NCBI RefSeq assembly: GCF_003258315.1
Contig: NZ_CP030032.1
Coordinates: 3,970,501-4,034,500, forward strand
Reading direction: 5' to 3'
Length of the DNA stretch: 64,000 nt
DNA from: Bradymonas sediminis
Lineage (GTDB): Bacteria; Myxococcota_A; Bradymonadia; Bradymonadales; Bradymonadaceae
The translations under genes and the position numbers were made by a program. Shown here piece after piece: positions 1-64,000 of this stretch (position 1 is the stretch's first letter; each line of letters starts with the position of its first letter). Under the pieces are notes generated by a model that saw nothing but the letters and a program-made list of their open reading frames with translations, was not told the origin of the DNA and ran no database searches.

Positions 1-224
1 TCCATCAGGTGGCGGCGCGCGCGGGTATAGCGGTTATTCTCGGCGCTATCGCTGTCATGCTGGCGGCCCAGCACCAGGCGCACGATATTGGCCGGATGCC
101 CGGCGTACAGCGCGTCCTGCTCCTCGGTGTCGATGACATCGTAGGGCGGCGCCAGTAGGTCGGCAGGCTCGTCGCCGGCTTCCAAATGATAGCGAATTGC
201 GCGAAATCCTCGAATTTCAGCCAT
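1..224 (-). CDS. DUF1015 family protein (3' end beyond window)
   Basis: The first 74 residues of a protein are read on the minus strand from an ATG at 224; the rest lies beyond the left edge. The N-terminus begins MAEIRGFRAIRYHLE and is followed by LLAPPYDVIDTEEQ and HPANIVRLVLG. This pattern is typical of DUF1015 proteins, a widespread family of roughly 400 residues whose biochemical role is not established. The gene points away from the rest of the window and shares the 225-329 intergenic stretch with the 3' end of the thioredoxin-domain gene at 330. Family assignment is fairly secure from the N-terminus; function is unknown. Confidence 0.8.
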   Translation of the reverse strand, partial: MAEIRGFRAIRYHLEAGDEPADLLAPPYDVIDTEEQDALYAGHPANIVRLVLGRQHDSDSAENNRYTRARRHLM

Positions 225-329
225 TATATTATCGTCGTCTCAAAATGATGAATCGTTAACTTCTCTATAAAATACGCGCGGCGCTCACCCCGATGGCGGC
301 GCCGCGCGCGGCCCTAAAAACCGTATTTC

Positions 330-1730
330 TTATTGCTTCTCGGCGAGCGCCTCGCGAATCACGCGCACAAAACTCTCGGCCGGCTGCGCGCCCACAACGG
401 CGGTGCCGTCGATGATAAAGGTCGGCGTCCCCTGGAACCCCAGCGCCTGCGCCTGGGCGGTGTCCGCCTTGATCTCGGCGTCGTATTTGTCGCCCGCCAT
501 ATCCGCCTTAAACTTCTTCATATTCAGGCTAAGGCTCTTGGCGAGTTCCTCGAAAATGCCCGGCTCACCGAGGTCGGCCTGGCGCTCAAAGAGCAGGTCG
601 TGCATCTCCCAGAATTTACCCTGCTCACGCGCCGCGATCGACGCCTTCGCCGCCGGATGCGCCTGCGGATGAAAACTCAGGGGCATATGTTTAAAGACCA
701 CGCGCACCGAATCGTCCACCTCGGCCAGCGCCTCTTTGAGGTTCACGTCGGCCTTGGCGCAATAGGGGCATTCAAAATCCTCGAAGGCAAAAATCGTCAC
801 CTTCGCGTCTTTGGGCCCGCGCACCTGACCGGGATGAATGGTCAACTTGCTGGTATCAAAGCGCAGCACCTCTTCGGCCGGCTCCCCGAGGTCGCCCTCC
901 CCGTCCTTCATCGACGGGCCCGGAATCATCGGCAATTGGCGCTGATAGTTCTCGGCAACCAACGAGGCGTAGAGATTCGGCGGGACGTCGCCCTCGCCGA
1001 TCTTCTCTTCGGCCTGGGCGCGGCGCGCCTCGACGACCCTGGCAAACTCATCAAAGGGCAGCGCCCCGTTCATGCGCTCCCCGTTGATGAAGAACGCCGG
1101 CGTCCCCTCGACCTTCAACTCGGCGGCGAGCTTCAGGTCGCGCTCGATGATCTGCGTGGTCTCTTGTGCGTCGAAATCCTTGCGGAATTTCTCCACGTCC
1201 AACTTCAACATGCCCGCGTATTTGGCGACCCATTCTTTGAAATCGCCGTCGTGCTCGCGGAACGCGTCCTGGTTCTCAAAGAGCCAATCGTGCATCTCCC
1301 AGAAGCGCCCCTGGCGCGACGCGGCGATCGACGCGCGCGCGGCGTCCTCGGCCTGCGGGTGGAAGGAGAGCGGAAGCTGCTTAAAGACGATCTTCGTATC
1401 TTCCGGGAAGGTCTTAAAGATCTGCGACAGCGTCCCCGCGCCGCGGCGGCAATAGGGGCATTGGAAGTCCGAGAAGGTCACGATGGTGACCTTCGCCGAC
1501 ATCGGCCCCATCATCGGGCTGCGCATAATCGGGATGATATCACTATCCTGAAACGCCACCTGGGGAGCGCCCCCGACTTTCTTGGTCAGCGTCCCCGCGC
1601 TCGACTCGTTGGAGCTCGACGCGTCGGGCTTCGACATCGACGTACACCCCGCCGCCACAAGGATTGCCCACACCAGCAGCAGGGCCATCGGTCCAAGGTG
1701 CCCCAGGAAATTTGTTCGCTTTGAGGTCAT
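330..1730 (-). CDS. Lipoprotein with two tandem DsbA-like thioredoxin domains
   Basis: A 466-residue protein with a lipoprotein signal (hydrophobic segment about 14-28, lipobox VAAGC, Cys29 as the lipidated residue). Two complete DsbA/Thioredoxin_4-type domains follow. Each has a CPYC active site (about residues 91-94 and 321-324), the family motif FWEMHDWLFE or FWEMHDLLFE, and a cis-proline loop (GTPAFFING, GTPTFIIDG). Known single-domain relatives are periplasmic thiol-disulfide oxidoreductases acting on exported proteins; two intact active sites in one chain suggest an envelope oxidoreductase or isomerase. It lies downstream of the three-domain paralogue at 1941-3965 on the same strand, but a strong terminator separates them, so it probably has its own promoter. 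No DsbB or DsbD partner is visible nearby. Confidence 0.88.
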   Translation of the reverse strand: MTSKRTNFLGHLGPMALLLVWAILVAAGCTSMSKPDASSSNESSAGTLTKKVGGAPQVAFQDSDIIPIMRSPMMGPMSAKVTIVTFSDFQCPYCRRGAGTLSQIFKTFPEDTKIVFKQLPLSFHPQAEDAARASIAASRQGRFWEMHDWLFENQDAFREHDGDFKEWVAKYAGMLKLDVEKFRKDFDAQETTQIIERDLKLAAELKVEGTPAFFINGERMNGALPFDEFARVVEARRAQAEEKIGEGDVPPNLYASLVAENYQRQLPMIPGPSMKDGEGDLGEPAEEVLRFDTSKLTIHPGQVRGPKDAKVTIFAFEDFECPYCAKADVNLKEALAEVDDSVRVVFKHMPLSFHPQAHPAAKASIAAREQGKFWEMHDLLFERQADLGEPGIFEELAKSLSLNMKKFKADMAGDKYDAEIKADTAQAQALGFQGTPTFIIDGTAVVGAQPAESFVRVIREALAEKQ

Positions 1731-1850
1731 TATTTATCCGAACGCAATGAAGTGAATACCAACATCCTCGGCGACCCTACTTCGCTCACCGAGCTTCATC
1801 AAGTCACACGCCGCGCCATATTCTAGGCACCTCTTCGCCAAGCCAAATAA

Positions 1851-1884
1851 AAAGCCCGCGACTCCAAAAGGAGTCGCGGGCTTT
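1851..1884 (-). terminator. Intrinsic terminator of the three-domain thioredoxin gene
   Basis: Perfect 15-bp stem (AAAGCCCGCGACTCC and its complement) with a four-base AAAA loop. On the minus strand the stem runs straight into a T-rich tract (CTTTTTATTTGG). It lies 57 bp past the stop of the gene ending at 1941 and so ends that transcript before the next minus-strand gene. Confidence 0.9.
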
Positions 1885-1940
1885 CGTGCTTTTAGCGCCG
1901 ATAGCCGCCGAGAATCTCAGCGGCTATCAACTCGGCCAAA

Positions 1941-3965
1941 TTACTTGGCTTCTTTCAGCGCGCGGTCGATCGCTTCTTTGAACTTCGAAGCAGGCTGTGC
2001 GCCGACGAGACGCTCGCCGTTGATGAAGAACGCGGGCGTTCCACGAACGCCAACCTTGGAACCCTGCGCCATGTCGGCGTCGATGATCTTCTGATACTCG
2101 GGGTTCTTCAGGTCTTTTTTGAACTTCTCGACGTTCAGGCCGAGCTTCTCGGCGTAGCCGATATAGGTGTCGTCGGAGCCCAGGTTACGCTGGTTCTCGA
2201 AGAGCAGGTCGTGCATCTCCCAGAATTTGCCCTGCTCGCCGGCAGCCATGGCGGCTTTCGACGCGCCCGGAGCCTTCTTGTGGAAGGGCAGCGGGTAATG
2301 CTTGAACGCGACTTTGACTTTGCCGTCATAGTCAGCGATCGCCTCTTTCAGGCTGGCATCGCCACGTTTGCAATAGGGGCACTCAAAATCGGAATACTCG
2401 ACGATCGTGACCGGAGCGTTCTTCGGTCCGAGGATGGGCGCGTTACCCAAAGCGAGGTCCTTGACGTCGACCTTTGCAGCCGGAGCGGCCGGTGCGGCCG
2501 GAGCTTTCGGGGCGCTGGCCTTATTCTTCTCGACCAGGGCTTTGTAGAGGTCATCACCCGACAATTTCTTGCTGGCTTTGAGCTCCTTGGCCAATTTGAT
2601 CTGCTTGTCGATCTCGGCTTTGAAGGACGGGAACGGCTGCGCACCACGAAGGTTGACGCCGTTGATCCAGAAGTTCGGGGTGCCACGCGCGCCAACTTTG
2701 CCGGCCAGCTTAAGGTCACGCTCAACCTGAGCGGCGATGGCCGGATCGTTATAATCCTTTTTGAATTTGGCGACGTTCAGGCCAAGCTGCTCGGCCAGGC
2801 CGGCAGCATATCCCTCGAAGTCGGCCGATTTGCTCTTGAACTCACGATGCTTCTCGAAGAGCAGGTCGTGCATCTCCCAGAATTTACCCTGACGGTCAGC
2901 CGCCAGCGAAGCGCGCGCAGCCGGCTTGGCTTCAGCATGCATGGCCAAGGGCAGTTGCTTGAACACGAAACGAACTTCGTTGCCGTACTCTTCTTTGATC
3001 TGCTTCACGGTCGGAACGACCTTGCTGCAGAAGGGGCATTGGAAGTCGGAGAATTCAACGATGGTGACCAACGGATCTTTGGTATTTCCGAAGACCGGGT
3101 CATTGGACTCGACCGGGATGAACTCAACGGAGGGACCAGCCGGCTTTGCAGCAGAAGGCTTGTTGTCAGCTTTGCCGCCGTCGAAGTTCTTGGCGACCAT
3201 TTTGCCGTAGACGTCAGCGCGAGCCACGCCGCCTTTCATCAGGCTCTTGGCCTCTTTCAGGTGCGCTTCAACGATCTCTTCGAACGCAGCCAGCGGCTTG
3301 GCGCCGACGACGCGCTCACCGTTGACGAAGAAGTGCGGGGTGCCACGAACGGCAACCTTTCCGCCGAGTTCCATGTCGTCTTTGACGATCTGGTGGGTCT
3401 TGGGATCATCGAAATCCTTATTGAATTTCTCGATATCAAGGCCGAGCGTTTTGGCGTGTCCGCCAGCCCACTCTTTCATATCGTCGCCGTGGTTGCGGAT
3501 CTCTTTCTGGTTTTTGAACAACCAGTCGTGCATCTCCCAGAATTTACCCTGGTTGCCGGCAGCGATCGCGGCATACGACGCGGGGGTCGCCTGCGGATGC
3601 ATGGGCAGCGGGTAATGCTTGAAGACGACCTTCACGTCGTCGGGGTATTTCTTCTGAAGCTGCTCCATCGTCGTCGCGCCACGGGCGCAGAAGGGGCATT
3701 GGAAGTCCGAGAATTCAACCACAGTAACCAACGCCGATTCTTTTCCAAGAATGAAGCTGTCGCCGATCGGAAGGGCCGTTCCATCGCCCTCGGTGCCACG
3801 CTCGCCGCTGGGGCTCGGCGCAACTGCTGCCGAGCCGGAGTCGCCGGCGTTGCCGGATTTGTTGGTCATATTTGAGACGAAGAAGCCGCCTGCAAATGCA
3901 ATCAAAGCTACGACGACGATCACCAGAAGGCGCGCCGTAGGGTTTCCACTATTTTCTTGTGCCAT
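1941..3965 (-). CDS. Membrane-anchored protein with three tandem DsbA-like thioredoxin domains
   Basis: A 674-residue protein starting at the ATG at 3965, preceded by AAAGGAA; the frame is open further upstream but has no better start. An N-terminal membrane anchor (about residues 12-30) is followed by a low-complexity linker and three DsbA/Thioredoxin_4-type domains. Active sites are CPFC (about 90-93), CPFC (about 310-313) and CPYC (about 529-532). Each domain repeats the FWEMHD motif and a GTP(H/N/A)F cis-proline loop. An Ala/Pro-rich linker (PKAPAAPAAPAAK) precedes domain three. It is probably a periplasm-facing disulfide oxidoreductase. Three domains in one chain is unusual, and the adjacent two-domain lipoprotein suggests growth by internal duplication. 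Confidence 0.9.
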   Translation of the reverse strand: MAQENSGNPTARLLVIVVVALIAFAGGFFVSNMTNKSGNAGDSGSAAVAPSPSGERGTEGDGTALPIGDSFILGKESALVTVVEFSDFQCPFCARGATTMEQLQKKYPDDVKVVFKHYPLPMHPQATPASYAAIAAGNQGKFWEMHDWLFKNQKEIRNHGDDMKEWAGGHAKTLGLDIEKFNKDFDDPKTHQIVKDDMELGGKVAVRGTPHFFVNGERVVGAKPLAAFEEIVEAHLKEAKSLMKGGVARADVYGKMVAKNFDGGKADNKPSAAKPAGPSVEFIPVESNDPVFGNTKDPLVTIVEFSDFQCPFCSKVVPTVKQIKEEYGNEVRFVFKQLPLAMHAEAKPAARASLAADRQGKFWEMHDLLFEKHREFKSKSADFEGYAAGLAEQLGLNVAKFKKDYNDPAIAAQVERDLKLAGKVGARGTPNFWINGVNLRGAQPFPSFKAEIDKQIKLAKELKASKKLSGDDLYKALVEKNKASAPKAPAAPAAPAAKVDVKDLALGNAPILGPKNAPVTIVEYSDFECPYCKRGDASLKEAIADYDGKVKVAFKHYPLPFHKKAPGASKAAMAAGEQGKFWEMHDLLFENQRNLGSDDTYIGYAEKLGLNVEKFKKDLKNPEYQKIIDADMAQGSKVGVRGTPAFFINGERLVGAQPASKFKEAIDRALKEAK

Positions 3966-4312
3966 AATCTTGAAATTCCTTTCAAAGGGTGTCCGACCGC
4001 TCGCCATCGAGAGGTCATCCGAACTAAAATTTAACGTCTTAAAAATATATTAATCTTCTCGTCACTCATCCGATATCGCTGGAAGCGGGCAACATATTCT
4101 ATCCAAATATGCTGCGGCGCCGCTTTTTAGCCATCGATTCGTCGTTTCGCGCTTGCCTTTACCCCGAACCCTGCATTTGATGCAAGTATTCGGACGCCGA
4201 AGTAATCCCTCCCAGTAGAGAGGCGATCACCGAGGCTCAGGAATCATTGGCGGGGCACTGCGCCCGCGCTGATTAAAGCGGAAACACGATAAGTTCAGAA
4301 GTTGAAGCGTAC
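3966..4312. other. Intergenic region, no gene seen
   Basis: About 350 bp between two minus-strand genes. It must hold the promoter of the three-domain thioredoxin gene; an AT-rich patch at about 4027-4060 is a candidate but no convincing -35/-10 pair was found. No structured RNA was recognised. Confidence 0.4.
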
Positions 4313-5074
4313 TTAGACCCGTGGGGGCTGCTCGGGAAGACGCGGATGCCCGGATTGCGGTCCCACACGAAGATGGGCCCAGGGGCGGGTTTCGAGGGTA
4401 GGTGCATCTGCAGGATGCTCAAAATGATGACGCGGGATAGGAACGCCAGCAGGCGCTGCGACGCGCATCGACTCGGCCACCGGTGGCATGGCGTTGCATT
4501 GCTCGAGGTGGCGGGTCGTACACATCAAATTATCTTCAACCGGCACATGTCGCCGCGGCGCGGTCTCGACGGAGAGCGCGACCAGGGCGGAGCCGACCTG
4601 ATGAATATTGCGCGGAGCTTCTCGCTCACCCGCGCTCTCTTCGAGCGCGAGAAAGATCGAGTCCACCACCGAGGCGGCCTCTTTCTCGCCGCGCCACCGC
4701 ACGATATAGCGCGGCAGCGTCGAGATGGGCTCGCCTGCCGACTCGAAGCAGAGGTTAAACGAGGGGTCGGCATCGGCATCGTCGCTCAGACCAAGCCCAC
4801 AGGGCGACGCGCCAGCGAGCTCATCCGAGGCATCCTCGGTGACCTGCGCGAGGGTCTCACCGTCCCAATCCTGGCGCACCGAAATATCTTGCTCCAAAAA
4901 CCCGTGCAAGCCGACCGTATCAAACGCCGGCGTATTCATGCAGCGCTGCGCCCCGGCCATCGCATGCGAGGTCGCCGGGATCGCAAACACAACCATGCCG
5001 ATCGCCAACAACACCCCCGCCAAAATGGCGATGCTGATGCATTCACGGACTGAGTTGTGCGGGGTGGGGAACAT
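4313..5074 (-). CDS. Secreted protein of unknown function
   Basis: A 253-residue open frame whose N-terminus has a hydrophobic segment (about residues 14-34, AILAGVLLAIGMVVFAIPA) ending in a plausible signal-peptidase site (SHAMA), so the product is probably exported. The mature part is acidic in its first half, has several cysteines (RCMNTP, SPCGLG, NLCFES, LMCTTR, EQCNAM) and a Pro/His-rich C-terminus. I recognise no family. A competing plus-strand frame (4346-5053) covers almost the same DNA but lacks any signal or hydrophobic core, so I prefer the minus strand. Gene reality is moderately supported; function is unknown. Confidence 0.55.
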   Translation of the reverse strand: MFPTPHNSVRECISIAILAGVLLAIGMVVFAIPATSHAMAGAQRCMNTPAFDTVGLHGFLEQDISVRQDWDGETLAQVTEDASDELAGASPCGLGLSDDADADPSFNLCFESAGEPISTLPRYIVRWRGEKEAASVVDSIFLALEESAGEREAPRNIHQVGSALVALSVETAPRRHVPVEDNLMCTTRHLEQCNAMPPVAESMRVAAPAGVPIPRHHFEHPADAPTLETRPWAHLRVGPQSGHPRLPEQPPRV

Positions 5075-5423
5075 GATATCTGGTAATTATCCGAGCAAAT
5101 AATGCGAATTAAACTTCAACGAACGCCAGGGTGTTTTTGCGATAGCGAAACCACGACCTTCGGCGATTCATTCCATCGCAGGGCGGCCCAACGGGCGAAA
5201 AAGCCCGAAGAACCTGCAATTGGCGGATTCTAAAGCACTTCCAATGCCGATTCAAGCCGCCCCGCACTTAGGCCGTGCGGACCTGCGCCGCAGCCGCCAC
5301 GGCGCGCCTGGCGATAATAATCGCCAGAGTCTGTTGCATCAGCGCGATTTACGATAAATCATGGCCGCGTTGGGTCTCATTGCAACCGCAGACCCTCAAT
5401 TTACCCACCACCTGAGCCACCTT
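5075..5423. other. Divergent intergenic region
   Basis: About 350 bp between the minus-strand secreted protein and the plus-strand sugar genes, so it should hold promoters for both. An open frame begins at an ATG at 5361, but homology to the oxidoreductase family starts only after 5424. I saw no clear operator or RNA element. Confidence 0.4.
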
Positions 5424-6464
5424 GTGAAGTCCACCCCGATCACTTTTGCCCTCGTCGGTTGCGGCCGCGTCGCCCGCCAACATCTGCGCGCGCTTCGCCA
5501 CCACAGCGGGCGCGCCGAGCTTATCGCGGTGTGCGACCCCGACCCCGAGCGGCGACGCGCGGCGAGCCTGGAGCATGGCGCCCCCGAGTTTGCTTCGCTC
5601 GAAGTGTTGCTCAAAGACACGCGTCCCGACGTGCTGATCCTCACCTCGCCCAGCGGCCTGCACCCCGAGCAGGCAATCCTAGGCGCCCAGCGCGGCTGCC
5701 ATATCATCTGCGAGAAGCCGATCGCGACCCATTGGGAAGATGGCCTGCGCATGGTCGAAGCGTGCGAGGCGGCCGACAAAACACTCTTTATCGTCAAGCA
5801 ATTGCGCTATAACCCGACCCTGCAATTGCTCAAAAACGCGCTGGATGCGCAGCGCTTCGGCGATGTGCACCTGATCGATATCGACGTCTTCTGGACGCGC
5901 CCGCAAGACTATTATGACGCGGAAGACTGGCGCGGAACCCGCAAATTGGACGGCGGCGCATTCCTGAACCAGACCAGCCATTATATCGATCTTCTGAGTT
6001 GGCTCTTCGGCCCGGTCGCCGACGTGCACGCGTTCACCGCGACGCTCGGGCGCAAGATTGAGGTCGAGGATTCGGGCGTGCTCAACCTGCGCTGGCGCGC
6101 CGGCACGCTGGGGTCGATGAGCGTCACGATGCTCACCTACCCCGAGAACCTTCGCGCCTCGATGACCATCGCCGGCAGCCGAGGCACCGCGGTCCTGGGC
6201 GGCAAGGCCTGCGATCAGATCGAGACCTGGCGCTTTGAAGACGCCAATACGAGCGCGCCCGACGACGATATCGACGCGATCAACCAGCAAACCCGCGACT
6301 TCTATGGCAACGGCCATCTTCGCTATTATGCCAACGTCCTCGACGCGCTCCAGCACGGCGCGCCGGTCGACGTCGACGGGCGAGAAGGGCTAAAATCGCT
6401 GGAGATCATCGAGGCGGCTTATCGGTCGGCGCGCCTGAAAACCAGCGTGGAGTTGCCACTATGA
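5424..6464 (+). CDS. Gfo/Idh/MocA-family NAD(P)-dependent sugar oxidoreductase (WbpB/WlbA-like)
   Basis: A 346-residue protein. The family's N-terminal Rossmann strand (TFALVGCGRVARQH) starts just after a GTG at 5424; an ATG at 5361 would add 21 residues without homology, so GTG is preferred, though no strong ribosome-binding site is visible. Family marks include the EKP motif (ICEKPIATHWEDG, substrate/cofactor lysine) and the C-terminal alpha/beta domain (GGAFLNQTSHYIDLLSWLFG). These enzymes oxidise or reduce a hydroxyl of nucleotide-activated sugars, for example C3 of UDP-GlcNAcA. The stop overlaps the start of the acetyltransferase gene by ATGA. With the aminotransferase at 13204 this is the oxidation/transamination/acetylation set for a 3-acetamido sugar. 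Confidence 0.85.
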   Translation: MKSTPITFALVGCGRVARQHLRALRHHSGRAELIAVCDPDPERRRAASLEHGAPEFASLEVLLKDTRPDVLILTSPSGLHPEQAILGAQRGCHIICEKPIATHWEDGLRMVEACEAADKTLFIVKQLRYNPTLQLLKNALDAQRFGDVHLIDIDVFWTRPQDYYDAEDWRGTRKLDGGAFLNQTSHYIDLLSWLFGPVADVHAFTATLGRKIEVEDSGVLNLRWRAGTLGSMSVTMLTYPENLRASMTIAGSRGTAVLGGKACDQIETWRFEDANTSAPDDDIDAINQQTRDFYGNGHLRYYANVLDALQHGAPVDVDGREGLKSLEIIEAAYRSARLKTSVELPL

Positions 6465-7045
6465 GCGCGGTCACAGCCCACCCCAGCGCCATCATCGACC
6501 CGGGCGCGACGATCGGCGACGGCACCCGCATCTGGCACTTCTCGCATATCTGCGCGGGCGCCGAGATCGGGGCGAATTGCTCGCTGGGGCAAAATGTATT
6601 CGTCGCCGGCGGCGCCCGCATCGGCGCGGGCTCAAAGATCCAGAATAACGTCTCGATCTTCGACGGTGTCGTGCTTGCCGAAGACGTCTTCGTCGGCCCC
6701 AGCGCCGTCTTTACCAATGTGCGCCACCCCCGCGCGCACGTCTCGCGCCGCTCAGAATACGGCGCGACCCGCGTCGGCCGCGGCGCCAGCATCGGCGCGA
6801 ACGCCACCATTGTCTGCGGCTCAACCGCCCACCCCCGAGTCATCGGGGAATACGCGCTGGTCGGCGCCGGTTCGGTCGTCACATGCGATCTCCGCGCGCA
6901 CGCGCTCGTCGTCGGCAACCCGGCGCGCCAAATCGGCTGGGTATGCGCATGTGGTGAGCGGCTCGACGACGACCTCATATGCGCGCGCTGCGCAAATCAG
7001 TACCGCTTGGCCGGCGAGCAGATTGAGCGCGTCCCCGCCCAATAA
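6461..7045 (+). CDS. Hexapeptide-repeat N-acetyltransferase (WbpD/WlbB-like)
   Basis: A 194-residue protein made of left-handed beta-helix hexapeptide repeats (IDPGATIGDGTRIWHFSHI, IGANCSLGQNVFVAGG, IGAGSKIQNNVSIFDG) ending in GNPARQIGWVC, as in the WbpD/WlbB acetyltransferases that acetylate the 3-amino group of UDP-amino sugars. The C-terminus carries a four-cysteine ribbon-like motif (CACGERLDDDLICARC), a tail also seen in some relatives. Start codon overlaps the upstream stop (ATGA), so it is translationally coupled to the oxidoreductase. The matching aminotransferase lies 6 kb downstream, beyond the BREX-like cassette. Confidence 0.87.
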   Translation: MSAVTAHPSAIIDPGATIGDGTRIWHFSHICAGAEIGANCSLGQNVFVAGGARIGAGSKIQNNVSIFDGVVLAEDVFVGPSAVFTNVRHPRAHVSRRSEYGATRVGRGASIGANATIVCGSTAHPRVIGEYALVGAGSVVTCDLRAHALVVGNPARQIGWVCACGERLDDDLICARCANQYRLAGEQIERVPAQ

Positions 7046-7180
7046 GATCTTTATTGCGACGTCAATCTCGGGACATCGAAAATACCTGCAAAATAGTTAC
7101 TTGTCATTTGATCAGGTGTGCCGATAAATATTAGCCCGGGATTGAGCACTCGAATCCACTGACTTTCTGTATTTCAGACG

Positions 7181-7213
7181 GACAACCTGCAAGCGCGGGC
7201 TGTCAGTTTTTTT
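7181..7213 (+). terminator. Possible terminator between sugar genes and the BREX-like cassette
   Basis: An imperfect hairpin (GACAACC pairing with GGGCTGTC, one mismatch) is followed by AG and seven Ts at 7207-7213. If real it separates the sugar genes from the four-gene cassette starting at 7259. The long loop and mismatch make it weaker than the other terminators here. Confidence 0.4.
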
Positions 7214-7258
7214 ATACCTCAAATACTTCTCAAATTTTGGTTCCAAAGGGAGCGCGCG

Positions 7259-8158
7259 ATGACCCAAGATGCAGTCGAAACAACTCAAGACAAAAAAGAT
7301 CCGACGCAAGAATTGGCCGAGGCGCTTTATCAGCAATTAAAAACGCACGCCCGGCGGGTCAAACGCACCGAAAAACTCCTCAAGCAGGTTCAGGGGAAGG
7401 CGCCCTCGCCGGCCACATTTACCGATTGGCTCGACATCGCCCAGAGCCTGGAGGGCTATGCGCTCGGCGTGCCCGAGCTCGACGCCCAACGCGAAGCGTT
7501 GCTCAAGCAGATCGACAGCGGCATGCAGAAGCTGCGCCTAAAAACGCGCATGACCTTCTTCGCCGAGTTGGAGAAGCGCGCCGCCGAGAGCAATATCAAA
7601 TTGCAAAAGCTCTCAGACACCCCCTATGTCGCCTACGCCGACCCGATGACGCTTGAGGTCGACTTCGATCTGGGCTGCACCCGCGTGCTCTACGGCCACG
7701 AGCTTATCTGCGAGGTCGAACTCGACGCGCGAAAACTCCTCGACGCCCGCGAAAACGCGCTCAAAGAGATCAAGAAACAGGCGCTCGATTCCGAGGAGTT
7801 TTTCAACGCCCTGCACGCATCCTATCGCACTGTTCTAGCGGCCGAGGGCCTGCCCTACGGCGAGCGCGTAGACCTGGTCGATGTGTTGATGCCGATGTCG
7901 ATGATGCGCCTATCCCGCGCGAACTGGCGAAAAAAGGGCGTCGACGCCCTTCAACCATTCACCCGCCACCAACTCGCCTGGCAGCTCAGCCAACTGCGCC
8001 GCGACGCGATGCTGGAGCACGACGGCAAGCGCCTGGATATCGGCGCCGCCACCGGTGGCTCCACCCGCGACAAACGCAATGTGCTCTATATTCCGATCGG
8101 CTCCGGAAACGGGCAATATTACCGCTCTATTCGATTCACCGCCGCGCCTGCGGCCTGA
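7259..8158 (+). CDS. Unknown protein, first gene of the BREX-like ATPase/helicase cassette
   Basis: A 299-residue soluble protein starting at an ATG preceded by AAAGGGAG. The N-terminal ~150 residues are charged and helical with coiled-coil character (for example ALYQQLKTHARRVKRTEKLL). The C-terminal part is compact and includes VDVLMPMSMMRLSRANWRKK and a glycine-rich end (IPIGSGNGQYYRSIRF). No signal peptide or membrane segment, and no nuclease, methyltransferase or TerB signature that I can see. It is followed by two BrxD-like ATPases and a helicase on the same strand (115-bp gap, then short gap and overlap), so it is probably a dedicated partner or specificity subunit. I do not recognise the family. 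Confidence 0.75.
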   Translation: MTQDAVETTQDKKDPTQELAEALYQQLKTHARRVKRTEKLLKQVQGKAPSPATFTDWLDIAQSLEGYALGVPELDAQREALLKQIDSGMQKLRLKTRMTFFAELEKRAAESNIKLQKLSDTPYVAYADPMTLEVDFDLGCTRVLYGHELICEVELDARKLLDARENALKEIKKQALDSEEFFNALHASYRTVLAAEGLPYGERVDLVDVLMPMSMMRLSRANWRKKGVDALQPFTRHQLAWQLSQLRRDAMLEHDGKRLDIGAATGGSTRDKRNVLYIPIGSGNGQYYRSIRFTAAPAA

Positions 8159-8273
8159 ATCAGCCTCATCATGCACAAGATTCATCGAGCGAGCAGCGCG
8201 GCGCGCGTGAAGCACGCGTGCTCATCAAACTTGTCTCGCTCAAGCATTCCATATACGGCCCGAGAAACCAGCT

Positions 8274-9602
8274 ATGACACAACACGCCACCATCGACCCG
8301 CGGGTCGCATCTCATATCCTGCAGCGTCTGGGCGAGAGCGGACAGCCGCCTGAATTCGGCGTCGAATGGATTAATGTCGGCAACGAGAGCTACCTCAAAG
8401 TGCTCGAAAGCGAGTATTTCGAGCGCCAACTCAAAGGCGGCGCGAGCTTCAAGCTCGTGCAAGGTTATTTCGGCGGAGGAAAGACGCATTTCCTCTATTG
8501 CGTGCGCGATATGGCCTGGCGCCACGGCTTCGCGGTGGCGGTGGTTGAATTATCGCCCACCGAATGCCCCTATGATGACACCCTTAAGGTTTACTCGACG
8601 GTCGCCCGACGCATCGCCATGAAGTCGCCGACCGACGGCGAAGGCCCGCGCTACGGCATCACCGATATGTTGCGGGATCTGGTCGACCGGCGCGTCGACG
8701 AATTCGAAGAAGACCTGCGCGCCCAGGGCCACGAGCGCCCGCATGTCGAGGCCCGACACCAGGTGGAGCGCTGGATCCAGCGTCACGTGGCGCGCGTCTC
8801 CTGCGAGAGCGTCTCGTATCGAAAGGCCATCGTCGAGTTCGCGTTAGGTTGGCTCGAAGAGGATTATGAGCGCGTCCAACGCCTCGAGGCGTGGCTGCGC
8901 GGCGAGCCCATCCCGCGCGCCGAAGTGCGCGATTGGGGAATCTACGAGGAGATGAGCCGCGCCAACGGCTTTTTGATGCTTCGAAGCCTCACTCAAATGG
9001 TCAAAGGCCTCGGGTTTGCGGGCACCGCCCTGCTCTTCGACGAGGTCGATCGCAACCTCTCGGTGAGCGCCAAGCGCAGCCAAACGATCGGCGATAACCT
9101 GCGCCAGGTCATCGACCTCTGCGGGCGCCATCAACTCCCGAACACCCTCTTTATGTACGCGGTTCCGCCGGAGTTTATGCGCACCGTGGTCCCGGATTAC
9201 CCGGCGCTTTTTCAGCGCCTCAAGACCCCGGTCCCCCTCGGCGTGCGAAGCCCGCAGGCCGTCCTCATCGACCTCGAAAAGCTTGACCTGGAGCCCGCGG
9301 AGCTGCTCACCGCGATCGGCGAGCGCCTGATCCCGATCTTCGAGGCCGCGCGCGGCTTTAAGCTCGACGCAGAGATTCAGCGAAATAACGCCGACATCCT
9401 GGCCCGCGCCTGCGTGCAATCCCAATTCGAGGTCAACCACCGCCGCCTCTTTGTCAAAACGATGGTGGACTTTTTGCACGCCCAAATGGTCGACGGCGAG
9501 AAGGCGCTTGGCCTGGATAGCGCCATCGATCTGGTGCTCGATGGCAACGAGTCGCTCAACAACCTCGTGCTCGTCAGCGATGACGAATTCCAAGACTTTT
9601 GA
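8274..9602 (+). CDS. BREX-type P-loop ATPase (DUF2791/BrxD-like), copy 1
   Basis: A 442-residue ATPase. The N-terminus has the family layout: a short helical segment, then Walker A GYFGGGKT (residues 64-71), and later Walker B ALLFDEVDRNL (about 255). The YFGGGKTH form and the region after it (VELSPTECPYDDTLKVY) match the BREX ATP-binding family to which BrxD of type 2 and type 6 BREX belongs. The biochemical role of BrxD is not settled; it is assumed to be an STAND/AAA-like ATPase working with the BrxHI helicase. It precedes a second, divergent member with 17 bp between stop and start. The family call is confident; participation in a defence system is inferred. Confidence 0.85.
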   Translation: MTQHATIDPRVASHILQRLGESGQPPEFGVEWINVGNESYLKVLESEYFERQLKGGASFKLVQGYFGGGKTHFLYCVRDMAWRHGFAVAVVELSPTECPYDDTLKVYSTVARRIAMKSPTDGEGPRYGITDMLRDLVDRRVDEFEEDLRAQGHERPHVEARHQVERWIQRHVARVSCESVSYRKAIVEFALGWLEEDYERVQRLEAWLRGEPIPRAEVRDWGIYEEMSRANGFLMLRSLTQMVKGLGFAGTALLFDEVDRNLSVSAKRSQTIGDNLRQVIDLCGRHQLPNTLFMYAVPPEFMRTVVPDYPALFQRLKTPVPLGVRSPQAVLIDLEKLDLEPAELLTAIGERLIPIFEAARGFKLDAEIQRNNADILARACVQSQFEVNHRRLFVKTMVDFLHAQMVDGEKALGLDSAIDLVLDGNESLNNLVLVSDDEFQDF

Positions 9603-9619
9603 GACGCCGGAACGAGTCC

Positions 9620-10966
9620 ATGAATAAGAATCTTGAGACAAGCATTCGCGCCTCACGCACCCTGGAAGCCATGCGCCTGGGCGTGGTTCCGAGCGCGTCG
9701 CTGGACGCCTATACCGTCGGGCGCGAGGCCGAGGTGGCCCTGGTCCAGAGCGATCTCACGCGCGCCACCGAAAACGGCGGCGCGGTGCGCGCCTTTTTAG
9801 GCGGCTACGGCGCGGGCAAAACACATCTGCTCGAGTTGATCGGCCAACACGCGCTGCGCCAGAATTACCTGGTCTCACACGTCGTCCTCAACCCCGAAGA
9901 GACCGCCCCCAGCCACCCCAAACGCGTCTATCGCGAATTGATCCACTCGCTTCAATACCCGGATCTGCCCGACTCCGACGGCCCCGCTCGCGGGTTGCAA
10001 CCGCTCTTTGAGCGCGCGCTCAACGCTCCCGCCGCGCTCGACGCATTTCAGGCAAACGCCAAGGGACAGGTTCGAAACAACCTCGAAAGCGGCGCTCACC
10101 TCTATATTACGACCGCCCTTCGCTACCTCAAACGACTGGCCGACACCGAAGATCTCAATCGCGAAACCCAGGAGCATATCCTTCGCCTGCTCTTCGATTG
10201 GCTCGAAGGACACCCGACGATCTCGACCACCGAGATCAACGAAGACCTGCGCGGAGTGCTCGGCAACCGCGGCCATATCTTCAGCATGAAGGACTACCGC
10301 CCCTGGGCTCGAATCTACGGTTATCTGCTCAGCGGCCTCTCCGCGATGGCTCGCCAACTCGGCTATAACGGCTGGGTTATCCTGGTCGATGAGGCCGAGT
10401 TTTACTCGCTTCTGTCGAGCGAAAACCGCGAATACGCGCGTAATCTATTTAAGGCGCTCACCTGGGCGTCGGTCGGCAACGATGACGATATCTTGCCCTT
10501 CGACCCCTCGGAGCTAAGCCTCGGCGGCAGCGGGATCCTGCAGGATTTGCCGCCGCAATATCCGATGCCGACCTCCGCTGGCCCAGCGAATAGCGACGCA
10601 GCGATCTTCGCCGGCCCCGGGCTCTATACCGTCTTCGCGATGACCCCGAATACCGAGGGGCTTGAGGCGCTGGGCGAAGCGGTCCCTGCGAGCGCCATCG
10701 CCGAGCTCAACCCGCTGAAACTCGAGGACTATCAGGCACTTGTAGAGCGGGTCTTCACCTATTATCGCCGCGCCCGCCCCGAATCCATCATCGATGAACG
10801 CGTCGTCGGCGCCCTCGGAAAAGTCGTCGCCGGATTGCTCGGCTCGGGTTATGTCGAAAACCCACGCCAGGCAATGAAATTCATCGTCGAGTTCCTCGAC
10901 CTCGCCACACATCGCCCCCACGATATGAAGCGCGTCGTCCAAGATCTGCGAGGCCTCTACGCATGA
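9620..10966 (+). CDS. BREX-type P-loop ATPase (DUF2791/BrxD-like), copy 2
   Basis: A 448-residue protein, starting at ATG 9620 (an in-frame ATG at 9599 overlaps the previous gene and is less likely). Walker A is GGYGAGKT (residues 61-68) and Walker B is VILVDEAEFYSLL (about 255). The N-terminus (ASRTLEAMRLGVVPSASLDA) matches the BrxD-type opening more closely than copy 1 does. The two copies share architecture but have diverged strongly in sequence, so they are probably different subunits rather than a recent duplication. The stop overlaps the helicase start (ATGA), implying fixed stoichiometry with the helicase. Confidence 0.87.
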   Translation: MNKNLETSIRASRTLEAMRLGVVPSASLDAYTVGREAEVALVQSDLTRATENGGAVRAFLGGYGAGKTHLLELIGQHALRQNYLVSHVVLNPEETAPSHPKRVYRELIHSLQYPDLPDSDGPARGLQPLFERALNAPAALDAFQANAKGQVRNNLESGAHLYITTALRYLKRLADTEDLNRETQEHILRLLFDWLEGHPTISTTEINEDLRGVLGNRGHIFSMKDYRPWARIYGYLLSGLSAMARQLGYNGWVILVDEAEFYSLLSSENREYARNLFKALTWASVGNDDDILPFDPSELSLGGSGILQDLPPQYPMPTSAGPANSDAAIFAGPGLYTVFAMTPNTEGLEALGEAVPASAIAELNPLKLEDYQALVERVFTYYRRARPESIIDERVVGALGKVVAGLLGSGYVENPRQAMKFIVEFLDLATHRPHDMKRVVQDLRGLYA

Positions 10967-13131
10967 CGAGTTCCTCCGATAAGTCGTTCGCGCTGCAGGA
11001 TGACCCCTTCGCGGGCCTTGAAGACGCGCTCGAATATAGCCCTGCGCGCGCGCCCAAGGGGGACTTCGGCGAACGCGAGGCGCGCCGGCTTTTGCCGCAC
11101 GTCTGGCACGCCTTCTTCGGGCGATTCGGCCGCCTCACCGACCCCCAACTCGCCGCGATCAAACCGATCGTTGAGGGGAAATCAGTGGTCCTCTGCGCGG
11201 CGACCGCCTCGGGAAAGACCGAAGCCCTGCTCGGCCCGATGCTCGAGCGAACCATGCAGCGCGCTGCGAGAAAATCCACCGCGCAGCGTTTTTTACGCGT
11301 CATCATCCTCTGCCCCACCCGTGCACTATGCAACGACTTTTTGCGACGCGTGCGAAGGCCGATCCAGGCCTGCAATCTGAGCGTGGATCTCAAAAGTGGC
11401 GACAGCCCAAATTTCGACCCGGATCGCCCGCCAAATGTCCTGATCACCACTCCGGAATCCCTGGATTCACTCCTCAGCCGAAAACCGCACGGCCTCAAAC
11501 ACGTCGAATCGATCTTCCTCGATGAGGTTCATCTGCTCGATGGGGGCAATCGCGGCGACCATACGCGCGCGCTCGTCGCGCGCATCAAAAGCTTTCGCCC
11601 CAACCTGCAGATTTGCTGCGCCTCGGCCACCGCCCCGCAGGCCGAGCGCCTGGGGCTCGAATTCGCCCAGCCCAACTCCCCCGAGGATTTAGAGATATTG
11701 CGCGTCCAGGGTGGCCGCGACCGCGACCTGAGCGTCGAATACGAACAATTTCACCGGATGCGCGACGCCGCGGCGAGTATTTATCGCCTCACCCAGAATC
11801 AGCTAGGCAGTAAGATTCTGGTCTTCGCCAATAAACGTGACGAAGTCGAATATATCGCCGCCCTATTGGCCGCCGAAGACGGCCTGCCGGTCTTCGCGCA
11901 CCACGGAAGCCTGGCCAAACCCGAGCGACTTCGCGCCGAGCGCGGCTTCCTCAACGCGACCCACGGCGTCTGCGTCGCCACGATGACCCTCGAATTGGGC
12001 ATCGACATCGGCAACGTCGACCGCGTCGTCTTGCTCAATCCACCCGCGAATGTCGCCTCATTCACACAGCGGATCGGACGCAGCAACCGACGCGGCGGCG
12101 ACATCCAGGTGACGTGCCTCTACGCGTCGGCCTTTGATTTGCAGCGCTTTGAGCACCTCGTAAAATGCGCGCGCGCGGGTCAACTCTTCGTCGAAGCGAT
12201 CCCCTTTCGCCCGTCGATTCTGCCCCAACAAGCGACCTCATTGCTCTTCCAAAACCCCGACAACTGGGTCTCGGATCGGGTCCTACACAAACGACTCCCG
12301 CCCGATGTCGCCGCTGAATGGACCCGCGCGGATTGCCGCGCGGTCCTCGAAACGATGCGACGCGAAGGCTATTTCCACGCCAACGCCCGCGGCCAATTCG
12401 TGGCCGACGAACCGGCGCGCCGAGACTATCGCTACGGGCAGATGCACACCCATATCGATCCCGACGGCGAAGTCGAGGTCATCGACGAGACCACCGGCCG
12501 CCAGGTCGGCACTGCCTTATTATCGCGCAAGGACAAGAGCCGCCTGGAGGAAAGTAGCGCCTCGCACGTCGGCTTCCTCCTGGCCGGAAAGCAACGAAAG
12601 GTCACCCGCGTCAAAGACCAAAAAATCTTCGTCCAATCGAATAACCTCCCGGATGAACCCAGCTTTCTCTCCCGCATGGGCCCGCGCTATTCTTTCGACC
12701 TCGCCCGAGACCTCGCCGACTTTGTCGGCGTCGAGGAGAAGACAATCTTGATGCACCCGACCGGCGCGCGCGACGGATGGTATATTGAGCATTTCTTCGG
12801 CAGCATCTGGGGTTGGCTGCTCGACGCTGTTTTGGAGCACCACGGCTTCATGACCAACACCAAAGGGGGCATCAGCCATTTTCAATCCAAATTAAAATAT
12901 AAGGGTACCCCGCCGGAATCGCTCGGCGATATTTTCACCATCCAGACCGCCGCCGAGAAATTCTTGGACGACACCGATGCCCCGAAGTACAAAGCGCTGC
13001 TGAGATCCTTGCAGCCCGGCCCCTGGCTCAACTACGTCCCCGACGACATGGTCCAACGCTGGGTCTATCACTGCGCACGCCCTGCTGACTTTGCCGACAC
13101 GCTGGCCGAATTCCGGGTCGTGGTGGTCTAA
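10963..13131 (+). CDS. DEAH/Lhr-like superfamily 2 helicase (BrxHI-like)
   Basis: A 722-residue helicase. Motifs in order: Walker A ATASGKTEA (about residue 80), DEVH box FLDEVHLLDG (about 187), motif III CASATAP, motif IV region ILVFANKRDEVEYIA, motif V TMTLELGIDIGNVDRVV and motif VI QRIGRSNRRGG. The C-terminal ~300 residues resemble the winged-helix/Lhr-core part of Lhr-type helicases, the same group as BrxHI of BREX types 2 and 6. The start overlaps the end of the second BrxD-like ATPase. In characterised BREX loci BrxD and BrxHI accompany PglX, PglZ and BrxC/PglY; none is present here. It could translocate on or remodel invading DNA, or act in repair. Confidence 0.87.
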   Translation: MTSSSDKSFALQDDPFAGLEDALEYSPARAPKGDFGEREARRLLPHVWHAFFGRFGRLTDPQLAAIKPIVEGKSVVLCAATASGKTEALLGPMLERTMQRAARKSTAQRFLRVIILCPTRALCNDFLRRVRRPIQACNLSVDLKSGDSPNFDPDRPPNVLITTPESLDSLLSRKPHGLKHVESIFLDEVHLLDGGNRGDHTRALVARIKSFRPNLQICCASATAPQAERLGLEFAQPNSPEDLEILRVQGGRDRDLSVEYEQFHRMRDAAASIYRLTQNQLGSKILVFANKRDEVEYIAALLAAEDGLPVFAHHGSLAKPERLRAERGFLNATHGVCVATMTLELGIDIGNVDRVVLLNPPANVASFTQRIGRSNRRGGDIQVTCLYASAFDLQRFEHLVKCARAGQLFVEAIPFRPSILPQQATSLLFQNPDNWVSDRVLHKRLPPDVAAEWTRADCRAVLETMRREGYFHANARGQFVADEPARRDYRYGQMHTHIDPDGEVEVIDETTGRQVGTALLSRKDKSRLEESSASHVGFLLAGKQRKVTRVKDQKIFVQSNNLPDEPSFLSRMGPRYSFDLARDLADFVGVEEKTILMHPTGARDGWYIEHFFGSIWGWLLDAVLEHHGFMTNTKGGISHFQSKLKYKGTPPESLGDIFTIQTAAEKFLDDTDAPKYKALLRSLQPGPWLNYVPDDMVQRWVYHCARPADFADTLAEFRVVVV

Positions 13132-13203
13132 GCGCCGCACACAACGCGCTGCCCAACGCCATCGGCCAAAGGCCCAACACCCTTACGCTACCCAATATCC
13201 CAA

Positions 13204-14313
13204 ATGACCCAACTTCCTTTTTTCGACATCCAAGCCCAGCACGAACCCATCCGCGAAGAGATCGCCCAGGCGATCGCCCTGGTCATCGACTCCGGCCGGT
13301 TTATCCGCGGCCCCTTCGTAGAGAAATTCGAGGCAGAAGCAGCCGCCTACCTGGGCGTCTCCCACACCGTCGGCGTGTCCTCGGGCACCGACGCCCTGCT
13401 GGCCGCGCTCATGGCCCTTGAGATCGGCCCAGGGGATGAAGTGATCACCACGCCCTTTACCTTCTGCGCCTCCGCCGAGGTGATCGCGCGCGTGGGCGCG
13501 ACGCCGGTCTTCGTCGATATCGATCCCGCGACCTTTAACCTCGACCCCGCGCTGCTCGAAGATGCGCTCAGCGAGAAGACTCGCGCGATCATGCCGGTGC
13601 ATATCTTCGGCCAGACCTGCGATATGGAGAAGATCCTCGCCTTCGCCCGGCAAAACGACCTCTATGTGATTGAGGATTGCGCGCAGGCCATGGGCGCCAC
13701 CTTCGACCTCCCCGGCTCCGGCCCCCAGCAGGCGGGCGCGATGGGCCACGTCGGCTGCTATAGCTTCTTCCCCACCAAAAACCTCGGCGCACTCGGCGAC
13801 GGCGGACTCATCGCCTGCCATAACCCCGAGCTGGCCGAGCGCATCCGACTGCTATGCAACCACGGCAGCCAACCGAAATTTCGCCAGCAACGCATCGGCG
13901 GAAACTTCCGCCTCGACGCCATCCAGGCCGCCGTCCTCAGCGTCAAGCTCCCCCGCCTCGACGCCTGGATCGCCCAACGCCGCGACCTCGCCAAGCGCTA
14001 TCACCACGCCCTTGGCGACCTCGACGAGATCACCGTCCCAGACGAAGCGCCGCGCTGCTTGCACACCTATAACCAATATACGCTGCGCACCGCCGATCGC
14101 CCCGCCCTTCAAAAGCGACTGGCAGACGCGGGCATCCCCAGCGCCATTTACTATCGCGAGAGCCTCCACCAGATGCCGCCTTATCGCGAATGCCCGCGCT
14201 ATCCGGACACGCTACCCCAGGCCACGGCCGCCTGCGACGAAGTCTTGAGCCTGCCGATCTTCGCCCCCTCGATCGAGGTCGACCGCATCCGGCACACGCT
14301 CGCCAACGCATAG
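13204..14313 (+). CDS. DegT/DnrJ/EryC1-family PLP aminotransferase (WbpE-like)
   Basis: A 369-residue nucleotide-sugar aminotransferase. It shows GVSSGTDALLAALMALEIG (phosphate-binding region), YVIEDCAQAMGATF (PLP-ring aspartate) and CYSFFPTKNLGALGDGG with the Schiff-base lysine. The closest known role is WbpE/WlbC, which transaminates the 3-keto sugar made by WbpB-type enzymes before WbpD-type acetylation. It lies 72 bp after the helicase stop and probably reads through from it or has its own promoter. Its natural partners at 5424-7045 are on the far side of the BREX-like cassette, which suggests the cassette was inserted into a sugar operon. Confidence 0.88.
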   Translation: MTQLPFFDIQAQHEPIREEIAQAIALVIDSGRFIRGPFVEKFEAEAAAYLGVSHTVGVSSGTDALLAALMALEIGPGDEVITTPFTFCASAEVIARVGATPVFVDIDPATFNLDPALLEDALSEKTRAIMPVHIFGQTCDMEKILAFARQNDLYVIEDCAQAMGATFDLPGSGPQQAGAMGHVGCYSFFPTKNLGALGDGGLIACHNPELAERIRLLCNHGSQPKFRQQRIGGNFRLDAIQAAVLSVKLPRLDAWIAQRRDLAKRYHHALGDLDEITVPDEAPRCLHTYNQYTLRTADRPALQKRLADAGIPSAIYYRESLHQMPPYRECPRYPDTLPQATAACDEVLSLPIFAPSIEVDRIRHTLANA

Positions 14314-14512
14314 TCGGCGTCGCAGTCACAGAAGCGCTCGCGCGACCCACGGGCGCGCCTACTCAATTACCCTTTGGAGATCACCCTATAAGCAGTTGAC
14401 GCCCCTATACCCCTATGTTAGTGAGTCGCCGCGAACGGACCGCTGGCTATAAATGCGGCGGTACACGTGACAATTCGAGCCGATTTTATAGCGCAAACAT
14501 TGTTTCTTCAGA

Positions 14513-14779
14513 ATGCGCACGGGGAATCAGGTGAATGACTCGGAAAACGACGATAATCGCCGCGATGATTCCGGTGCCCCCTCCCAACTAAAGATGTTGG
14601 GAATTTACGGCGCCATGGGCTTCGAATTTGTCTCATTAGTGGTCGGTGGAAGCGTGATAGGCTTCTGGGTTGACGAGAAGTTCGGCACCACCCCCTGGGG
14701 CGTGGTTAGTTTGATACTTCTGGGCATGCTCGCCGCCCTGTGGCACATCTACCGGGTCACGAAACGCTTTTTGAAATAA
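14513..14779 (+). CDS. atpZ: AtpZ/AtpI-type F0F1 accessory membrane protein
   Basis: A small protein (88 residues) with two transmembrane segments separated by a short turn (GFEFVSLVVGGSVIGFWVDE, then TTPWGVVSLILLGMLAALW). The GFWVDEKFGTTPWG turn is diagnostic of the AtpZ/AtpI_1 family that opens many ATP-synthase operons and has been linked to Mg2+/Ca2+ transport or c-ring assembly. The start could also be the in-frame GTG at 14531. It leads the F0 genes that follow on the same strand. Confidence 0.8.
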   Translation: MRTGNQVNDSENDDNRRDDSGAPSQLKMLGIYGAMGFEFVSLVVGGSVIGFWVDEKFGTTPWGVVSLILLGMLAALWHIYRVTKRFLK

Positions 14780-14793
14780 CACCAGGGTCCAAG

Positions 14794-15216
14794 ATGACCT
14801 CATTTGGAACCACATTCGTCAACGGACTCGTTTCCAAGACGATCATCATCGGAGTGGCGCTGGCTGCCCTCGGGTGGTTGGTGCTAACTGCGGAATTTGC
14901 CGGCGCAACCCTTCTAGGGACGATGGTAAGTGCATTTAACCTGCGCGTCGTCGCGTGGGTCAGCGGCAAGATGGTCGCATCCGCCCAAAAGGGCGAAACC
15001 GGCACCGGACGCTGGTCAGCGATTTTGCTGATTAAATTATTTCTTTTATTCGTGCTGACGTACGTCTTTATCGCGATCGTCGGCGCTGATGTTATCGGCT
15101 ATATCATTGGGTATAGCACGTTTTTATTGGCCATCGTGTGGCAGGCTGTCGTGGTCATGAACCGCTCCAGCGCCCCGCACGAAGACGCCAACCAAGACGA
15201 CACCGAGAGCTTATAA
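14794..15216 (+). CDS. ATP synthase subunit I-like membrane protein
   Basis: A 140-residue protein with about four transmembrane segments, in the position and of the size of ATP synthase subunit I (AtpI), a c-ring assembly factor. The ATG at 14794 follows a CAGGG ribosome-binding site; the longer open frame from 14740 overlaps atpZ and is rejected. The stop is four bases before atpB. The C-terminal tail is hydrophilic and acidic (SAPHEDANQDDTE). Sequence resemblance is weak, so the call rests mainly on context and topology. Confidence 0.7.
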   Translation: MTSFGTTFVNGLVSKTIIIGVALAALGWLVLTAEFAGATLLGTMVSAFNLRVVAWVSGKMVASAQKGETGTGRWSAILLIKLFLLFVLTYVFIAIVGADVIGYIIGYSTFLLAIVWQAVVVMNRSSAPHEDANQDDTESL

Positions 15217-15220
15217 ACCG

Positions 15221-15991
15221 ATGGCAGATCAAACCTTTATCGACCTATTTTCGCCCGAGCTTGCGCACGGGAGTTATAACGACGTCTTCGGCAACCCGCT
15301 GCTGAAACCCGGCGCCGACGTTGGCGTGACCCATATCGTTATGACCCTGGTGCTCATCGCGATCATCGTGACGCTGGGGCTCATCGCCCGCGGCAAATTC
15401 ACCAACAAAGAAACCGCGATGATCCCCGAGGGGAAATTTAGCGTTCGCAACTTCTTTGAGCTGATCTTCGGCGCCGTCCTCGGCATGATGACCGATATGA
15501 TGGGCAAGGAGAACGCCCGGCGGTATTTCCCGCTGATCGCCTCCCTGGCGGTCTTCATCTTCCTGGGCAACCTGATGGGCCTGGTCCCCGGACTCGCTCC
15601 GCCGACCTCCAACCTCAACACCAGCCTCGCCTGCTCCGCGGTGGTCTTCGTGACCTATAATATCGCAGGCTTCCGCGAACACGGAATCGGCTACCTTAAG
15701 CATTTCCTCGGGCCGATCTGGTTTATCGCGCCGCTGATGCTCGTGATCGAGCTGATCGGACATATTTTCCGCCCCGTCAGCCTCGCCATTCGTCTCGCCG
15801 GTAATATGACCGGTGACCATATGGTCGTCGGAATGTTCGGCCAACTCGCCAGTGAGATGCTCTCAGTGCCGTTTTTGCTGCCTGTTCCGTTCCTTTTCCT
15901 CGGTCTTTTGGTCTCCACCATTCAGACCCTGGTCTTCTGCCTACTCACAACAATTTATATCTCACTTGCAGTCTCGCACGATTCGCACTAA
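15221..15991 (+). CDS. atpB: F0F1 ATP synthase subunit a
   Basis: A 256-residue polytopic membrane protein. It contains the core of subunit a: FLGNLMGLVPG, then VSLAIRLAGNMTGDH with the essential arginine that faces the c-ring, then the final transmembrane hairpin ending near TIYISLAVSHDSH. The subunit forms the half-channels for ion flow. It follows the subunit I-like gene by four bases and precedes atpE by about 150 bp. Genes for b, delta and F1 subunits are not in the window, so the synthase genes are split between loci. Confidence 0.93.
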   Translation: MADQTFIDLFSPELAHGSYNDVFGNPLLKPGADVGVTHIVMTLVLIAIIVTLGLIARGKFTNKETAMIPEGKFSVRNFFELIFGAVLGMMTDMMGKENARRYFPLIASLAVFIFLGNLMGLVPGLAPPTSNLNTSLACSAVVFVTYNIAGFREHGIGYLKHFLGPIWFIAPLMLVIELIGHIFRPVSLAIRLAGNMTGDHMVVGMFGQLASEMLSVPFLLPVPFLFLGLLVSTIQTLVFCLLTTIYISLAVSHDSH

Positions 15992-16139
15992 CAGGGCGCG
16001 CTTGAGTGCGTTGATGCTCCCATAAACAGAGCATCTCATAAATTTTTTCATCACCATTATTCGTTCACCAAATCAACCCAGGCGCACGCGGCATACGGCC
16101 GCAACTCCAATGAAGCGCCGGAGTCAGGAGGATTCGTTT

Positions 16140-16511
16140 ATGTTGTCCAAGAATCAGGTTATCGCTTTCGTGAGCACGTTCGCAGTCATCGCCCTTACCA
16201 GCAGCACCGCATTCGCTCAGGATGCCGCCGCTTCCGCCAACATCTACTCGATGTTCTCGATGATGGCGATCGCTGCAGGCTTCGGTATCGGCCTCGCCGC
16301 TTTCGGTGGCGCGCTCGCTCAGGCTAAAGCCGCTGCTGCCGCTCTCGAAGGTATCGCTCGCAACCCGGGTGCTGCTGACAAGCTCTTCACCCCCCTCATT
16401 CTCGGCCTGGCTCTCATCGAGTCGCTGGTCATCTACGCGTTCGTTATCACGATTCTGATCACGCTTCAGATCGATGCTTCCGGCCTGCTTACCGCTGCTG
16501 TCGGTGGCTGA
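16140..16511 (+). CDS. atpE: F0F1 ATP synthase subunit c with N-terminal signal-like extension
   Basis: A 123-residue protein starting at ATG 16140 behind a strong AGGAGG site; an in-frame upstream ATG at 16110 lies before that site and is rejected. Residues 1-26 look like a cleavable signal peptide (ending TSSTAFAQDA). Two transmembrane helices follow, joined by the polar ARNPGA loop. The ion-binding helix reads ALIESLVIYAF, with glutamate, the next-residue serine and a tyrosine five positions later. Helix one has a glutamine nine residues before the EGIARNP glutamate. This Q/E-S/Y set matches the Na+-binding c subunits of Ilyobacter and Propionigenium. Ion specificity is an inference from these residues. 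Confidence 0.92.
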   Translation: MLSKNQVIAFVSTFAVIALTSSTAFAQDAAASANIYSMFSMMAIAAGFGIGLAAFGGALAQAKAAAAALEGIARNPGAADKLFTPLILGLALIESLVIYAFVITILITLQIDASGLLTAAVGG

Positions 16512-16545
16512 TCGCCCGGCACACGCGTAGCACCGTAGTTTAGAA

Positions 16546-16584
16546 AAATACTAAAACTCGCCAAATCGGCGAGTTTTAGTATTT
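16546..16584. terminator. Bidirectional terminator after atpE
   Basis: A perfect 17-bp stem (AAATACTAAAACTCGCC and its complement) with a five-base AAATC loop at 16563-16567. Both flanks are A/T rich, and it lies between the converging atpE and the minus-strand gene ending at 16613. Confidence 0.85.
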
Positions 16585-16612
16585 CTTGCTGCCAAAAACT
16601 ATCGGGCTCAAC

Positions 16613-17353
16613 TCAATGAGCACGGTACGTCCAACACATCATCACATCGATCGCATCACCCACCTGCCAATAGCCCCGCATCACATAGCCCGCGTCCAAA
16701 AACACGCTCAAACGCGCGTCCTCGACCGCGCGCGCGTGCACCTGCTGCAAATAGGCCTCTGCGCTCACCGGCCCGCGCGCCTCACTCCAGTCGCGCCAAC
16801 CCACCGACCGTACCACGCTGATCGTCGATTCAGCCCCACGTTGCTGCACCAACAATTGACGCCCCACGCGCAGCGCCATCTGCGCCTCACGCGCAGAGAC
16901 CGAGGCGAGCAGAACCGCGCCGGTGCCGCGCAACACCTCCTCGCCTGAGCTTCGCTTCTCTTCGGCTCGCGCAACCAACGGCTCGCGCCGCGACCATGGG
17001 TGCAACACCTCTGCCGACGCGCTTCGAACCGGCTGACAAAGCAGCCCACCGACCACCCGCTGGTCAACCTCCACGGCCAACTGCAGCTCGGGATACTCGC
17101 GCATCAACGCATCGACGCTGGCAGGCTTCGGCCACGCCTCGAAGATCTGCGCGCGCCCCATCGTCGCCCCGCGCGCCTGCGACAGCAGCCCAAGGTCTGC
17201 CGACGATAGCCGCCGCAGCCTCACCCGCCCGCGACGCTGCCACTCAATCTTCGCCCCGACCCACCGCGTATCATCCACCATAGCCAGCTCCATCCGCTCC
17301 ATCCGCTTCGTTAATCGCGATTTCTCGCACAATCTAGCATAGCCTTTCACCAA
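16613..17353 (-). CDS. GNAT-like acyltransferase domain protein, uncertain
   Basis: A 246-residue open frame (the true start may be Met17 or Met25). After a basic N-terminus comes VRLRRLSSADLGLLSQARG, then LQLAVEVDQRVVGGLLCQPV, a strand pair like the core of GNAT acetyltransferases. Near the C-terminus ARLSVFLDAGYVMRGYWQVG resembles the FLxxxGF segment of that fold. No clear acetyl-CoA P-loop (Q/RxxGxG/A) is visible, so the GNAT assignment is tentative. It converges on atpE across a shared terminator. Confidence 0.55.
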   Translation of the reverse strand: MVKGYARLCEKSRLTKRMERMELAMVDDTRWVGAKIEWQRRGRVRLRRLSSADLGLLSQARGATMGRAQIFEAWPKPASVDALMREYPELQLAVEVDQRVVGGLLCQPVRSASAEVLHPWSRREPLVARAEEKRSSGEEVLRGTGAVLLASVSAREAQMALRVGRQLLVQQRGAESTISVVRSVGWRDWSEARGPVSAEAYLQQVHARAVEDARLSVFLDAGYVMRGYWQVGDAIDVMMCWTYRAH

Positions 17354-17579
17354 AAAACTTCAGATATCTGCTTGTTCCCACGCCTAGGCCTCTCAATAGC
17401 CTATCTTCTTGCACACCCCCCCATGGTGTGATTTAATAACCTCAATCGCTTGAGCGACCTCGCTCGCTAGACCGACGCCGCCGCTGGCCTCGGACTCTTG
17501 CCCGGCGAACTCGGCGCTCACAAGGAGCGTTCCGACAACGACTCGTCCCCACATTGCCCGTGACAGAGCAGCTTCCCGA

Positions 17580-19235
17580 ATGATTGTTCAGTGCCCGAAT
17601 TGCGATTCTCGATATCGCGTCAAAGACGCGAACGTACCCGCCTCCGGGGGAAAGATCACGTGTCCCTCGTGTAAACATAAATTCATCGTCTACCCGGACA
17701 CTCCCGACGCCCCCGATACGGAGGCTCTGGACGCGTTTGAAGATAAAACTTCCGTCGCTAAAGCCCCCGCGCTGCGCGATTTGGTCAACCAGATGGCGCC
17801 GAGCAGCGACTGGGCCAATGACGATGTCGGCGCAGCCACCGAGGTCATGAGCGCACCGGATATCCCCAAGGCCCTGGGCTTTGGCGGCCAGAATGATTCT
17901 GTCGACGGCACCGTAGAGATGTCGAACCCCGACATCGCGAGGTTGCGCGCCCAACACGAACCCGACGACGAGGCGGACGACTTCGCCTCCACCGAAATCA
18001 TCTCGGGTGACACCTTCGATCATATGGTCTTTAACGACCCGACGCCCGCACAAAATGTGGACTCGAACTCGGACACCCGCGAGCACGCACCCCTGCGCAC
18101 GCAACTCGAAGCCTCGGCACATACCGAGCGCCTGGCGCCCGAGGAGAACCCCTTCGCCCACGCGTCGCCCCCGCCGAAGAGCCCGCCGCAGCCGCAGCAC
18201 GCTCCGGCCAACACCACGCCGGCGCAACCTGCCGCGCCTTCGATGCCCGCGCCACCATCGATTCCGTCGTCACAGCCCGCGCAACCCGGCCCCGACGAGG
18301 CCTCGGCCCCCGAAACTTTCGGCCCGAACGCCACCCACGAAGGCCCGTGGAAGCTTAAGACAAACTTCGGCCTAATCTACGAATTCAGCGACAACGACAG
18401 CCTGCAAAATTGGCTCGCGAGCCGCGAAGAGCTCGACGGCTACGAATTGGCCGGCGACGCCGACTATTATCCGGTGAGCGCCTGGCCGCAATTCCAGCGC
18501 AAGCCCGCCGCGCGCAAGCGCACGTTCGCGATGTCGGCGATCCCGACGCACCCGCCCCTGGGCAATCCGTTGCCAGGCGCGCCCGCGCCGAGCGCCCCAG
18601 GCGCACCAACTTCTGGCCCGTTCGACCAGGCATCATTCACACCGCAGCCGGGCTCGACGACGCCCCAACCGCCCTCGCCGGGCGCCCAGGGATGGGAATC
18701 CCCCAGCCCCGCGCCGCCGCGTAAGATCATCACGCCCACCGACTCCCACGCCTCATCGGGCGGCTCGAAGGCCAACCTGATCCTATGGCCCATCGCCGGC
18801 CTCCTATTCGCCGTCGGCGTCTTGCTCGCCGTCCAGGTGCTCGGCGTTTACGATATCAAATCGGCGATCCTCGGCGAGGCGCCCGCCACGCCGGTCGACC
18901 AACCGGTGGCCGCGCCAAATGACGCGCCCGCCCCAGACTCACCCAGCGCCGAAGCCCAGGCTGCGCCGGATTCTGCCGAGGCCGTGAGCCCCGACGTCGC
19001 CAAGGCGGTTGACCGCCTCATCGCAGACGCCGAGCTCGCCATCGAGAATAACCGCCTGCAGTCGGCGAGCGTAAAGCTCAATAACGCAAAGTTGCTCGAG
19101 CCCAAGCGCGTGGCGATCTATGTGCTCTTCGTCAAAGTATATACCGAAATGGGGCGTACCGAGGACGCCGCGACCGCTCAAAAAACACTCGATGAACTCC
19201 GGGGAACCGCAACACCGGCCGCCGCTGAGGATTAA
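17580..19235 (+). CDS. MJ0042 zinc-finger, TM and TPR protein, copy 1
   Basis: A 551-residue protein. It starts with an MJ0042-type zinc finger (CPNC... CPSC, residues 5-30), followed by a long acidic then Pro/Ala-rich region. A ~50-residue globular domain comes next (WKLKTNFGLIYEFSDND to YPVSAWPQF, about 258-305). A Pro-rich linker leads to one membrane segment (LILWPIAGLLFAVGVLLAVQ, about 398-418), and TPR-like helices end the protein. The same parts in similar order recur in the next gene. MJ0042/TPR membrane proteins are common in Myxococcota, some tied to motility or signalling, but the function of this one is unknown. Its topology places the zinc finger in the cytoplasm and the TPR outside, if the segment spans once. 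Confidence 0.82.
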   Translation: MIVQCPNCDSRYRVKDANVPASGGKITCPSCKHKFIVYPDTPDAPDTEALDAFEDKTSVAKAPALRDLVNQMAPSSDWANDDVGAATEVMSAPDIPKALGFGGQNDSVDGTVEMSNPDIARLRAQHEPDDEADDFASTEIISGDTFDHMVFNDPTPAQNVDSNSDTREHAPLRTQLEASAHTERLAPEENPFAHASPPPKSPPQPQHAPANTTPAQPAAPSMPAPPSIPSSQPAQPGPDEASAPETFGPNATHEGPWKLKTNFGLIYEFSDNDSLQNWLASREELDGYELAGDADYYPVSAWPQFQRKPAARKRTFAMSAIPTHPPLGNPLPGAPAPSAPGAPTSGPFDQASFTPQPGSTTPQPPSPGAQGWESPSPAPPRKIITPTDSHASSGGSKANLILWPIAGLLFAVGVLLAVQVLGVYDIKSAILGEAPATPVDQPVAAPNDAPAPDSPSAEAQAAPDSAEAVSPDVAKAVDRLIADAELAIENNRLQSASVKLNNAKLLEPKRVAIYVLFVKVYTEMGRTEDAATAQKTLDELRGTATPAAAED

Positions 19236-19308
19236 GACGCCAACGCATCTTTGACGCTCAGACGCACCTCAACGCGCAGCACGTCGACTCATGGCTGGAG
19301 TGCTTAAT

Positions 19309-20892
19309 ATGGACATCCGCTGTCCCGAATGCGACACGCTTTACGAAATCGACACCCGCCAACTGCGGGGCAGCGCGAGCACATTGAAGTGCAGTCAATG
19401 TGAGCATATTTTTCATATGCAAACCCACGCCGCGCTGCACCAGGAGACCCAGCGCCGCTGGATGCTCCGCAGCCACACCAGCGGCGACATCCGTTATTTC
19501 CTGGGCTTCAACGAATTACATCATTGGATCTTACAGGGGGTCGTCAGCAAACCCGACGAGATCTCGCGCACCGGACGCGGCTGGAAGGCGCTGGGCTCGA
19601 TCGGCGAGTTCATGCCCATTTTCCAGGCCGTAGAGAGCGTGGCGAACATCAGCGCCCCGCGCGAGAAGCAGGTCTCGGCGGAGCTGCCGGACTCCGGTCC
19701 GACCGCCGAATTCACGAGCACCCGTGCGCCGCGACCGAACTCGGCAGATGTCCCACGAGACTTCGCTTCACAGCCGCGCGTGCCCACCGCTCGACAACAC
19801 GGGCTGCCGCCTGCACGCCCGCAATCCGGCACACATAACGCGGCTTCCCGCCAACCCTCGGGCCCCAACCCTGCCCGCTCGCAGACTCCATTCGCCTCAA
19901 AAGCAATGCCGCCAGAAGCGCCGCGACGCCCCGCGCATACGCCGACTCAAACCCCTCCGCCTGCGCCGCCATCGCGCGTCTACGGGGCAGGCGTGCCCGA
20001 ACCTGTCGTTGACCCCGAAGACAATTGGAGCCTGGGCGAGTTGCCAGGCACGCTCGCCGAAGAGCGCGAGTTCGAACCACCGGGGCGAGAAGTCAGCGGC
20101 TCATTCGCCCTACAATCGACGACGCGGGAGCCCAGCGCCCAACACCCGAGCATCGTCCACGCCGCCGGTGACTCAACCCCGTCGCGAAGCAAGACCCCGA
20201 TCATTATCGCGGCGACCGTCGTCCTCGGCGCAGGCCTCTCCCTATTTTTGCTCAAGCCACCGTTCGTTCAGGAGCTGCTCGGGGCCAACGCATCGCCCTC
20301 CGTGCAGGCCGACGCAGCCGCCCAGGCGAGCGCCCCCGAAGCCGCAGCCGCCGGTGAAGATGAGCAGGCGCTAGCTGCCCAAAAGGCCGAGCAAGAGGCG
20401 CTCGCGGCAGAGCATGAAAAACTCACCAGCGCCATCGCGGCAGCCCACCCTCATATCAACAGCGCCCTCGCTAAAGCGGACAAGGACGCCGAGGCAGCGG
20501 TCCCCGAAAAGCCCAGAGAGCTCAGCGTGACCGAGCTGCTCGAAAGCGCCCGCAAGGCGCTGGACGCCGGCAAATCCGAGCAGGCGCGCAAGCAATATCA
20601 CAAGGTCTTAAGCCGCGACCGCAGCAACTCCTCGGCCATCACCGGCCTGGGCTGGTCGCTGATCGCCTTGAATCGCCCGCCCGCTGCCGCCGCCCAATTT
20701 CAGAAGGCCATCTCCCTAAACCCGAGCTACGGCGACGCCTATATCGGCCTGGGCAAAGCCAAACGCGATATGGGCGACCACCAGGGCGCGCTCAACGCGT
20801 ACCAAGACTACCTGAAACGATTCCCCAGCGGCTCCAAGGCGTCCATCGCGCGCCACCAGGCCGACAAGTTAAAGCTGGCCCTCGGCCAATAA
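19309..20892 (+). CDS. MJ0042 zinc-finger, TM and TPR protein, copy 2
   Basis: A 527-residue protein; the ATG at 19309 (MDIRCPEC) follows GGAG at good spacing and puts the zinc finger at the very N-terminus, as in the family, so it is preferred over 19291. Parts: MJ0042 zinc finger (CPEC... CSQC), a domain like that of copy 1 placed next to the finger (RRWMLRSHTSGDIRYFLGF to FQAVE), a Pro-rich disordered stretch, one membrane helix (PIIIAATVVLGAGLSLFLL, about 300-318), an Ala/Glu-rich coiled coil, and three TPR-like repeats (ARKQYHKVLSRDRSNSSAIT onward). Paralogue of the upstream gene, 73 bp away, and probably in one transcript with it. Confidence 0.83.
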   Translation: MDIRCPECDTLYEIDTRQLRGSASTLKCSQCEHIFHMQTHAALHQETQRRWMLRSHTSGDIRYFLGFNELHHWILQGVVSKPDEISRTGRGWKALGSIGEFMPIFQAVESVANISAPREKQVSAELPDSGPTAEFTSTRAPRPNSADVPRDFASQPRVPTARQHGLPPARPQSGTHNAASRQPSGPNPARSQTPFASKAMPPEAPRRPAHTPTQTPPPAPPSRVYGAGVPEPVVDPEDNWSLGELPGTLAEEREFEPPGREVSGSFALQSTTREPSAQHPSIVHAAGDSTPSRSKTPIIIAATVVLGAGLSLFLLKPPFVQELLGANASPSVQADAAAQASAPEAAAAGEDEQALAAQKAEQEALAAEHEKLTSAIAAAHPHINSALAKADKDAEAAVPEKPRELSVTELLESARKALDAGKSEQARKQYHKVLSRDRSNSSAITGLGWSLIALNRPPAAAAQFQKAISLNPSYGDAYIGLGKAKRDMGDHQGALNAYQDYLKRFPSGSKASIARHQADKLKLALGQ

Positions 20893-20893
20893 A

Positions 20894-20921
20894 AAAAAGC
20901 CCCGCGCGAGCGGGGCTTTTT
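20894..20921. terminator. Bidirectional terminator between convergent genes
   Basis: AAAAAGCCCCGC, a GCGA loop and GCGGGGCTTTTT form a 12-bp stem with A/T ends on both sides. It starts two bases after one stop codon and serves the plus-strand gene ending at 20892 and the minus-strand gene ending at 20938. Confidence 0.92.
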
Positions 20922-20937
20922 CGTTGCTGGCCACACC

Positions 20938-22695
20938 TTATTTCGACTTAAACTCGTGGCCGGCGCCGGTGATATCTTTGACATACGCGTCGAAGTTGAA
21001 CTTCGGCGAATGCTCCGGAACATGGCATTCCATGCACTGAGTCACGGTCGGGGTCGGGTTGATAAATTGCGGCTTGCCCGCCGCGTCCACCGGCATCGCC
21101 ATATGCGCCGAGCCCGGACCGTGGCAATTCTCACAGCCCACGTTCTCCAGGTCCTTCTGGATGGTGCGCTCGCCGAGCTTCGCCTCATAGTGAAGCTTAC
21201 CGATGACGCTGCCGCCCGGCTTCTCATAGCCCACCACGTGACAGCCGATGCAGCTCTGGTCGAAGAGCTTGTCGCGGTCTTCGAGCGTCTTCACCGCCTT
21301 CGCATGCGCCGTGCCGTCCCAGAACTTCTTCGCCCCCACGTGACAGGTCGCGCAATTATTGGTGCCAACATAGAACGCCTCGCCCTCTTTGGGCGGAACA
21401 ACCTCACGCTTCACCGCCATCTGCAGGGACTTCAGGCTCTCGTTAAAGACCCGACGCTCCGACTCCATCGCCTCGTTGATCGGCAATCCGGGCACCATCG
21501 CGATCGGGCGGTAAATAAACGCGTTGCCGCTCTCCGGCACGTTTAGCGACGCGCTCTTCAATGCCACAACCTGCTCCTTTAAGTCTTTGATATCATCTTG
21601 CAGACGCGCCAAAATAGGCGGGTTCTCGTGGCGCTTCGACGGCGGAAAGCGGTCCACCTGCCCCTGCTTATGCTCAATCACCCGCTCCAACTTCTCGATC
21701 TCGCTGACGCTCGCCGCGCCGGCGTTCGAATAGGCGCCCTGGGCGTCGCGCTCATAGAGCTTTAGCACGCCCAAATAGCGCCCCTGGTCGAAGGCTTCGA
21801 GCGTAAAACCACCGCCCGCCTGCTGCACCTCATCGCTCTCGCGCGGCGCGTGGCCCACGACCCCAAAGTCAATGCCGTCGACCGCGTTTAAGACCGCGCG
21901 GGTCGCGGCGAGGTCGCCATGCATGATCAAAAGGGTCGTGGTGGCGCCATCTTTTTTAAGCGCCGCGACCGCCTTTTTGACCGCCTCAACCGGCTCGGTG
22001 GTCGCCACATCTTCGAGCCCCTCATAATGTCTGGGCTCAACCGCGCCGACCACGCCCAGCTTGATATCACCGACCTCGATGATCCGCCCGGCCTCCAACT
22101 TCTTGCCCGCGATCGTCAGGTTCGCAGCGATCGGCTCGACCCCGGCGGCCTCGAGTTTTTCGAGATAAAACGCACTGCCCAGGGCAAAGTCGAGCTCGCC
22201 GGGCACCGTCACCTGCGTGCCAAAACGCTTCTGGGCCGCCACGATCACCTCGGCCTTCGCCTTGACCTGCGGGATATCGTGCTCCTCAATCTCGGCGAAC
22301 TCAAAGAGCATATCGCCGCCGTCGAGCATCGTGGACGCCGGATGAAGTTTCTGAGCCGCGTCCACATAGCCAGTGAGGCGCTCGATGCCGCCGAGCAAGA
22401 TCTCGGCGCTGCAACCGCAGGGCTCCAAATAGCCCTTTAGGCCGGCCAAGAAAAACACCGCTGGCGCCGACGGCCCGGGGCTCTCCACCGCGATGGTCCC
22501 CGGGGCGGCCTCGCCCGGAAGATCACCCTCAGCGGCCGCTGCATCGCCGTCTTCTTTGGCCTGCTCCCCATCCTTCTCGACCGCGGACGACGACCCGTCC
22601 GCCCGCTTCGCCGTCCGGTCGCAGGACTGCGCCAACACCAGCGCCCATGCCCCAAGGATAAGAATGAGAATCGTCCAGCGCTTTGTATTTTTCAT
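20938..22695 (-). CDS. Phosphoesterase-like domain fused to a tetrahaem cytochrome c, exported
   Basis: A 585-residue exported protein; the signal ends LVLAQSC, a possible though non-ideal lipobox. After an acidic linker the N-terminal half has YLEPCGCSAEILLGGIERL, MLDGGDMLFEF and a later GVVGHAPRE, which resemble the 5'-nucleotidase/metallophosphatase fold, although the full metal-ligand set is not clear. The C-terminal part has four CxxCH haem sites (CATCH, CIGCH, CENCH, CMECH) in a cytochrome c554-like arrangement. Fusions of this kind are known in deltaproteobacteria, but their substrate is not established. It begins seven bases after the SprT-like gene, so the two are co-transcribed. Confidence 0.87.
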   Translation of the reverse strand: MKNTKRWTILILILGAWALVLAQSCDRTAKRADGSSSAVEKDGEQAKEDGDAAAAEGDLPGEAAPGTIAVESPGPSAPAVFFLAGLKGYLEPCGCSAEILLGGIERLTGYVDAAQKLHPASTMLDGGDMLFEFAEIEEHDIPQVKAKAEVIVAAQKRFGTQVTVPGELDFALGSAFYLEKLEAAGVEPIAANLTIAGKKLEAGRIIEVGDIKLGVVGAVEPRHYEGLEDVATTEPVEAVKKAVAALKKDGATTTLLIMHGDLAATRAVLNAVDGIDFGVVGHAPRESDEVQQAGGGFTLEAFDQGRYLGVLKLYERDAQGAYSNAGAASVSEIEKLERVIEHKQGQVDRFPPSKRHENPPILARLQDDIKDLKEQVVALKSASLNVPESGNAFIYRPIAMVPGLPINEAMESERRVFNESLKSLQMAVKREVVPPKEGEAFYVGTNNCATCHVGAKKFWDGTAHAKAVKTLEDRDKLFDQSCIGCHVVGYEKPGGSVIGKLHYEAKLGERTIQKDLENVGCENCHGPGSAHMAMPVDAAGKPQFINPTPTVTQCMECHVPEHSPKFNFDAYVKDITGAGHEFKSK

Positions 22696-22702
22696 TGTCT
22701 AT

Positions 22703-23653
22703 TTATTTCTGATCTAGAATTTTTCGAAGATTTGCCGCTTCCCAACGCATCGCTTTTTGGTAGTCCGGGAACCGCCGCTCCATCGCGTTAAATTCCGGGG
22801 TATGCACCAAACGCCGCTTCGAGGTGCCGCTGGAATCCGTGCCCTCGACCGACGAAGCGCAGCCGCTGATCGGCGGAAAGAGCGCGTGCAATAGCTCATG
22901 ATAGATGATGAACGCCACAAAATAACGCGGCACCCAGTCGCGGTCGAGCGCGGGGTGGATGCGGATCAACTTGCGGTCGAAATCGTAGCTTCCGAACCGA
23001 ATGCTCCGATTCCCCTGGCTTCGCCGGCCCCATGTAATGTGGATATCACCGATCGCCCGAAGGTCCGCGCGCATCGCCGGCTCCAGCCCCTCGACCACCT
23101 CGTCGAGGACCGTGGCGAGGTTGAAAAACTCGCCGCGGGTATGCAACTCGTCGTCGGTGGGCTCGAAGCTAATCGCGTCGCGATTGTCGCGAATATACCC
23201 CTGAATAATCGCCCGGGCGCCCTTTCGCGCGCTGCTCACCCCGCCCAATAGATCCGCAATCGCCCCCACCGTCTGCGCATCGCAGCCCATAAACATATGG
23301 TGGATGCGAATCTCAATGCGCTTCCTGCCGCGCTTTGAAGACAACATGCGACGACGGTTATCGGTGAGGATCAGATCAACCACGCCCAATAGACGCTCCA
23401 GGCGCACATGCAGCGCGTGCGCCTCCGGGCGGCGGTAGCGCATCTCAAGCGGCACCTCCGACATATTCAGCGTCCCGCGCGTGGCGACCTGCGCGGCCGG
23501 CGGCTGCTCCAGCCCTCCGCGAGCTTCCTCGGCGAAGATCTCCTCGGCGTGGGTGAGCCCCTCTTCAGGCTGCGGCGCGCGCTCGGCCCTGGGCGGGCCC
23601 TCCGAACCTAGCTCCCACAGGCTTGTCTGGTTGTGCTCAGGCTTATCGTCCAT
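22703..23653 (-). CDS. SprT-like zinc metalloprotease domain protein
   Basis: A 316-residue protein with a disordered, acidic N-terminal ~60 residues and a C-terminal metalloprotease-like domain. The zinc site YHELLHALFPP (HExxH-type, about residue 252) is followed by RRLVHTPEFNAMERRFPDY, supplying the third histidine and the helix typical of SprT/SprT-like proteins. No signal peptide, so it is probably cytoplasmic. It is upstream of and almost touching the cytochrome gene. Whether it is an active protease or a DNA-protein crosslink protease like SPRTN is unknown. Confidence 0.75.
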   Translation of the reverse strand: MDDKPEHNQTSLWELGSEGPPRAERAPQPEEGLTHAEEIFAEEARGGLEQPPAAQVATRGTLNMSEVPLEMRYRRPEAHALHVRLERLLGVVDLILTDNRRRMLSSKRGRKRIEIRIHHMFMGCDAQTVGAIADLLGGVSSARKGARAIIQGYIRDNRDAISFEPTDDELHTRGEFFNLATVLDEVVEGLEPAMRADLRAIGDIHITWGRRSQGNRSIRFGSYDFDRKLIRIHPALDRDWVPRYFVAFIIYHELLHALFPPISGCASSVEGTDSSGTSKRRLVHTPEFNAMERRFPDYQKAMRWEAANLRKILDQK

Positions 23654-24115
23654 GAATCTTAAAATGCAGGGAAATGATAACGCAATTAACAGGCCGACAG
23701 ATTTCGGCCTTGCTTATAGGCCGAAACGAAATGGATCGAAACCTTAACCTTGCGAGCGCCAATTTTTCGGCCGCCGCGCCGCCCCTGCGCCCCCACAAAC
23801 AACGCGCGATCCCTTGCGCATCCCCCCGCTGGTGCATTAAGTTTGTCTCGGCCCGATCGCTTTCTCCAGCGGAGCTTCGGCCGGGTCGAGCGGCAGGCGT
23901 TTTATCGCTGTCAGGCCTCGGAAAATAATCTTCTGAAAGCCCTTATCTCGCAATCAAAACCTCGTATAAAGTGACATTGCGTTAAATTGACAGATCGCGA
24001 CAGACACTGCTAATCTCGCCCCCAGTATTGCGTTAATTATTGGACAACCGAGGCGACTCTTCGCTGCACCGAGCATTGTCCCAGACTAACCGACCCACCC
24101 ACGGCGCCCGTATCT
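23654..24115. other. Divergent intergenic region with inverted repeats
   Basis: About 460 bp between the SprT-like gene and pilB, which point away from each other. Near the SprT-like side, GGCCGA (23692), TCGGCC (23704) and GGCCGA (23719) can form alternative hairpins. Near the pilB side ATTGCGTTAA occurs twice (23976-23985 and 24027-24036). Short open frames here have no homology that I recognise. Promoters for both genes must be here. Confidence 0.5.
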
Positions 24116-25837
<1,722 letters not shown>

Positions 25838-25901
25838 TCCGACTTATTATGACGCCGATTCACCCGCGATGAGCATCCCTTTATTCCGACGGTATTGAAC
25901 G

Positions 25902-27035
25902 ATGGCAAACCTACATCAATTGCTCAAAATCATGGTCGACAAGGGCGCGAGTGACCTCCACATCACCGTCGGCTCCCCGCCCCAGCTGCGCATCGACGGC
26001 ACCCTCGTGCCGCTTAAGACCACGCGCCTGTCGCCCCAGGAGACCCGTCAGCTCTGCTATAGCGTGCTGACCGACTCCCAAAAGCAAGCGTTCGAGACCG
26101 ACAACGAGCTCGACCTCTCCTTTGGCGTCAAGGGGCTAAGCCGCTTTCGTGGCAACGTGTTTATGCAGCGCGGGGCGGTCGCCGGCGTCTTCCGTACGAT
26201 CCCCTTCGAGATCCTCGGCATCGACCAGCTCGGCCTGCCCAATATCGTCGGGCAATTGGCCGAGAAGCCCCGCGGACTCGTGCTCGTCACCGGCCCCACC
26301 GGCTCGGGTAAATCGACCACCCTCGCCTCGATGATCAACAAGATCAACGAGGAGAAGCGCCTGCATATCCTGACCGTTGAAGACCCGATCGAGTATCTGC
26401 ACCCGCATAAAAACTGCATCGTCAATCAGCGCGAAATTGGCGCCGACACCAGCGGCTTTAAGGTCGCGCTGCGCTACGTGCTGCGCCAGGACCCCGACGT
26501 CGTCCTCATCGGCGAGATGCGCGACCTCGAGACCATCGAGGCCGCCCTGTCGATCAGTGAGACCGGTCACCTGGCTTTCGCCACGCTGCACACCAACGGC
26601 TGCGTGCAGACCATCAACCGCATCATCGACGTCTTCCCGCCCTACCAGCAGGCGCAGGTGCGCGCGCAGCTCTCCTTTGTGCTCGAGGGCGTGATCAGCC
26701 AACAGCTGATTCCGCACGCCTCCGGCAAAGGCCGCGCCGTCGCGGTCGAGGTCATGATCCCGACCCCGGCCATCCGAAACCTCATCCGCGAAGACAAGGT
26801 CCACCAGATCTACAGCGCCATGCAGGTCGGCCAGGCCCGCAACGCCATGCAGACCATGAACCAATCGCTCTATAGCCTGCTGCAGCGCGGCGAGGTCACC
26901 CTGAACGACGCGCTCGCGCGCAGCTCCGACCCCGACGAGCTGCGCACCATGATCGAGCAGGGCGGCGGCGCGCGAAAACGCGGCACGAAGACCGACTCCG
27001 CGGGCGGGCGTAATCGAAAAATTCGCTACACCTAA
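25902..27035 (+). CDS. pilT: Type IV pilus retraction ATPase PilT
   Basis: A 377-residue motor protein. The N-terminus (LLKIMVDKGASDLHITVGSP) and Walker A GPTGSGKSTT (about residue 129) are typical. The Asp box is LTVEDPIEYLH, Walker B is VVLIGEMRDLETI, and the C-terminal AIRNLIRE motif is the signature that separates retraction ATPases from PilB. The last ~30 residues are basic and disordered. Drives pilus depolymerisation for twitching or social motility. Confidence 0.95.
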   Translation: MANLHQLLKIMVDKGASDLHITVGSPPQLRIDGTLVPLKTTRLSPQETRQLCYSVLTDSQKQAFETDNELDLSFGVKGLSRFRGNVFMQRGAVAGVFRTIPFEILGIDQLGLPNIVGQLAEKPRGLVLVTGPTGSGKSTTLASMINKINEEKRLHILTVEDPIEYLHPHKNCIVNQREIGADTSGFKVALRYVLRQDPDVVLIGEMRDLETIEAALSISETGHLAFATLHTNGCVQTINRIIDVFPPYQQAQVRAQLSFVLEGVISQQLIPHASGKGRAVAVEVMIPTPAIRNLIREDKVHQIYSAMQVGQARNAMQTMNQSLYSLLQRGEVTLNDALARSSDPDELRTMIEQGGGARKRGTKTDSAGGRNRKIRYT

Positions 27036-27185
27036 ATAGCCTAGAGCCAGGCGTTCTTAAGATATCAACCTTATTAACGCATAAGTTTTTTGACACTTCG
27101 GCCGCCTCGTGTTGAACTAGGCCGTGTTTGGAAGCTCCGGACCCAAAGAGCGCGATTTAACGCAAGCGACTATCAGGAATCAGCA

Positions 27186-28391
27186 ATGCCAGTTTTTGCC
27201 TGGACAGGAACCACAGCATCCGGAGAAACCCGTTCCGGAGAAATGAAGGCGACCTCGCCTCAAGAGGTCCGAGACCGCCTTCAACGCCAGGACATCAGCC
27301 CCGGAAAGGTCCGAAAAAAGCGCGATCCCTCTGCCTTTAAATTCGGCGGCGGCGTTCCGCTCAAAACCCTGGTCGTCTTCACCCGGCAATTCGCGACGAT
27401 GATCGACGCGGGTCTGCCCCTGGTTCAATGCCTCGAACTCCTCGGCGGCGCGGAGCCGCACGCCGGTTTCAAAAAGATCCTTACCCAGGTCCGCGCTGAT
27501 ATCGAATCGGGTTCGACCCTGGCCGACGCCATGGCCAAACACCCCGGCGCCTTCGACAACCTCTACGTCAACCTGATCGCCGCCGGTGAAGCCGCCGGTA
27601 TCCTCGACACGATCATGAATCGCCTGGCGACTCAGATCGAGAAGACGGCGCAATTGCGCCGCAAAATCCGCTCTGCTTTCTCCTACCCGACCATCGTTAT
27701 GGTCATCGCAGTGCTGGTCGTCTTCGTGCTGCTCTATAAAGTTATCCCGACCTTCGAATCGATGTTCGCCGAGATGGGCGGCGGCGAATTGCCCGCCCCC
27801 ACCCAGGTTGTCATCGATATCTCCGAGTTTACCCAGGACAACTTCTTCATCCTCGTCGGCGGCATGATCGCTTTTGTCATGCTCACCACCTGGACGATGA
27901 ATTATAAGCCGACCCGCGCCGTCATCGACCGCTTTATCCTAAAAGTGCCGCTCTTCGGCCCCCTGGTGCGAAAAACCGCCGTCGCCCGCTTCACGCGCAC
28001 CCTCGGGACGATGGTGTCCTCGGGTGTGCCGATCGTCGACGCGCTCGAGATCGTCGCCAATACCGCCGGCAATATGACCGTCCAAAAGGCGATTTTATAC
28101 ACCCGTGAGCGCATCAGCGAGGGCCAAAATATGGTCGACCCGCTGATGGAGACCGGCGTCTTCCCGCCCATGGTCGTCCAGATGATCGGCGTCGGTGAGT
28201 CCACCGGTGCCCTCGACGTCATGCTCACAAAGATCGCCGACTTCTACGAAGAAGAGGTCGACGTCGCCGTCGATAACCTCACCTCGATGCTTGAGCCGTT
28301 AATGATGGTCTTCCTGGGTATCATCGTCGGTGGCATGCTCATCGCGATGTACCTGCCGATCTTCACCATGGCCGGCAATATCAAGGGTTAA
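27186..28391 (+). CDS. pilC: Type IV pilus inner-membrane platform protein PilC
   Basis: A 401-residue PilC/GspF-family protein. The ATG at 27186 (MPVFAWTGTT) is where homology begins; the open frame extends upstream to 27090 without homology. Two T2SSF domains (FTRQFATMIDAGLPLVQCLE and FTRTLGTMVSSGVPIVDALE) flank a membrane hairpin, and the C-terminal transmembrane segment is at about 370-395. PilC couples the PilB/PilT motors to pilin. The 150-bp gap after pilT contains a TTAACGCAA motif, the inverse of one repeated upstream of pilB. Confidence 0.95.
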   Translation: MPVFAWTGTTASGETRSGEMKATSPQEVRDRLQRQDISPGKVRKKRDPSAFKFGGGVPLKTLVVFTRQFATMIDAGLPLVQCLELLGGAEPHAGFKKILTQVRADIESGSTLADAMAKHPGAFDNLYVNLIAAGEAAGILDTIMNRLATQIEKTAQLRRKIRSAFSYPTIVMVIAVLVVFVLLYKVIPTFESMFAEMGGGELPAPTQVVIDISEFTQDNFFILVGGMIAFVMLTTWTMNYKPTRAVIDRFILKVPLFGPLVRKTAVARFTRTLGTMVSSGVPIVDALEIVANTAGNMTVQKAILYTRERISEGQNMVDPLMETGVFPPMVVQMIGVGESTGALDVMLTKIADFYEEEVDVAVDNLTSMLEPLMMVFLGIIVGGMLIAMYLPIFTMAGNIKG

Positions 28392-28403
28392 TCCAACGCT
28401 CCC

Positions 28404-30149
<1,746 letters not shown>

Positions 30150-30157
30150 CCTCGAAG

Positions 30158-30176
30158 CCAGACCTTCTAGGTCTGG
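30158..30176. repeat. REP-like palindrome, copy 2
   Basis: CCAGACCT, loop TCT and AGGTCTGG, preceded by GAAG and followed by AAAAACAGG. It lies just after the pilS stop. With copy 3 it forms a tail-to-tail pair like a BIME. Confidence 0.8.
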
Positions 30177-30194
30177 AAAAACAGGGCTTTTACT

Positions 30195-30215
30195 GCCAGG
30201 TCAAGATGACCTGGC
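30195..30215 (-). repeat. REP-like palindrome, copy 3 (inverted, compensatory variant)
   Basis: GCCAGGTCA, loop AGA and TGACCTGGC. Read on the minus strand it is GGAGCCAGGTCA...TGACCTGGCAGTAAAA, matching the flanks of copies 1 and 4. Both stem arms have changed together relative to the other copies, which suggests selection on pairing. Confidence 0.75.
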
Positions 30216-30383
30216 TCCCATTTGTGATACCCACTGAACGCTTGCAACCGATCTCGGATGACTATCCCGGCTCTGCTCTCAAACAGCCGACCCAAAAGAT
30301 ATTAGCTCAGCGCCATATTTCGGACCCGACCGGCAACCGCTGACCGATTGCCCAACCACAACCATTTGCGCTATGTTCTGCCC

Positions 30384-31808
30384 ATGAATGAGCCATCTTC
30401 CCCCATCGAAAATCAGCCGCCCATCCTCATCATCGACGATGAGCAGAGCATGCGACAATTCCTGTCGATCATGCTCAAAAAACAGGACCTCGCGCATACC
30501 ACCGCAGCCTCCGGCGAAGAGGCCCTGAGCCGCCTGGACGCCGGCGAGCGATTCAGCGTGGTCTTGACCGACTTGCAGATGGCGGAGGTCGGCGGCATCG
30601 AAGTGTTGCGCGCGATCAAAGAGACCGACCCGGCCTGCCAGGTCGTCGTCATGACCGCCTTCGCCTCGCCCGAGACCGCCGTCTCGGCGATTCGCGCCGG
30701 CGCCTACGATTATATCACCAAGCCCTTCAAGCTCGAGCAGGTTCAGGTGGTCGTGCGGCGCGCCCTCGAAAAATTCGAGCTCTTGCGCGAGAACCTCTAC
30801 CTCAAAGAAAGCCTCGACCGCTCGCAGGGGTTCGCCGAGATGCTCGGGCAGTCCAAGCCGATGCAGCACGTCTTCGAGATGATCGCGCGCGTCGCCGACG
30901 CCCCCGCGACCATTCTTATCAGCGGCGAGTCCGGCACGGGCAAGGAGTTGGTCGCGCGCGCGATTCACCAAAAGGGCGCCCGCGCCAAGCAACCGTTTTT
31001 GCCGATCAACTGCGGCGCTATCCCCGAGAACCTCATCGAAAGCGAGCTCTTCGGCCACAAAAAAGGCGCCTTCACCGGCGCCACCCAGGATAAAAAAGGA
31101 CTCTTCGAGGCCGCGGCCGGCGGCACGGTATTTCTCGATGAGATCGGCGAGCTCGGCCAACCGATGCAGGTGAAGTTGCTGCGCGTTTTGCAGGAGCGAA
31201 AGGTGCGCCCCGTCGGCGCCGCCCAGGAGCTCACCGTCGACTGCCGCATCCTCGCCGCGACCAACCGCGACCTGCGCGAAGAGGTCGCAGAGGGGCGCTT
31301 TCGCGAAGACCTATACTACCGCCTGAGCGTCATCCCGATCGAGGTGCCGCCGCTGCGCGAGCGCGGCTCCGACCTCAAGCTCCTCATCGAGCATTTCGTC
31401 AACGAGCTCGCGGCCAAGCGCCCCGCCAACTTCGGCGGCGTCGACATCATGGGCATCGACTCCAGCACGATGCGCATCCTGCTCAATTACGATTACCCCG
31501 GGAACGTGCGCGAGCTGCAGAATATCATCGAGCGCGCCGTCACGCTGACCCGCGGCGATATGATCTTCCCGGACGTGCTGCCCCCGCACCTGCAGGAGCA
31601 GAGCTTCGCGCGCGCCGCCCACGATCTGGAGATCCCCGCCGACGGCCTCGACCTCGAAGCAATGGTCGCCCAGCTCGAGCGCGAGCTCATCACCAAAGCG
31701 CTGGAGCGCACCGACGGCGCCAAAACCCGCGCCGCCGAACTCCTGGGCATCACGTTTCGCAGCCTGCGCTACCGTCTGAAAAAATATGGGATGGATGATT
31801 CGGAGTGA
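30384..31808 (+). CDS. pilR: Sigma-54-dependent response regulator PilR
   Basis: A 474-residue NtrC-family regulator. The start at ATG 30384 places the receiver domain (ILIIDDEQSMRQFL) at the usual distance from the N-terminus. The phosphoacceptor Asp is in VVLTDLQMAEVGG. The AAA+ domain has Walker A GESGTGKE, the sigma-54 contact loop GAFTGA, and Walker B GGTVFLDEIGEL. The C-terminal Fis-type helix-turn-helix ends with TKALERTDGAKTRAAELLGI. It is expected to bind upstream of the pilin promoters, and two -24/-12 promoters lie just downstream. Confidence 0.94.
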   Translation: MNEPSSPIENQPPILIIDDEQSMRQFLSIMLKKQDLAHTTAASGEEALSRLDAGERFSVVLTDLQMAEVGGIEVLRAIKETDPACQVVVMTAFASPETAVSAIRAGAYDYITKPFKLEQVQVVVRRALEKFELLRENLYLKESLDRSQGFAEMLGQSKPMQHVFEMIARVADAPATILISGESGTGKELVARAIHQKGARAKQPFLPINCGAIPENLIESELFGHKKGAFTGATQDKKGLFEAAAGGTVFLDEIGELGQPMQVKLLRVLQERKVRPVGAAQELTVDCRILAATNRDLREEVAEGRFREDLYYRLSVIPIEVPPLRERGSDLKLLIEHFVNELAAKRPANFGGVDIMGIDSSTMRILLNYDYPGNVRELQNIIERAVTLTRGDMIFPDVLPPHLQEQSFARAAHDLEIPADGLDLEAMVAQLERELITKALERTDGAKTRAAELLGITFRSLRYRLKKYGMDDSE

Positions 31809-31828
31809 GTCCGTGCGAACCCGCAGCA

Positions 31829-31845
31829 CTGGCGCGATTATTGCT
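31829..31845 (+). promoter_or_regulatory. Sigma-54 (-24/-12) promoter of the first pilin gene
   Basis: CTGGCGCGATTATTGCT matches the YTGGCACGNNNNTTGCW consensus, with GG and GC separated by exactly 10 bases. It lies 21 bp after the pilR stop and about 76 bp before the pilin ATG. Confidence 0.8.
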
Positions 31846-31920
31846 CCAACGCTACAATGACCACGCAAAGCTATTATCTACCAATATCATTCACTCACCC
31901 GCGCCGCCCCAGGAAAGACA

Positions 31921-32409
31921 ATGAATAGATTCAAGACCCAACGCACCAGCACCCGCGGCTTCACGCTCGTCGAGCTCATGATCGTTGTTGCCATCGTCGG
32001 CGTCCTGGCCGCCATTGGGAGCGTTGCCTATACGAAATATGTCCAATCCGCCAAAATCACACGGCTAAAACAATACGCAATGGAAGTCGCCAAGGCTCAG
32101 GAGCAATATAAATCCCAGAACTCCGGCTATTTTACCCCCACGGTTAAATATGCGGAGGGCAACGCCCAATGGGAGAATCTGCTCGGCTTCTCGAAGAAGG
32201 GCCTAACCTCAGACATCACGATTCAAACCGTCGCCGGCGACTCCACCGCGACCACTTGTGGAATCTGCGACGGCGTCGACCCCAGCTTTGGCTCCATCTG
32301 GTATGCCGTACGCGTGCGCCAAGACTTCAAAACAGGCGACGGCAAGGCCACCACGGTCATCCTTAATAATGAACTCCCCGGCCCGGTGGTCCTCAACGAA
32401 GGAATGTGA
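31921..32409 (+). CDS. Type IV pilin-like protein (minor or alternative pilin)
   Basis: A 162-residue prepilin with a 13-residue basic leader (ending STRG) and the class III signal [19 protein letters not shown], with Glu5 of the mature protein. The globular part has two cysteines in CGIC. A ribosome-binding site (GGAAAG) lies before the ATG. Compared with the next gene it is shorter and differs entirely after the N-terminal helix. It may be a minor pilin or a second major pilin; its own sigma-54 promoter suggests regulated expression with pilA. Confidence 0.88.
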   Translation: MNRFKTQRTSTRGFTLVELMIVVAIVGVLAAIGSVAYTKYVQSAKITRLKQYAMEVAKAQEQYKSQNSGYFTPTVKYAEGNAQWENLLGFSKKGLTSDITIQTVAGDSTATTCGICDGVDPSFGSIWYAVRVRQDFKTGDGKATTVILNNELPGPVVLNEGM

Positions 32410-32421
32410 CGTTTTTTGTCA

Positions 32422-32444
32422 GCGGTGACGCTCAGCGTCACCGC
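32422..32444. terminator. Hairpin after the first pilin gene
   Basis: GCGGTGACGC, loop TCA and GCGTCACCGC: a perfect 10-bp stem, 12 bp after the stop. No U-run follows, so it may stabilise the 3' end or act as a weak terminator rather than a classic one. Confidence 0.5.
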
Positions 32445-32497
32445 GTTGCGACGCAATCCGCAATAAGCCGACGCCTCCCTTCCTCCCCTCCCCCGGA

Positions 32498-32518
32498 GCC
32501 AGACCTACAAGGTCTGGC
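32498..32518. repeat. REP-like palindrome, copy 4
   Basis: GCCAGACCT, loop ACA and AGGTCTGGC, with the flanks CGGA and AAAAGAAA shared with copy 1. It lies between the two pilin genes. Confidence 0.85.
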
Positions 32519-32655
32519 AAAAGAAATAGCAGAGCCGCAATAAAACGCTTTAGCCCCCCAATAGGACACAGCCAGCCCCGGCATCGAAGGCATAAATCAC
32601 CCCCACCCCCACCAATCAACACATAAAAATAAAAAAACTTGCCAATCCCCCCAAC

Positions 32656-32672
32656 CTGGCAACATACTTGCA
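32656..32672 (+). promoter_or_regulatory. Sigma-54 (-24/-12) promoter of pilA
   Basis: CTGGCAACATACTTGCA matches the sigma-54 consensus, with 10 bases between GG and GC. The expected start site is near 32683, giving a leader of about 90 nt before pilA. Confidence 0.85.
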
Positions 32673-32772
32673 AACCTTCAGAAGCGTATCGCGAAGCCGC
32701 GTACAAACTTCTGAGAACCCCAGGCGCAGCCTCCGTAGTGGACAAGCGCAAAAACCCCGAAAGGAGTCACCC

Positions 32773-33423
32773 ATGTTGAAAAATCTTCGAAACAAGAACA
32801 AAGGTTTCACCCTCGTCGAGTTGATGATCGTTGTCGCCATCATCGGCATCCTGGCCGCCATCGCTATCCCGGCTTTCTTGAAATATATCAAGAGTTCGAA
32901 GGCTGCTGAGGCGACGGGTATCATGAAGAAGATGTCTGAGGGTGCGAAGACCTATTTCACGAGCGAGCAGAAATACGCAGCCGCCGCCGATGGTGACCAA
33001 CCCTGGCATGCGTCAGTTGCAAATGACCAGACCAAAGCACCTGGTTATCCGGTTATTTGGGATAACTATGTGTTTCCTGGCGGAACAGACTATAAATTCA
33101 ATACGATTCTTGGAACGGAAGCTCTCGGCACGGCCGGTAATGCGCCAACTGGTGGCTCGAAGTACCTTCCAATGGTGCCTACAACTGCAACCTTCAAAGC
33201 GGCATCAAACAAGCTTAATCTGAGCCTCGAGGATCCGCTGTATTTCATGTATAACTACGCGAGTACTGACAAAGGAAATACCGCGAAGGCTGAGATCACT
33301 GCTATCGCTAACTTCAAAACTGGCGACACTGTCGCTCACACAGTATCACAGACGGTAAACGTCAACCCCGCGAGTCAAGAAGTCCGCGTTGGCCCGGCTG
33401 TCGTCAGCAATGAATTCGAATAA
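32773..33423 (+). CDS. pilA: Major type IV pilin PilA
   Basis: A 216-residue prepilin; the ATG at 32773 follows AAAGGAG, and the longer open frame from 32668 starts inside the promoter and is rejected. A short basic leader (KNKG) precedes [18 protein letters not shown] with mature Glu5, followed by the long N-terminal helix ([17 protein letters not shown]). The globular domain is Thr/Asn-rich, has no cysteine pair, and is AT-richer than the N-terminal coding part, as often seen for rapidly changing surface pilins. Placed between its regulator pilR and the pilG/H/I-like genes, as in Myxococcus xanthus. Confidence 0.93.
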
Positions 33424-33453
33424 GCCTATTTGATTCGGAACCATTATCAGCGT

Positions 33454-33493
33454 AAAAAATGCCGCCTCGCAAATTTGCGAGGCGGCATTTTTT
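33454..33493 (+). terminator. Strong terminator after pilA
   Basis: A perfect 40-nt palindrome (AAAAAATGCCGCCTCGCAAA and its complement) ending in six Ts, 30 bp after the pilA stop. It should uncouple the abundant pilA mRNA from the downstream genes. Confidence 0.93.
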
Positions 33494-33589
33494 ATAAAAG
33501 CACCAGCAATTGCCATTCGATAGATTAATATGGTGAATTAATTGCCATCCAAGCAAAGCGCAACCAAACCTAGATAATCCAGACGAAGC

Positions 33590-34528
33590 ATGAAGAAGCC
33601 CAAGCAATTCCATCGAAGCAAACTTGTTCAAACAACCCTTGCCTGGACGCTGTTAATCTTATTATTGCTTAACATTCTTCTGGCCAAACTCTCACTCGAA
33701 CAACGCCACCTTTTACTCGGGGGGTCACCATCCGAGCGAACTTATAGTCTTCCGTCATCCAGCGCGCTTAAGACAGGATTTCTAAACTATCACACGCTCG
33801 TAAGTGATTTTCTCTGGATCAAGTCGCTTGTCTATTCCGGTCGCAATATGACCCGAAATCAATCGTTCGAACATTTGCCGACATATATTATCTCCGCGAG
33901 CGAATTGGATCCCTATTTCTATGCCCTTTATAAATGGTATCCCGATGTCTATATCGGCGCTAAACATCCCGTCAGCGAAGAACGCATCGAGAAAACAAAT
34001 CAATTCTTAGAACGCGGCATGAAATACTTCCCTCGAGACCACCGCCTTCCCGAAACCGCCGCATCCAATTATATCGGTTACAGCGCAGATGCTCCGGCGC
34101 CCCGTCGATTACGAGAATCCATCAAGGCCATCGAATATCTGCAATACGCAGCGAAATTGCCTGGCGCATCTTCAAATGTGCCATTTTTGCTCGACTATTT
34201 TTATGGACGCAAGGCCAGGCTCGAAGCAGAATTAAGCGATGGTGAAAACCCGAGCGCAGCGCCCAGCACAACGCTCAGTGAGAATGAAAAGGAAACCTAT
34301 CTTCGCCTCTATCTCCTGGCGCCCGACCCACATACCCGCGCGAGACTCGCTGGATTGCTGAGTCGATATGGAATCGATGAGAATACCGCTTTTGAGCGTG
34401 CGCGCGATTATACTCAGCGTCTCCAAACCGAGCATACTCAAAGATTAAACTACCTGCCGGTCGACCTCTGGAGTACGATCGTCAATCCAAAGGAATTTGA
34501 CTCCGCCACCGCGACACCCAGCCGATAA
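33590..34528 (+). CDS. PilG-like membrane-anchored accessory protein
   Basis: A 312-residue protein with one N-terminal transmembrane segment (about residues 15-33, rich in Leu/Ile) and a soluble helical remainder, probably periplasmic. The helical repeats (ALYKWYPDVYIGAKHPVSEE, FLERGMKYFPRDHRLPETAA) look TPR-like. It occupies the pilG position of the M. xanthus cluster, directly upstream of the ABC ATPase and permease. In M. xanthus, pilG, pilH and pilI are needed for pilus assembly or pilin export. The assignment rests on synteny and topology. It is AT-richer than the flanking pil genes. Confidence 0.6.
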   Translation: MKKPKQFHRSKLVQTTLAWTLLILLLLNILLAKLSLEQRHLLLGGSPSERTYSLPSSSALKTGFLNYHTLVSDFLWIKSLVYSGRNMTRNQSFEHLPTYIISASELDPYFYALYKWYPDVYIGAKHPVSEERIEKTNQFLERGMKYFPRDHRLPETAASNYIGYSADAPAPRRLRESIKAIEYLQYAAKLPGASSNVPFLLDYFYGRKARLEAELSDGENPSAAPSTTLSENEKETYLRLYLLAPDPHTRARLAGLLSRYGIDENTAFERARDYTQRLQTEHTQRLNYLPVDLWSTIVNPKEFDSATATPSR

Positions 34529-34529
34529 C

Positions 34530-35468
34530 ATGAACGACGAAATCCTCCTAAAAGCTCAAAACCTGCAAAAGACTTTTCGCATCGGCTTTTGGCGAAAAAA
34601 AGTCGAAGCTGTGCGCGATGTTAGCTTCGAAGTCCGTCGCGGCGAGATCTTTGGATTGGTCGGGCCAAACGGCGCGGGCAAAACGACGACGATGAAGATG
34701 CTGACCGGCCTCATCCGCCCCGACGCGGGTTCGATGAGCCTCTTCGGCGAGCCGGTCGACCACGTAAGAACACGCGCAAAGTTGGGTTATTTGCCCGAAA
34801 ACCCCTATTTCTACGATCACCTCACCGCCCGCGAACTCATCACCTATTATGGCAGCCTTCACGGCCTAAAACGCAGCGTTATTCACAAACGAGCCGATGA
34901 ATTGCTCGAACAGGTCGGCCTCGCACACGCCCAGAACCGCCCCCTTCGCAAATTCTCAAAAGGCATGCGCCAGCGCGCAGGCCTGGCCCAGGCGCTGATC
35001 AACGACCCTGAATTGGTGATCCTCGACGAGCCGCAGAGCGGCCTGGACCCGATGGGACGAAAAGACGTGCGCGACCTGATCTTTGACCTCAAACGTCGGG
35101 GCAAAACGGTCTTTTTCTCGAGTCATATCCTCCCCGATGTCGAAGCCGTCTGCGACCGCGTCGCGCTGATGCACCTGGGGACCGTGCGCGAAGTAGGCAC
35201 GCTCCAAGAACTCACCGGAGGGCGCGCCGCAGCCGTCGAGGTTCTCATCCGCGGCCTCGACCTCACCAAGGCCAAAAGCCTCTCGGATATCGACACAGTC
35301 GACGCCCGCGGCGATCTCATCGCCCTTGAATTAGGCGACGAAGCAGCCCTTCAAGCAACGATCGCCGAGGTCTATCGCCTGGGCGGCGCCGTCCACTCGG
35401 TGACGCCCCAAAAAGAAGACCTGGAAGATGTATTTTTGCGCGACACGCGCGCCGAGAATATAAGCTAA
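34530..35468 (+). CDS. pilH: ABC transporter ATP-binding protein (PilH-like)
   Basis: A 312-residue ATPase starting one base after the previous stop; the longer frame from 34497 overlaps that gene and is rejected. Walker A GPNGAGKTTT, the ABC signature in the variant FSKGMRQR, Walker B LVILDEPQSGLDP and an H-loop (FFSSHILPDVE) are all present. In M. xanthus, PilH with PilI forms an ABC transporter required for pilus biogenesis. The ATPase family call is secure; the pil role follows from position. Confidence 0.85.
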   Translation: MNDEILLKAQNLQKTFRIGFWRKKVEAVRDVSFEVRRGEIFGLVGPNGAGKTTTMKMLTGLIRPDAGSMSLFGEPVDHVRTRAKLGYLPENPYFYDHLTARELITYYGSLHGLKRSVIHKRADELLEQVGLAHAQNRPLRKFSKGMRQRAGLAQALINDPELVILDEPQSGLDPMGRKDVRDLIFDLKRRGKTVFFSSHILPDVEAVCDRVALMHLGTVREVGTLQELTGGRAAAVEVLIRGLDLTKAKSLSDIDTVDARGDLIALELGDEAALQATIAEVYRLGGAVHSVTPQKEDLEDVFLRDTRAENIS

Positions 35469-35475
35469 ATGGAGC

Positions 35476-35509
35476 GCGAGTGTCCTCACTCGCATCGCGC
35501 GTTAGCGCG
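35476..35509. other. Two adjacent hairpins between pilH and pilI
   Basis: GCGAGTG/CACTCGC with a TCCT loop (35476-35493), then CGCGC/GCGCG with a GTTA loop (35496-35509). They lie in the 118-bp gap and may moderate expression between ATPase and permease. No U-run follows. Confidence 0.5.
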
Positions 35510-35586
35510 AAAATGATTATCACCCTACCACGCATTGCAGGGCGACCAAAAACAGCCGCGCCCTATATCTCATACAAGGTTTTCCC

Positions 35587-36369
35587 ATGCGTTGGATTCG
35601 CGTCAACACCGCCATTGCCCTCAACACCTTTCGCGAGGCAGTGCGCAACAAAATCTTCGGAAGCCTCATCTTCTTCGCGGTGCTGCTCATCGTCATGAGT
35701 ATCGCGTTCGGCGAGCTGAGCCTGCATAATGAGGTGCGCGTCGCGCGTGATCTCACGTTCTTTACCACCTCGATCTTCGCGATGGTCATCACCGTCTACT
35801 CCTCGGTGACGCTGCTCCACACCGAGATCGAGAAGCAAACGATCTACACGATTTTGTCCAAACCCATCCGCCGGTGGGAGTTTTTGGTCGGCAAATTCAC
35901 CGGCATTCAACTTCTGCTGAGCGCAATTTTGACCGCCCTCTTCGCCATCTCGTCGGGCGTTATCCTGCTTCAAGGCGGCGAAATCACCGCCGCGCTCGCC
36001 TGGGGCCACGTGACGCTCCTGCTGCAACTCAGCATCATCACCGCCATCGCGATGTTGATGGCGAGTTTCTCCTCACCGCTGCTCTCGGGGATGGTCAGCG
36101 TCGCGATCTTTATCGCCGGCAACCTGATGACCCAACTCGCCCAGGTCGAAGAACTCCTGCGTTCCCAACATAACCCCATCTGGCGCGTCATCTGGGCGGT
36201 CCAATACCTGCTCCCCAACCTCGAATCGCTTAACCTTGCCGAGGTTATCACCTATTCAGTCCCGGTCAGCGCGGCGTATTTGGGCTCGGCAGTTTGGTAC
36301 GCCTCCGCTTACACTGCGATCGTGATGCTACTGGCCATGATAATCTTTTCGCGACGTGATTTCGTCTGA
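35587..36369 (+). CDS. pilI: ABC transporter permease (PilI-like)
   Basis: A 260-residue ABC-2-type permease with about six transmembrane segments, for example IFGSLIFFAVLLIVMSIAFG and the last one TAIVMLLAMIIFS. It follows the ATPase by 118 bp. Such permeases pair with single ATPase subunits as homodimeric transporters. In M. xanthus, PilI is the permease partner of PilH. The substrate is unknown; pilin or a regulator of pilin export has been suggested for the M. xanthus system. Confidence 0.83.
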   Translation: MRWIRVNTAIALNTFREAVRNKIFGSLIFFAVLLIVMSIAFGELSLHNEVRVARDLTFFTTSIFAMVITVYSSVTLLHTEIEKQTIYTILSKPIRRWEFLVGKFTGIQLLLSAILTALFAISSGVILLQGGEITAALAWGHVTLLLQLSIITAIAMLMASFSSPLLSGMVSVAIFIAGNLMTQLAQVEELLRSQHNPIWRVIWAVQYLLPNLESLNLAEVITYSVPVSAAYLGSAVWYASAYTAIVMLLAMIIFSRRDFV

Positions 36370-36396
36370 ATCGCTTTTCATCCGCCCGGATTAATT

Positions 36397-38115
36397 ATGT
36401 CTACATCGAATTCAATAGAGGTACCCCCGGAAAGCAGACGGGATTTCATCTTTGAGAAACTCAAGCAGTATGCATCACTGCCCTACCTTCTCCTTATATT
36501 TATTACGGTACTTATTTATTCTCAGACGTTGTCTTTTGGCATCATGGACACCTGGGATGATCAAGTCTTTTTTTTAGATCGTCCGGAACTAAAAAACTGG
36601 TGGGGTACACCTTGGTTTGAACGTCTTACGACGCCCGAAATCGGATATCCAATTCCAATCCCAACGGTGTTATATGTGCTGTTGCAACAACTGCCAGGAG
36701 ATTGGGTGATTCCTACTTCCCACGGGCTAAACGTATTGCTTCAGTGTATTAACGCATGCTTGATGTACAAAGTACTCCTCCGCTGGCTTGAAAAGCGCAC
36801 CCCAACACTTGTTGCAGCACTTTTATGGGCCAGTCACCCCCTATTAGTCGAATCGGTCGCATGGGTTACCAACCTGAAGACTCTGACCTTTGCCGCTGCG
36901 TTGCTTACCGCAATTCTTTTCTGGGAGAATCACCTTAGAGCACCTAAGCGATATTATATCGCCTTTAGCGGTCTCTTCGCCATTCTCGCATTCGGATGCA
37001 GGCCGGAAGCAATTATTATCGCCCCTTTAATCTTGGCGCGCACATATTGGAAAGGCGGATGGCCATTACTTCGACGCCCCATCTATTGGGTGCTTCCCAT
37101 AGGCTTGGCTATCCTCTCGGCCATCTTTATTCCGTTTGTCATCGGAAGCCATACAACGGCGCTCATAGCCATCAATGACAACAGCACAATCACAACGCTC
37201 AAAAACCTAGAGCATTACCAACAGATATTCACTGCCCTTGCGCTTCAAATCTGGCATATTATCTCCCCAAACAATCTCAACCCTGCCTATTACGAGGAGC
37301 AGTATCGTGCGCCCTACATTCTCATTTCAGGCATATTAATCGCGGCCGTTTGGCTTGGTGCAATCCTCATAACATGGCGGACAAAACACCCTGGGGGCTG
37401 GCCCTTAACTTTTGCAGCAATCTGCTATGCTCCCGCCTCTGGAATCGAATATTTACCGCGCTTCACAGCCGACACTTATATGTATCTTCCGTTAGCTGGC
37501 CTATTAGCCGCCAGCATTACCTTCTTGCCTCAAAGAATAAACTACCGCGAACGCGCTCATTTCTGGAGCTTGCTCACGCTCCTAGTAATATGTGCCCTTG
37601 CAACCAGCTCATTCATCCAAAATCAGCGTTGGCGGAACACAATCACATTATGGGAACCACTTCTAGAGAGCACGGCAGAGTATGGCCAAGCGCATTTTAT
37701 GGTTGGTATCGCACTTACGAGTGTAGGCGAATACGATAAGGCTGTAAAAATCTTCGACGAAGGTTATCATGGAATAACGCGAACTCTTACACCGCCGGTA
37801 GAAATGGCGGTCGCTTATGCCTCGGCAGGCAACCCAATTCGCGCTTATGAAATTCTTATGGATATTCTACTGCGATCAGACATCCCATCAGATCCTCGAA
37901 CGGATAGTTTATTAGTCATCTTGGCGGCCAAAAACAAACTTAACTGGCCTGACAAAGGACGTTTTAATGAGGTGGCAAATAAAGCGGCATGGCGAGTCTA
38001 CCAAGCCAGGTCGCTGCCACAGCAACTGCACTCTGAAGTTTCAAAATATTTTTATCACCAGCAGCAAGATGATCTAGGTAAGCTTTTCGCCAATACAGCA
38101 CCTCGATCAAAGTGA
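36397..38115 (+). CDS. Multi-pass membrane protein with C-terminal TPR-like region (TMTC/GT-C-like)
   Basis: A 572-residue protein with about 10-11 transmembrane segments (residues ~28-410). The first loop has WDDQVFFLDRPEL, and a later LLWASHPLLVESVAWV matches the pattern of TMTC-type GT-C O-mannosyltransferase-like proteins (DUF1736 group). The C-terminal ~150 residues have TPR-like helices (GQAHFMVGIALTSVGEYDKA). A lipid-linked glycosyl donor and a protein acceptor are expected for the family, and pilin glycosylation is a tempting role given the position after pilI. It is AT-richer than the pil genes (36961-37020 has 31 G/C of 60), and a broken GC-richer paralogue lies at 42874-45249. Confidence 0.72.
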   Translation: MSTSNSIEVPPESRRDFIFEKLKQYASLPYLLLIFITVLIYSQTLSFGIMDTWDDQVFFLDRPELKNWWGTPWFERLTTPEIGYPIPIPTVLYVLLQQLPGDWVIPTSHGLNVLLQCINACLMYKVLLRWLEKRTPTLVAALLWASHPLLVESVAWVTNLKTLTFAAALLTAILFWENHLRAPKRYYIAFSGLFAILAFGCRPEAIIIAPLILARTYWKGGWPLLRRPIYWVLPIGLAILSAIFIPFVIGSHTTALIAINDNSTITTLKNLEHYQQIFTALALQIWHIISPNNLNPAYYEEQYRAPYILISGILIAAVWLGAILITWRTKHPGGWPLTFAAICYAPASGIEYLPRFTADTYMYLPLAGLLAASITFLPQRINYRERAHFWSLLTLLVICALATSSFIQNQRWRNTITLWEPLLESTAEYGQAHFMVGIALTSVGEYDKAVKIFDEGYHGITRTLTPPVEMAVAYASAGNPIRAYEILMDILLRSDIPSDPRTDSLLVILAAKNKLNWPDKGRFNEVANKAAWRVYQARSLPQQLHSEVSKYFYHQQQDDLGKLFANTAPRSK

Positions 38116-38488
38116 CGCCTAAAATTAAGCCCGAATTAAGGGGTTGCTGCAGTGCATTTACTCTATTTCTCGATACAGATGTCCTCCCGTAGTCTAGTCG
38201 TTGGGCCAAGAGCATTATGGGCGTTTTGAGTTTGGAATTTTCTCAAGGTTAGAGACCTCGCGCGTAAACGAACGCGGGAAGCTGCCGTATATATACCATC
38301 CAACGCATCTTGCGTTATGGGCGCCTAGAATTTGACAATATAAAACCCTGATATTATTAACCGTTTTCTAGTAGGCCGAACATTCAGATACCCGGGGGAA
38401 CTAAGTCTCCGAAAGAAACCCAGCACCGGCACACTTAAAAGCCAGCGCGTATACTGTCCTAAATCTCCAGTTTCCAACCGAGCATAGT
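38116..38488. other. AT-rich intergenic region, no gene seen
   Basis: About 370 bp between two membrane-protein genes. It has no convincing open frame, terminator or RNA structure and is noticeably AT-richer than the window average. Confidence 0.4.
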
Positions 38489-38515
38489 TTGAAAGACCTC
38501 CTTCACAATATCGAC

Positions 38516-40030
38516 ATGAGTTCACAGCGCATCTGGTTCTTATTTGTCTCACTATTGCTTCTCGCAATTCCGATTTTAACACCGACCATTCTGCCCATTG
38601 CTGATCTTCCTCAGCATATGAACCAGATTATCTTATTCCAAGATTGGCTTCAAAATGCAGATAGTCAATATACCCTGCAATGGTGGACGCCATATAGCGC
38701 GATTTACCCATTTCTTTTTATCATTTCTGCGATATTTGAACCGCTTCTTGCGGCACGTATTGCAGTCTTATTTGTGGTTTCTTGCGTTGCAATTGCGATA
38801 CACACACTGGCTTATTTAGAAAACCGCCCAGCCTGGAATGCAGTCCTTGCGTGCATTCTAATTTTCAACTGCTCCTTATATTGGGGGCTTCTCCCATTTG
38901 TTTTCGGGATGGCCATTTTCCTCTTATGGTTTCGAGTAACACAATTTTATATCAACGCTGAACCTACGCTTTACAACGACCTACGTCTCATCGCGTGTGG
39001 CCTTTGCCTCTACCTATCGCACGCACTATGGTTCGCTGCTGGTTTACTATGGCTAGGGTTCTATTACCTTGTAGCCCGCTTTTCGTTTAAACAACTGTTG
39101 CGCCGAACTGTTCCTGTCGCCATCTTGGTTTTAGTGGGGATAATCGGCTATCTTAAACTGAATGCAACAGGATTTGACTCGCGCACAATATACGGCCCGA
39201 ACCCCATTCAAAGGCTCTTGCCGGACAATTTGGTCAACTCCACTTTAGGAGGACTTGCAGGCACGATCGAACCGATCATACTCGCAAGTCTACTTGGGTG
39301 GATAATCCTGGCTATTTGGCAGAACCGTCGCGAACTTAAAGAGAAAACCAATGCCCCGCTATTAGTGGCAGCAGGCATGTTTTTAATCCTATCCCTAACA
39401 CTTCCCGTCCTCTATAAGCAGACCGTATTATTCTCACAGCGATGGGCCGCGCCAGCGGTTATTTTCTTTGTTCTTGCGCTGCCCAATCCCTCACTTAAGC
39501 CTTCCATAAAAAGCATGCTATCATTCACTCTTCTTGCAAGTTTTATGCTGGCTACATGTTTGCATTGGCTGGCCTTTGAGGAACAAGATCTTCGGGGACT
39601 TGAGGATGCGTTAGCGCAAGTAAAACCATCCCATAATGTACTCGGTCTTGGCTTTTATGTTCCACCCGAAGAAACCGACCTCTTTAAGCATCATTCATTA
39701 ATCCATATCCCGGCGTATACGCAACTTCTGCATCACGGCGAAATCAACTTCTCCTTCGCAGAATTTGGCTCTATGCCGATCATCTACAAAGAAATTCGAC
39801 AACGCCCCTGGTCGGTCGATCTTGAATGGTTTCCCGGATTGGCGACGAATACCGATATTCTGTATTTCGACCATGTCTTAATCAGCGGCCACGAGCACGA
39901 TCATGCCTTTTTCTCAAAGAACCCACTAATCGAGCCCGTTACGGAACAGGGCATCTGGCGACTATATAATGTGGTCCAGAATAAAGCGGCGCCCAGCCCT
40001 AATAAGGATACAGTAGGCACGACGCCTTAG
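38516..40030 (+). CDS. Polytopic membrane protein of unknown function
   Basis: A 504-residue protein (from ATG 38516; a TTG at 38489 would add nine residues) with about 11 transmembrane segments. An early loop contains LPIADLPQHMNQIILFQDWL, whose acidic/His loop after the first helix recalls GT-C glycosyltransferases, and a C-terminal soluble region of ~120 residues follows. I cannot name a family. It is AT-rich like its upstream neighbour and shares its strand, so the two were perhaps acquired together and act on a surface glycan. The IS66 element begins 23 bp after its stop. Confidence 0.65.
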   Translation: MSSQRIWFLFVSLLLLAIPILTPTILPIADLPQHMNQIILFQDWLQNADSQYTLQWWTPYSAIYPFLFIISAIFEPLLAARIAVLFVVSCVAIAIHTLAYLENRPAWNAVLACILIFNCSLYWGLLPFVFGMAIFLLWFRVTQFYINAEPTLYNDLRLIACGLCLYLSHALWFAAGLLWLGFYYLVARFSFKQLLRRTVPVAILVLVGIIGYLKLNATGFDSRTIYGPNPIQRLLPDNLVNSTLGGLAGTIEPIILASLLGWIILAIWQNRRELKEKTNAPLLVAAGMFLILSLTLPVLYKQTVLFSQRWAAPAVIFFVLALPNPSLKPSIKSMLSFTLLASFMLATCLHWLAFEEQDLRGLEDALAQVKPSHNVLGLGFYVPPEETDLFKHHSLIHIPAYTQLLHHGEINFSFAEFGSMPIIYKEIRQRPWSVDLEWFPGLATNTDILYFDHVLISGHEHDHAFFSKNPLIEPVTEQGIWRLYNVVQNKAAPSPNKDTVGTTP

Positions 40031-40052
40031 TCCTTCAGCGTACAAACTCTAA

Positions 40053-41632
40053 GTAAGCGTTCAGCGGGTCGACCTAAAAGTCAGCCATTTACGCGATCAA
40101 GAGCGGTGCTGGTGCCTCATTTCTCAGCGCCTCAACCGCTTGGGTGATATAATCGAGGGCGCTGATCGACTGGCGCTTGCAAGTCTCTGCGATGGTCCAC
40201 AGCCGCTCCATCATCCGCAATCCGGCGTTGGATTGCGAGCCCCAGGAGATCTTTCGCTGGACCACTGGCCCGCGAAGCGCGCGCTCCGAGGCGTTGTTGG
40301 TCATCTCAACGCCGGGGTGTTCCAGAAAAACCCAGGCCATCTTTAGATGCTTATCTTTTAGAAGCCAGCGAACTACCGCCGGCGCGGCTTTCCCGTGGGC
40401 CGCCGCCTTTTTGAGCAAGGCTTCCCACTTTGGGCGCACCTTTTGGCGGACCCATATGACGCATTTTTCGTGCGGGATTTCATCGGCGTTCGTGCGCGCC
40501 CATTTACCCTGAAGTTCGCGGCTCATGACCTCCAATTTCTTGCCAATCTGGCCGACTTCGCCGTCGAGTTCCGACATTTTTACAAACTCGCGTAGCAGGT
40601 GCGCATGACAAATTTGATGACGTTCGGCCGCCAAATATGAGTACGCGCCGTAGCGATCGGTAACGAAGATACGCGCGCCGGGGGCGCCGATAATCTCCTG
40701 GGCGACCGCTTTAGTACGACCCGACCGGATCCGATAGACGGCAGCCTGTGCGCTCTGAATGACCCAGATCCAATGCGGAAGTCGGCCTTTTCGCCAGCCG
40801 GTTTCATCGACCCCGACCTGCTCGGCCCGCTGAATCGCCGTGCACGCCTGATCGAATCCGGGCTTTAGCGCGGCGCTTGCCTCCTCAAGATGGCGCTGCA
40901 CGCACCCGAGCGAGCTGGGCGCGCCGAGCACCTCGCCGACAAACCAGTCGAGTTGCCGGCGCGTGTCCGTCGTAAGCGTTCCAAGTGTGGCCAGCAGCCC
41001 AACCAGGCGCGGCCCCCAACCGCTTTTTTCGACCGCTTCGGGCAGCTTTGCGCGCGTTCGATGCCCGCACCCCGGGCACTCACAGGCCATGCGCTGGTGT
41101 TCGGTGCATTCGATAAGCTTCGGCGGAACCTCAAAAACTTGATGGCGCACCGGCTCGCCGCGTGCATCTTCAGCCGCTAGCTCGAGCCCACATTCTGAGC
41201 AATTTGTGGGAAAATACTGCTTTTGATGGTCCACCTTCTCCGGCGGCCAAAGCTCACGGTGGTGGCCCGGATGCCCCTTTTGAGCGCCCTGGGCGCGTTT
41301 TCCGTTTTCTTTTTTTTTACGCTGGGCACGCTGCTTCGGCCCATCGCTGGACGGCGGCTTCAAGGAGTTCTGCGAATTCAAACCGAGTTGGCGCTCCAAT
41401 TGGTCAATGCGCTTTAACGCTTGTTCGAGTTGCGCGGCGAGTTTGGCGCAATAAAGTTCCCGTTCCTTCAGGCATCCACGAAGACGGGCGTTCTCGGCTT
41501 CGAGCTCGGCGATGCGTAAATCACGTTTGTCGGGTAGTATCTCCATCACATTAAGTGTCGGAACCGGAGGCGCTCAGGCAACCCGAAAAGTGTCTGTCAG
41601 CCCCATTTTAGGTAGACCCACTGAACGCTTAC
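40053..41632. mobile_element. IS66-family element, ISBst12-like
   Basis: A 1580-bp element with imperfect terminal inverted repeats: GTAAGCGTTCAGCGGGTCG at the left and, inverted, GTAAGCGTTCAGTGGGTCT at the right; matching continues to ACCTAAAA (25 of 27 positions). GTAAGCG ends are typical of IS66. It holds only the tnpC transposase, no tnpA or tnpB, as in the ISBst12 subgroup. The flanking octamers (AACTCTAA, AACGCGCA) do not form the expected 8-bp duplication. Confidence 0.9.
40089..41549 (-). CDS. IS66-family transposase TnpC
   Basis: A 486-residue DDE transposase. A leucine-zipper-like N-terminus (RIDQLERQLGLNSQNSLKPP) leads to the family motif SLKPPSSDG, a four-cysteine zinc finger (NCSECG... 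CECPGCGH), and catalytic-core motifs VGVDETGW, FVTDRYGAYSYL and NNASERALRGPVVQRK. The length and all motifs look intact, so the element may still be active. ATG 41549 or 41546 can start it. Confidence 0.93.
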   Translation of the reverse strand: MMEILPDKRDLRIAELEAENARLRGCLKERELYCAKLAAQLEQALKRIDQLERQLGLNSQNSLKPPSSDGPKQRAQRKKKENGKRAQGAQKGHPGHHRELWPPEKVDHQKQYFPTNCSECGLELAAEDARGEPVRHQVFEVPPKLIECTEHQRMACECPGCGHRTRAKLPEAVEKSGWGPRLVGLLATLGTLTTDTRRQLDWFVGEVLGAPSSLGCVQRHLEEASAALKPGFDQACTAIQRAEQVGVDETGWRKGRLPHWIWVIQSAQAAVYRIRSGRTKAVAQEIIGAPGARIFVTDRYGAYSYLAAERHQICHAHLLREFVKMSELDGEVGQIGKKLEVMSRELQGKWARTNADEIPHEKCVIWVRQKVRPKWEALLKKAAAHGKAAPAVVRWLLKDKHLKMAWVFLEHPGVEMTNNASERALRGPVVQRKISWGSQSNAGLRMMERLWTIAETCKRQSISALDYITQAVEALRNEAPAPLLIA

Positions 41633-41906
41633 AACGCGCAATAATGATACAAATGATTAATCTTAAAATATGGCATCATAAATAATGAGGATCGGATGGT
41701 TAAGCATTAAGTCACAACTCTCACGAAGCTTGCCGTCCGTAGGCATTGCCGGCCTTTAGAATAGTTGCGATCCGCAGCTCTCGCCCCATCTATTAAAAAA
41801 AACGCCACACAGCAACTCCCCCCACGGTAATCAACATGCATGCCTGATGGTTGAGATACTTTCTCCAAATAGTATGTTGCAAACCACTACGACGCGAGCC
41901 AAATAG
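41633..41906. other. AT-rich spacer between IS66 and the IS630 remnant
   Basis: About 275 bp, AT-rich, with no open frame of note. It may contain the left end of the IS630 element, but no inverted repeat matching the right side near 42878 was found. Confidence 0.35.
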
Positions 41907-42879
41907 CTGATATATTTCAGGCACTTACTGCCAACCAATCGCCTGGAAACGTACACGCTGCCCGACGCATACTCCATCGATCTTCGCACACGAGTTGTCG
42001 ACACCTGGGAGGCCAACGAAGGGTCTCAGGCGGCCATCGCCAAGCGCTTTTACGTCAGCCCTTCCAGCGTCGAGCGCTGGATCAAGCTCAAACGTGAAAC
42101 CGGTTCTCTTCAACCACGGCCTCGTCTTGGTAGCCAGCACTCGCGCAAACTCATTAAGGAGCATCAGGCGGCGCTCAAAAAGTGGAATATCCCGCTGCGT
42201 GACCTGACTTTGAAGGAACTTGCACAGCGTCTGTACGACGGTTTCAGCGTACAAATCGAGATCTCCCAGATCAGTCGCACCTTGAGCAAAATAGGGTGGA
42301 CTCGAAAAAAAGCGTTGTTGATCCTCGCCGGAAGCGAGCGGATGTCCAGGGACGTCGACTGGCCTGGGCAATGGTAGTTAAAGCCCTTGTCGCTAATCTC
42401 AGCCGCGTGGTCGTCATCGATGAAACGGCGCTGCATCCTTATATTCAACGCCGTTATGGGCGAGGCCCTTGCGGTGAGCGTTGTGTTTTCAAATCGCGCC
42501 GGCCGGGACGTCGCAACACGTCGATTGCGGCACTCGGCTATCATGGGCCGATTGCACACCGGCATATTAGAGGCGGTATAAATCGAGAAGAGTTCGAAAA
42601 ATTTCTTCGCGAAGATCTGCTGCCGAAGCTATCAGCCTATTCGTTTGCCGTCTTTGATAACCTCAACATCCACACCGAATCGTGGGTTATAGAGCTGCTT
42701 AAAAGCCATCGCTGTATGCGGCTTTATCTGCGGCAATATAGTCCTAAATTCAATCCGATTGAGTTAGCCTTTAACAAGCTTAAAGCACTGATTCGCGGTA
42801 TGCATCCTCAACGTACTGCGGCCGTTCGCGATACGTTTGAATGGGCTTGGGAGCAGATAAGCCCGGATAATGCGTGCGC
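41907..42879 (+). pseudogene. IS630-family transposase in two frames, probably a remnant
   Basis: Frame one (stop-free from 41907 to 42378) has YSIDLRTRVVDTWEANEG, then the helix-turn-helix FYVSPSSVERWIKLKRETGS and TLSKIGWTRKK. Frame two (from about 42305) carries the catalytic core: VVVIDETALHPYIQRRYG, FAVFDNLNIHTE and YSPKFNPIELAFNKLKA. The join is at a run of seven As where a -1 shift fuses them in register. No ATG start is visible for frame one. At the right end the frame runs without a stop into the neighbouring pseudogene, so the element's C-terminus and right end appear lost. Family certain; activity doubtful. Confidence 0.8.
42304..42312 (+). promoter_or_regulatory. Probable -1 ribosomal frameshift site in the IS630 transposase
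   Basis: The zero frame reads CGA AAA AAA GCG and slipping back one base gives AAA AAA AGC. IS630-group elements are known to use such A-runs. The two frames are collinear with full-length IS630 transposases exactly here. Confidence 0.6.
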
Positions 42880-43665
42880 ATTTTTTCGGCGCTGGCCCTT
42901 CAATTCGGGCATATCGTCTACCCCAGCGAGCTCAACCCGGCCTATTATTGGGAGCATTCAAAGGCGCTATATATCGCCGTTATCGGCGTCCTCATCGCGC
43001 TGCTCTGGATGGCTGCGATGATGGTCACCTGGCGAAGCCGCCACCCCAGCGGGTGGCCGTTGACCTTCGCAGCCATCTGCTACCTACCGGCCTCCGGTAT
43101 CGAGTATCTGCCCCGCTTTTTGGCAGACACCTATATCTACCTGCCGCTCATCGGACTTCTGGCAGCCGTCACTGTATTAATCCCGCGCGTCAAGCTGCGC
43201 CAACGGCCCTATTTCTAGGCACTTCTCATTGGGTTGCTCAGCATCGCCCTCGCCGCGAGCTCATTTCTCCAGGGCAAACGCTGGGAGAATACGCTCACGC
43301 TCTGGGAGCCGATGATGGAGAGCACCGCAGACCTTGGCCAAGCTCATTTTATGGTCGGCACCGCGCTGACCCATATCCGCGAGTATGAGCGCGCCGCCGA
43401 GGTCTTCGACGAGGGCTATTATGTGATGACGCAATGGCTGACCCCTCCCACAGAGGCCGCAGTGGCGTTTGCCGCGATTGGCAATAATGCGCGAGCCTAC
43501 GAAGTATTGATGGATATTCTGGTCCGCACCGATACCCCAAGAAACCGTCGGACCGACGGGTTTTTCGTCCTCCTGCTGACTAATCACGACCTGCGCTGGC
43601 CCGAAGAAGACAAATTTAAAGCCGCCGCAGACCGAGCCGCCCGGCGCGCCTACTCCTCCGACTCT

Positions 43666-43675
43666 ATTTTGTTGG
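43666..43675 (+). repeat. Target-site duplication, left copy (IS4)
   Basis: ATTTTGTTGG directly before the IS4 inverted repeat; identical to 45148-45157. Confidence 0.93.
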
Positions 43676-45147
43676 CACTCGTGATCGGTTAAGCCCCCAC
43701 CCCCGCTTTAAACTCCGTCAGACATTGAAAAACGCCATCATATCTCCCATGTTCATGGTGCGATTAGTCGATCGTTACACGAACAAAAAAGGAGCTATGA
43801 TGGCGCACATCGATTCTAAACAAACTCTCGAGTTTTTGACAACCTTTCTTCCAGACTTTGTCATCGAAAAGTATGCGCGGGCGCTCGGCGTCGTCGTGCG
43901 AGAGCGCAAGGTCGACCCAGTCATGCTCGTCTGGACGCTTGTGTTGGGGTTTCCGGCGGGCTCTAAACGGACCATCGCCTCGCTGAGGCGGCGCGTTCAG
44001 CAGGTCGCGTCCATCACGATTGCCCGTTCGTCATTCCACGACCGGCTGACCGGTTTGCTGGCCGACCTCATCAAACGGTTGGTCGACTGGAGGCTGGCGG
44101 TGCAGAAGAAGTCGATCACCAAAAACGCGGCCAAACGCCTCGACGGCTTCAGCGAGCTTCTGGCGCTGGATTCGACCGTCATCGGGCTTCATCAGATGCT
44201 CGCCCACAGATGGGCGTCGACCCAGCCTGGCCAGGCTGCAGCCAAGTTGCATATGGTCACAAACGTCGTGTCAGGCACCGCCAATTCGGTTAAAATGACC
44301 GGCCAGACCCGGGCTGATATCGGCCCGTGGAAGACCGTCGGTTCGTGGGTCAAAAATTGCCTGCTGATGGTCGACCTGGGCTATTACGATTTTCATTTAT
44401 TCAGGCGCATCGCCAAAAAGGGCGGGTTTTTCTTAAGCCGCGCCAAGTCCAACGCAAACCCGCGCATCGTCGCCTCCCACCAGCGGGTGGCGGGGAACTC
44501 TATCAATTTAGTCGGCCAGAAGCTCCAAGACGTCTTGGCGCGGCTTGAGCGCCGCATTATTGATGTTGAAGTCGAAGTCCCCGTGAAGCTTCGAAAGTAT
44601 CGCGGTCGCAGTCGAACCGCGAAAATGCGTATGCGCTTGGTCGGCCAAAAACATGCCGAAACCGGTCAATACCACCTCTATTTTACCAATATCGGCCCCG
44701 AAACCCTCGGCGCCGACGAGATCGCCCAGACCTACCGGTTGCGCTGGCAGGTCGAACTATTGTTTACGCGGCTCAAAACGACGATGCGTCTCAATCAGAT
44801 TCCCAGCTCAAAACCCGAAGTCGTCAAGGCGCTTATTTACGCGTCCATCCTCGCACTTTTGCTCTCCAACGCGTTTCTACAGGTGTTGCGCCAAATTAAC
44901 CCTGGCCGCACCTATCCCGCCCAGCGCATGGACGCGGTTTTTCGCGATTTCGCCACCGTAATATTGCTCCATATCGCCCAGAAACGGGGGGCGCGCCGGA
45001 TTGATTTGTTCAAGCTGATGACGGCCGAAGCTGCGGATCCCAATCGCAATAGACCCGGTTCACACGACATCCTATCAGCGATTCCCCTGGCTCATAAGCC
45101 CGATACGGTCGCTTTTGAGGAGGTTTCGGCTTAACCGAACACGAGTG
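43676..45147. mobile_element. IS4-family insertion sequence, complete
   Basis: A 1472-bp element bounded by inverted repeats CACTCGTGATCGGTTAAGCC (left) and CACTCGTGTTCGGTTAAGCC (right, inverted), 19 of 20 identical, and by a 10-bp target duplication ATTTTGTTGG. Removing the element and one duplication restores the reading frame of the host pseudogene across the junction (SSDSILLEKYPEIS). The clean ends and duplication point to a recent insertion. Confidence 0.95.
43797..45134 (+). CDS. IS4-family DDE transposase
   Basis: A 445-residue transposase starting at ATG 43797 (or 43800) after an AAAAAAGGAG site. Catalytic regions: LLALDSTVIGLHQ (first Asp), LLMVDLGYYDFHLFRRI (second Asp), and the YREK signature in YRLRWQVELLFTRLK with the final Glu. 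The frame is intact to the stop 13 bp inside the right inverted repeat, so the element is probably functional. Confidence 0.93.
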   Translation: MMAHIDSKQTLEFLTTFLPDFVIEKYARALGVVVRERKVDPVMLVWTLVLGFPAGSKRTIASLRRRVQQVASITIARSSFHDRLTGLLADLIKRLVDWRLAVQKKSITKNAAKRLDGFSELLALDSTVIGLHQMLAHRWASTQPGQAAAKLHMVTNVVSGTANSVKMTGQTRADIGPWKTVGSWVKNCLLMVDLGYYDFHLFRRIAKKGGFFLSRAKSNANPRIVASHQRVAGNSINLVGQKLQDVLARLERRIIDVEVEVPVKLRKYRGRSRTAKMRMRLVGQKHAETGQYHLYFTNIGPETLGADEIAQTYRLRWQVELLFTRLKTTMRLNQIPSSKPEVVKALIYASILALLLSNAFLQVLRQINPGRTYPAQRMDAVFRDFATVILLHIAQKRGARRIDLFKLMTAEAADPNRNRPGSHDILSAIPLAHKPDTVAFEEVSA

Positions 45148-45157
45148 ATTTTGTTGG
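45148..45157 (+). repeat. Target-site duplication, right copy (IS4)
   Basis: ATTTTGTTGG directly after the IS4 right inverted repeat; identical to 43666-43675. Confidence 0.93.
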
Positions 45158-45310
45158 AGAAATACCCGGAAATATCGCGCTATTTCTATCGCCAGGGGCA
45201 AGTCGAGCTGGGCAAGCTCTACGCCCAGCGCCCGCAGCGCGGCGAGTAACGATGTCTATATGCGCATCGTTGACGCACTTCGAGGAGCGCTCCCGCCAGC
45301 CCCCTACGAC

Positions 45311-46112
45311 CTATTCTTCCGAAGTCGCAGTGGAGTTGTTCTCGAACGCATTGACCACCCAACGCTGCTGATATTGCCAGGCACGAAGCCGCTCTACCAT
45401 ATCGGCCAGTTGCATCGGGTATGCATCGGCCACGTCCTCCTGCTCCCAGGGGTCTTCGTCGATATTAAAGAGCTTAAAGCGCTCCAAGGTCACATCGTAG
45501 TGGAGCTTCCATGCCCCATACTGCAGCGCGAGCTTGGGAGAATAACTCTCTTCATTAAGAACCTCGCCAAACTGATCCAGATCGGCGTCTTTGCCGTACG
45601 CTCGCACTTGCCCGACCAAATCGAAGAACTCCTGGCCTCGTATACTAAAGGCTTGTGTCACAAGCGGGCGTTCTGGCTCCTGCCCCAAAATCTCATATAG
45701 TGACCATCCCTGTGGATAGGTACCTTCGGCCGCTTTCACTCCGATAAAATCCAACATCGTCGGCATCACGTCTATCTGACTTATATCGAGCCGCATGCGT
45801 ATCGAATCCTTCGGTAGTTTGGGCCCTGAGAAATACGCGGGTACAGTGCTAAGGATATTATGAACATGGACGTGATGCCCCCAAAAGGGTTTGCCGTCGA
45901 GCTCGTCTCCTATTCCCTCTCCATGGTCGGCGATAACAACAACTAAGGTGTTGGCCGATACGGGATGGTCATAAAACCACTCCATAAAGTTGCCAAGCTG
46001 CTCATCAACATATCTTATTTCGGACGCATAGGCTGCCGCGGGTCCCATCGGAGGCCCATATTCCGGGCGCTGAAGATACGGGTCATGAGGTTCATACAGG
46101 TGTACCCTGGCA
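45311..46112 (-). pseudogene. Sulfatase/alkaline-phosphatase-superfamily protein, 5' end lost
   Basis: About 267 C-terminal residues of a sulfatase-type enzyme: VHLYEPHDPYLQRPEYG, YASEIRYVDEQLGNFMEWF, VVVIADHGEGIGDELDGK (metal-binding DHGE) and FWGHHVHVHN. The N-terminal part with the formylglycine/nucleophile motif is absent because the IS3 element abuts it at 46113. The open frame extends 13 residues into IS DNA (MLLFQCPRNRGHA), which is not native. Nothing resembling the missing N-terminus occurs to the right of the IS, so a deletion probably accompanied the insertion. It converges on the membrane-protein pseudogene, with 61 bp between them. Confidence 0.87.
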
Positions 46113-46147
46113 TGACCCCGGTTTCTCGGACACTGAAATAGAAGCAT

Positions 46148-47026
46148 TTACGCTGCCGCATCGCGCGTCAACATGAATCTCTCAAACTGCATCGGAGAAA
46201 CATAGTCGTTGAAGGAGTGAATGCGGTGCGCATTGTACCACATTAAGTACCGCAAAATGGCGTGCTGAGCCGCTTCGCGAGTGGCAAATTCTTCACGATA
46301 AATAAGCTCGGTTTTAAGTGTTGAGAAGAAGCTCTCGCTCGGCGCGTTGTCCCAGCAATTGCCCTTTCGGCTCATGCTGACGGTGGCCTGAGCGCGGTCT
46401 AATTCGTCTTGATAATCATTGGCGGCATACTGCGAGCCGCGGTCAGTGTGGTGTATAAAGCCGGGCTCAGGCTGGCGGTGTGTGAGAGCCATATCAAGGG
46501 CGTCTAAGGCGAGCTTCGTGTCAATAAATCGGCTCATGGCCCAGCCCACAACACGCCTCGAGAACAGGTCAATGAGCACCGCCAAATAGAGCCAGCCCTC
46601 GGCGGTTCGGATGTATGTTATATCTCCGACCCAGGCCTGGTTGGGGGCTGCGGCTGTGAAAGCGCGGTTAAGTTTGTTGTGTTCTATGTCATAATTATGG
46701 TTGGAATCGGTGGTTTTACAGAACGCACGTCGCTTGCGCGCAAAGAGACCATTTTCACGCATCAGACGTGCGACGCGATGCTTTCCAGCGTGATAGCCAC
46801 GGGCCAAAAGCACGCTCAAAACGCGACGAAAGCCGTAGCGTTTATAGCTTGCCTCAAAGATCTCCTCGATCTCGGCCAACAGCATTGCATTCTCTTGGGC
46901 ACGCTCGGATAAAGGGCGCTTTTGCCAATCGTAAAACCCGCTGCGGCTGACCTGCATCACGCGGCATAGCGTGCGCACGGGGTGGTTTGCCTTCTCCTCT
47001 TTGATGAACCGGTAGCGGTGTGTCAC
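46148..47026 (-). CDS. IS3-family transposase OrfB
   Basis: A 292-residue integrase-core protein. HTH_21-type N-terminus (HPVRTLCRVMQVSRSGFYDW), then the rve core with WVGDITYIRT (Asp), HHTDRGSQYAANDY (Asp) and NCWDNAPSESFFSTLK (Glu, DDE). Starts at GTG 47026, overlapping the orfA stop; it can also be made as an OrfAB fusion by -1 frameshifting. Intact. Confidence 0.93.
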   Translation of the reverse strand: MTHRYRFIKEEKANHPVRTLCRVMQVSRSGFYDWQKRPLSERAQENAMLLAEIEEIFEASYKRYGFRRVLSVLLARGYHAGKHRVARLMRENGLFARKRRAFCKTTDSNHNYDIEHNKLNRAFTAAAPNQAWVGDITYIRTAEGWLYLAVLIDLFSRRVVGWAMSRFIDTKLALDALDMALTHRQPEPGFIHHTDRGSQYAANDYQDELDRAQATVSMSRKGNCWDNAPSESFFSTLKTELIYREEFATREAAQHAILRYLMWYNAHRIHSFNDYVSPMQFERFMLTRDAAA

Positions 47027-47328
47027 CGGGACTCCTTGGCGAAGAAGGCCGCAGCCTTTTTTAGGATTTCGCGCTCCTCTTTTAGGATGCGATTCTCCCG
47101 ACGAAGCCGGCGCAATTCCTCGTCGCGCTCATCGTCAGTTACAACACTTCGGCCCTCTCCCGTGGCATGCTCAGCCCGGTGTTTGGCGACCCAATTGTAC
47201 AGCGCACCCGAATGAATCCCGAGATCACGGGCGACTTGAGCCGTCGGAATCGACTCGCTCAGCGCCAGACGGACAGCATCGGCTTTAAACTCTTTGGTGA
47301 AACGGGTGCGTTTGGCTTTTTTGCTCAT
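47023..47328 (-). CDS. IS3-family transposase OrfA
   Basis: A 101-residue HTH_Tnp_1 protein (FTKEFKADAVRLALSE, VARDLGIHSGALYNWVAKH) with a C-terminal coiled coil (LRRLRRENRILKEEREILKK). Binds the IS ends. A GGAGGTTCC ribosome-binding site lies just before the start. Confidence 0.92.
   Translation of the reverse strand: MSKKAKRTRFTKEFKADAVRLALSESIPTAQVARDLGIHSGALYNWVAKHRAEHATGEGRSVVTDDERDEELRRLRRENRILKEEREILKKAAAFFAKESR
47056..47062 (-). promoter_or_regulatory. -1 frameshift heptamer A AAA AAG between orfA and orfB
   Basis: On the minus strand the orfA frame reads CTA AAA AAG; a -1 slip leads, stop-free, into the orfB frame. This is the canonical IS3-family signal for the OrfAB transposase. 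Confidence 0.8.
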
Positions 47329-47631
47329 TTGGAACCTCCTAATGATACGATATCATTTTTTGGTGTGAGAAGGTGTCCGAATTTTCCGGGTCATGCCAAT
47401 GCCAAACTCTAAGACCTCGATGACCAAGACCGCAATCTATTTCATTGCGCTTCACACCTAATTTCAAAACGCCCCCACCACCAATAAATTTGCCCCACAC
47501 CCCAACCCCCCTATAATCCCCACGCCGAACCGCCCACGCCAACCTGCGCGCCCTATTTCACTCAACGCTTAACCCTGCTACAACAATATCTTATAGGGTT
47601 TGTGTGAATCCATCTTGTCGAGAATAACGCT

Positions 47632-47793
47632 ATGATACCGAGCATCGAAGAGACCGTTTTATTGATCGTGGCCGTGTTCTGTGTGCTCGGGCTTGGTTGG
47701 TTGGGTAAGATCAGCGAGGCTTATGGTGAGATGCGGGCGCGCAAGGTGCAGGCGCGGCTGGATAAGGGGTCTGAGAAGTCGTCGGATTCCTGA
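47632..47793 (+). CDS. Small single-span membrane protein
   Basis: A 53-residue open frame starting MIPSIEETVLLIVAVFCVLG, with one transmembrane helix (about residues 8-24) and a basic, then acidic C-terminal tail (MRARKVQARLDKG). No strong ribosome-binding site. The hydrophobic/basic layout and position upstream of another membrane-protein gene make it plausible; no family recognised. Confidence 0.45.
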   Translation: MIPSIEETVLLIVAVFCVLGLGWLGKISEAYGEMRARKVQARLDKGSEKSSDS

Positions 47794-47854
47794 GAGTTTT
47801 TGCGCCCCCCCCCCAGATAGATAAAACCCACCCGAAAGTGCAGCCGAGGAAGTG

Positions 47855-48340
47855 ATGTTAGTCGACGTATTTGCAGCTAGTTTGGACGTGGCAGTGCTCG
47901 CGAAGGCGGCGATTACCTGGACGCCGGTGACCTTCTATGTCACCGCGACCATCGTCCATACCCTGATGATCCTTTTGGTCTTCAAATTGCTCCATGTGGA
48001 CCCGGAGCATAATACCTTTATCGGGGCGGTGATCGCGGCGCTCGTGGGCAACGCGGCGGTGTTTTTTCTGCGGGATTTTGGGCTCTTCGGCAACCTGGGG
48101 GCGGCGGCGATTTATTTCGCGACGCTGGCCGCGGTGTCCAGCGGTGAGGTGCTCAAATCCCTGCTGGTATTCACGGCGGCGCTGGCGGTTTACGCGGGGC
48201 TGGGCATGTTTCTCACTCCGCGCACGCCGCTGACCGTGGAGAAGATCGGCGGGCTCCCCGAGATCATGATGACCGGCGGGTTGACGCCCGAGCCGATCAC
48301 CGAAGAAGATAGCAACGAGCTTGCCAAACCTGCTGAATAA
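47855..48340 (+). CDS. Four-span membrane protein of unknown function
   Basis: A 161-residue protein with about four transmembrane helices (for example FYVTATIVHTLMILLVFKLL and FIGAVIAALVGNAAVFFL) and a hydrophilic acidic C-terminus. ATG 47855 follows GAGGAAG; GTG 47852 is an alternative. A run of ten Cs lies 41-50 bp upstream of the start. No recognised family. Confidence 0.7.
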   Translation: MLVDVFAASLDVAVLAKAAITWTPVTFYVTATIVHTLMILLVFKLLHVDPEHNTFIGAVIAALVGNAAVFFLRDFGLFGNLGAAAIYFATLAAVSSGEVLKSLLVFTAALAVYAGLGMFLTPRTPLTVEKIGGLPEIMMTGGLTPEPITEEDSNELAKPAE

Positions 48341-48387
48341 TATCAGGTTTATGGCGCTAGATATCCCCTCCCAGAGGAGCGACCCCC

Positions 48388-49155
48388 GTGGCGAAAGACG
48401 GCTCATTTAGGATCCCGACCATCAAGGGCAGAATCGCGGAGAAGCTCGCGCGCGCCACGCCGCGTGCGCGCGACGGTGAGGAGACGCTTGAGTTTCCGCC
48501 CACCCCGGCGCCGATGACCCTGCACGACGCCGACGAGCGCGGGGCGGTCGCCCTGGCGTGTCTGATCCTGGAGAGCCTGCGCGAGCGCGGCGGCACCCTC
48601 GCCCCGCGCCGCCCGCTCGAGACCGTCCTGCGCAAGAGCCTCGCCTCATTCGGCCCCAAAGAGGTGATGGATATCGAGGTCGAGGCCTACGAAATCCTGC
48701 TATGGCTCGGCAAGGCGATTGACCCGCAGTGGTCGCAGCACTCCACCGAGGGCGGCGAATCCGTCAAGAATATTCATGAGGACTCCCCCCACCACGAGAT
48801 GATTCGCTGGGCCCTGGCCAACGGCGAGGACCTCGAGATGGATTATTATAGCCATGGGCGCGGGCAGTTTACGAAGCGGCGCATCACGCCGATCAGCCTG
48901 GAGGCCGAGACCTACCTGCACGCCTATTGCCACCTTCGCCGCGAGGAGCGCGTCTTTCGCCTCACGCGCATCGCCGATCTGCGCCCGGTGGGCGGGTGGT
49001 CGGTGTACCGAAAGACGCATCCGACAGCTGCCAAACCTGCGGCCGCCAAACCCGCGAGCGAAAAACCGGCGCCCCAAAAGAGCGCGCCGAAACCCAAGAC
49101 CGACGCGAATGACTCAGACTCGAATCCGCAGATGAGCCTGCTCGACCCGGATTGA
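48388..49155 (+). CDS. WYL-domain protein
   Basis: A 255-residue protein starting at GTG 48388 after GAGGAG. The central part carries a WYL-like domain (LEMDYYSHGRGQFTKRRITP, YLHAYCHLRREERVFRLTRI), usually a ligand-sensing module in transcriptional regulators. There is no obvious N-terminal helix-turn-helix, only helices (ALACLILESLRERG). The C-terminal ~45 residues are a disordered Lys/Pro/Ala repeat ending MSLLDPD. It might act with a separate DNA-binding partner. Confidence 0.72.
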   Translation: MAKDGSFRIPTIKGRIAEKLARATPRARDGEETLEFPPTPAPMTLHDADERGAVALACLILESLRERGGTLAPRRPLETVLRKSLASFGPKEVMDIEVEAYEILLWLGKAIDPQWSQHSTEGGESVKNIHEDSPHHEMIRWALANGEDLEMDYYSHGRGQFTKRRITPISLEAETYLHAYCHLRREERVFRLTRIADLRPVGGWSVYRKTHPTAAKPAAAKPASEKPAPQKSAPKPKTDANDSDSNPQMSLLDPD

Positions 49156-49168
49156 CCCGCCGCGCGCC

Positions 49169-49906
49169 TCAGTCGCCCCAGGTCTTCTGGATATACTCGT
49201 CACGCCCCGATCCGCGCCGGTAACTCTTATACCGGCGCGGACTCTTTTTATAAAAATCCTGGTGATACTCTTCGGCCTTCCAGAACGAGCCGGCCGGCTC
49301 GACCTCGGTGACGATCGGCTTATCAAATTTCCCCGACGCGCCCAGCTCTGCCTTCGAGGCCTCGGCGAGTCGCTGTTGCTCGGCGTCGTGATAATAGATG
49401 CCGCTGCGGTATTGGCGGCCGCGGTCGACAAATTGCCCGTCTTTTTGGGTGGGGTTGATATTGCGCCAGAAGACCGTGAGCAGCGTCTCATAGCTGACCT
49501 CATCGGGGTTATAATACACCCGCACCGCCTCGGTGTGGCCGGTGCGCCCGTAGGAGACGTCTTCGTAGGTGGGCAATTTTTCGGCCCCGCCGGTATAGCC
49601 CACGATGGTCGCCTTGACGCCCGGGGTCTCATCAAAGGGCGGCTCGATGCACCAGAAACACCCGGCGGCGAAGGTCGCGATCTTCAGGGCGGGGTCCTCG
49701 GCCTGGGCGGGCATTGCCTGCGGGTCGATCGCAGGCGGGGCGCCCGCGGCGCGCTCGCCGGTCTCGCTGGCTGCCGACTCCTCGCGGGTCGCGCCATCTT
49801 CGCCGGGCGACGGTGATGATTTGCAGCCCACCACGAACACTGCGAGCCCGAGGACGAGCGCCAGAAGAAGGGTGACTCGGAGATGGGGCGTCTTGGATAT
49901 CTTCAC
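49169..49906 (-). CDS. msrA: Peptide methionine sulfoxide reductase MsrA, lipoprotein form
   Basis: A 245-residue protein from GTG 49906 (after GAGG); the open frame reaches 50029 but the lipoprotein signal starts only here. Signal LLALVLGLAVFVVGC (lipobox VVGC) is followed by an Ala/Glu linker and the MsrA domain: AAGCFWCIEPPFDETPGV (catalytic Cys in GCFWC), VGYTGG, YGRTGHTEAV and EYHQDFYKK. Reduces methionine-S-sulfoxide; the lipid anchor puts it in the envelope, where it would protect exported proteins. Confidence 0.92.
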   Translation of the reverse strand: MKISKTPHLRVTLLLALVLGLAVFVVGCKSSPSPGEDGATREESAASETGERAAGAPPAIDPQAMPAQAEDPALKIATFAAGCFWCIEPPFDETPGVKATIVGYTGGAEKLPTYEDVSYGRTGHTEAVRVYYNPDEVSYETLLTVFWRNINPTQKDGQFVDRGRQYRSGIYYHDAEQQRLAEASKAELGASGKFDKPIVTEVEPAGSFWKAEEYHQDFYKKSPRRYKSYRRGSGRDEYIQKTWGD

Positions 49907-50098
49907 AGGAAAAGCCTCGGCAATGGGAGCCAATAATGAGCAGGTATAAAACGGTCTCGCGAAAATATTTGTTCCGCCGGGCCGAGCATCGGCGCGGCGG
50001 GCAAAAGCTTGTCGCCCAAAATCATTCAATGCTATGTGTTTTGGCCAGTCGCATCTTCTGCAAATCTCCCATCATTTAGACGAAAAAAGGACATCATC

Positions 50099-50446
50099 AT
50101 GACAGACGACCTCGGACTCAACGCCTATCAACGCCTGGCCGGGCGCACCGCTCAATACCCGGGGCGCGGCGCCAAACCCATGAGCGCCTACCCCGCCCTG
50201 GGCCTGGCCGGCGAGGCGGGCGAGGTGTGCGAGCAGATCAAAAAAGCGATGCGCGATGATGGGGGAGAGATCACCCCGGAGCGCCACAAGGCACTGAAAA
50301 AAGAGCTCGGCGATGTGCTCTGGTACCTGGCCGCGCTCGCCTTCGAGCTCGACCTCGACCTCAGCGACATCGCCCAGGCCAACCTCGACAAGCTCGCCGA
50401 CCGCAAAGCACGTGGTGTTTTGCAGGGATCGGGCGATGAGCGCTAA
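50099..50446 (+). CDS. MazG-like nucleotide pyrophosphohydrolase
   Basis: A 115-residue all-alpha protein from ATG 50099 (MTDDLGLNAYQ). MazG/dUTPase-type metal motifs: GLAGEAGEVCEQIKK (ExxE) and KELGDVLWYLA (ExxD), about 40 residues apart. The single-domain size is typical of the MazG-like family that hydrolyses NTPs or dNTPs to NMP and pyrophosphate. The exact substrate is unknown. It is in tandem with but separate from the hydroxylase gene. Confidence 0.87.
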   Translation: MTDDLGLNAYQRLAGRTAQYPGRGAKPMSAYPALGLAGEAGEVCEQIKKAMRDDGGEITPERHKALKKELGDVLWYLAALAFELDLDLSDIAQANLDKLADRKARGVLQGSGDER

Positions 50447-50547
50447 GGCAACCCAAGGTGCCGGCTAGACAACCCCGCACGAGCGCGCTAAATATGAGGC
50501 CGACTTAGCACACAATTTAACTGGTCTTCTCTTACAGGACACGCACC

Positions 50548-51408
50548 ATGGATCTGCGCAGAGATCGCGACTTTCTCCGGGACTTCCCCTTCGCACGCGA
50601 AGCGTACGGGAGCATCGTTCAGACGAATTACCCGGGCGCTCACGACGCGGCTTATCGCAAGCGGCTCGACACCCTCAACGGGCTGTCCGAAGCGGCGTGG
50701 CCGATGATCCCGACCTATGAATATACCGAGAAGGAGAACACCACCTGGCGGCTGGTCTCCGAGGTGCTCCTGCTGCTGCAGGACCATTATTCATGCAAGG
50801 GATTTCTGGAGGGGCGCGACAAGCTCAACCTGCCGATCGACCATATCCCGCAGCTCAGCGAGGTCTCCAAGACAATGGAGGCCGACACCGGGTTTATGCT
50901 CGCCCCGGTGGGCGGGCTGCTCGATAAGGGTGAGTTCTTGTCGATGCTTCGCCATAAGGTGATGCGCTGCACGCCGTATATCCGCCATCACTCCTACCCG
51001 TTTTTTACCCCCGAGCCCGATATTATCCACGAGCTTCGCGGGCACGCGCCGATGTTCTTATACCCGGAGTTCGTCGAGCTGTCGGTCGAGATCGGCAAGG
51101 CTGCGCACGCGGCGGTGGAGGCGAAAAACGAGGAACTCCTCGACGCCATCGGCCTCTTCTATTGGTATACGGTCGAGTACGGGCTGCTGCGCGAAGACGG
51201 CGAGTTGAAGATCTTCGGGGCCGGCAATAACGGCGGCATCCAGGACCTGCTGCGCTCGATCGACCCGACGGTCGAGAAGCGCCCGTTTAGCATCGACGCG
51301 ATTCGCCAGCTGAGCATCGACTATGACGCCCCGCAGGAGATCTTCTTCGTGGCCGAGTCCTTCGAGCAGATCGCAGAGATGGCGCGCGAGCTCGGCGAGC
51401 TCGCCTAA
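50548..51408 (+). CDS. phhA: Phenylalanine 4-monooxygenase (aromatic amino acid hydroxylase)
   Basis: A 286-residue monodomain biopterin-dependent hydroxylase. The iron site is in FTPEPDIIHELRGHAPM (two His ligands, about 160 and 165), and the Glu ligand in YWYTVEYGL (about 205). The length matches bacterial PAH, which converts Phe to Tyr using tetrahydropterin. Residues TPEPDxxHEL are diagnostic of the superfamily; substrate (Phe rather than Trp) is assumed. No pterin carbinolamine dehydratase is adjacent. Followed 21 bp later by a VOC gene. Confidence 0.9.
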   Translation: MDLRRDRDFLRDFPFAREAYGSIVQTNYPGAHDAAYRKRLDTLNGLSEAAWPMIPTYEYTEKENTTWRLVSEVLLLLQDHYSCKGFLEGRDKLNLPIDHIPQLSEVSKTMEADTGFMLAPVGGLLDKGEFLSMLRHKVMRCTPYIRHHSYPFFTPEPDIIHELRGHAPMFLYPEFVELSVEIGKAAHAAVEAKNEELLDAIGLFYWYTVEYGLLREDGELKIFGAGNNGGIQDLLRSIDPTVEKRPFSIDAIRQLSIDYDAPQEIFFVAESFEQIAEMARELGELA

Positions 51409-51429
51409 GGCCACGCCGCGGAGAGGACG

Positions 51430-51828
51430 ATGAGTCTATTGCATCATATCGCCCTCGGGGTCGCCGAGGTCGAAGCCATCGCCGCATTTTATCGCGAGAT
51501 CTTCGGCATTCAGGAGCGCACGCGCCATCTCTATGAGGATGGTAGGCTGCGCTCGATTTGGCTGGATATGGGCGGGCCGGTCCTGATGGTCGAGCACGCG
51601 GCGGCGCTGGAGGCTCCCGCGCACCAGCGGCGCGCGCTGCAGCCGAGTGATGCCGTGGGCGAGGGGCTTTTTTTGCTGACCTTTACGGTCGCCGACGCGG
51701 CCGAGCGCCGCGCCGTTGAGGCGCGCGCCGAGGCGGCCGGGCAGCCCATCGAATCACGCAGCGATTTCAGCTCTTATTTTAGGGACCCGGAGGGAAACCG
51801 CGTGGCGGTGAGTCATTACCCGCTGTGA
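51430..51828 (+). CDS. VOC (glyoxalase/dioxygenase fold) protein
   Basis: A 132-residue protein with two beta-alpha-beta-beta-beta modules: LLHHIALGVAEVEAIAAFYR and, near the end, YFRDPEGNRVAVSHYPL. Metal-binding residues of the fold (His near the N-terminus, Glu) are partly visible. VOC proteins include glyoxalase I, bleomycin-binding proteins and ring-cleaving dioxygenases; the activity here is unknown. It follows phhA closely and may be co-transcribed. Confidence 0.83.
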   Translation: MSLLHHIALGVAEVEAIAAFYREIFGIQERTRHLYEDGRLRSIWLDMGGPVLMVEHAAALEAPAHQRRALQPSDAVGEGLFLLTFTVADAAERRAVEARAEAAGQPIESRSDFSSYFRDPEGNRVAVSHYPL

Positions 51829-51854
51829 CGCGGGCAAGCGGCCACGCGTGGGCT

Positions 51855-52361
51855 TTAGACACCTCGGGGAAACGCCCGCGAGGTCGAATCTTCGGGCTTT
51901 TTTCGATGCTTCGTCGTGTCGTCGCCCTGCTTAAGATACGCGCGAGGGTAGCTGGGCGCGGCGCGCAGCGGCGTAGCGGCGGGCGTGGCTGTCGTCGCGG
52001 CGGCCTTTGGCTCAAGCTCTGCTCCCACCCCGGCCATCGCGATCCGGGCCAGCGACAAATTGGCCACGGCGCGATCCACGACCAAATATAGGAACACCCC
52101 CGAGCGCCCGGGCAGCATCCGCATTAGGTGGTATTGGGTGCCCAGGCTCACCAGAATCTCTTCGATTTCGTCCTCAAGTTTAAGCGCTTCGAGGGCGCTC
52201 AGCTTCGCCTGCACCACACTTGTGTTGATGGCGCCGGCGACTTCGACATCAAAAGCCGGGTCGCCCTGAATTGCGTCCACGGTGATACCGGTGAAGAGCT
52301 CGACGAAGGAGGCCGCGATGAAGCCATCGACCCGCGACAGGGATTCTAGATTTTTCGGCAT
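51855..52361 (-). CDS. Roadblock/LC7-like protein, copy 1
   Basis: A 168-residue protein from ATG 52361 (MPKNLESLSRVDGFIAA); the frame extends upstream without homology. The first ~120 residues form one Roadblock/LC7-like domain (VDGFIAASFVELFTGITVDA, EILVSLGTQYHLMRMLPG). An Ala/Pro-rich and basic C-terminal tail of about 45 residues is absent from the adjacent paralogue. Such proteins regulate small GTPases (MglB-like) or act as gliding and polarity factors in Myxococcota; no GTPase gene is adjacent. Confidence 0.75.
   Translation of the reverse strand: MPKNLESLSRVDGFIAASFVELFTGITVDAIQGDPAFDVEVAGAINTSVVQAKLSALEALKLEDEIEEILVSLGTQYHLMRMLPGRSGVFLYLVVDRAVANLSLARIAMAGVGAELEPKAAATTATPAATPLRAAPSYPRAYLKQGDDTTKHRKKPEDSTSRAFPRGV
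51874..51903 (+). terminator. Possible terminator of the phhA-VOC transcript
   Basis: GCCCG and CGGGC (51874-51878 and 51893-51897) with some inner pairing, followed by six Ts. It overlaps the 3' end of the opposing Roadblock-like gene. Confidence 0.45.
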
Positions 52362-52449
52362 GGGGAAAACTCGAAGACGTAGAGGTGGGATATTAGGGCG
52401 AGACGAGCACCCCGAGCAGAATAGCGCGGGGCGCACGGTGCGCGAGGCC

Positions 52450-52818
52450 TTAGAGTTTGAGGCCGTTGGTCGCGTCGGTCACCAGCAGGCGGGCCATCGC
52501 GAGGTTCGATTGCTGACGATTCAACGCCATATAGACGAAGATATTGGGGCGATCAGGCAAGAGGCGAATCAGGTGATATTGAGAGGTCAGCGAGATCAAA
52601 ATATCCTCGATCTTGTCGTCGAGCCCCAGGGCTTCTGCCGCGCGAAGCTTCGCCTTAACAACGGTCGAATTGGTCGCGCCGGCGACCTCAACGTCGAACT
52701 TCTCGCCCCCGCCGATCGAGCCGAGCGTCATGCCGCTCTCGATATCGACCAACGACGCCGCGATAAAACCATCTGCTTGAGCGAGTTTGTTCAGAGTACC
52801 TTTAAGATCGTTCGCCAT
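52450..52818 (-). CDS. Roadblock/LC7-like protein, copy 2
   Basis: A 122-residue single-domain protein (ADGFIAASLVDIESGMTLGS, DILISLTSQYHLIRLLPDRP, NLAMARLLVTDATNGL). It aligns along its whole length with copy 1, 88 bp downstream on the same strand, so the pair arose by tandem duplication. Preceded by a GGAGTAG ribosome-binding site. Role as above; the lack of a tail suggests a different partner or a heterodimer with copy 1. Confidence 0.78.
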   Translation of the reverse strand: MANDLKGTLNKLAQADGFIAASLVDIESGMTLGSIGGGEKFDVEVAGATNSTVVKAKLRAAEALGLDDKIEDILISLTSQYHLIRLLPDRPNIFVYMALNRQQSNLAMARLLVTDATNGLKL

Positions 52819-53225
52819 TTTTACTACTCCTAATCAGTTCAATATTGGCCCCTCTCTCCAGAGAAAGGCGCTCGTTAATAGAAAGTTGGCCTCGCCGAAA
52901 AACCGGTCCTGGCTCAGTGCTGGCCCACCAATATTATTGGTCATTTGGGGGGCGAAAACGGGGTGTAGACTGAAGAGTCTGAGTACAAGTCCTACCCTGA
53001 GGTTGTTTGACGACAACCAACTTAAGGCAGAAATAAAGCACGCGGAACCCGTAGTCAAACACCCCTAGCGGATTTCTACACAAATAACGGAATTTTCGAC
53101 GTTTTATTTCAAATAATTTCGGGTTGGTCCCAAAGTGGGGGGAATTCGGGCCGCTCAGGCAGTGGGGAAAGGCCCGTGGGTGGGCCGCGTGCAGGGGCGA
53201 AGAGATATTCGCAGCGATTCGATGC
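52819..53225. other. Intergenic region, no gene seen
   Basis: About 400 bp. It includes the promoter of the Roadblock-like genes and the 3' region of the DnaJ-type zinc-finger gene. No clear hairpin or coding signal; short overlapping open frames lack coding features. Confidence 0.4.
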
Positions 53226-53480
53226 CTAATTCGCCCCGGCCGCGCGCTGAGAGTCGCGACTCTTTCGACGGCGCACCGTCCCGGTGCCCCCGCATTCCTG
53301 GCAGGGATCTTCAATCTCAAATAGACCGACGTAGCGCCCATTGCCGCCGCATCCGGGGCAGGTGCGCACCTCGGTCTCGCGAATCCCCTCGCCGGGGCGA
53401 AGGTCGTCGTCATCGAAGAGTGATGAGAGCTCCTTATCGTTAAATAGGTCGCGAAACGGGTCGGATTGATAGTCAGACAT
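53226..53480 (-). CDS. Small DnaJ-type zinc-finger protein
   Basis: An 84-residue protein from ATG 53480, behind GAGG. An acidic N-terminus (DLFNDKELSSLFDDDDL) is followed by a pair of CxxCxG half-motifs, CPGCGGNGRYVG and CQECGGTGTV, as in one zinc centre of the DnaJ cysteine-rich domain, and a basic tail. Stand-alone zinc fingers of this type assist folding or bind unfolded segments; no J domain is present. Confidence 0.8.
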   Translation of the reverse strand: MSDYQSDPFRDLFNDKELSSLFDDDDLRPGEGIRETEVRTCPGCGGNGRYVGLFEIEDPCQECGGTGTVRRRKSRDSQRAAGAN

Positions 53481-53773
53481 CGTATACCTCGCCGCCATGG
53501 TGGCCGGTTGTCGTCGAAGTGAGTCGAAAAACTTGCGCCGCGTGCCCTGAGGAGATGCGACCTAAAAGTCAGGCCCAGATGCTATCTCTTCGCACTCACG
53601 CTCCTGCGAGGGCACCGCAAAGGCAGCCCAAGTAGGTGGAAACTTAAGCACGCTTCGCGAAGATAAGAACGCGGGGGTATTTTTCTGGGGAATGTCCAGC
53701 CTAAAACACTGCTTTGACCTTGGCAGGCGTCGCAAGTACAACGATAAACGGCGCGTTCCTTGGAGAGAAAACG

Positions 53774-55141
53774 ATGAGTAATGACTGGGAAAAATTGGCG
53801 GGGGAGACCGGCGAAGCGGTCACCTCAAATCGCATCAAACGCATGTTCAAGCTGGGTTCGATGGGCGCGCGCGTGGCGGCGTCCTCGATGGCCTCAAAGA
53901 TCGGCAGCATCCTGCCGGGCGATGCGGAGCAGCGCGAGGACAACCTGAAGCGCTCGAATATCAAGAACGCCGGGCGAGTCGTGGAGGTCTTGAGCGACCT
54001 CAAAGGCGCGTCGATGAAGGTCGGCCAGATGCTGTCGGCGGACCCGGAGCTTCTGCCGCCGGAGTTCGCCGACGTCATGAGCTCGCTGCAAAAAGACGCC
54101 ACGCCCATGACCTATACGACGGTCAAGGCGCAGATTGAGCGCGCGCTGGACCGCCCGATTGAGACCATCTTTAGCTATTTTGACCCCGACCCGGTCGGCT
54201 CGGCCAGCATCGGCCAGGTCCACCGCGCCGTGCTCGAGAGCGGCGAAGAGGTCGCGGTCAAGGTGCAATACCCCGGGGTGGCCGACTCGCTGGAGAGCGA
54301 CCTCAAGAGCTTAAAGACGATGCTTATTTACGGGCGCGCGTTCGTCGACCGCAAGCGCCTCGACGAGCTCTTCGCCGAGATCGAGCGCATGCTGCTCGAG
54401 GAGGCGAATTATGAGATCGAGGCCGAAACGCTCGGGCGATTCCACGAAACCCTCAAGGATCACCAGGGGTTGCGCGCCCCGAAGCCCTACCCCAAGTGGT
54501 GTCGAAAGCAAGTGCTGGTGATGGAATATGTCCACGGCACCAAATTGGACGACGCGCTCGAAGCCCTCGAGGACGGGCCGCGCCGCCAGAGGCTCCTGGA
54601 GCGGTGGATGACCGCGTATTATTGGATGTTCCACGAGTTATTCGAGCTGCACGCCGACCCGCACCCGGGCAACTTTTTGCTCGAAGAAGACGACACGCTG
54701 GTGATGCTGGATTTCGGGTCGGTCAAAAAATACGACCCGGCCTTCCCCGACTGTTTTCTCGAGGTCGTGGACTCGACCTGGCAAAACGACCCGGTGCGCA
54801 CCATCGCGGCCTATGAGCGGCTGGGCTTCGGGGCCAAGGACGGCGATCTCTCGAAGATCGACCCCGAGCTTATGCAGCAATATCAAGAGCTTATCGTCGC
54901 GCCCTTTATGCGCAATGAGCCCTTTGAATTTGGCGGCTGGGAGCCGGCCAAGGAGACCAAGCGCTTTATGCTTCGCCACCCGAGCTTCATGAAGCTCGTG
55001 CCGCCTCCCGAAGCCATCGCCTATTTGCGCGTCTTAAGCGGCATCAAGGGGCTGCTGGGCAAGATGGACGCCAAGGTCAACGCCTACACCATGGTCCACG
55101 ACCTGATCGAGCGCCGCGGATTGCTGACGCCCGACCCCTGA
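53774..55141 (+). CDS. ABC1/AarF/UbiB-family atypical kinase
   Basis: A 455-residue protein from ATG 53774, after GGAGAG. Family features: the KxGQ motif in LKGASMKVGQMLSADPELLP (near residue 85), VAVKVQYPGV (ATP-binding lysine), the ExD-like EANYEIEAETLGRFHE, the catalytic LHADPHPGNFLL and the metal site LDFGSVKKYD. UbiB/ABC1 proteins support ubiquinone or other prenyl-lipid metabolism as ATPases. No membrane segment at the C-terminus. Probably a single-gene unit. Confidence 0.9.
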   Translation: MSNDWEKLAGETGEAVTSNRIKRMFKLGSMGARVAASSMASKIGSILPGDAEQREDNLKRSNIKNAGRVVEVLSDLKGASMKVGQMLSADPELLPPEFADVMSSLQKDATPMTYTTVKAQIERALDRPIETIFSYFDPDPVGSASIGQVHRAVLESGEEVAVKVQYPGVADSLESDLKSLKTMLIYGRAFVDRKRLDELFAEIERMLLEEANYEIEAETLGRFHETLKDHQGLRAPKPYPKWCRKQVLVMEYVHGTKLDDALEALEDGPRRQRLLERWMTAYYWMFHELFELHADPHPGNFLLEEDDTLVMLDFGSVKKYDPAFPDCFLEVVDSTWQNDPVRTIAAYERLGFGAKDGDLSKIDPELMQQYQELIVAPFMRNEPFEFGGWEPAKETKRFMLRHPSFMKLVPPPEAIAYLRVLSGIKGLLGKMDAKVNAYTMVHDLIERRGLLTPDP

Positions 55142-55163
55142 TATCGCCCGCGACGCGCCCGGG

Positions 55164-55709
55164 TCAGACCGGCGGCGGCGAGCGGCGGTCGGAGGAAGAT
55201 GGCATCGCCGGGGGGCTGATTCCCACGCCCTGCTTGCTCAGGTAGGTGCGCGTAATCTCGGAGATATTGTCGAGGATCCAGGAGGCCATCTCCTCTTCTT
55301 CTGCCAGGATATCCTTGCAGATCAGCGCGATCTCGGTCTGCCCGTAGGCGTCGGCCGCGGCGATCAGCGCGCGGTAGGTCGCGACCTCCAGGCATTCGTA
55401 TTGATAGATGCTGATGGCCGCCTTGACGACATCATCGTCGGAGCCGCTAGTGGCGAAGGCCTGCATCGAGCCGCTGAATTTCCCCACCATCTCCTTGACC
55501 ATCGAGGTGTCGCCGCCGAGCTGGTCGATGCAGCGCTCCAGCCTGCTCTGGTGGCGCCGGGTCTCCTCAAGATGGTCGGCGAAGCGTTGATTGAGGCGGG
55601 GAAACCCCTTCACGCGCGAGACCTGTTTATTGAGCATCGACTCCGCGGATGCTTCCATCGCGTGGGCGTCGCGCAGCCATTTGATCAGAATACTCTTCTG
55701 TTTAGCCAT
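55164..55709 (-). CDS. DUF892 (YciE/YciF-type) ferritin-like protein
   Basis: A 181-residue protein from ATG 55709, after GGAGAAGAG; the frame is open far upstream but the domain starts here (ILIKWLRDAHAMEASAESML). Helical bundle with carboxylate/His residues spaced as in DUF892 (HLEETRRHQSRLERCIDQLG, YECLEVATYRALI, ILAEEEEMASWILDNI). These stress-induced proteins have a diiron-like site but no proven function. A Pro/Ser-rich tail ends it. It is convergent with the ABC1 gene, 22 bp apart. Confidence 0.88.
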   Translation of the reverse strand: MAKQKSILIKWLRDAHAMEASAESMLNKQVSRVKGFPRLNQRFADHLEETRRHQSRLERCIDQLGGDTSMVKEMVGKFSGSMQAFATSGSDDDVVKAAISIYQYECLEVATYRALIAAADAYGQTEIALICKDILAEEEEMASWILDNISEITRTYLSKQGVGISPPAMPSSSDRRSPPPV

Positions 55710-56001
55710 GATCTCTTCTCCAATATGGGGTTCGGTTCGGATGAGTGAATGCCGGAAATCGGCGCGCGGGTTGCTCCCGCGTACCGATTCCAATGCTGGA
55801 CACACCCCGGAGAAGAACAAGGTTGGCCCATCTGAGGCCAAGCCGCCCGCCGGCGCTTGGCAGTTGTGCCGCGCATCGAAAACACTATAATCCGGGCGCG
55901 GCATCGACATTTTCGCGACGTTCGCTACGTTGTGTGCCCACTTTAATTTGCGCGTTGAAATGACATTTTCTACACGAGTTTTTAATCCGATGAGGAAGCC
56001 A

Positions 56002-56814
56002 ATGAAGACCCAATTATTGATCGCGACGCTGCTGCTCGCGCTTGTCGCCGCCACCGGCTGCGAGAAGAAGGCCAGCAAACCCGACGAAAATGGTGTGGCA
56101 GAGCAAAAGGCTGACACCGAGGAGAAGGGCAGCGAAGAGAAGGCCGAAGAGAAAGCGGAGGCGCCCGCAGAGGCCGACACGGCCGGACTCCCCACGATGG
56201 GCGACGACAAGATCAACCCGCTGCTGCTGACCCCGGCCGAGGTCACCAAGGGCGAGGCGCCGGCGAGCTTCCAGGCGAAGTTCATCACCTCACAGGGCGA
56301 CTTCACCGTCGAGTTCAAGCGCGAATGGGCCCCGCTGGGCGCCGACCGCGCCTACCAGCTCATCAAAGCGGATTATTATGACGGGATCAGCTTTTTCCGC
56401 GTCATCCCCGGCTTTATGGCCCAATTTGGCATCCACGCGAACCCCAAGGTCAGCGCGGCCTGGCAGAATGAGCGGATCAATGATGACCCGGTCACCCAAT
56501 CCAATACCCGCGGCATGGTGACTTTTGCCAAGACCAATATGCCCAACTCGCGCCTGACCCACCTGTTCATCAACTACGGCAATAACGTCGCGCTTGATAA
56601 GCAGGGTTTCGCGCCGGTGGGCAAAGTCGTCGAAGGCATGGAAGTCGTGGAGAAACTCTACGGCGGATACGGCGGTGGCCCGCCCACCGGCCCGAATCAG
56701 GGCGCGTTGACCGCCGAGGGCAACCCGTATCTGCAGCAGAATTTCCCGAAGCTTGATTATATCAAGGACGTGGTGATTCTGGGCGATGAGAAGGCCGAAG
56801 AGAAAGGCGAGTAA
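56002..56814 (+). CDS. Cyclophilin-type peptidyl-prolyl isomerase lipoprotein
   Basis: A 270-residue lipoprotein from ATG 56002 after GAGGAAG; upstream in-frame ATGs lack a good site. Signal LLLALVAATGC with Cys as lipid anchor, then a ~60-residue acidic linker (Lys/Glu repeats), then a cyclophilin domain: YYDGISFFRVIPGFMAQFG, RGMVTFAKTNMPNSRLTHLF, FAPVGKVVEGMEVVEKL. The canonical SQFFIN segment reads THLFIN, so Gln is replaced by His while the catalytic Arg (in FFRVIPGF) is kept. Likely a periplasmic or outer-membrane folding factor. Confidence 0.88.
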   Translation: MKTQLLIATLLLALVAATGCEKKASKPDENGVAEQKADTEEKGSEEKAEEKAEAPAEADTAGLPTMGDDKINPLLLTPAEVTKGEAPASFQAKFITSQGDFTVEFKREWAPLGADRAYQLIKADYYDGISFFRVIPGFMAQFGIHANPKVSAAWQNERINDDPVTQSNTRGMVTFAKTNMPNSRLTHLFINYGNNVALDKQGFAPVGKVVEGMEVVEKLYGGYGGGPPTGPNQGALTAEGNPYLQQNFPKLDYIKDVVILGDEKAEEKGE

Positions 56815-56826
56815 TCCGCCCCTCTC

Positions 56827-57825
56827 TTACCAGGTAAAGCTCACGCGAATCCCATTGAGCTCGCCGACCGACGGAGACACCATGACGTCGTGTTTGGCGA
56901 GCAGTCCGCTCTCGCCGTCGAACCCAAAATATAGCCATTTGGGCAGGACATAGCCGGAGAGCACCCCGATCGCCGCGCCGGCGAGCACATCGCTCATATA
57001 ATGTTTGTGGGCGACCATGCGCAGCACGCCGGTGGCGGTGGCCGCGCTCAGCGCGGTATAGCAGGCGATGTCGTCCCAGGCGCCGCCCAGCGGGTTGAGC
57101 ATCTCGTGGTTCAAGCAAACCAGCCCCGCGCCCGCAAACGCCATGCTGGTATGACCGCTGGGGAAACTCAGCGCTTCGCGGTCCTCGCAATCCTCGCCGG
57201 GGCTATCCCAACACGCATCCAGCGGCGGACGCGCGCGCCCAACCGTATATTTGAGCGCCGTGGTGGCAAAGAACGCCACCGCCATCGACTGCATATTGAT
57301 CGCTGTCATGCGCGTGGCGACGCTGGCATCATCGCCTTTATACCAGAGCAGCGCGGGCTCGATGATCAACGGCGCCGCGATCAGCGAGCCGACCAGCACA
57401 TCACTGGTGAGCGCTGCCAGGTCCCTGCCCTGCGGGCTGCTCGCCCGCAGGCTCTCGTGCACGAAGCCGTCCAGCAAGATGGGGCCGCGCCAATTGGGCG
57501 TCTCGACCGGGTCGACCGCGAGGTTGATCACCGCCGCGCTGGCGCCCAATAAGCCGGTCACGCCGAGCCCCAACAGCCCCGGACGCCCCCATTCGGAGGA
57601 CCAGGTCGGCACCGGAAGCGTGTCCTCTTTGGGGCCAACCCTCGTGCTAATCTGCGCATCTTCGGATTCGGAGGCAGGAATACTTGCCTCCGATGAAACC
57701 GCGTCGGCAGCCAGGCTCTCGGAATCACTGGCGAGGTCTTGACCGAATAATTGGCCGGGGAGGAGTGTCAGTTGCAGACAAATAAATAAGGAAAAAAGGG
57801 CGCCAAAGCGCTGCGTACTACGCAT
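56827..57825 (-). CDS. PAP2-superfamily phosphatase, exported, copy 1
   Basis: A 332-residue protein with a signal peptide (LFICLQLTLLPGQLFGQ) and the three PAP2 motifs: KYTVGRARPP, FPSGHTSMAF and RMVAHKHYMSDVLAG. Several hydrophobic helices flank them. PAP2 enzymes dephosphorylate lipids such as phosphatidic acid, PGP or undecaprenyl pyrophosphate, and the active site faces the periplasm. It is the last of three consecutive PAP2 genes on the minus strand and a close paralogue of the next one. Confidence 0.9.
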   Translation of the reverse strand: MRSTQRFGALFSLFICLQLTLLPGQLFGQDLASDSESLAADAVSSEASIPASESEDAQISTRVGPKEDTLPVPTWSSEWGRPGLLGLGVTGLLGASAAVINLAVDPVETPNWRGPILLDGFVHESLRASSPQGRDLAALTSDVLVGSLIAAPLIIEPALLWYKGDDASVATRMTAINMQSMAVAFFATTALKYTVGRARPPLDACWDSPGEDCEDREALSFPSGHTSMAFAGAGLVCLNHEMLNPLGGAWDDIACYTALSAATATGVLRMVAHKHYMSDVLAGAAIGVLSGYVLPKWLYFGFDGESGLLAKHDVMVSPSVGELNGIRVSFTW

Positions 57826-58038
57826 ATATTTCCTGGTTGCTTGGATATTTCACGGAGGCAAACGAAGGGTTCTTCGTGGCTTTGATTACGATCTTCTTCG
57901 AGACAGGGCCTCGATTCAGGCTGGCGAACAAAACCTCTAACAGCTTGAAATTAAAGAGTTATTTCAACTTTATACAAATACTTAATTTCAGCAACCCCGC
58001 GATGAGGTCTCAACGCCGGGCGACAAACGCGACGCAGT

Positions 58039-58962
58039 TCACCAAACGCTGCTGAATGATAGCAGCTGAATCGGCGCGCTCGTGGGGGTGAGGGCGGCGT
58101 CATCGTCGGCGAAGAAGGGGTCGCCGTCGTCGAGCCCAAAATAGAGCACCTTGGGGAGCACATAGCCGGCGGCGAGCCCGAGGGCCGCGCCGATGAGGAC
58201 ATCGGTCGAATAGTGCTGGTGAGCGACCATGCGCAGCACGCCGGTGCTCAAGGCCGCGCCCAGCGCGGTATAGCAGGCGACGTTATCCCAGGCGTTCTCC
58301 AGCGGGCTGAAGACCTCGTGGTTCATGCAGATCAGGCCCGCGCCTACGAAGGCCATGGAGGTATGCCCGCTGGGAAAACTGACGGCTTCGCGCCGGGCGC
58401 AGCTCTCGTCGGAGGTCGGGTCGTCCCAGCACTCGCCAATGGGCGGGCGCTGGCGGGCGACCGCGTATTTGATCGCGGATGTGGTGAAGAGCACCAGCGC
58501 CATCGACTGGGCGTTGACCAGGGCGAGGCGGCCGGCGGCGGTGGCGTCGTCGCCTTTGAGGTAGAGAAGACCGGGTTCGACGACCAGGGGCGCCGCGATG
58601 AGGGAGCCCAGCAGGATATCGCTGATGTGCCCGGCCAGCTCCATCCCTTCGGGGGTCGAGGCGCGCAGGCTTTCGTGCAGGAAGCGGTCCGCGAGAATCG
58701 GCCCCCTCCAGCGGGGCTCGGCGTAATTATCAAAGCCGATATTCATGGCGAGCGCGCCGCCAAGCAGAAGGCTGGTCGCCGCGAAGCTGCCCCACCCCGG
58801 CTGGCCCCACTGAGCGGCCCAGACCGGCGCCTGGAGCGGGTCTTCGGCGGTGCGAACTTGCGGCATGGCCGGCGCGTCCTGGGCCAACGCGCTGCCGGGC
58901 AGCAGCGCGAGGCCGAAGGCGCACAACAAAAGCATAACGAAAAGGCGTTTGAATATCAGCAT
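58039..58962 (-). CDS. PAP2-superfamily phosphatase, exported, copy 2
   Basis: A 307-residue paralogue of copy 1 with a signal peptide (ALLPGSALAQ) and motifs KYAVARQRPPIGE, FPSGHTSMAF and RMVAHQHYSTDVLIG. Both copies share the same flanking segments (for example GPILADRFLHESLRASTPEG here), so they are tandem duplicates; 213 bp lie between them. Substrate unknown. Confidence 0.9.
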   Translation of the reverse strand: MLIFKRLFVMLLLCAFGLALLPGSALAQDAPAMPQVRTAEDPLQAPVWAAQWGQPGWGSFAATSLLLGGALAMNIGFDNYAEPRWRGPILADRFLHESLRASTPEGMELAGHISDILLGSLIAAPLVVEPGLLYLKGDDATAAGRLALVNAQSMALVLFTTSAIKYAVARQRPPIGECWDDPTSDESCARREAVSFPSGHTSMAFVGAGLICMNHEVFSPLENAWDNVACYTALGAALSTGVLRMVAHQHYSTDVLIGAALGLAAGYVLPKVLYFGLDDGDPFFADDDAALTPTSAPIQLLSFSSVW

Positions 58963-59002
58963 GGGGCTCCGCGATGCGGCGATTTATTTAGCCATCAAAA
59001 GT

Positions 59003-59806
59003 TCAGGATTCGTTCATCGATTCGGCGGTGCGATCGCCTGTGGGCGGCGTCGAAAATTCGGGCGCGCCGGCGATGCCGAAGCGTGCCGCCCACCCGCGAT
59101 CCAGATAATAACCGAGCATCCAGGTCACCAGCGCCCAGCTCAAACCGAGGGTCCAACCGCCGAGAATATCGGTGGGATAATGCACCCCCATGGCCAGGCG
59201 TGTCCAGCCGATGAGCACGATCATGGTGACCGCCGCGCTCATAATATAGATCTTCTGCAACCGCCCCCGGTAGTGCTGGGCGAGCATCAGCGCCAGCGTG
59301 GTGAAGATGACCGCGGTGATCGTGGCGTGCCCGCTGGGAAAGCTCCAGGAGGTCTCGGGCATCAGGTGCGGCACGATCTCGGGGCGAAGGCGCTGCACCG
59401 TATATTTGAAGGTATAGCCCAGCGCGGCGCCGCCGATGACCGCAAATCCCAGGCGCACGGTGTAGCGCAGGCGGTCGGTGAGCAGAAAAAAGCCCATCAG
59501 CATGCCCACCCACACGGTCACCACCGACGAGCCGCCCATCGACGTGAGCTGGAGCACCGCGTGCTCCACGGCCCCCGGGCCGATCACATGCTCAAGCTCG
59601 GGCCCCTGACGAAAGGAGCGCAGGATGGTCGCGTCCATGCCGGCGACAAAGCCCGGCGTGAGCCACTCGGCGACGCCAAGCCCAGCCCAGACAAGCCCCA
59701 GGACGGTGAGAAACCCCAGCACGACCCGCGTCTCGAAGCGGCTGCGCATGGTCTGAAAAAGACCCGCGCGGGCGTCGGCTTCTGCAATTAGTGTACGACT
59801 CTTCAT
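59003..59806 (-). CDS. PAP2-superfamily phosphatase, membrane type
   Basis: A 267-residue protein with several transmembrane helices and motifs KYTVQRLRPE, FPSGHATITA and RLAMGVHYPTDILGG. It lacks a cleavable signal and resembles the broad PgpB/BcrC-like membrane PAP2 class rather than the two exported copies. First gene of the minus-strand PAP2 trio, 40 bp before copy 2. It could act on undecaprenyl pyrophosphate or a phosphatidyl lipid. Confidence 0.88.
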   Translation of the reverse strand: MKSRTLIAEADARAGLFQTMRSRFETRVVLGFLTVLGLVWAGLGVAEWLTPGFVAGMDATILRSFRQGPELEHVIGPGAVEHAVLQLTSMGGSSVVTVWVGMLMGFFLLTDRLRYTVRLGFAVIGGAALGYTFKYTVQRLRPEIVPHLMPETSWSFPSGHATITAVIFTTLALMLAQHYRGRLQKIYIMSAAVTMIVLIGWTRLAMGVHYPTDILGGWTLGLSWALVTWMLGYYLDRGWAARFGIAGAPEFSTPPTGDRTAESMNES

Positions 59807-60001
59807 AGGATTCCAATCGAGTAAAAATACTGCTGCGATGATCTTCTACAGAATAAAACGACGTTCTGAGCGTCTGGTCATTTAGATAGAATGTCTTAGC
59901 GCGTCAAATTTTGATATAGACCAGATAACGCCTCAGCAATCGCCCAATTTGCCCCAAATCCGACTCCTCGCGGGTCCAATCGCTTCCAAGCCACGATCGC
60001 C

Positions 60002-61258
60002 ATGAAAAAATATTATTTTATCTATTTGGCCGCCCTGCTCTTCAGCCCCCTCTCGGCTTGCTCCTGCGAAGGCGACCACGACGCTGAGTGGAACCTCGAC
60101 GACGAGTGGCCGGAGGCCGACGCCGGCGAAGAGGATATCCTCGAAGACGATACCGCCGAGGAGCAAGACGCCAAAGATGAGCCGATCGAGCCCTGGGAGC
60201 CCGAAGAGGTCGAGCCGGATATCCCCTACGACCACGCGCTCACCGACCGCACGAGCCTGGACGTGGACCCGGACGGGACGCTGTGGCTTGGCTATCATTA
60301 TTGCAGCGATCTGTCCTGCTCCGAGCCGATGCTGCGGGTGATGCATAAGCGGGTTGGCCAGGACTGGGTGGGCGAGGATATCGCCATCCATGAGGGGATC
60401 TTCGGGGTCAACGTGATCATGGCCGACGAGCCGATCGTGGTGTACCCGGACAGCTTCGAGCCGGTCTACCGGGTCAAATCGCGCACGAGTGATGGGCAGT
60501 GGGAAAGCTATGATTTCCCGGTGCCGCGCGGCGATCAGATGGAATATGACGGCTTTGATGTCACCGAAAATGGCCACAGTTATTTCATCACCTTCGCCCC
60601 CGACAACGCGCCTCAGGTCTCGCTATTCACTCTCGACGTCGCCGCGAGCGCGCCGACCTGGCGAGAGCTGAGCCCGCTGGAGATTCAGGACTCCCAGGCT
60701 GCCATGGAGGACGGGCTGCAGACCGACGAGGACAATGTCTACCTGGTCAACCTAAGCGGCGAGACCGGGATCTACGGCGTGTATCGCTACGATCAGGAGC
60801 TCGACCAATGGCCGCAAACCGCCGAACTTCAGACCTATACCGACCTCTTCGTGCACTCGCTGGCCATCACCCAAAACTTTGGGCTGTGCATGAGCGGCAA
60901 TTATCAGGGCGGCACCAATGTCGAGACGCTGCTGGTGACCTGCGGGTCGATGGATGACCTGACCCTGGAGGTCAAAGACTTCGGCGAGGGGTCGCTGTCG
61001 GCCGAGACGCCGTCGTCGATCATTGAGGGCAATGACGGCACGGTGTATGTGGCGTTTAACCCGCCGGGCAACCGTGAGCTGCGCGTGGCGAGTCGACGAC
61101 CGAACACCCCGGTGTGGGAGGTCGAGACGGTGTATAACGGGCCGTCCTACGGCATCTCGACCGCGATTGACCACTCCGGCGACCTGGTCATCTCGTTTTA
61201 TACCTGCGACGACGAAGACAGGTGCAGCCTGAAGGTTTTGTGGGAGACGATGGACTGA
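60002..61258 (+). CDS. Acidic lipoprotein, beta-propeller-like, unknown function
   Basis: A 418-residue protein with lipobox LSAC (signal YFIYLAALLFSPLSAC). A strongly acidic stretch (residues ~25-75, Asp/Glu-rich) precedes a ~340-residue region of repeated beta-strand pairs with Trp/Gly and Asp-rich loops (DVDPDGTLWLGYHYC, GNDGTVYVAFNPPGNRELRV, DHSGDLVISFYTCDD), like a propeller. A few cysteine pairs may be disulfides. No close family recognised. Surface-exposed lipoproteins of this style are common in Myxococcota. Confidence 0.75.
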   Translation: MKKYYFIYLAALLFSPLSACSCEGDHDAEWNLDDEWPEADAGEEDILEDDTAEEQDAKDEPIEPWEPEEVEPDIPYDHALTDRTSLDVDPDGTLWLGYHYCSDLSCSEPMLRVMHKRVGQDWVGEDIAIHEGIFGVNVIMADEPIVVYPDSFEPVYRVKSRTSDGQWESYDFPVPRGDQMEYDGFDVTENGHSYFITFAPDNAPQVSLFTLDVAASAPTWRELSPLEIQDSQAAMEDGLQTDEDNVYLVNLSGETGIYGVYRYDQELDQWPQTAELQTYTDLFVHSLAITQNFGLCMSGNYQGGTNVETLLVTCGSMDDLTLEVKDFGEGSLSAETPSSIIEGNDGTVYVAFNPPGNRELRVASRRPNTPVWEVETVYNGPSYGISTAIDHSGDLVISFYTCDDEDRCSLKVLWETMD

Positions 61259-61268
61259 TGCGAGGCGC

Positions 61269-61290
61269 TCCCCCGCGAACCCGCGGGGGA
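61269..61290. terminator. Hairpin between convergent genes
   Basis: TCCCCCGCG, loop AACC and CGCGGGGGA: a 9-bp GC-rich stem, 11 bp after one stop and 12 bp before the other. No adjacent U-run on either strand, so it is a likely but non-classic terminator. Confidence 0.5.
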
Positions 61291-61301
61291 AAACGAGCTT
61301 T

Positions 61302-63104
61302 TTAGTCCGCCAAATGGCCGATATCGCCGGTCTGCACGCGCCACAGACGCGCGTAATCGCCGTTGGCCGCGATCAACTCATCGTGGGAGCCCTGCTCGGC
61401 GATGCCGCCCTTGTCCAGGACGACGATGAAGTCGGCGTTTCGCACCGTGGAGAGGCGATGGGCGATGATGAGGGTGGTGCGGTCGCGGGTGACGCGGTTT
61501 AGCGAGCGCTGGATGGCGGCTTCGGTGTCGTTATCGACGGCCGAGGTCGCCTCGTCGAAGATGAGGATGGGCGGGTTTTTGAGCAGCGCGCGCGCGATCG
61601 ACAGCCGTTGGCGCTGGCCACCGCTCAAGGTCTCGCCGCGCTCGCCGACCATGGTCTGGTAGCCCTGAGGAAGCTGGGCGATGAACTCGTCGGCCTCGGC
61701 GAGTGTGGCGGCGCGCTCGATCTCCTCGGCGGAGGCATCGAAGGTGCCGTAGCCGATATTATCGCTCACGGTGCCGTGAAACAGAAAAACCTGCTGGCTG
61801 ACCAGGCCGATGGCGCGGCGAAGATCGGTGAGGTCAAGCTTCGAGATATCGGTCTCGTCGACGCTGAGCTTGCCGGATTGCGGCTCATAAAAGCGCAGCA
61901 AAAGATTGATGAGCGTGGTCTTTCCGGAGCCGGTCGCCCCCACGATGCCCACGGTCGCGCCGGCGGGAATCTTGAGGTCGAAATTCTTCAGGATGGGGTC
62001 GCGGTTGGGGTATCCGAAGGTGATATTGTCGAAATGCACCGCCCCGGCGACCTGCGCCGGCTCGAGCGATTGCTCGCCATTGTCGATGCGAATCGGCGTC
62101 TCGAGCAGGTCCATGACGCGGTTGGTCGAGGCCATCGCGCGCTGGTAGAGGTCGAAGGTCTCGCCCAGGCGCGTCAGCGGCCAGAGCAGCCGCTGGGTCA
62201 TAAATACGAGCACCGTATACACGCCGACCGGCAATTCGCCCTCCAGGGCGAGGTGGCCGCCGTAGACCAGCGTGGCGATGAACCCCAGCACGATGACCAT
62301 GCGGATCAGCGGAGAGAACGCCGAACTCAGCACGATCGCCTTGCGATTGGCCTCGCGATAATCCGAGCTCACGTGCTCGATGCGCGCGCGCTCGTAGTCC
62401 TCGGTGGTGAAGCTCTTGATGGTCGCGATGCCCGACAGATTATTGGCGAGCTGCCCGTTGAGCAGGCCGACCTGCTCGCGCACGTGGGCGTAGCGCGGGG
62501 CGAGCAAACGCTGGAATTTGAAGGAGCCCCAGAGGATCAACGGGATGGGCGCCATCGCCATCCAGGCCACGCCCGGGGCCAAAATAAAGAACGCCGCCGA
62601 GACCACCAGCGCGGTGGTCATCACCGAGATCAACTGGTCGGCGCCGGCGTCCAAGAAACGCTCAAGCTGATTGATATCGTCGTTGAGGATCGACAGCAGC
62701 CCGCCGCTGGATTGCTCGTGAAAATAGGCCAACTCGAGGTCTTGGATATGCGCGTAGGCGTCCAGGCGAAGTTCGTGCTGGATGGTCTGGGCGAGGTTTC
62801 GCCACAGCCAGGCCTGCGCGTATTGGAAGACGGATTCAAGCCCCCAGATAAGCAGCGTCGCGCCGGCCAACCACACCAATTGGCTGAAGACATCGGTGAC
62901 GCCGAGCGCCGCGATGATCGAGTCCTCGCGCTTGACCACCACGTCGATCGCCGCGCCGATGAGCACCGGCGGGGCGAGGTCGAAGATCTTATTGAGGACC
63001 GAGGCCGTGATGGCCATCCAAATAAAGCGGCGCTGGGTGCGCGCGTAGGAGAAAAGACGACCGAGCGGTCGTTTATTCGAGGTTATCACGGGGTTGGATG
63101 CCAT
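61302..63104 (-). CDS. ABC exporter, fused permease/ATPase (MsbA-like)
   Basis: A 600-residue half-transporter. The N-terminal transmembrane domain has six helices (residues ~30-320); its EAA-like region is followed by the ATPase domain: Walker A GATGSGKT (about 390), Q-loop, signature LSGGQRQR, Walker [11 protein letters not shown] and H-loop IAHRLSTVR. It works as a dimer exporting a lipid or drug. The family includes MsbA and multidrug exporters; the substrate cannot be told. Confidence 0.92.
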
Positions 63105-63185
63105 AGTGCACTGCCTGCGGGGCCGCCCGGAGCGGGCGCAAAGATGCGCTGCGCCGTGAGGCCCGCTGTCGTTTTTCAGAAGATA

Positions 63186-64000
63186 TCAGTCGAAATAATC
63201 GAGGATGCGCCGCTCATGCGAGGCGCCACGCGCGCGGCCGTGGGCCCACTCGCGCAGGGCCTTAATCTCATCCTCATACGTTCGGTAGAGCGGAATAATT
63301 TCACGCGCGGCAAATTCGAGGTCTTCGGCCTCGATATCGCGCTGATGCTCGAAGGCGACGTACATCGCGTCGATGACAACTTGCTCGACCTCGGCGCCCG
63401 AGAAATGCTCGGTGCGCGCGGCGAGCTCCTGCAAAACGGCGTCGTCGAAATGACGGCCGCGCCGATGCAGGTGAATGCGGAAGATATCGACGCGCTCGTG
63501 GGGGTCGGGGAGGTCGACAAAAAAGATCTCGTCGAAGCGCCCTTTTCGCAGCATCTCGGGCGGCAGCGCGGTGACATCGTTGGCGGTGGCGACGAGAAAT
63601 ACCGGCGCGGTCTTCTCCTGCTGCCAGGTCAAAAGCGAGCCGAGCACCCGCGCGGTGCTGGCGTCTGCGCCCTCGCCAAAGCCCTTCTCGATCTCGTCCA
63701 TCCACAACACACAGGGCGCGACGGCCTCGGCGGTGCGCAGCGCCTGGCGAAGCGCGTCCTCGGGCGAGCGCTTGCCGTCGAAGATGACGCCCAGGTCCAG
63801 GCGCAAAAGCGGTAGCCCCCAATAGCGCGCCACGGCCTTGGCGCTCAGGCTCTTGCCGCAGCCCTGCACGCCCAGAAGCAACAGCCCCTTGGGCGACGGC
63901 AGCCCGAAGGCGCTGGCCTCCTCGCTGAAGGCGCGCTTTCGCTCGGCCAGCCAGCGCTTGAGCGCGTCCAGCCCGCCGACGTCGCCCAAGCCCTGCTCCA
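63186..64000 (-). CDS. Ycf46-like AAA+ ATPase (5' end beyond window)
   Basis: About 271 C-terminal residues. The domain reads [16 protein letters not shown], then a glycine-rich P-loop GVQGCGKSL, Walker [16 protein letters not shown], sensor [15 protein letters not shown] and arginine finger [10 protein letters not shown]. The combination and the spacing to [12 protein letters not shown] match the cyanobacterial/bacterial Ycf46-type ATPases, linked in one case to control of photosynthesis and CO2 use; its role here is unknown. The frame continues past 64000 (EQGLG precedes the domain), so the true start lies beyond the right edge. Confidence 0.85.

Follow-up and report, generated by a model that had tools for sequence, protein, structure and literature searches.

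Gene content of the locus

The window (the whole stretch of 64,000 nucleotides of Bradymonas sediminis DNA that was analysed) carries four genes on the forward strand, which form one run in the list of open-reading frames between positions 7259 and 13131. The first, g1 (7259..8158), encodes a 299-residue protein of no known family, g2 (8274..9602) a 442-residue ATPase of the BrxC/BrxD type (ORC/Cdc6-class AAA+), g3 (9620..10966) a second, divergent ATPase of the same type and g4 (10963..13131) a 722-residue SF2 helicase of the Ski2/Lhr/BrxHI-like kind. A spacing of 115 bp separates g1 from g2, and g3 and g4 share an ATGA overlap at 10963–10966, which confirms the four same-strand genes and the ATGA overlap described in an initial annotation made from the sequence alone. 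The g3 frame can also be read from a TTG at 9599 (455 aa, 9599–10966), but its homologues begin at the methionine encoded by ATG 9620, with which the invariant columns of the family alignment start, so this is probably the true start; the apparent overlap of g2 and g3 is then probably not real, and a 17-nt gap lies between them instead. The cassette has a GC content of 60–62%, the same as the genome, and is preceded by an AT-rich spacer (7046..7258, 44% GC), its likely promoter site, in which we infer the cassette promoter to lie and where matches to consensus promoters occur at chance level only. On either side, also on the forward strand, are the two halves of a split sugar operon: genes for a Gfo/Idh/MocA dehydrogenase and a hexapeptide acyltransferase (WbpB/WbpD-like, 5361..7045), and for a DegT/DnrJ/EryC1 aminotransferase (WbpE-like, 13204..14313). 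Elsewhere in the window, on the reverse strand (333–4007), two adjacent genes encode large multi-DsbA/thioredoxin-domain proteins of 466 and 688 aa.

Judged by their Pfam scores, g2 (E 8.5e-44, 150.5 bits) and g3 (E 1.3e-34, 120.3 bits) are members of the BrxC/BrxD (PF10923) ATPase superfamily, whose gathering score is 22.2. The Walker A forms first read in them, YFGGGKTH in g2 and YGAGKTHL in g3, are present as claimed, together with the helicase motifs of g4. The catalytic glycines and lysine of Walker A and the acidic pairs of Walker B are invariant in all 15–19 homologues of g2 and g3, and since these residues are kept throughout, activity is to be expected of both proteins; the GKT/DExH motifs of g4 are likewise invariant in all 15–19 homologues. 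The most conserved of the four proteins is g2, with 48–81% identity to its homologues, followed by g3 (37–68%), g4 (33–57%) and g1 (27–53%). In PADLOC, the best match for both ATPases is BrxD, with SngB behind; however, against the BrxD equivalog NF033438 (cut-off 350 bits) g2 scores 117.7 and g3 93.4 bits, and in the ATPase tree g2, g3, BrxD and SngB fall into four separate groups, the joins between them being weakly supported. The two ATPases, initially read as BrxD-type, are thus a distinct PF10923 pair, but neither is a true BrxD, each lying in a clade of its own and scoring far under the curated cut-off. A single-sequence search of the genome with g3 matched g2 and g3 alone, and a sequence search of the PDB with the g1, g2 and g3 profiles found no relative. 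One genus of the sample (genus g13) also encodes a second, solitary g3-like ATPase with an extra N-terminal region (L194:5405-7435, L196:3948-6017, L203:4965-6944), which is DUF3293 (PF11697) in the copy examined; no second g1, g2 or g4 is found near it.

Pfam recognises DEAD and Helicase_C domains in g4. Its best PADLOC match is BrxHI (254.8 bits), followed by SngC (188 bits), whilst its top NCBIfam match is the ligase-associated DNA-damage DEXH helicase TIGR04121, at 174 bits under a curated cut-off of 850, a score that rules out membership of that family. In the helicase tree, the g4 clade (support 100/100) lies outside a BrxHI and SngC group (99/99), in which SngC joins BrxHI and not g4, and it is also apart from the Lhr-like proteins tested. 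The label BrxHI-like therefore holds for the best PADLOC match, but g4, with a separate clade of its own, is not a BrxHI.

No Pfam or NCBIfam match and no usable PADLOC match was found for g1, which bears out its description as an undescribed partner of 299 residues; its profile matched 59 of 379 genomes of the phylum. In an AlphaFold2 model of g1 (pLDDT 90), the N-terminus forms a helical bundle, the middle of the chain a beta-sheet and the C-terminus a winged-helix-like domain. Residues 177–298 of the model aligned with ORC1 winged-helix domains at Z 5.5–6.6 (rmsd 3.4–4.5 Å), values which unrelated matches reach similarly and which, like all fold matches of g1 and of the g5 protein described below, are under Z 8 and so at the level of suggestion. 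The resemblance of the g1 C-terminus to the ORC1 winged helix is accordingly suggestive; a Foldseek search with the model returned nothing significant, and the most conserved stretch of the family (ATGGST...GQYY) lies in the wing region. Among 20 homologues of g1, searched with E values of up to 1, none matched TerB_N, TerB or TerB_C, in a search where an SngA used as control matched all three domains. An hhalign comparison of g1 with SngA gave a probability of 0.1%, on which a hidden TerB domain was rejected. Of the profile families named initially for comparison (BREX, TerB-linked and defence families), BrxD and BrxHI were recovered as the best PADLOC matches of g2–g4, but no TerB was found and g1 stayed unmatched.

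Recurrence of the gene set

Genomes of one phylum, plus plasmid and phage collections, were sampled for the four genes. Strong g3 orthologues occurred in about a third of the 96 relatives searched, and g1 was present in each of the 32 genomes that have a strong g3. Of the 20-odd loci that were read, many have the four genes on one strand in the order g1-g2-g3-g4, in genera, families, orders and classes across the phylum, a recurrence far above chance, and the presence of the cassette is patchy even within one family. In one family (L192 and L200), a much diverged four-gene set was seen with g1 at about 70 bits, and in L192 both ATPase frames possibly carry N-terminal extensions of about 300 aa.

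Searches with a g4 profile detected an orthologue (424–1009 bits) in 37 of 41 g1-positive genomes and in none of 50 g1-negative genomes, where the best score, 262 bits, was at the level of paralogues of the BrxHI, SngC and Lhr kinds (Fisher p 2e-21, overstated by kinship among the genomes). This co-occurrence also holds where g4 is not adjacent to g3. Many of the genomes are drafts, in which another contig does not always mean unlinked, and three cases of splitting were read directly. In the first, a family (f5) in which a class-I tRNA synthetase gene follows g3 and g4 is on another contig, the split arrangement is stable: PfkB-g1-g2-g3-tRNA synthetase in one place, g4-g5 elsewhere. In the second (G011), unrelated genes follow g3 and g4 is found elsewhere in the genome, whilst in the third (G058) the displaced gene is g1. 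The minimal four-gene cassette of the initial annotation is therefore real as a recurring order, but g4, with g5, can sit elsewhere in the genome. Because g4 tracks the cassette even when it is located elsewhere, the set looks obligate, and nothing argues more strongly for joint action of the proteins than this dependence between unlinked genes.

The fifth protein, g5, belongs to a poorly conserved family of about 300–640 aa which adjoins g4 in several loci, and in six genomes adjoins a g4 that is displaced and unlinked. It was detected in 19 of 41 cassette genomes and in 1 of 39 others (p 4e-6, overstated by kinship), a tally that leans towards cassette genomes because the g5 profile was first built from cassette-side loci; its position beside displaced g4 genes is independent of this bias. 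In the genome of the window, the g5 homologue is on the reverse strand at about 566.0–567.8 kb (L175:8018-9751), unlinked to the cassette, where it has a 4-nt overlap with a malate synthase-like gene and a convergent histidyl-tRNA synthetase-like gene as its other neighbour; from the association of g5 with the cassette alone, we infer that this copy works with it. In the AlphaFold2 model of g5 (pLDDT 84), residues 474–546 match the RNA polymerase alpha-CTD (Z 6.3–6.6, 1.8–2.2 Å, about 24% identity), a match ranking above its other structural matches, and are predicted to form a helix-hairpin-helix-like DNA-binding module. Some members have an N-terminal SEC-C motif, beyond which no Pfam or PADLOC match was found. 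The model speaks, though not decisively, against g5 as a nuclease effector, its leading matches being alpha-CTD/HhH only, with no nuclease among them.

Genomic setting

Both in the window and in a second genome (G010), a WbpB-WbpD-WbpE-like sugar operon is interrupted by the cassette, which separates its acyltransferase gene from its aminotransferase gene. Several genomes of the same family have no cassette at this place, the dehydrogenase, acyltransferase and DegT aminotransferase genes there adjoining one another, and on this comparison of gene order the cassette has been inserted into the operon. A tree of RpoB, in which eight distant rows hold about 30% of the columns and the same-family rows are complete, unites two genomes of one genus, G002 and G020 (88% identity, support 100/100). 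Their cassettes, however, fall in different clades, a forced union of which is rejected (AU p 1.8e-9), and the g2 of G002 shares 75% identity with the g2 of the window and 66% with that of G020. This conflict points to horizontal exchange of the module, or else to differential loss of ancient copies.

Across loci, the housekeeping flanks include tRNA synthetase, PRPP synthetase, sugar operon and malate synthase genes. When 110 flanking proteins from 19 loci were searched against PADLOC, the best 25 of 42 families each matched only two proteins, and the two matching flank proteins are apparently ordinary protein kinases; among the matches listed, the flanks are ordinary genes, not defence islands. 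No copy of the cassette was present in the phage and viral-contig collections, and plasmids held only relatives under 60% identity (about 24–30% among the matches listed). On the distance of these plasmid relatives, the absence of phage or viral copies and a GC content equal to that of the genome, a recently acquired mobile island was rejected.

A chromosomal target for the set is favoured by this genomic setting, by the split operon that is stable in one family, and by how strongly g2 is conserved. It is thus possible, though we hold it to be a minority reading, that the proteins form an accessory, occasionally transferred complex for chromosomal DNA repair or replication maintenance, comparable to the Lhr-type DNA-damage helicases and not anti-phage. 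The housekeeping flanks, the split arrangement, the conserved g2, the genome-like GC content and the identity of the top NCBIfam match of g4, a ligase-associated DNA-damage helicase, are all consistent with such a complex, whereas its patchy presence within one family, its horizontal replacement within one genus, the anti-phage nature of its closest profile relatives and the distance of the g4 clade from Lhr are not easily reconciled with it. The ligase-associated helicases (TIGR04121) share the SF2 helicase core with g4; g4 differs from them in its pairing with two AAA+ ATPases and in its separate clade.

Relation to Shango, BREX and ORC/Cdc6 systems

Shango has anti-phage activity, conferred by three genes in one operon that encode a TerB-like protein, a single ATPase and a helicase (PMC10250203). 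Like the cassette, it is a small stand-alone operon (SngA-SngB-SngC) of a partner, a PF10923-type ATPase and a DEAD/DEAH helicase, and this shared logic of partner, ATPase and helicase, with PADLOC matches of SngB to g2 and g3 and of SngC to g4, could suggest a divergent Shango in which g1 has taken the place of SngA and the ATPase has been duplicated. We regard this as improbable: SngA is a TerB protein of 616–829 aa in the copies read, whereas g1 is a 299-aa protein with none of the three TerB domains and next to no profile similarity to SngA; Shango has one ATPase and the cassette two; and the SngB and SngC clades are their own and exclude g2, g3 and g4, SngC grouping with BrxHI. Shango is also common on plasmids, whereas the cassette system was seen only on chromosomes.

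Two other plasmid-borne arrangements were observed in the course of these comparisons. On two haloarchaeal plasmids (L054:4518-14895, L055:4452-14934), Shango-type operons are followed immediately by genes for a metallophosphoesterase, an SMC-family ATPase and NurA, which gives Shango DNA-repair-like surroundings there. On a plasmid of Deinococcus psychrotolerans (L089:1978-9392), genes for an LRV/HEAT-repeat protein, a 451-aa protein without a Pfam match, a PF10923 ATPase and a DEAD/DEAH helicase stand together, and this plasmid has a second gene with the annotation of a BREX ATP-binding protein. This look-alike was rejected as the same system, the 451-aa gene lacking PF10923 and the first gene encoding a LRV/HEAT-repeat protein, and is possibly another unnamed ATPase-helicase system.

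In BREX type 2, BrxD and BrxHI form a tightly linked pair, and BrxD is an ORC-Cdc6 AAA+ ATPase without DNA-binding domains which may load or activate BrxHI (2026 survey, PMC12839542). The BrxD-BrxHI pair of BREX types 2 and 6 resembles the cassette in placing a PF10923 ATPase beside an SF2 Ski2/Lhr-like helicase; the cassette differs in having two ATPases, not one, and the undescribed g1, in lacking PglZ and any BrxD above the curated cut-off, and in a helicase from a separate clade. A search for PglZ (PF08665) in the complete 5.05-Mb genome of the window found none, and in 80 genomes PglZ was independent of the cassette, with scores over the cut-off in 12 of 41 cassette genomes and 6 of 39 others (p 0.18). 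As PglZ is absent genome-wide and does not track the cassette, the locus is not a BREX fragment, in keeping with the initial proposal of a separate system, for which a neighbourhood comparison across genomes had been suggested: g1-g2-g3-g4 recurs in it without association with PglZ. Against the converse, that the four genes are scattered BREX parts, stand the 29 of 41 cassette genomes without PglZ over the cut-off. In some genomes BrxD/BrxHI-like genes and PglZ do coexist elsewhere, and the helicases concerned fall among those of plasmid BREX systems. It thus seems very improbable indeed that the cassette was left over from a type 2/6 locus, whether by decay or as an orphan, for although BrxD and BrxHI are its best PADLOC matches and are tightly linked in BREX type 2, PglZ is missing from the genome and not associated with the cassette, and the intact frames and motifs show no decay.

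With the ORC/Cdc6 initiators and loaders, the set shares the AAA+ class of the BrxD family and a winged helix suggested in g1. The winged helix of the cassette would, however, be on a separate protein, on the strength of a suggestive fold match, and the helicase is an SF2 enzyme, not MCM or DnaB. No two-ATPase system of this kind is described in the literature searched.

A proposed helicase-loading system

We think it rather likely that the locus encodes the core of a multi-component system for handling DNA, distinct and so far without a name, which comprises g1–g4 and often g5 and would act by a loader mechanism. In this mechanism, g1 would provide a winged helix to contact the DNA, a part missing from stand-alone BrxD-type ATPases, and g1, g2 and g3 would assemble on DNA as a hetero-oligomeric ATPase that loads or switches on g4. 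The g5 protein may tether the helicase to its substrate, and g4 would then unwind or strip the target DNA.

The role of such a system may be comparable to that of Shango and the BREX BrxD-BrxHI pair, namely to clear DNA that is foreign or abnormal, a proposal for which we judge the case to be evenly poised. A foreign target is slightly favoured by the anti-phage nature of the related modules and by the apparent horizontal exchange of the set. Against a defence role stand its housekeeping neighbours, the split operon and the lack of copies in phages and plasmids; no nuclease or other killing domain was found in the set.

More tentatively, and with a little less than even confidence, the loader system could be a bacterial DNA machine of a new class: two different ORC/Cdc6-type ATPases and a separate winged-helix subunit would form a dedicated loader of an SF2 helicase, the four to five proteins being conserved as an obligate set also where their genes are dispersed, and the system would be a sister of the BREX and Shango ATPase-helicase pairs. 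The set is a recurring one that present defence and repair annotation has missed. With its two ATPases, small partner and strict co-occurrence, it is also a compact stand-alone counterpart of the ATPase-helicase pairs of BREX type 2 and Shango, in which the idea that BrxD loads the helicase could be tested directly.
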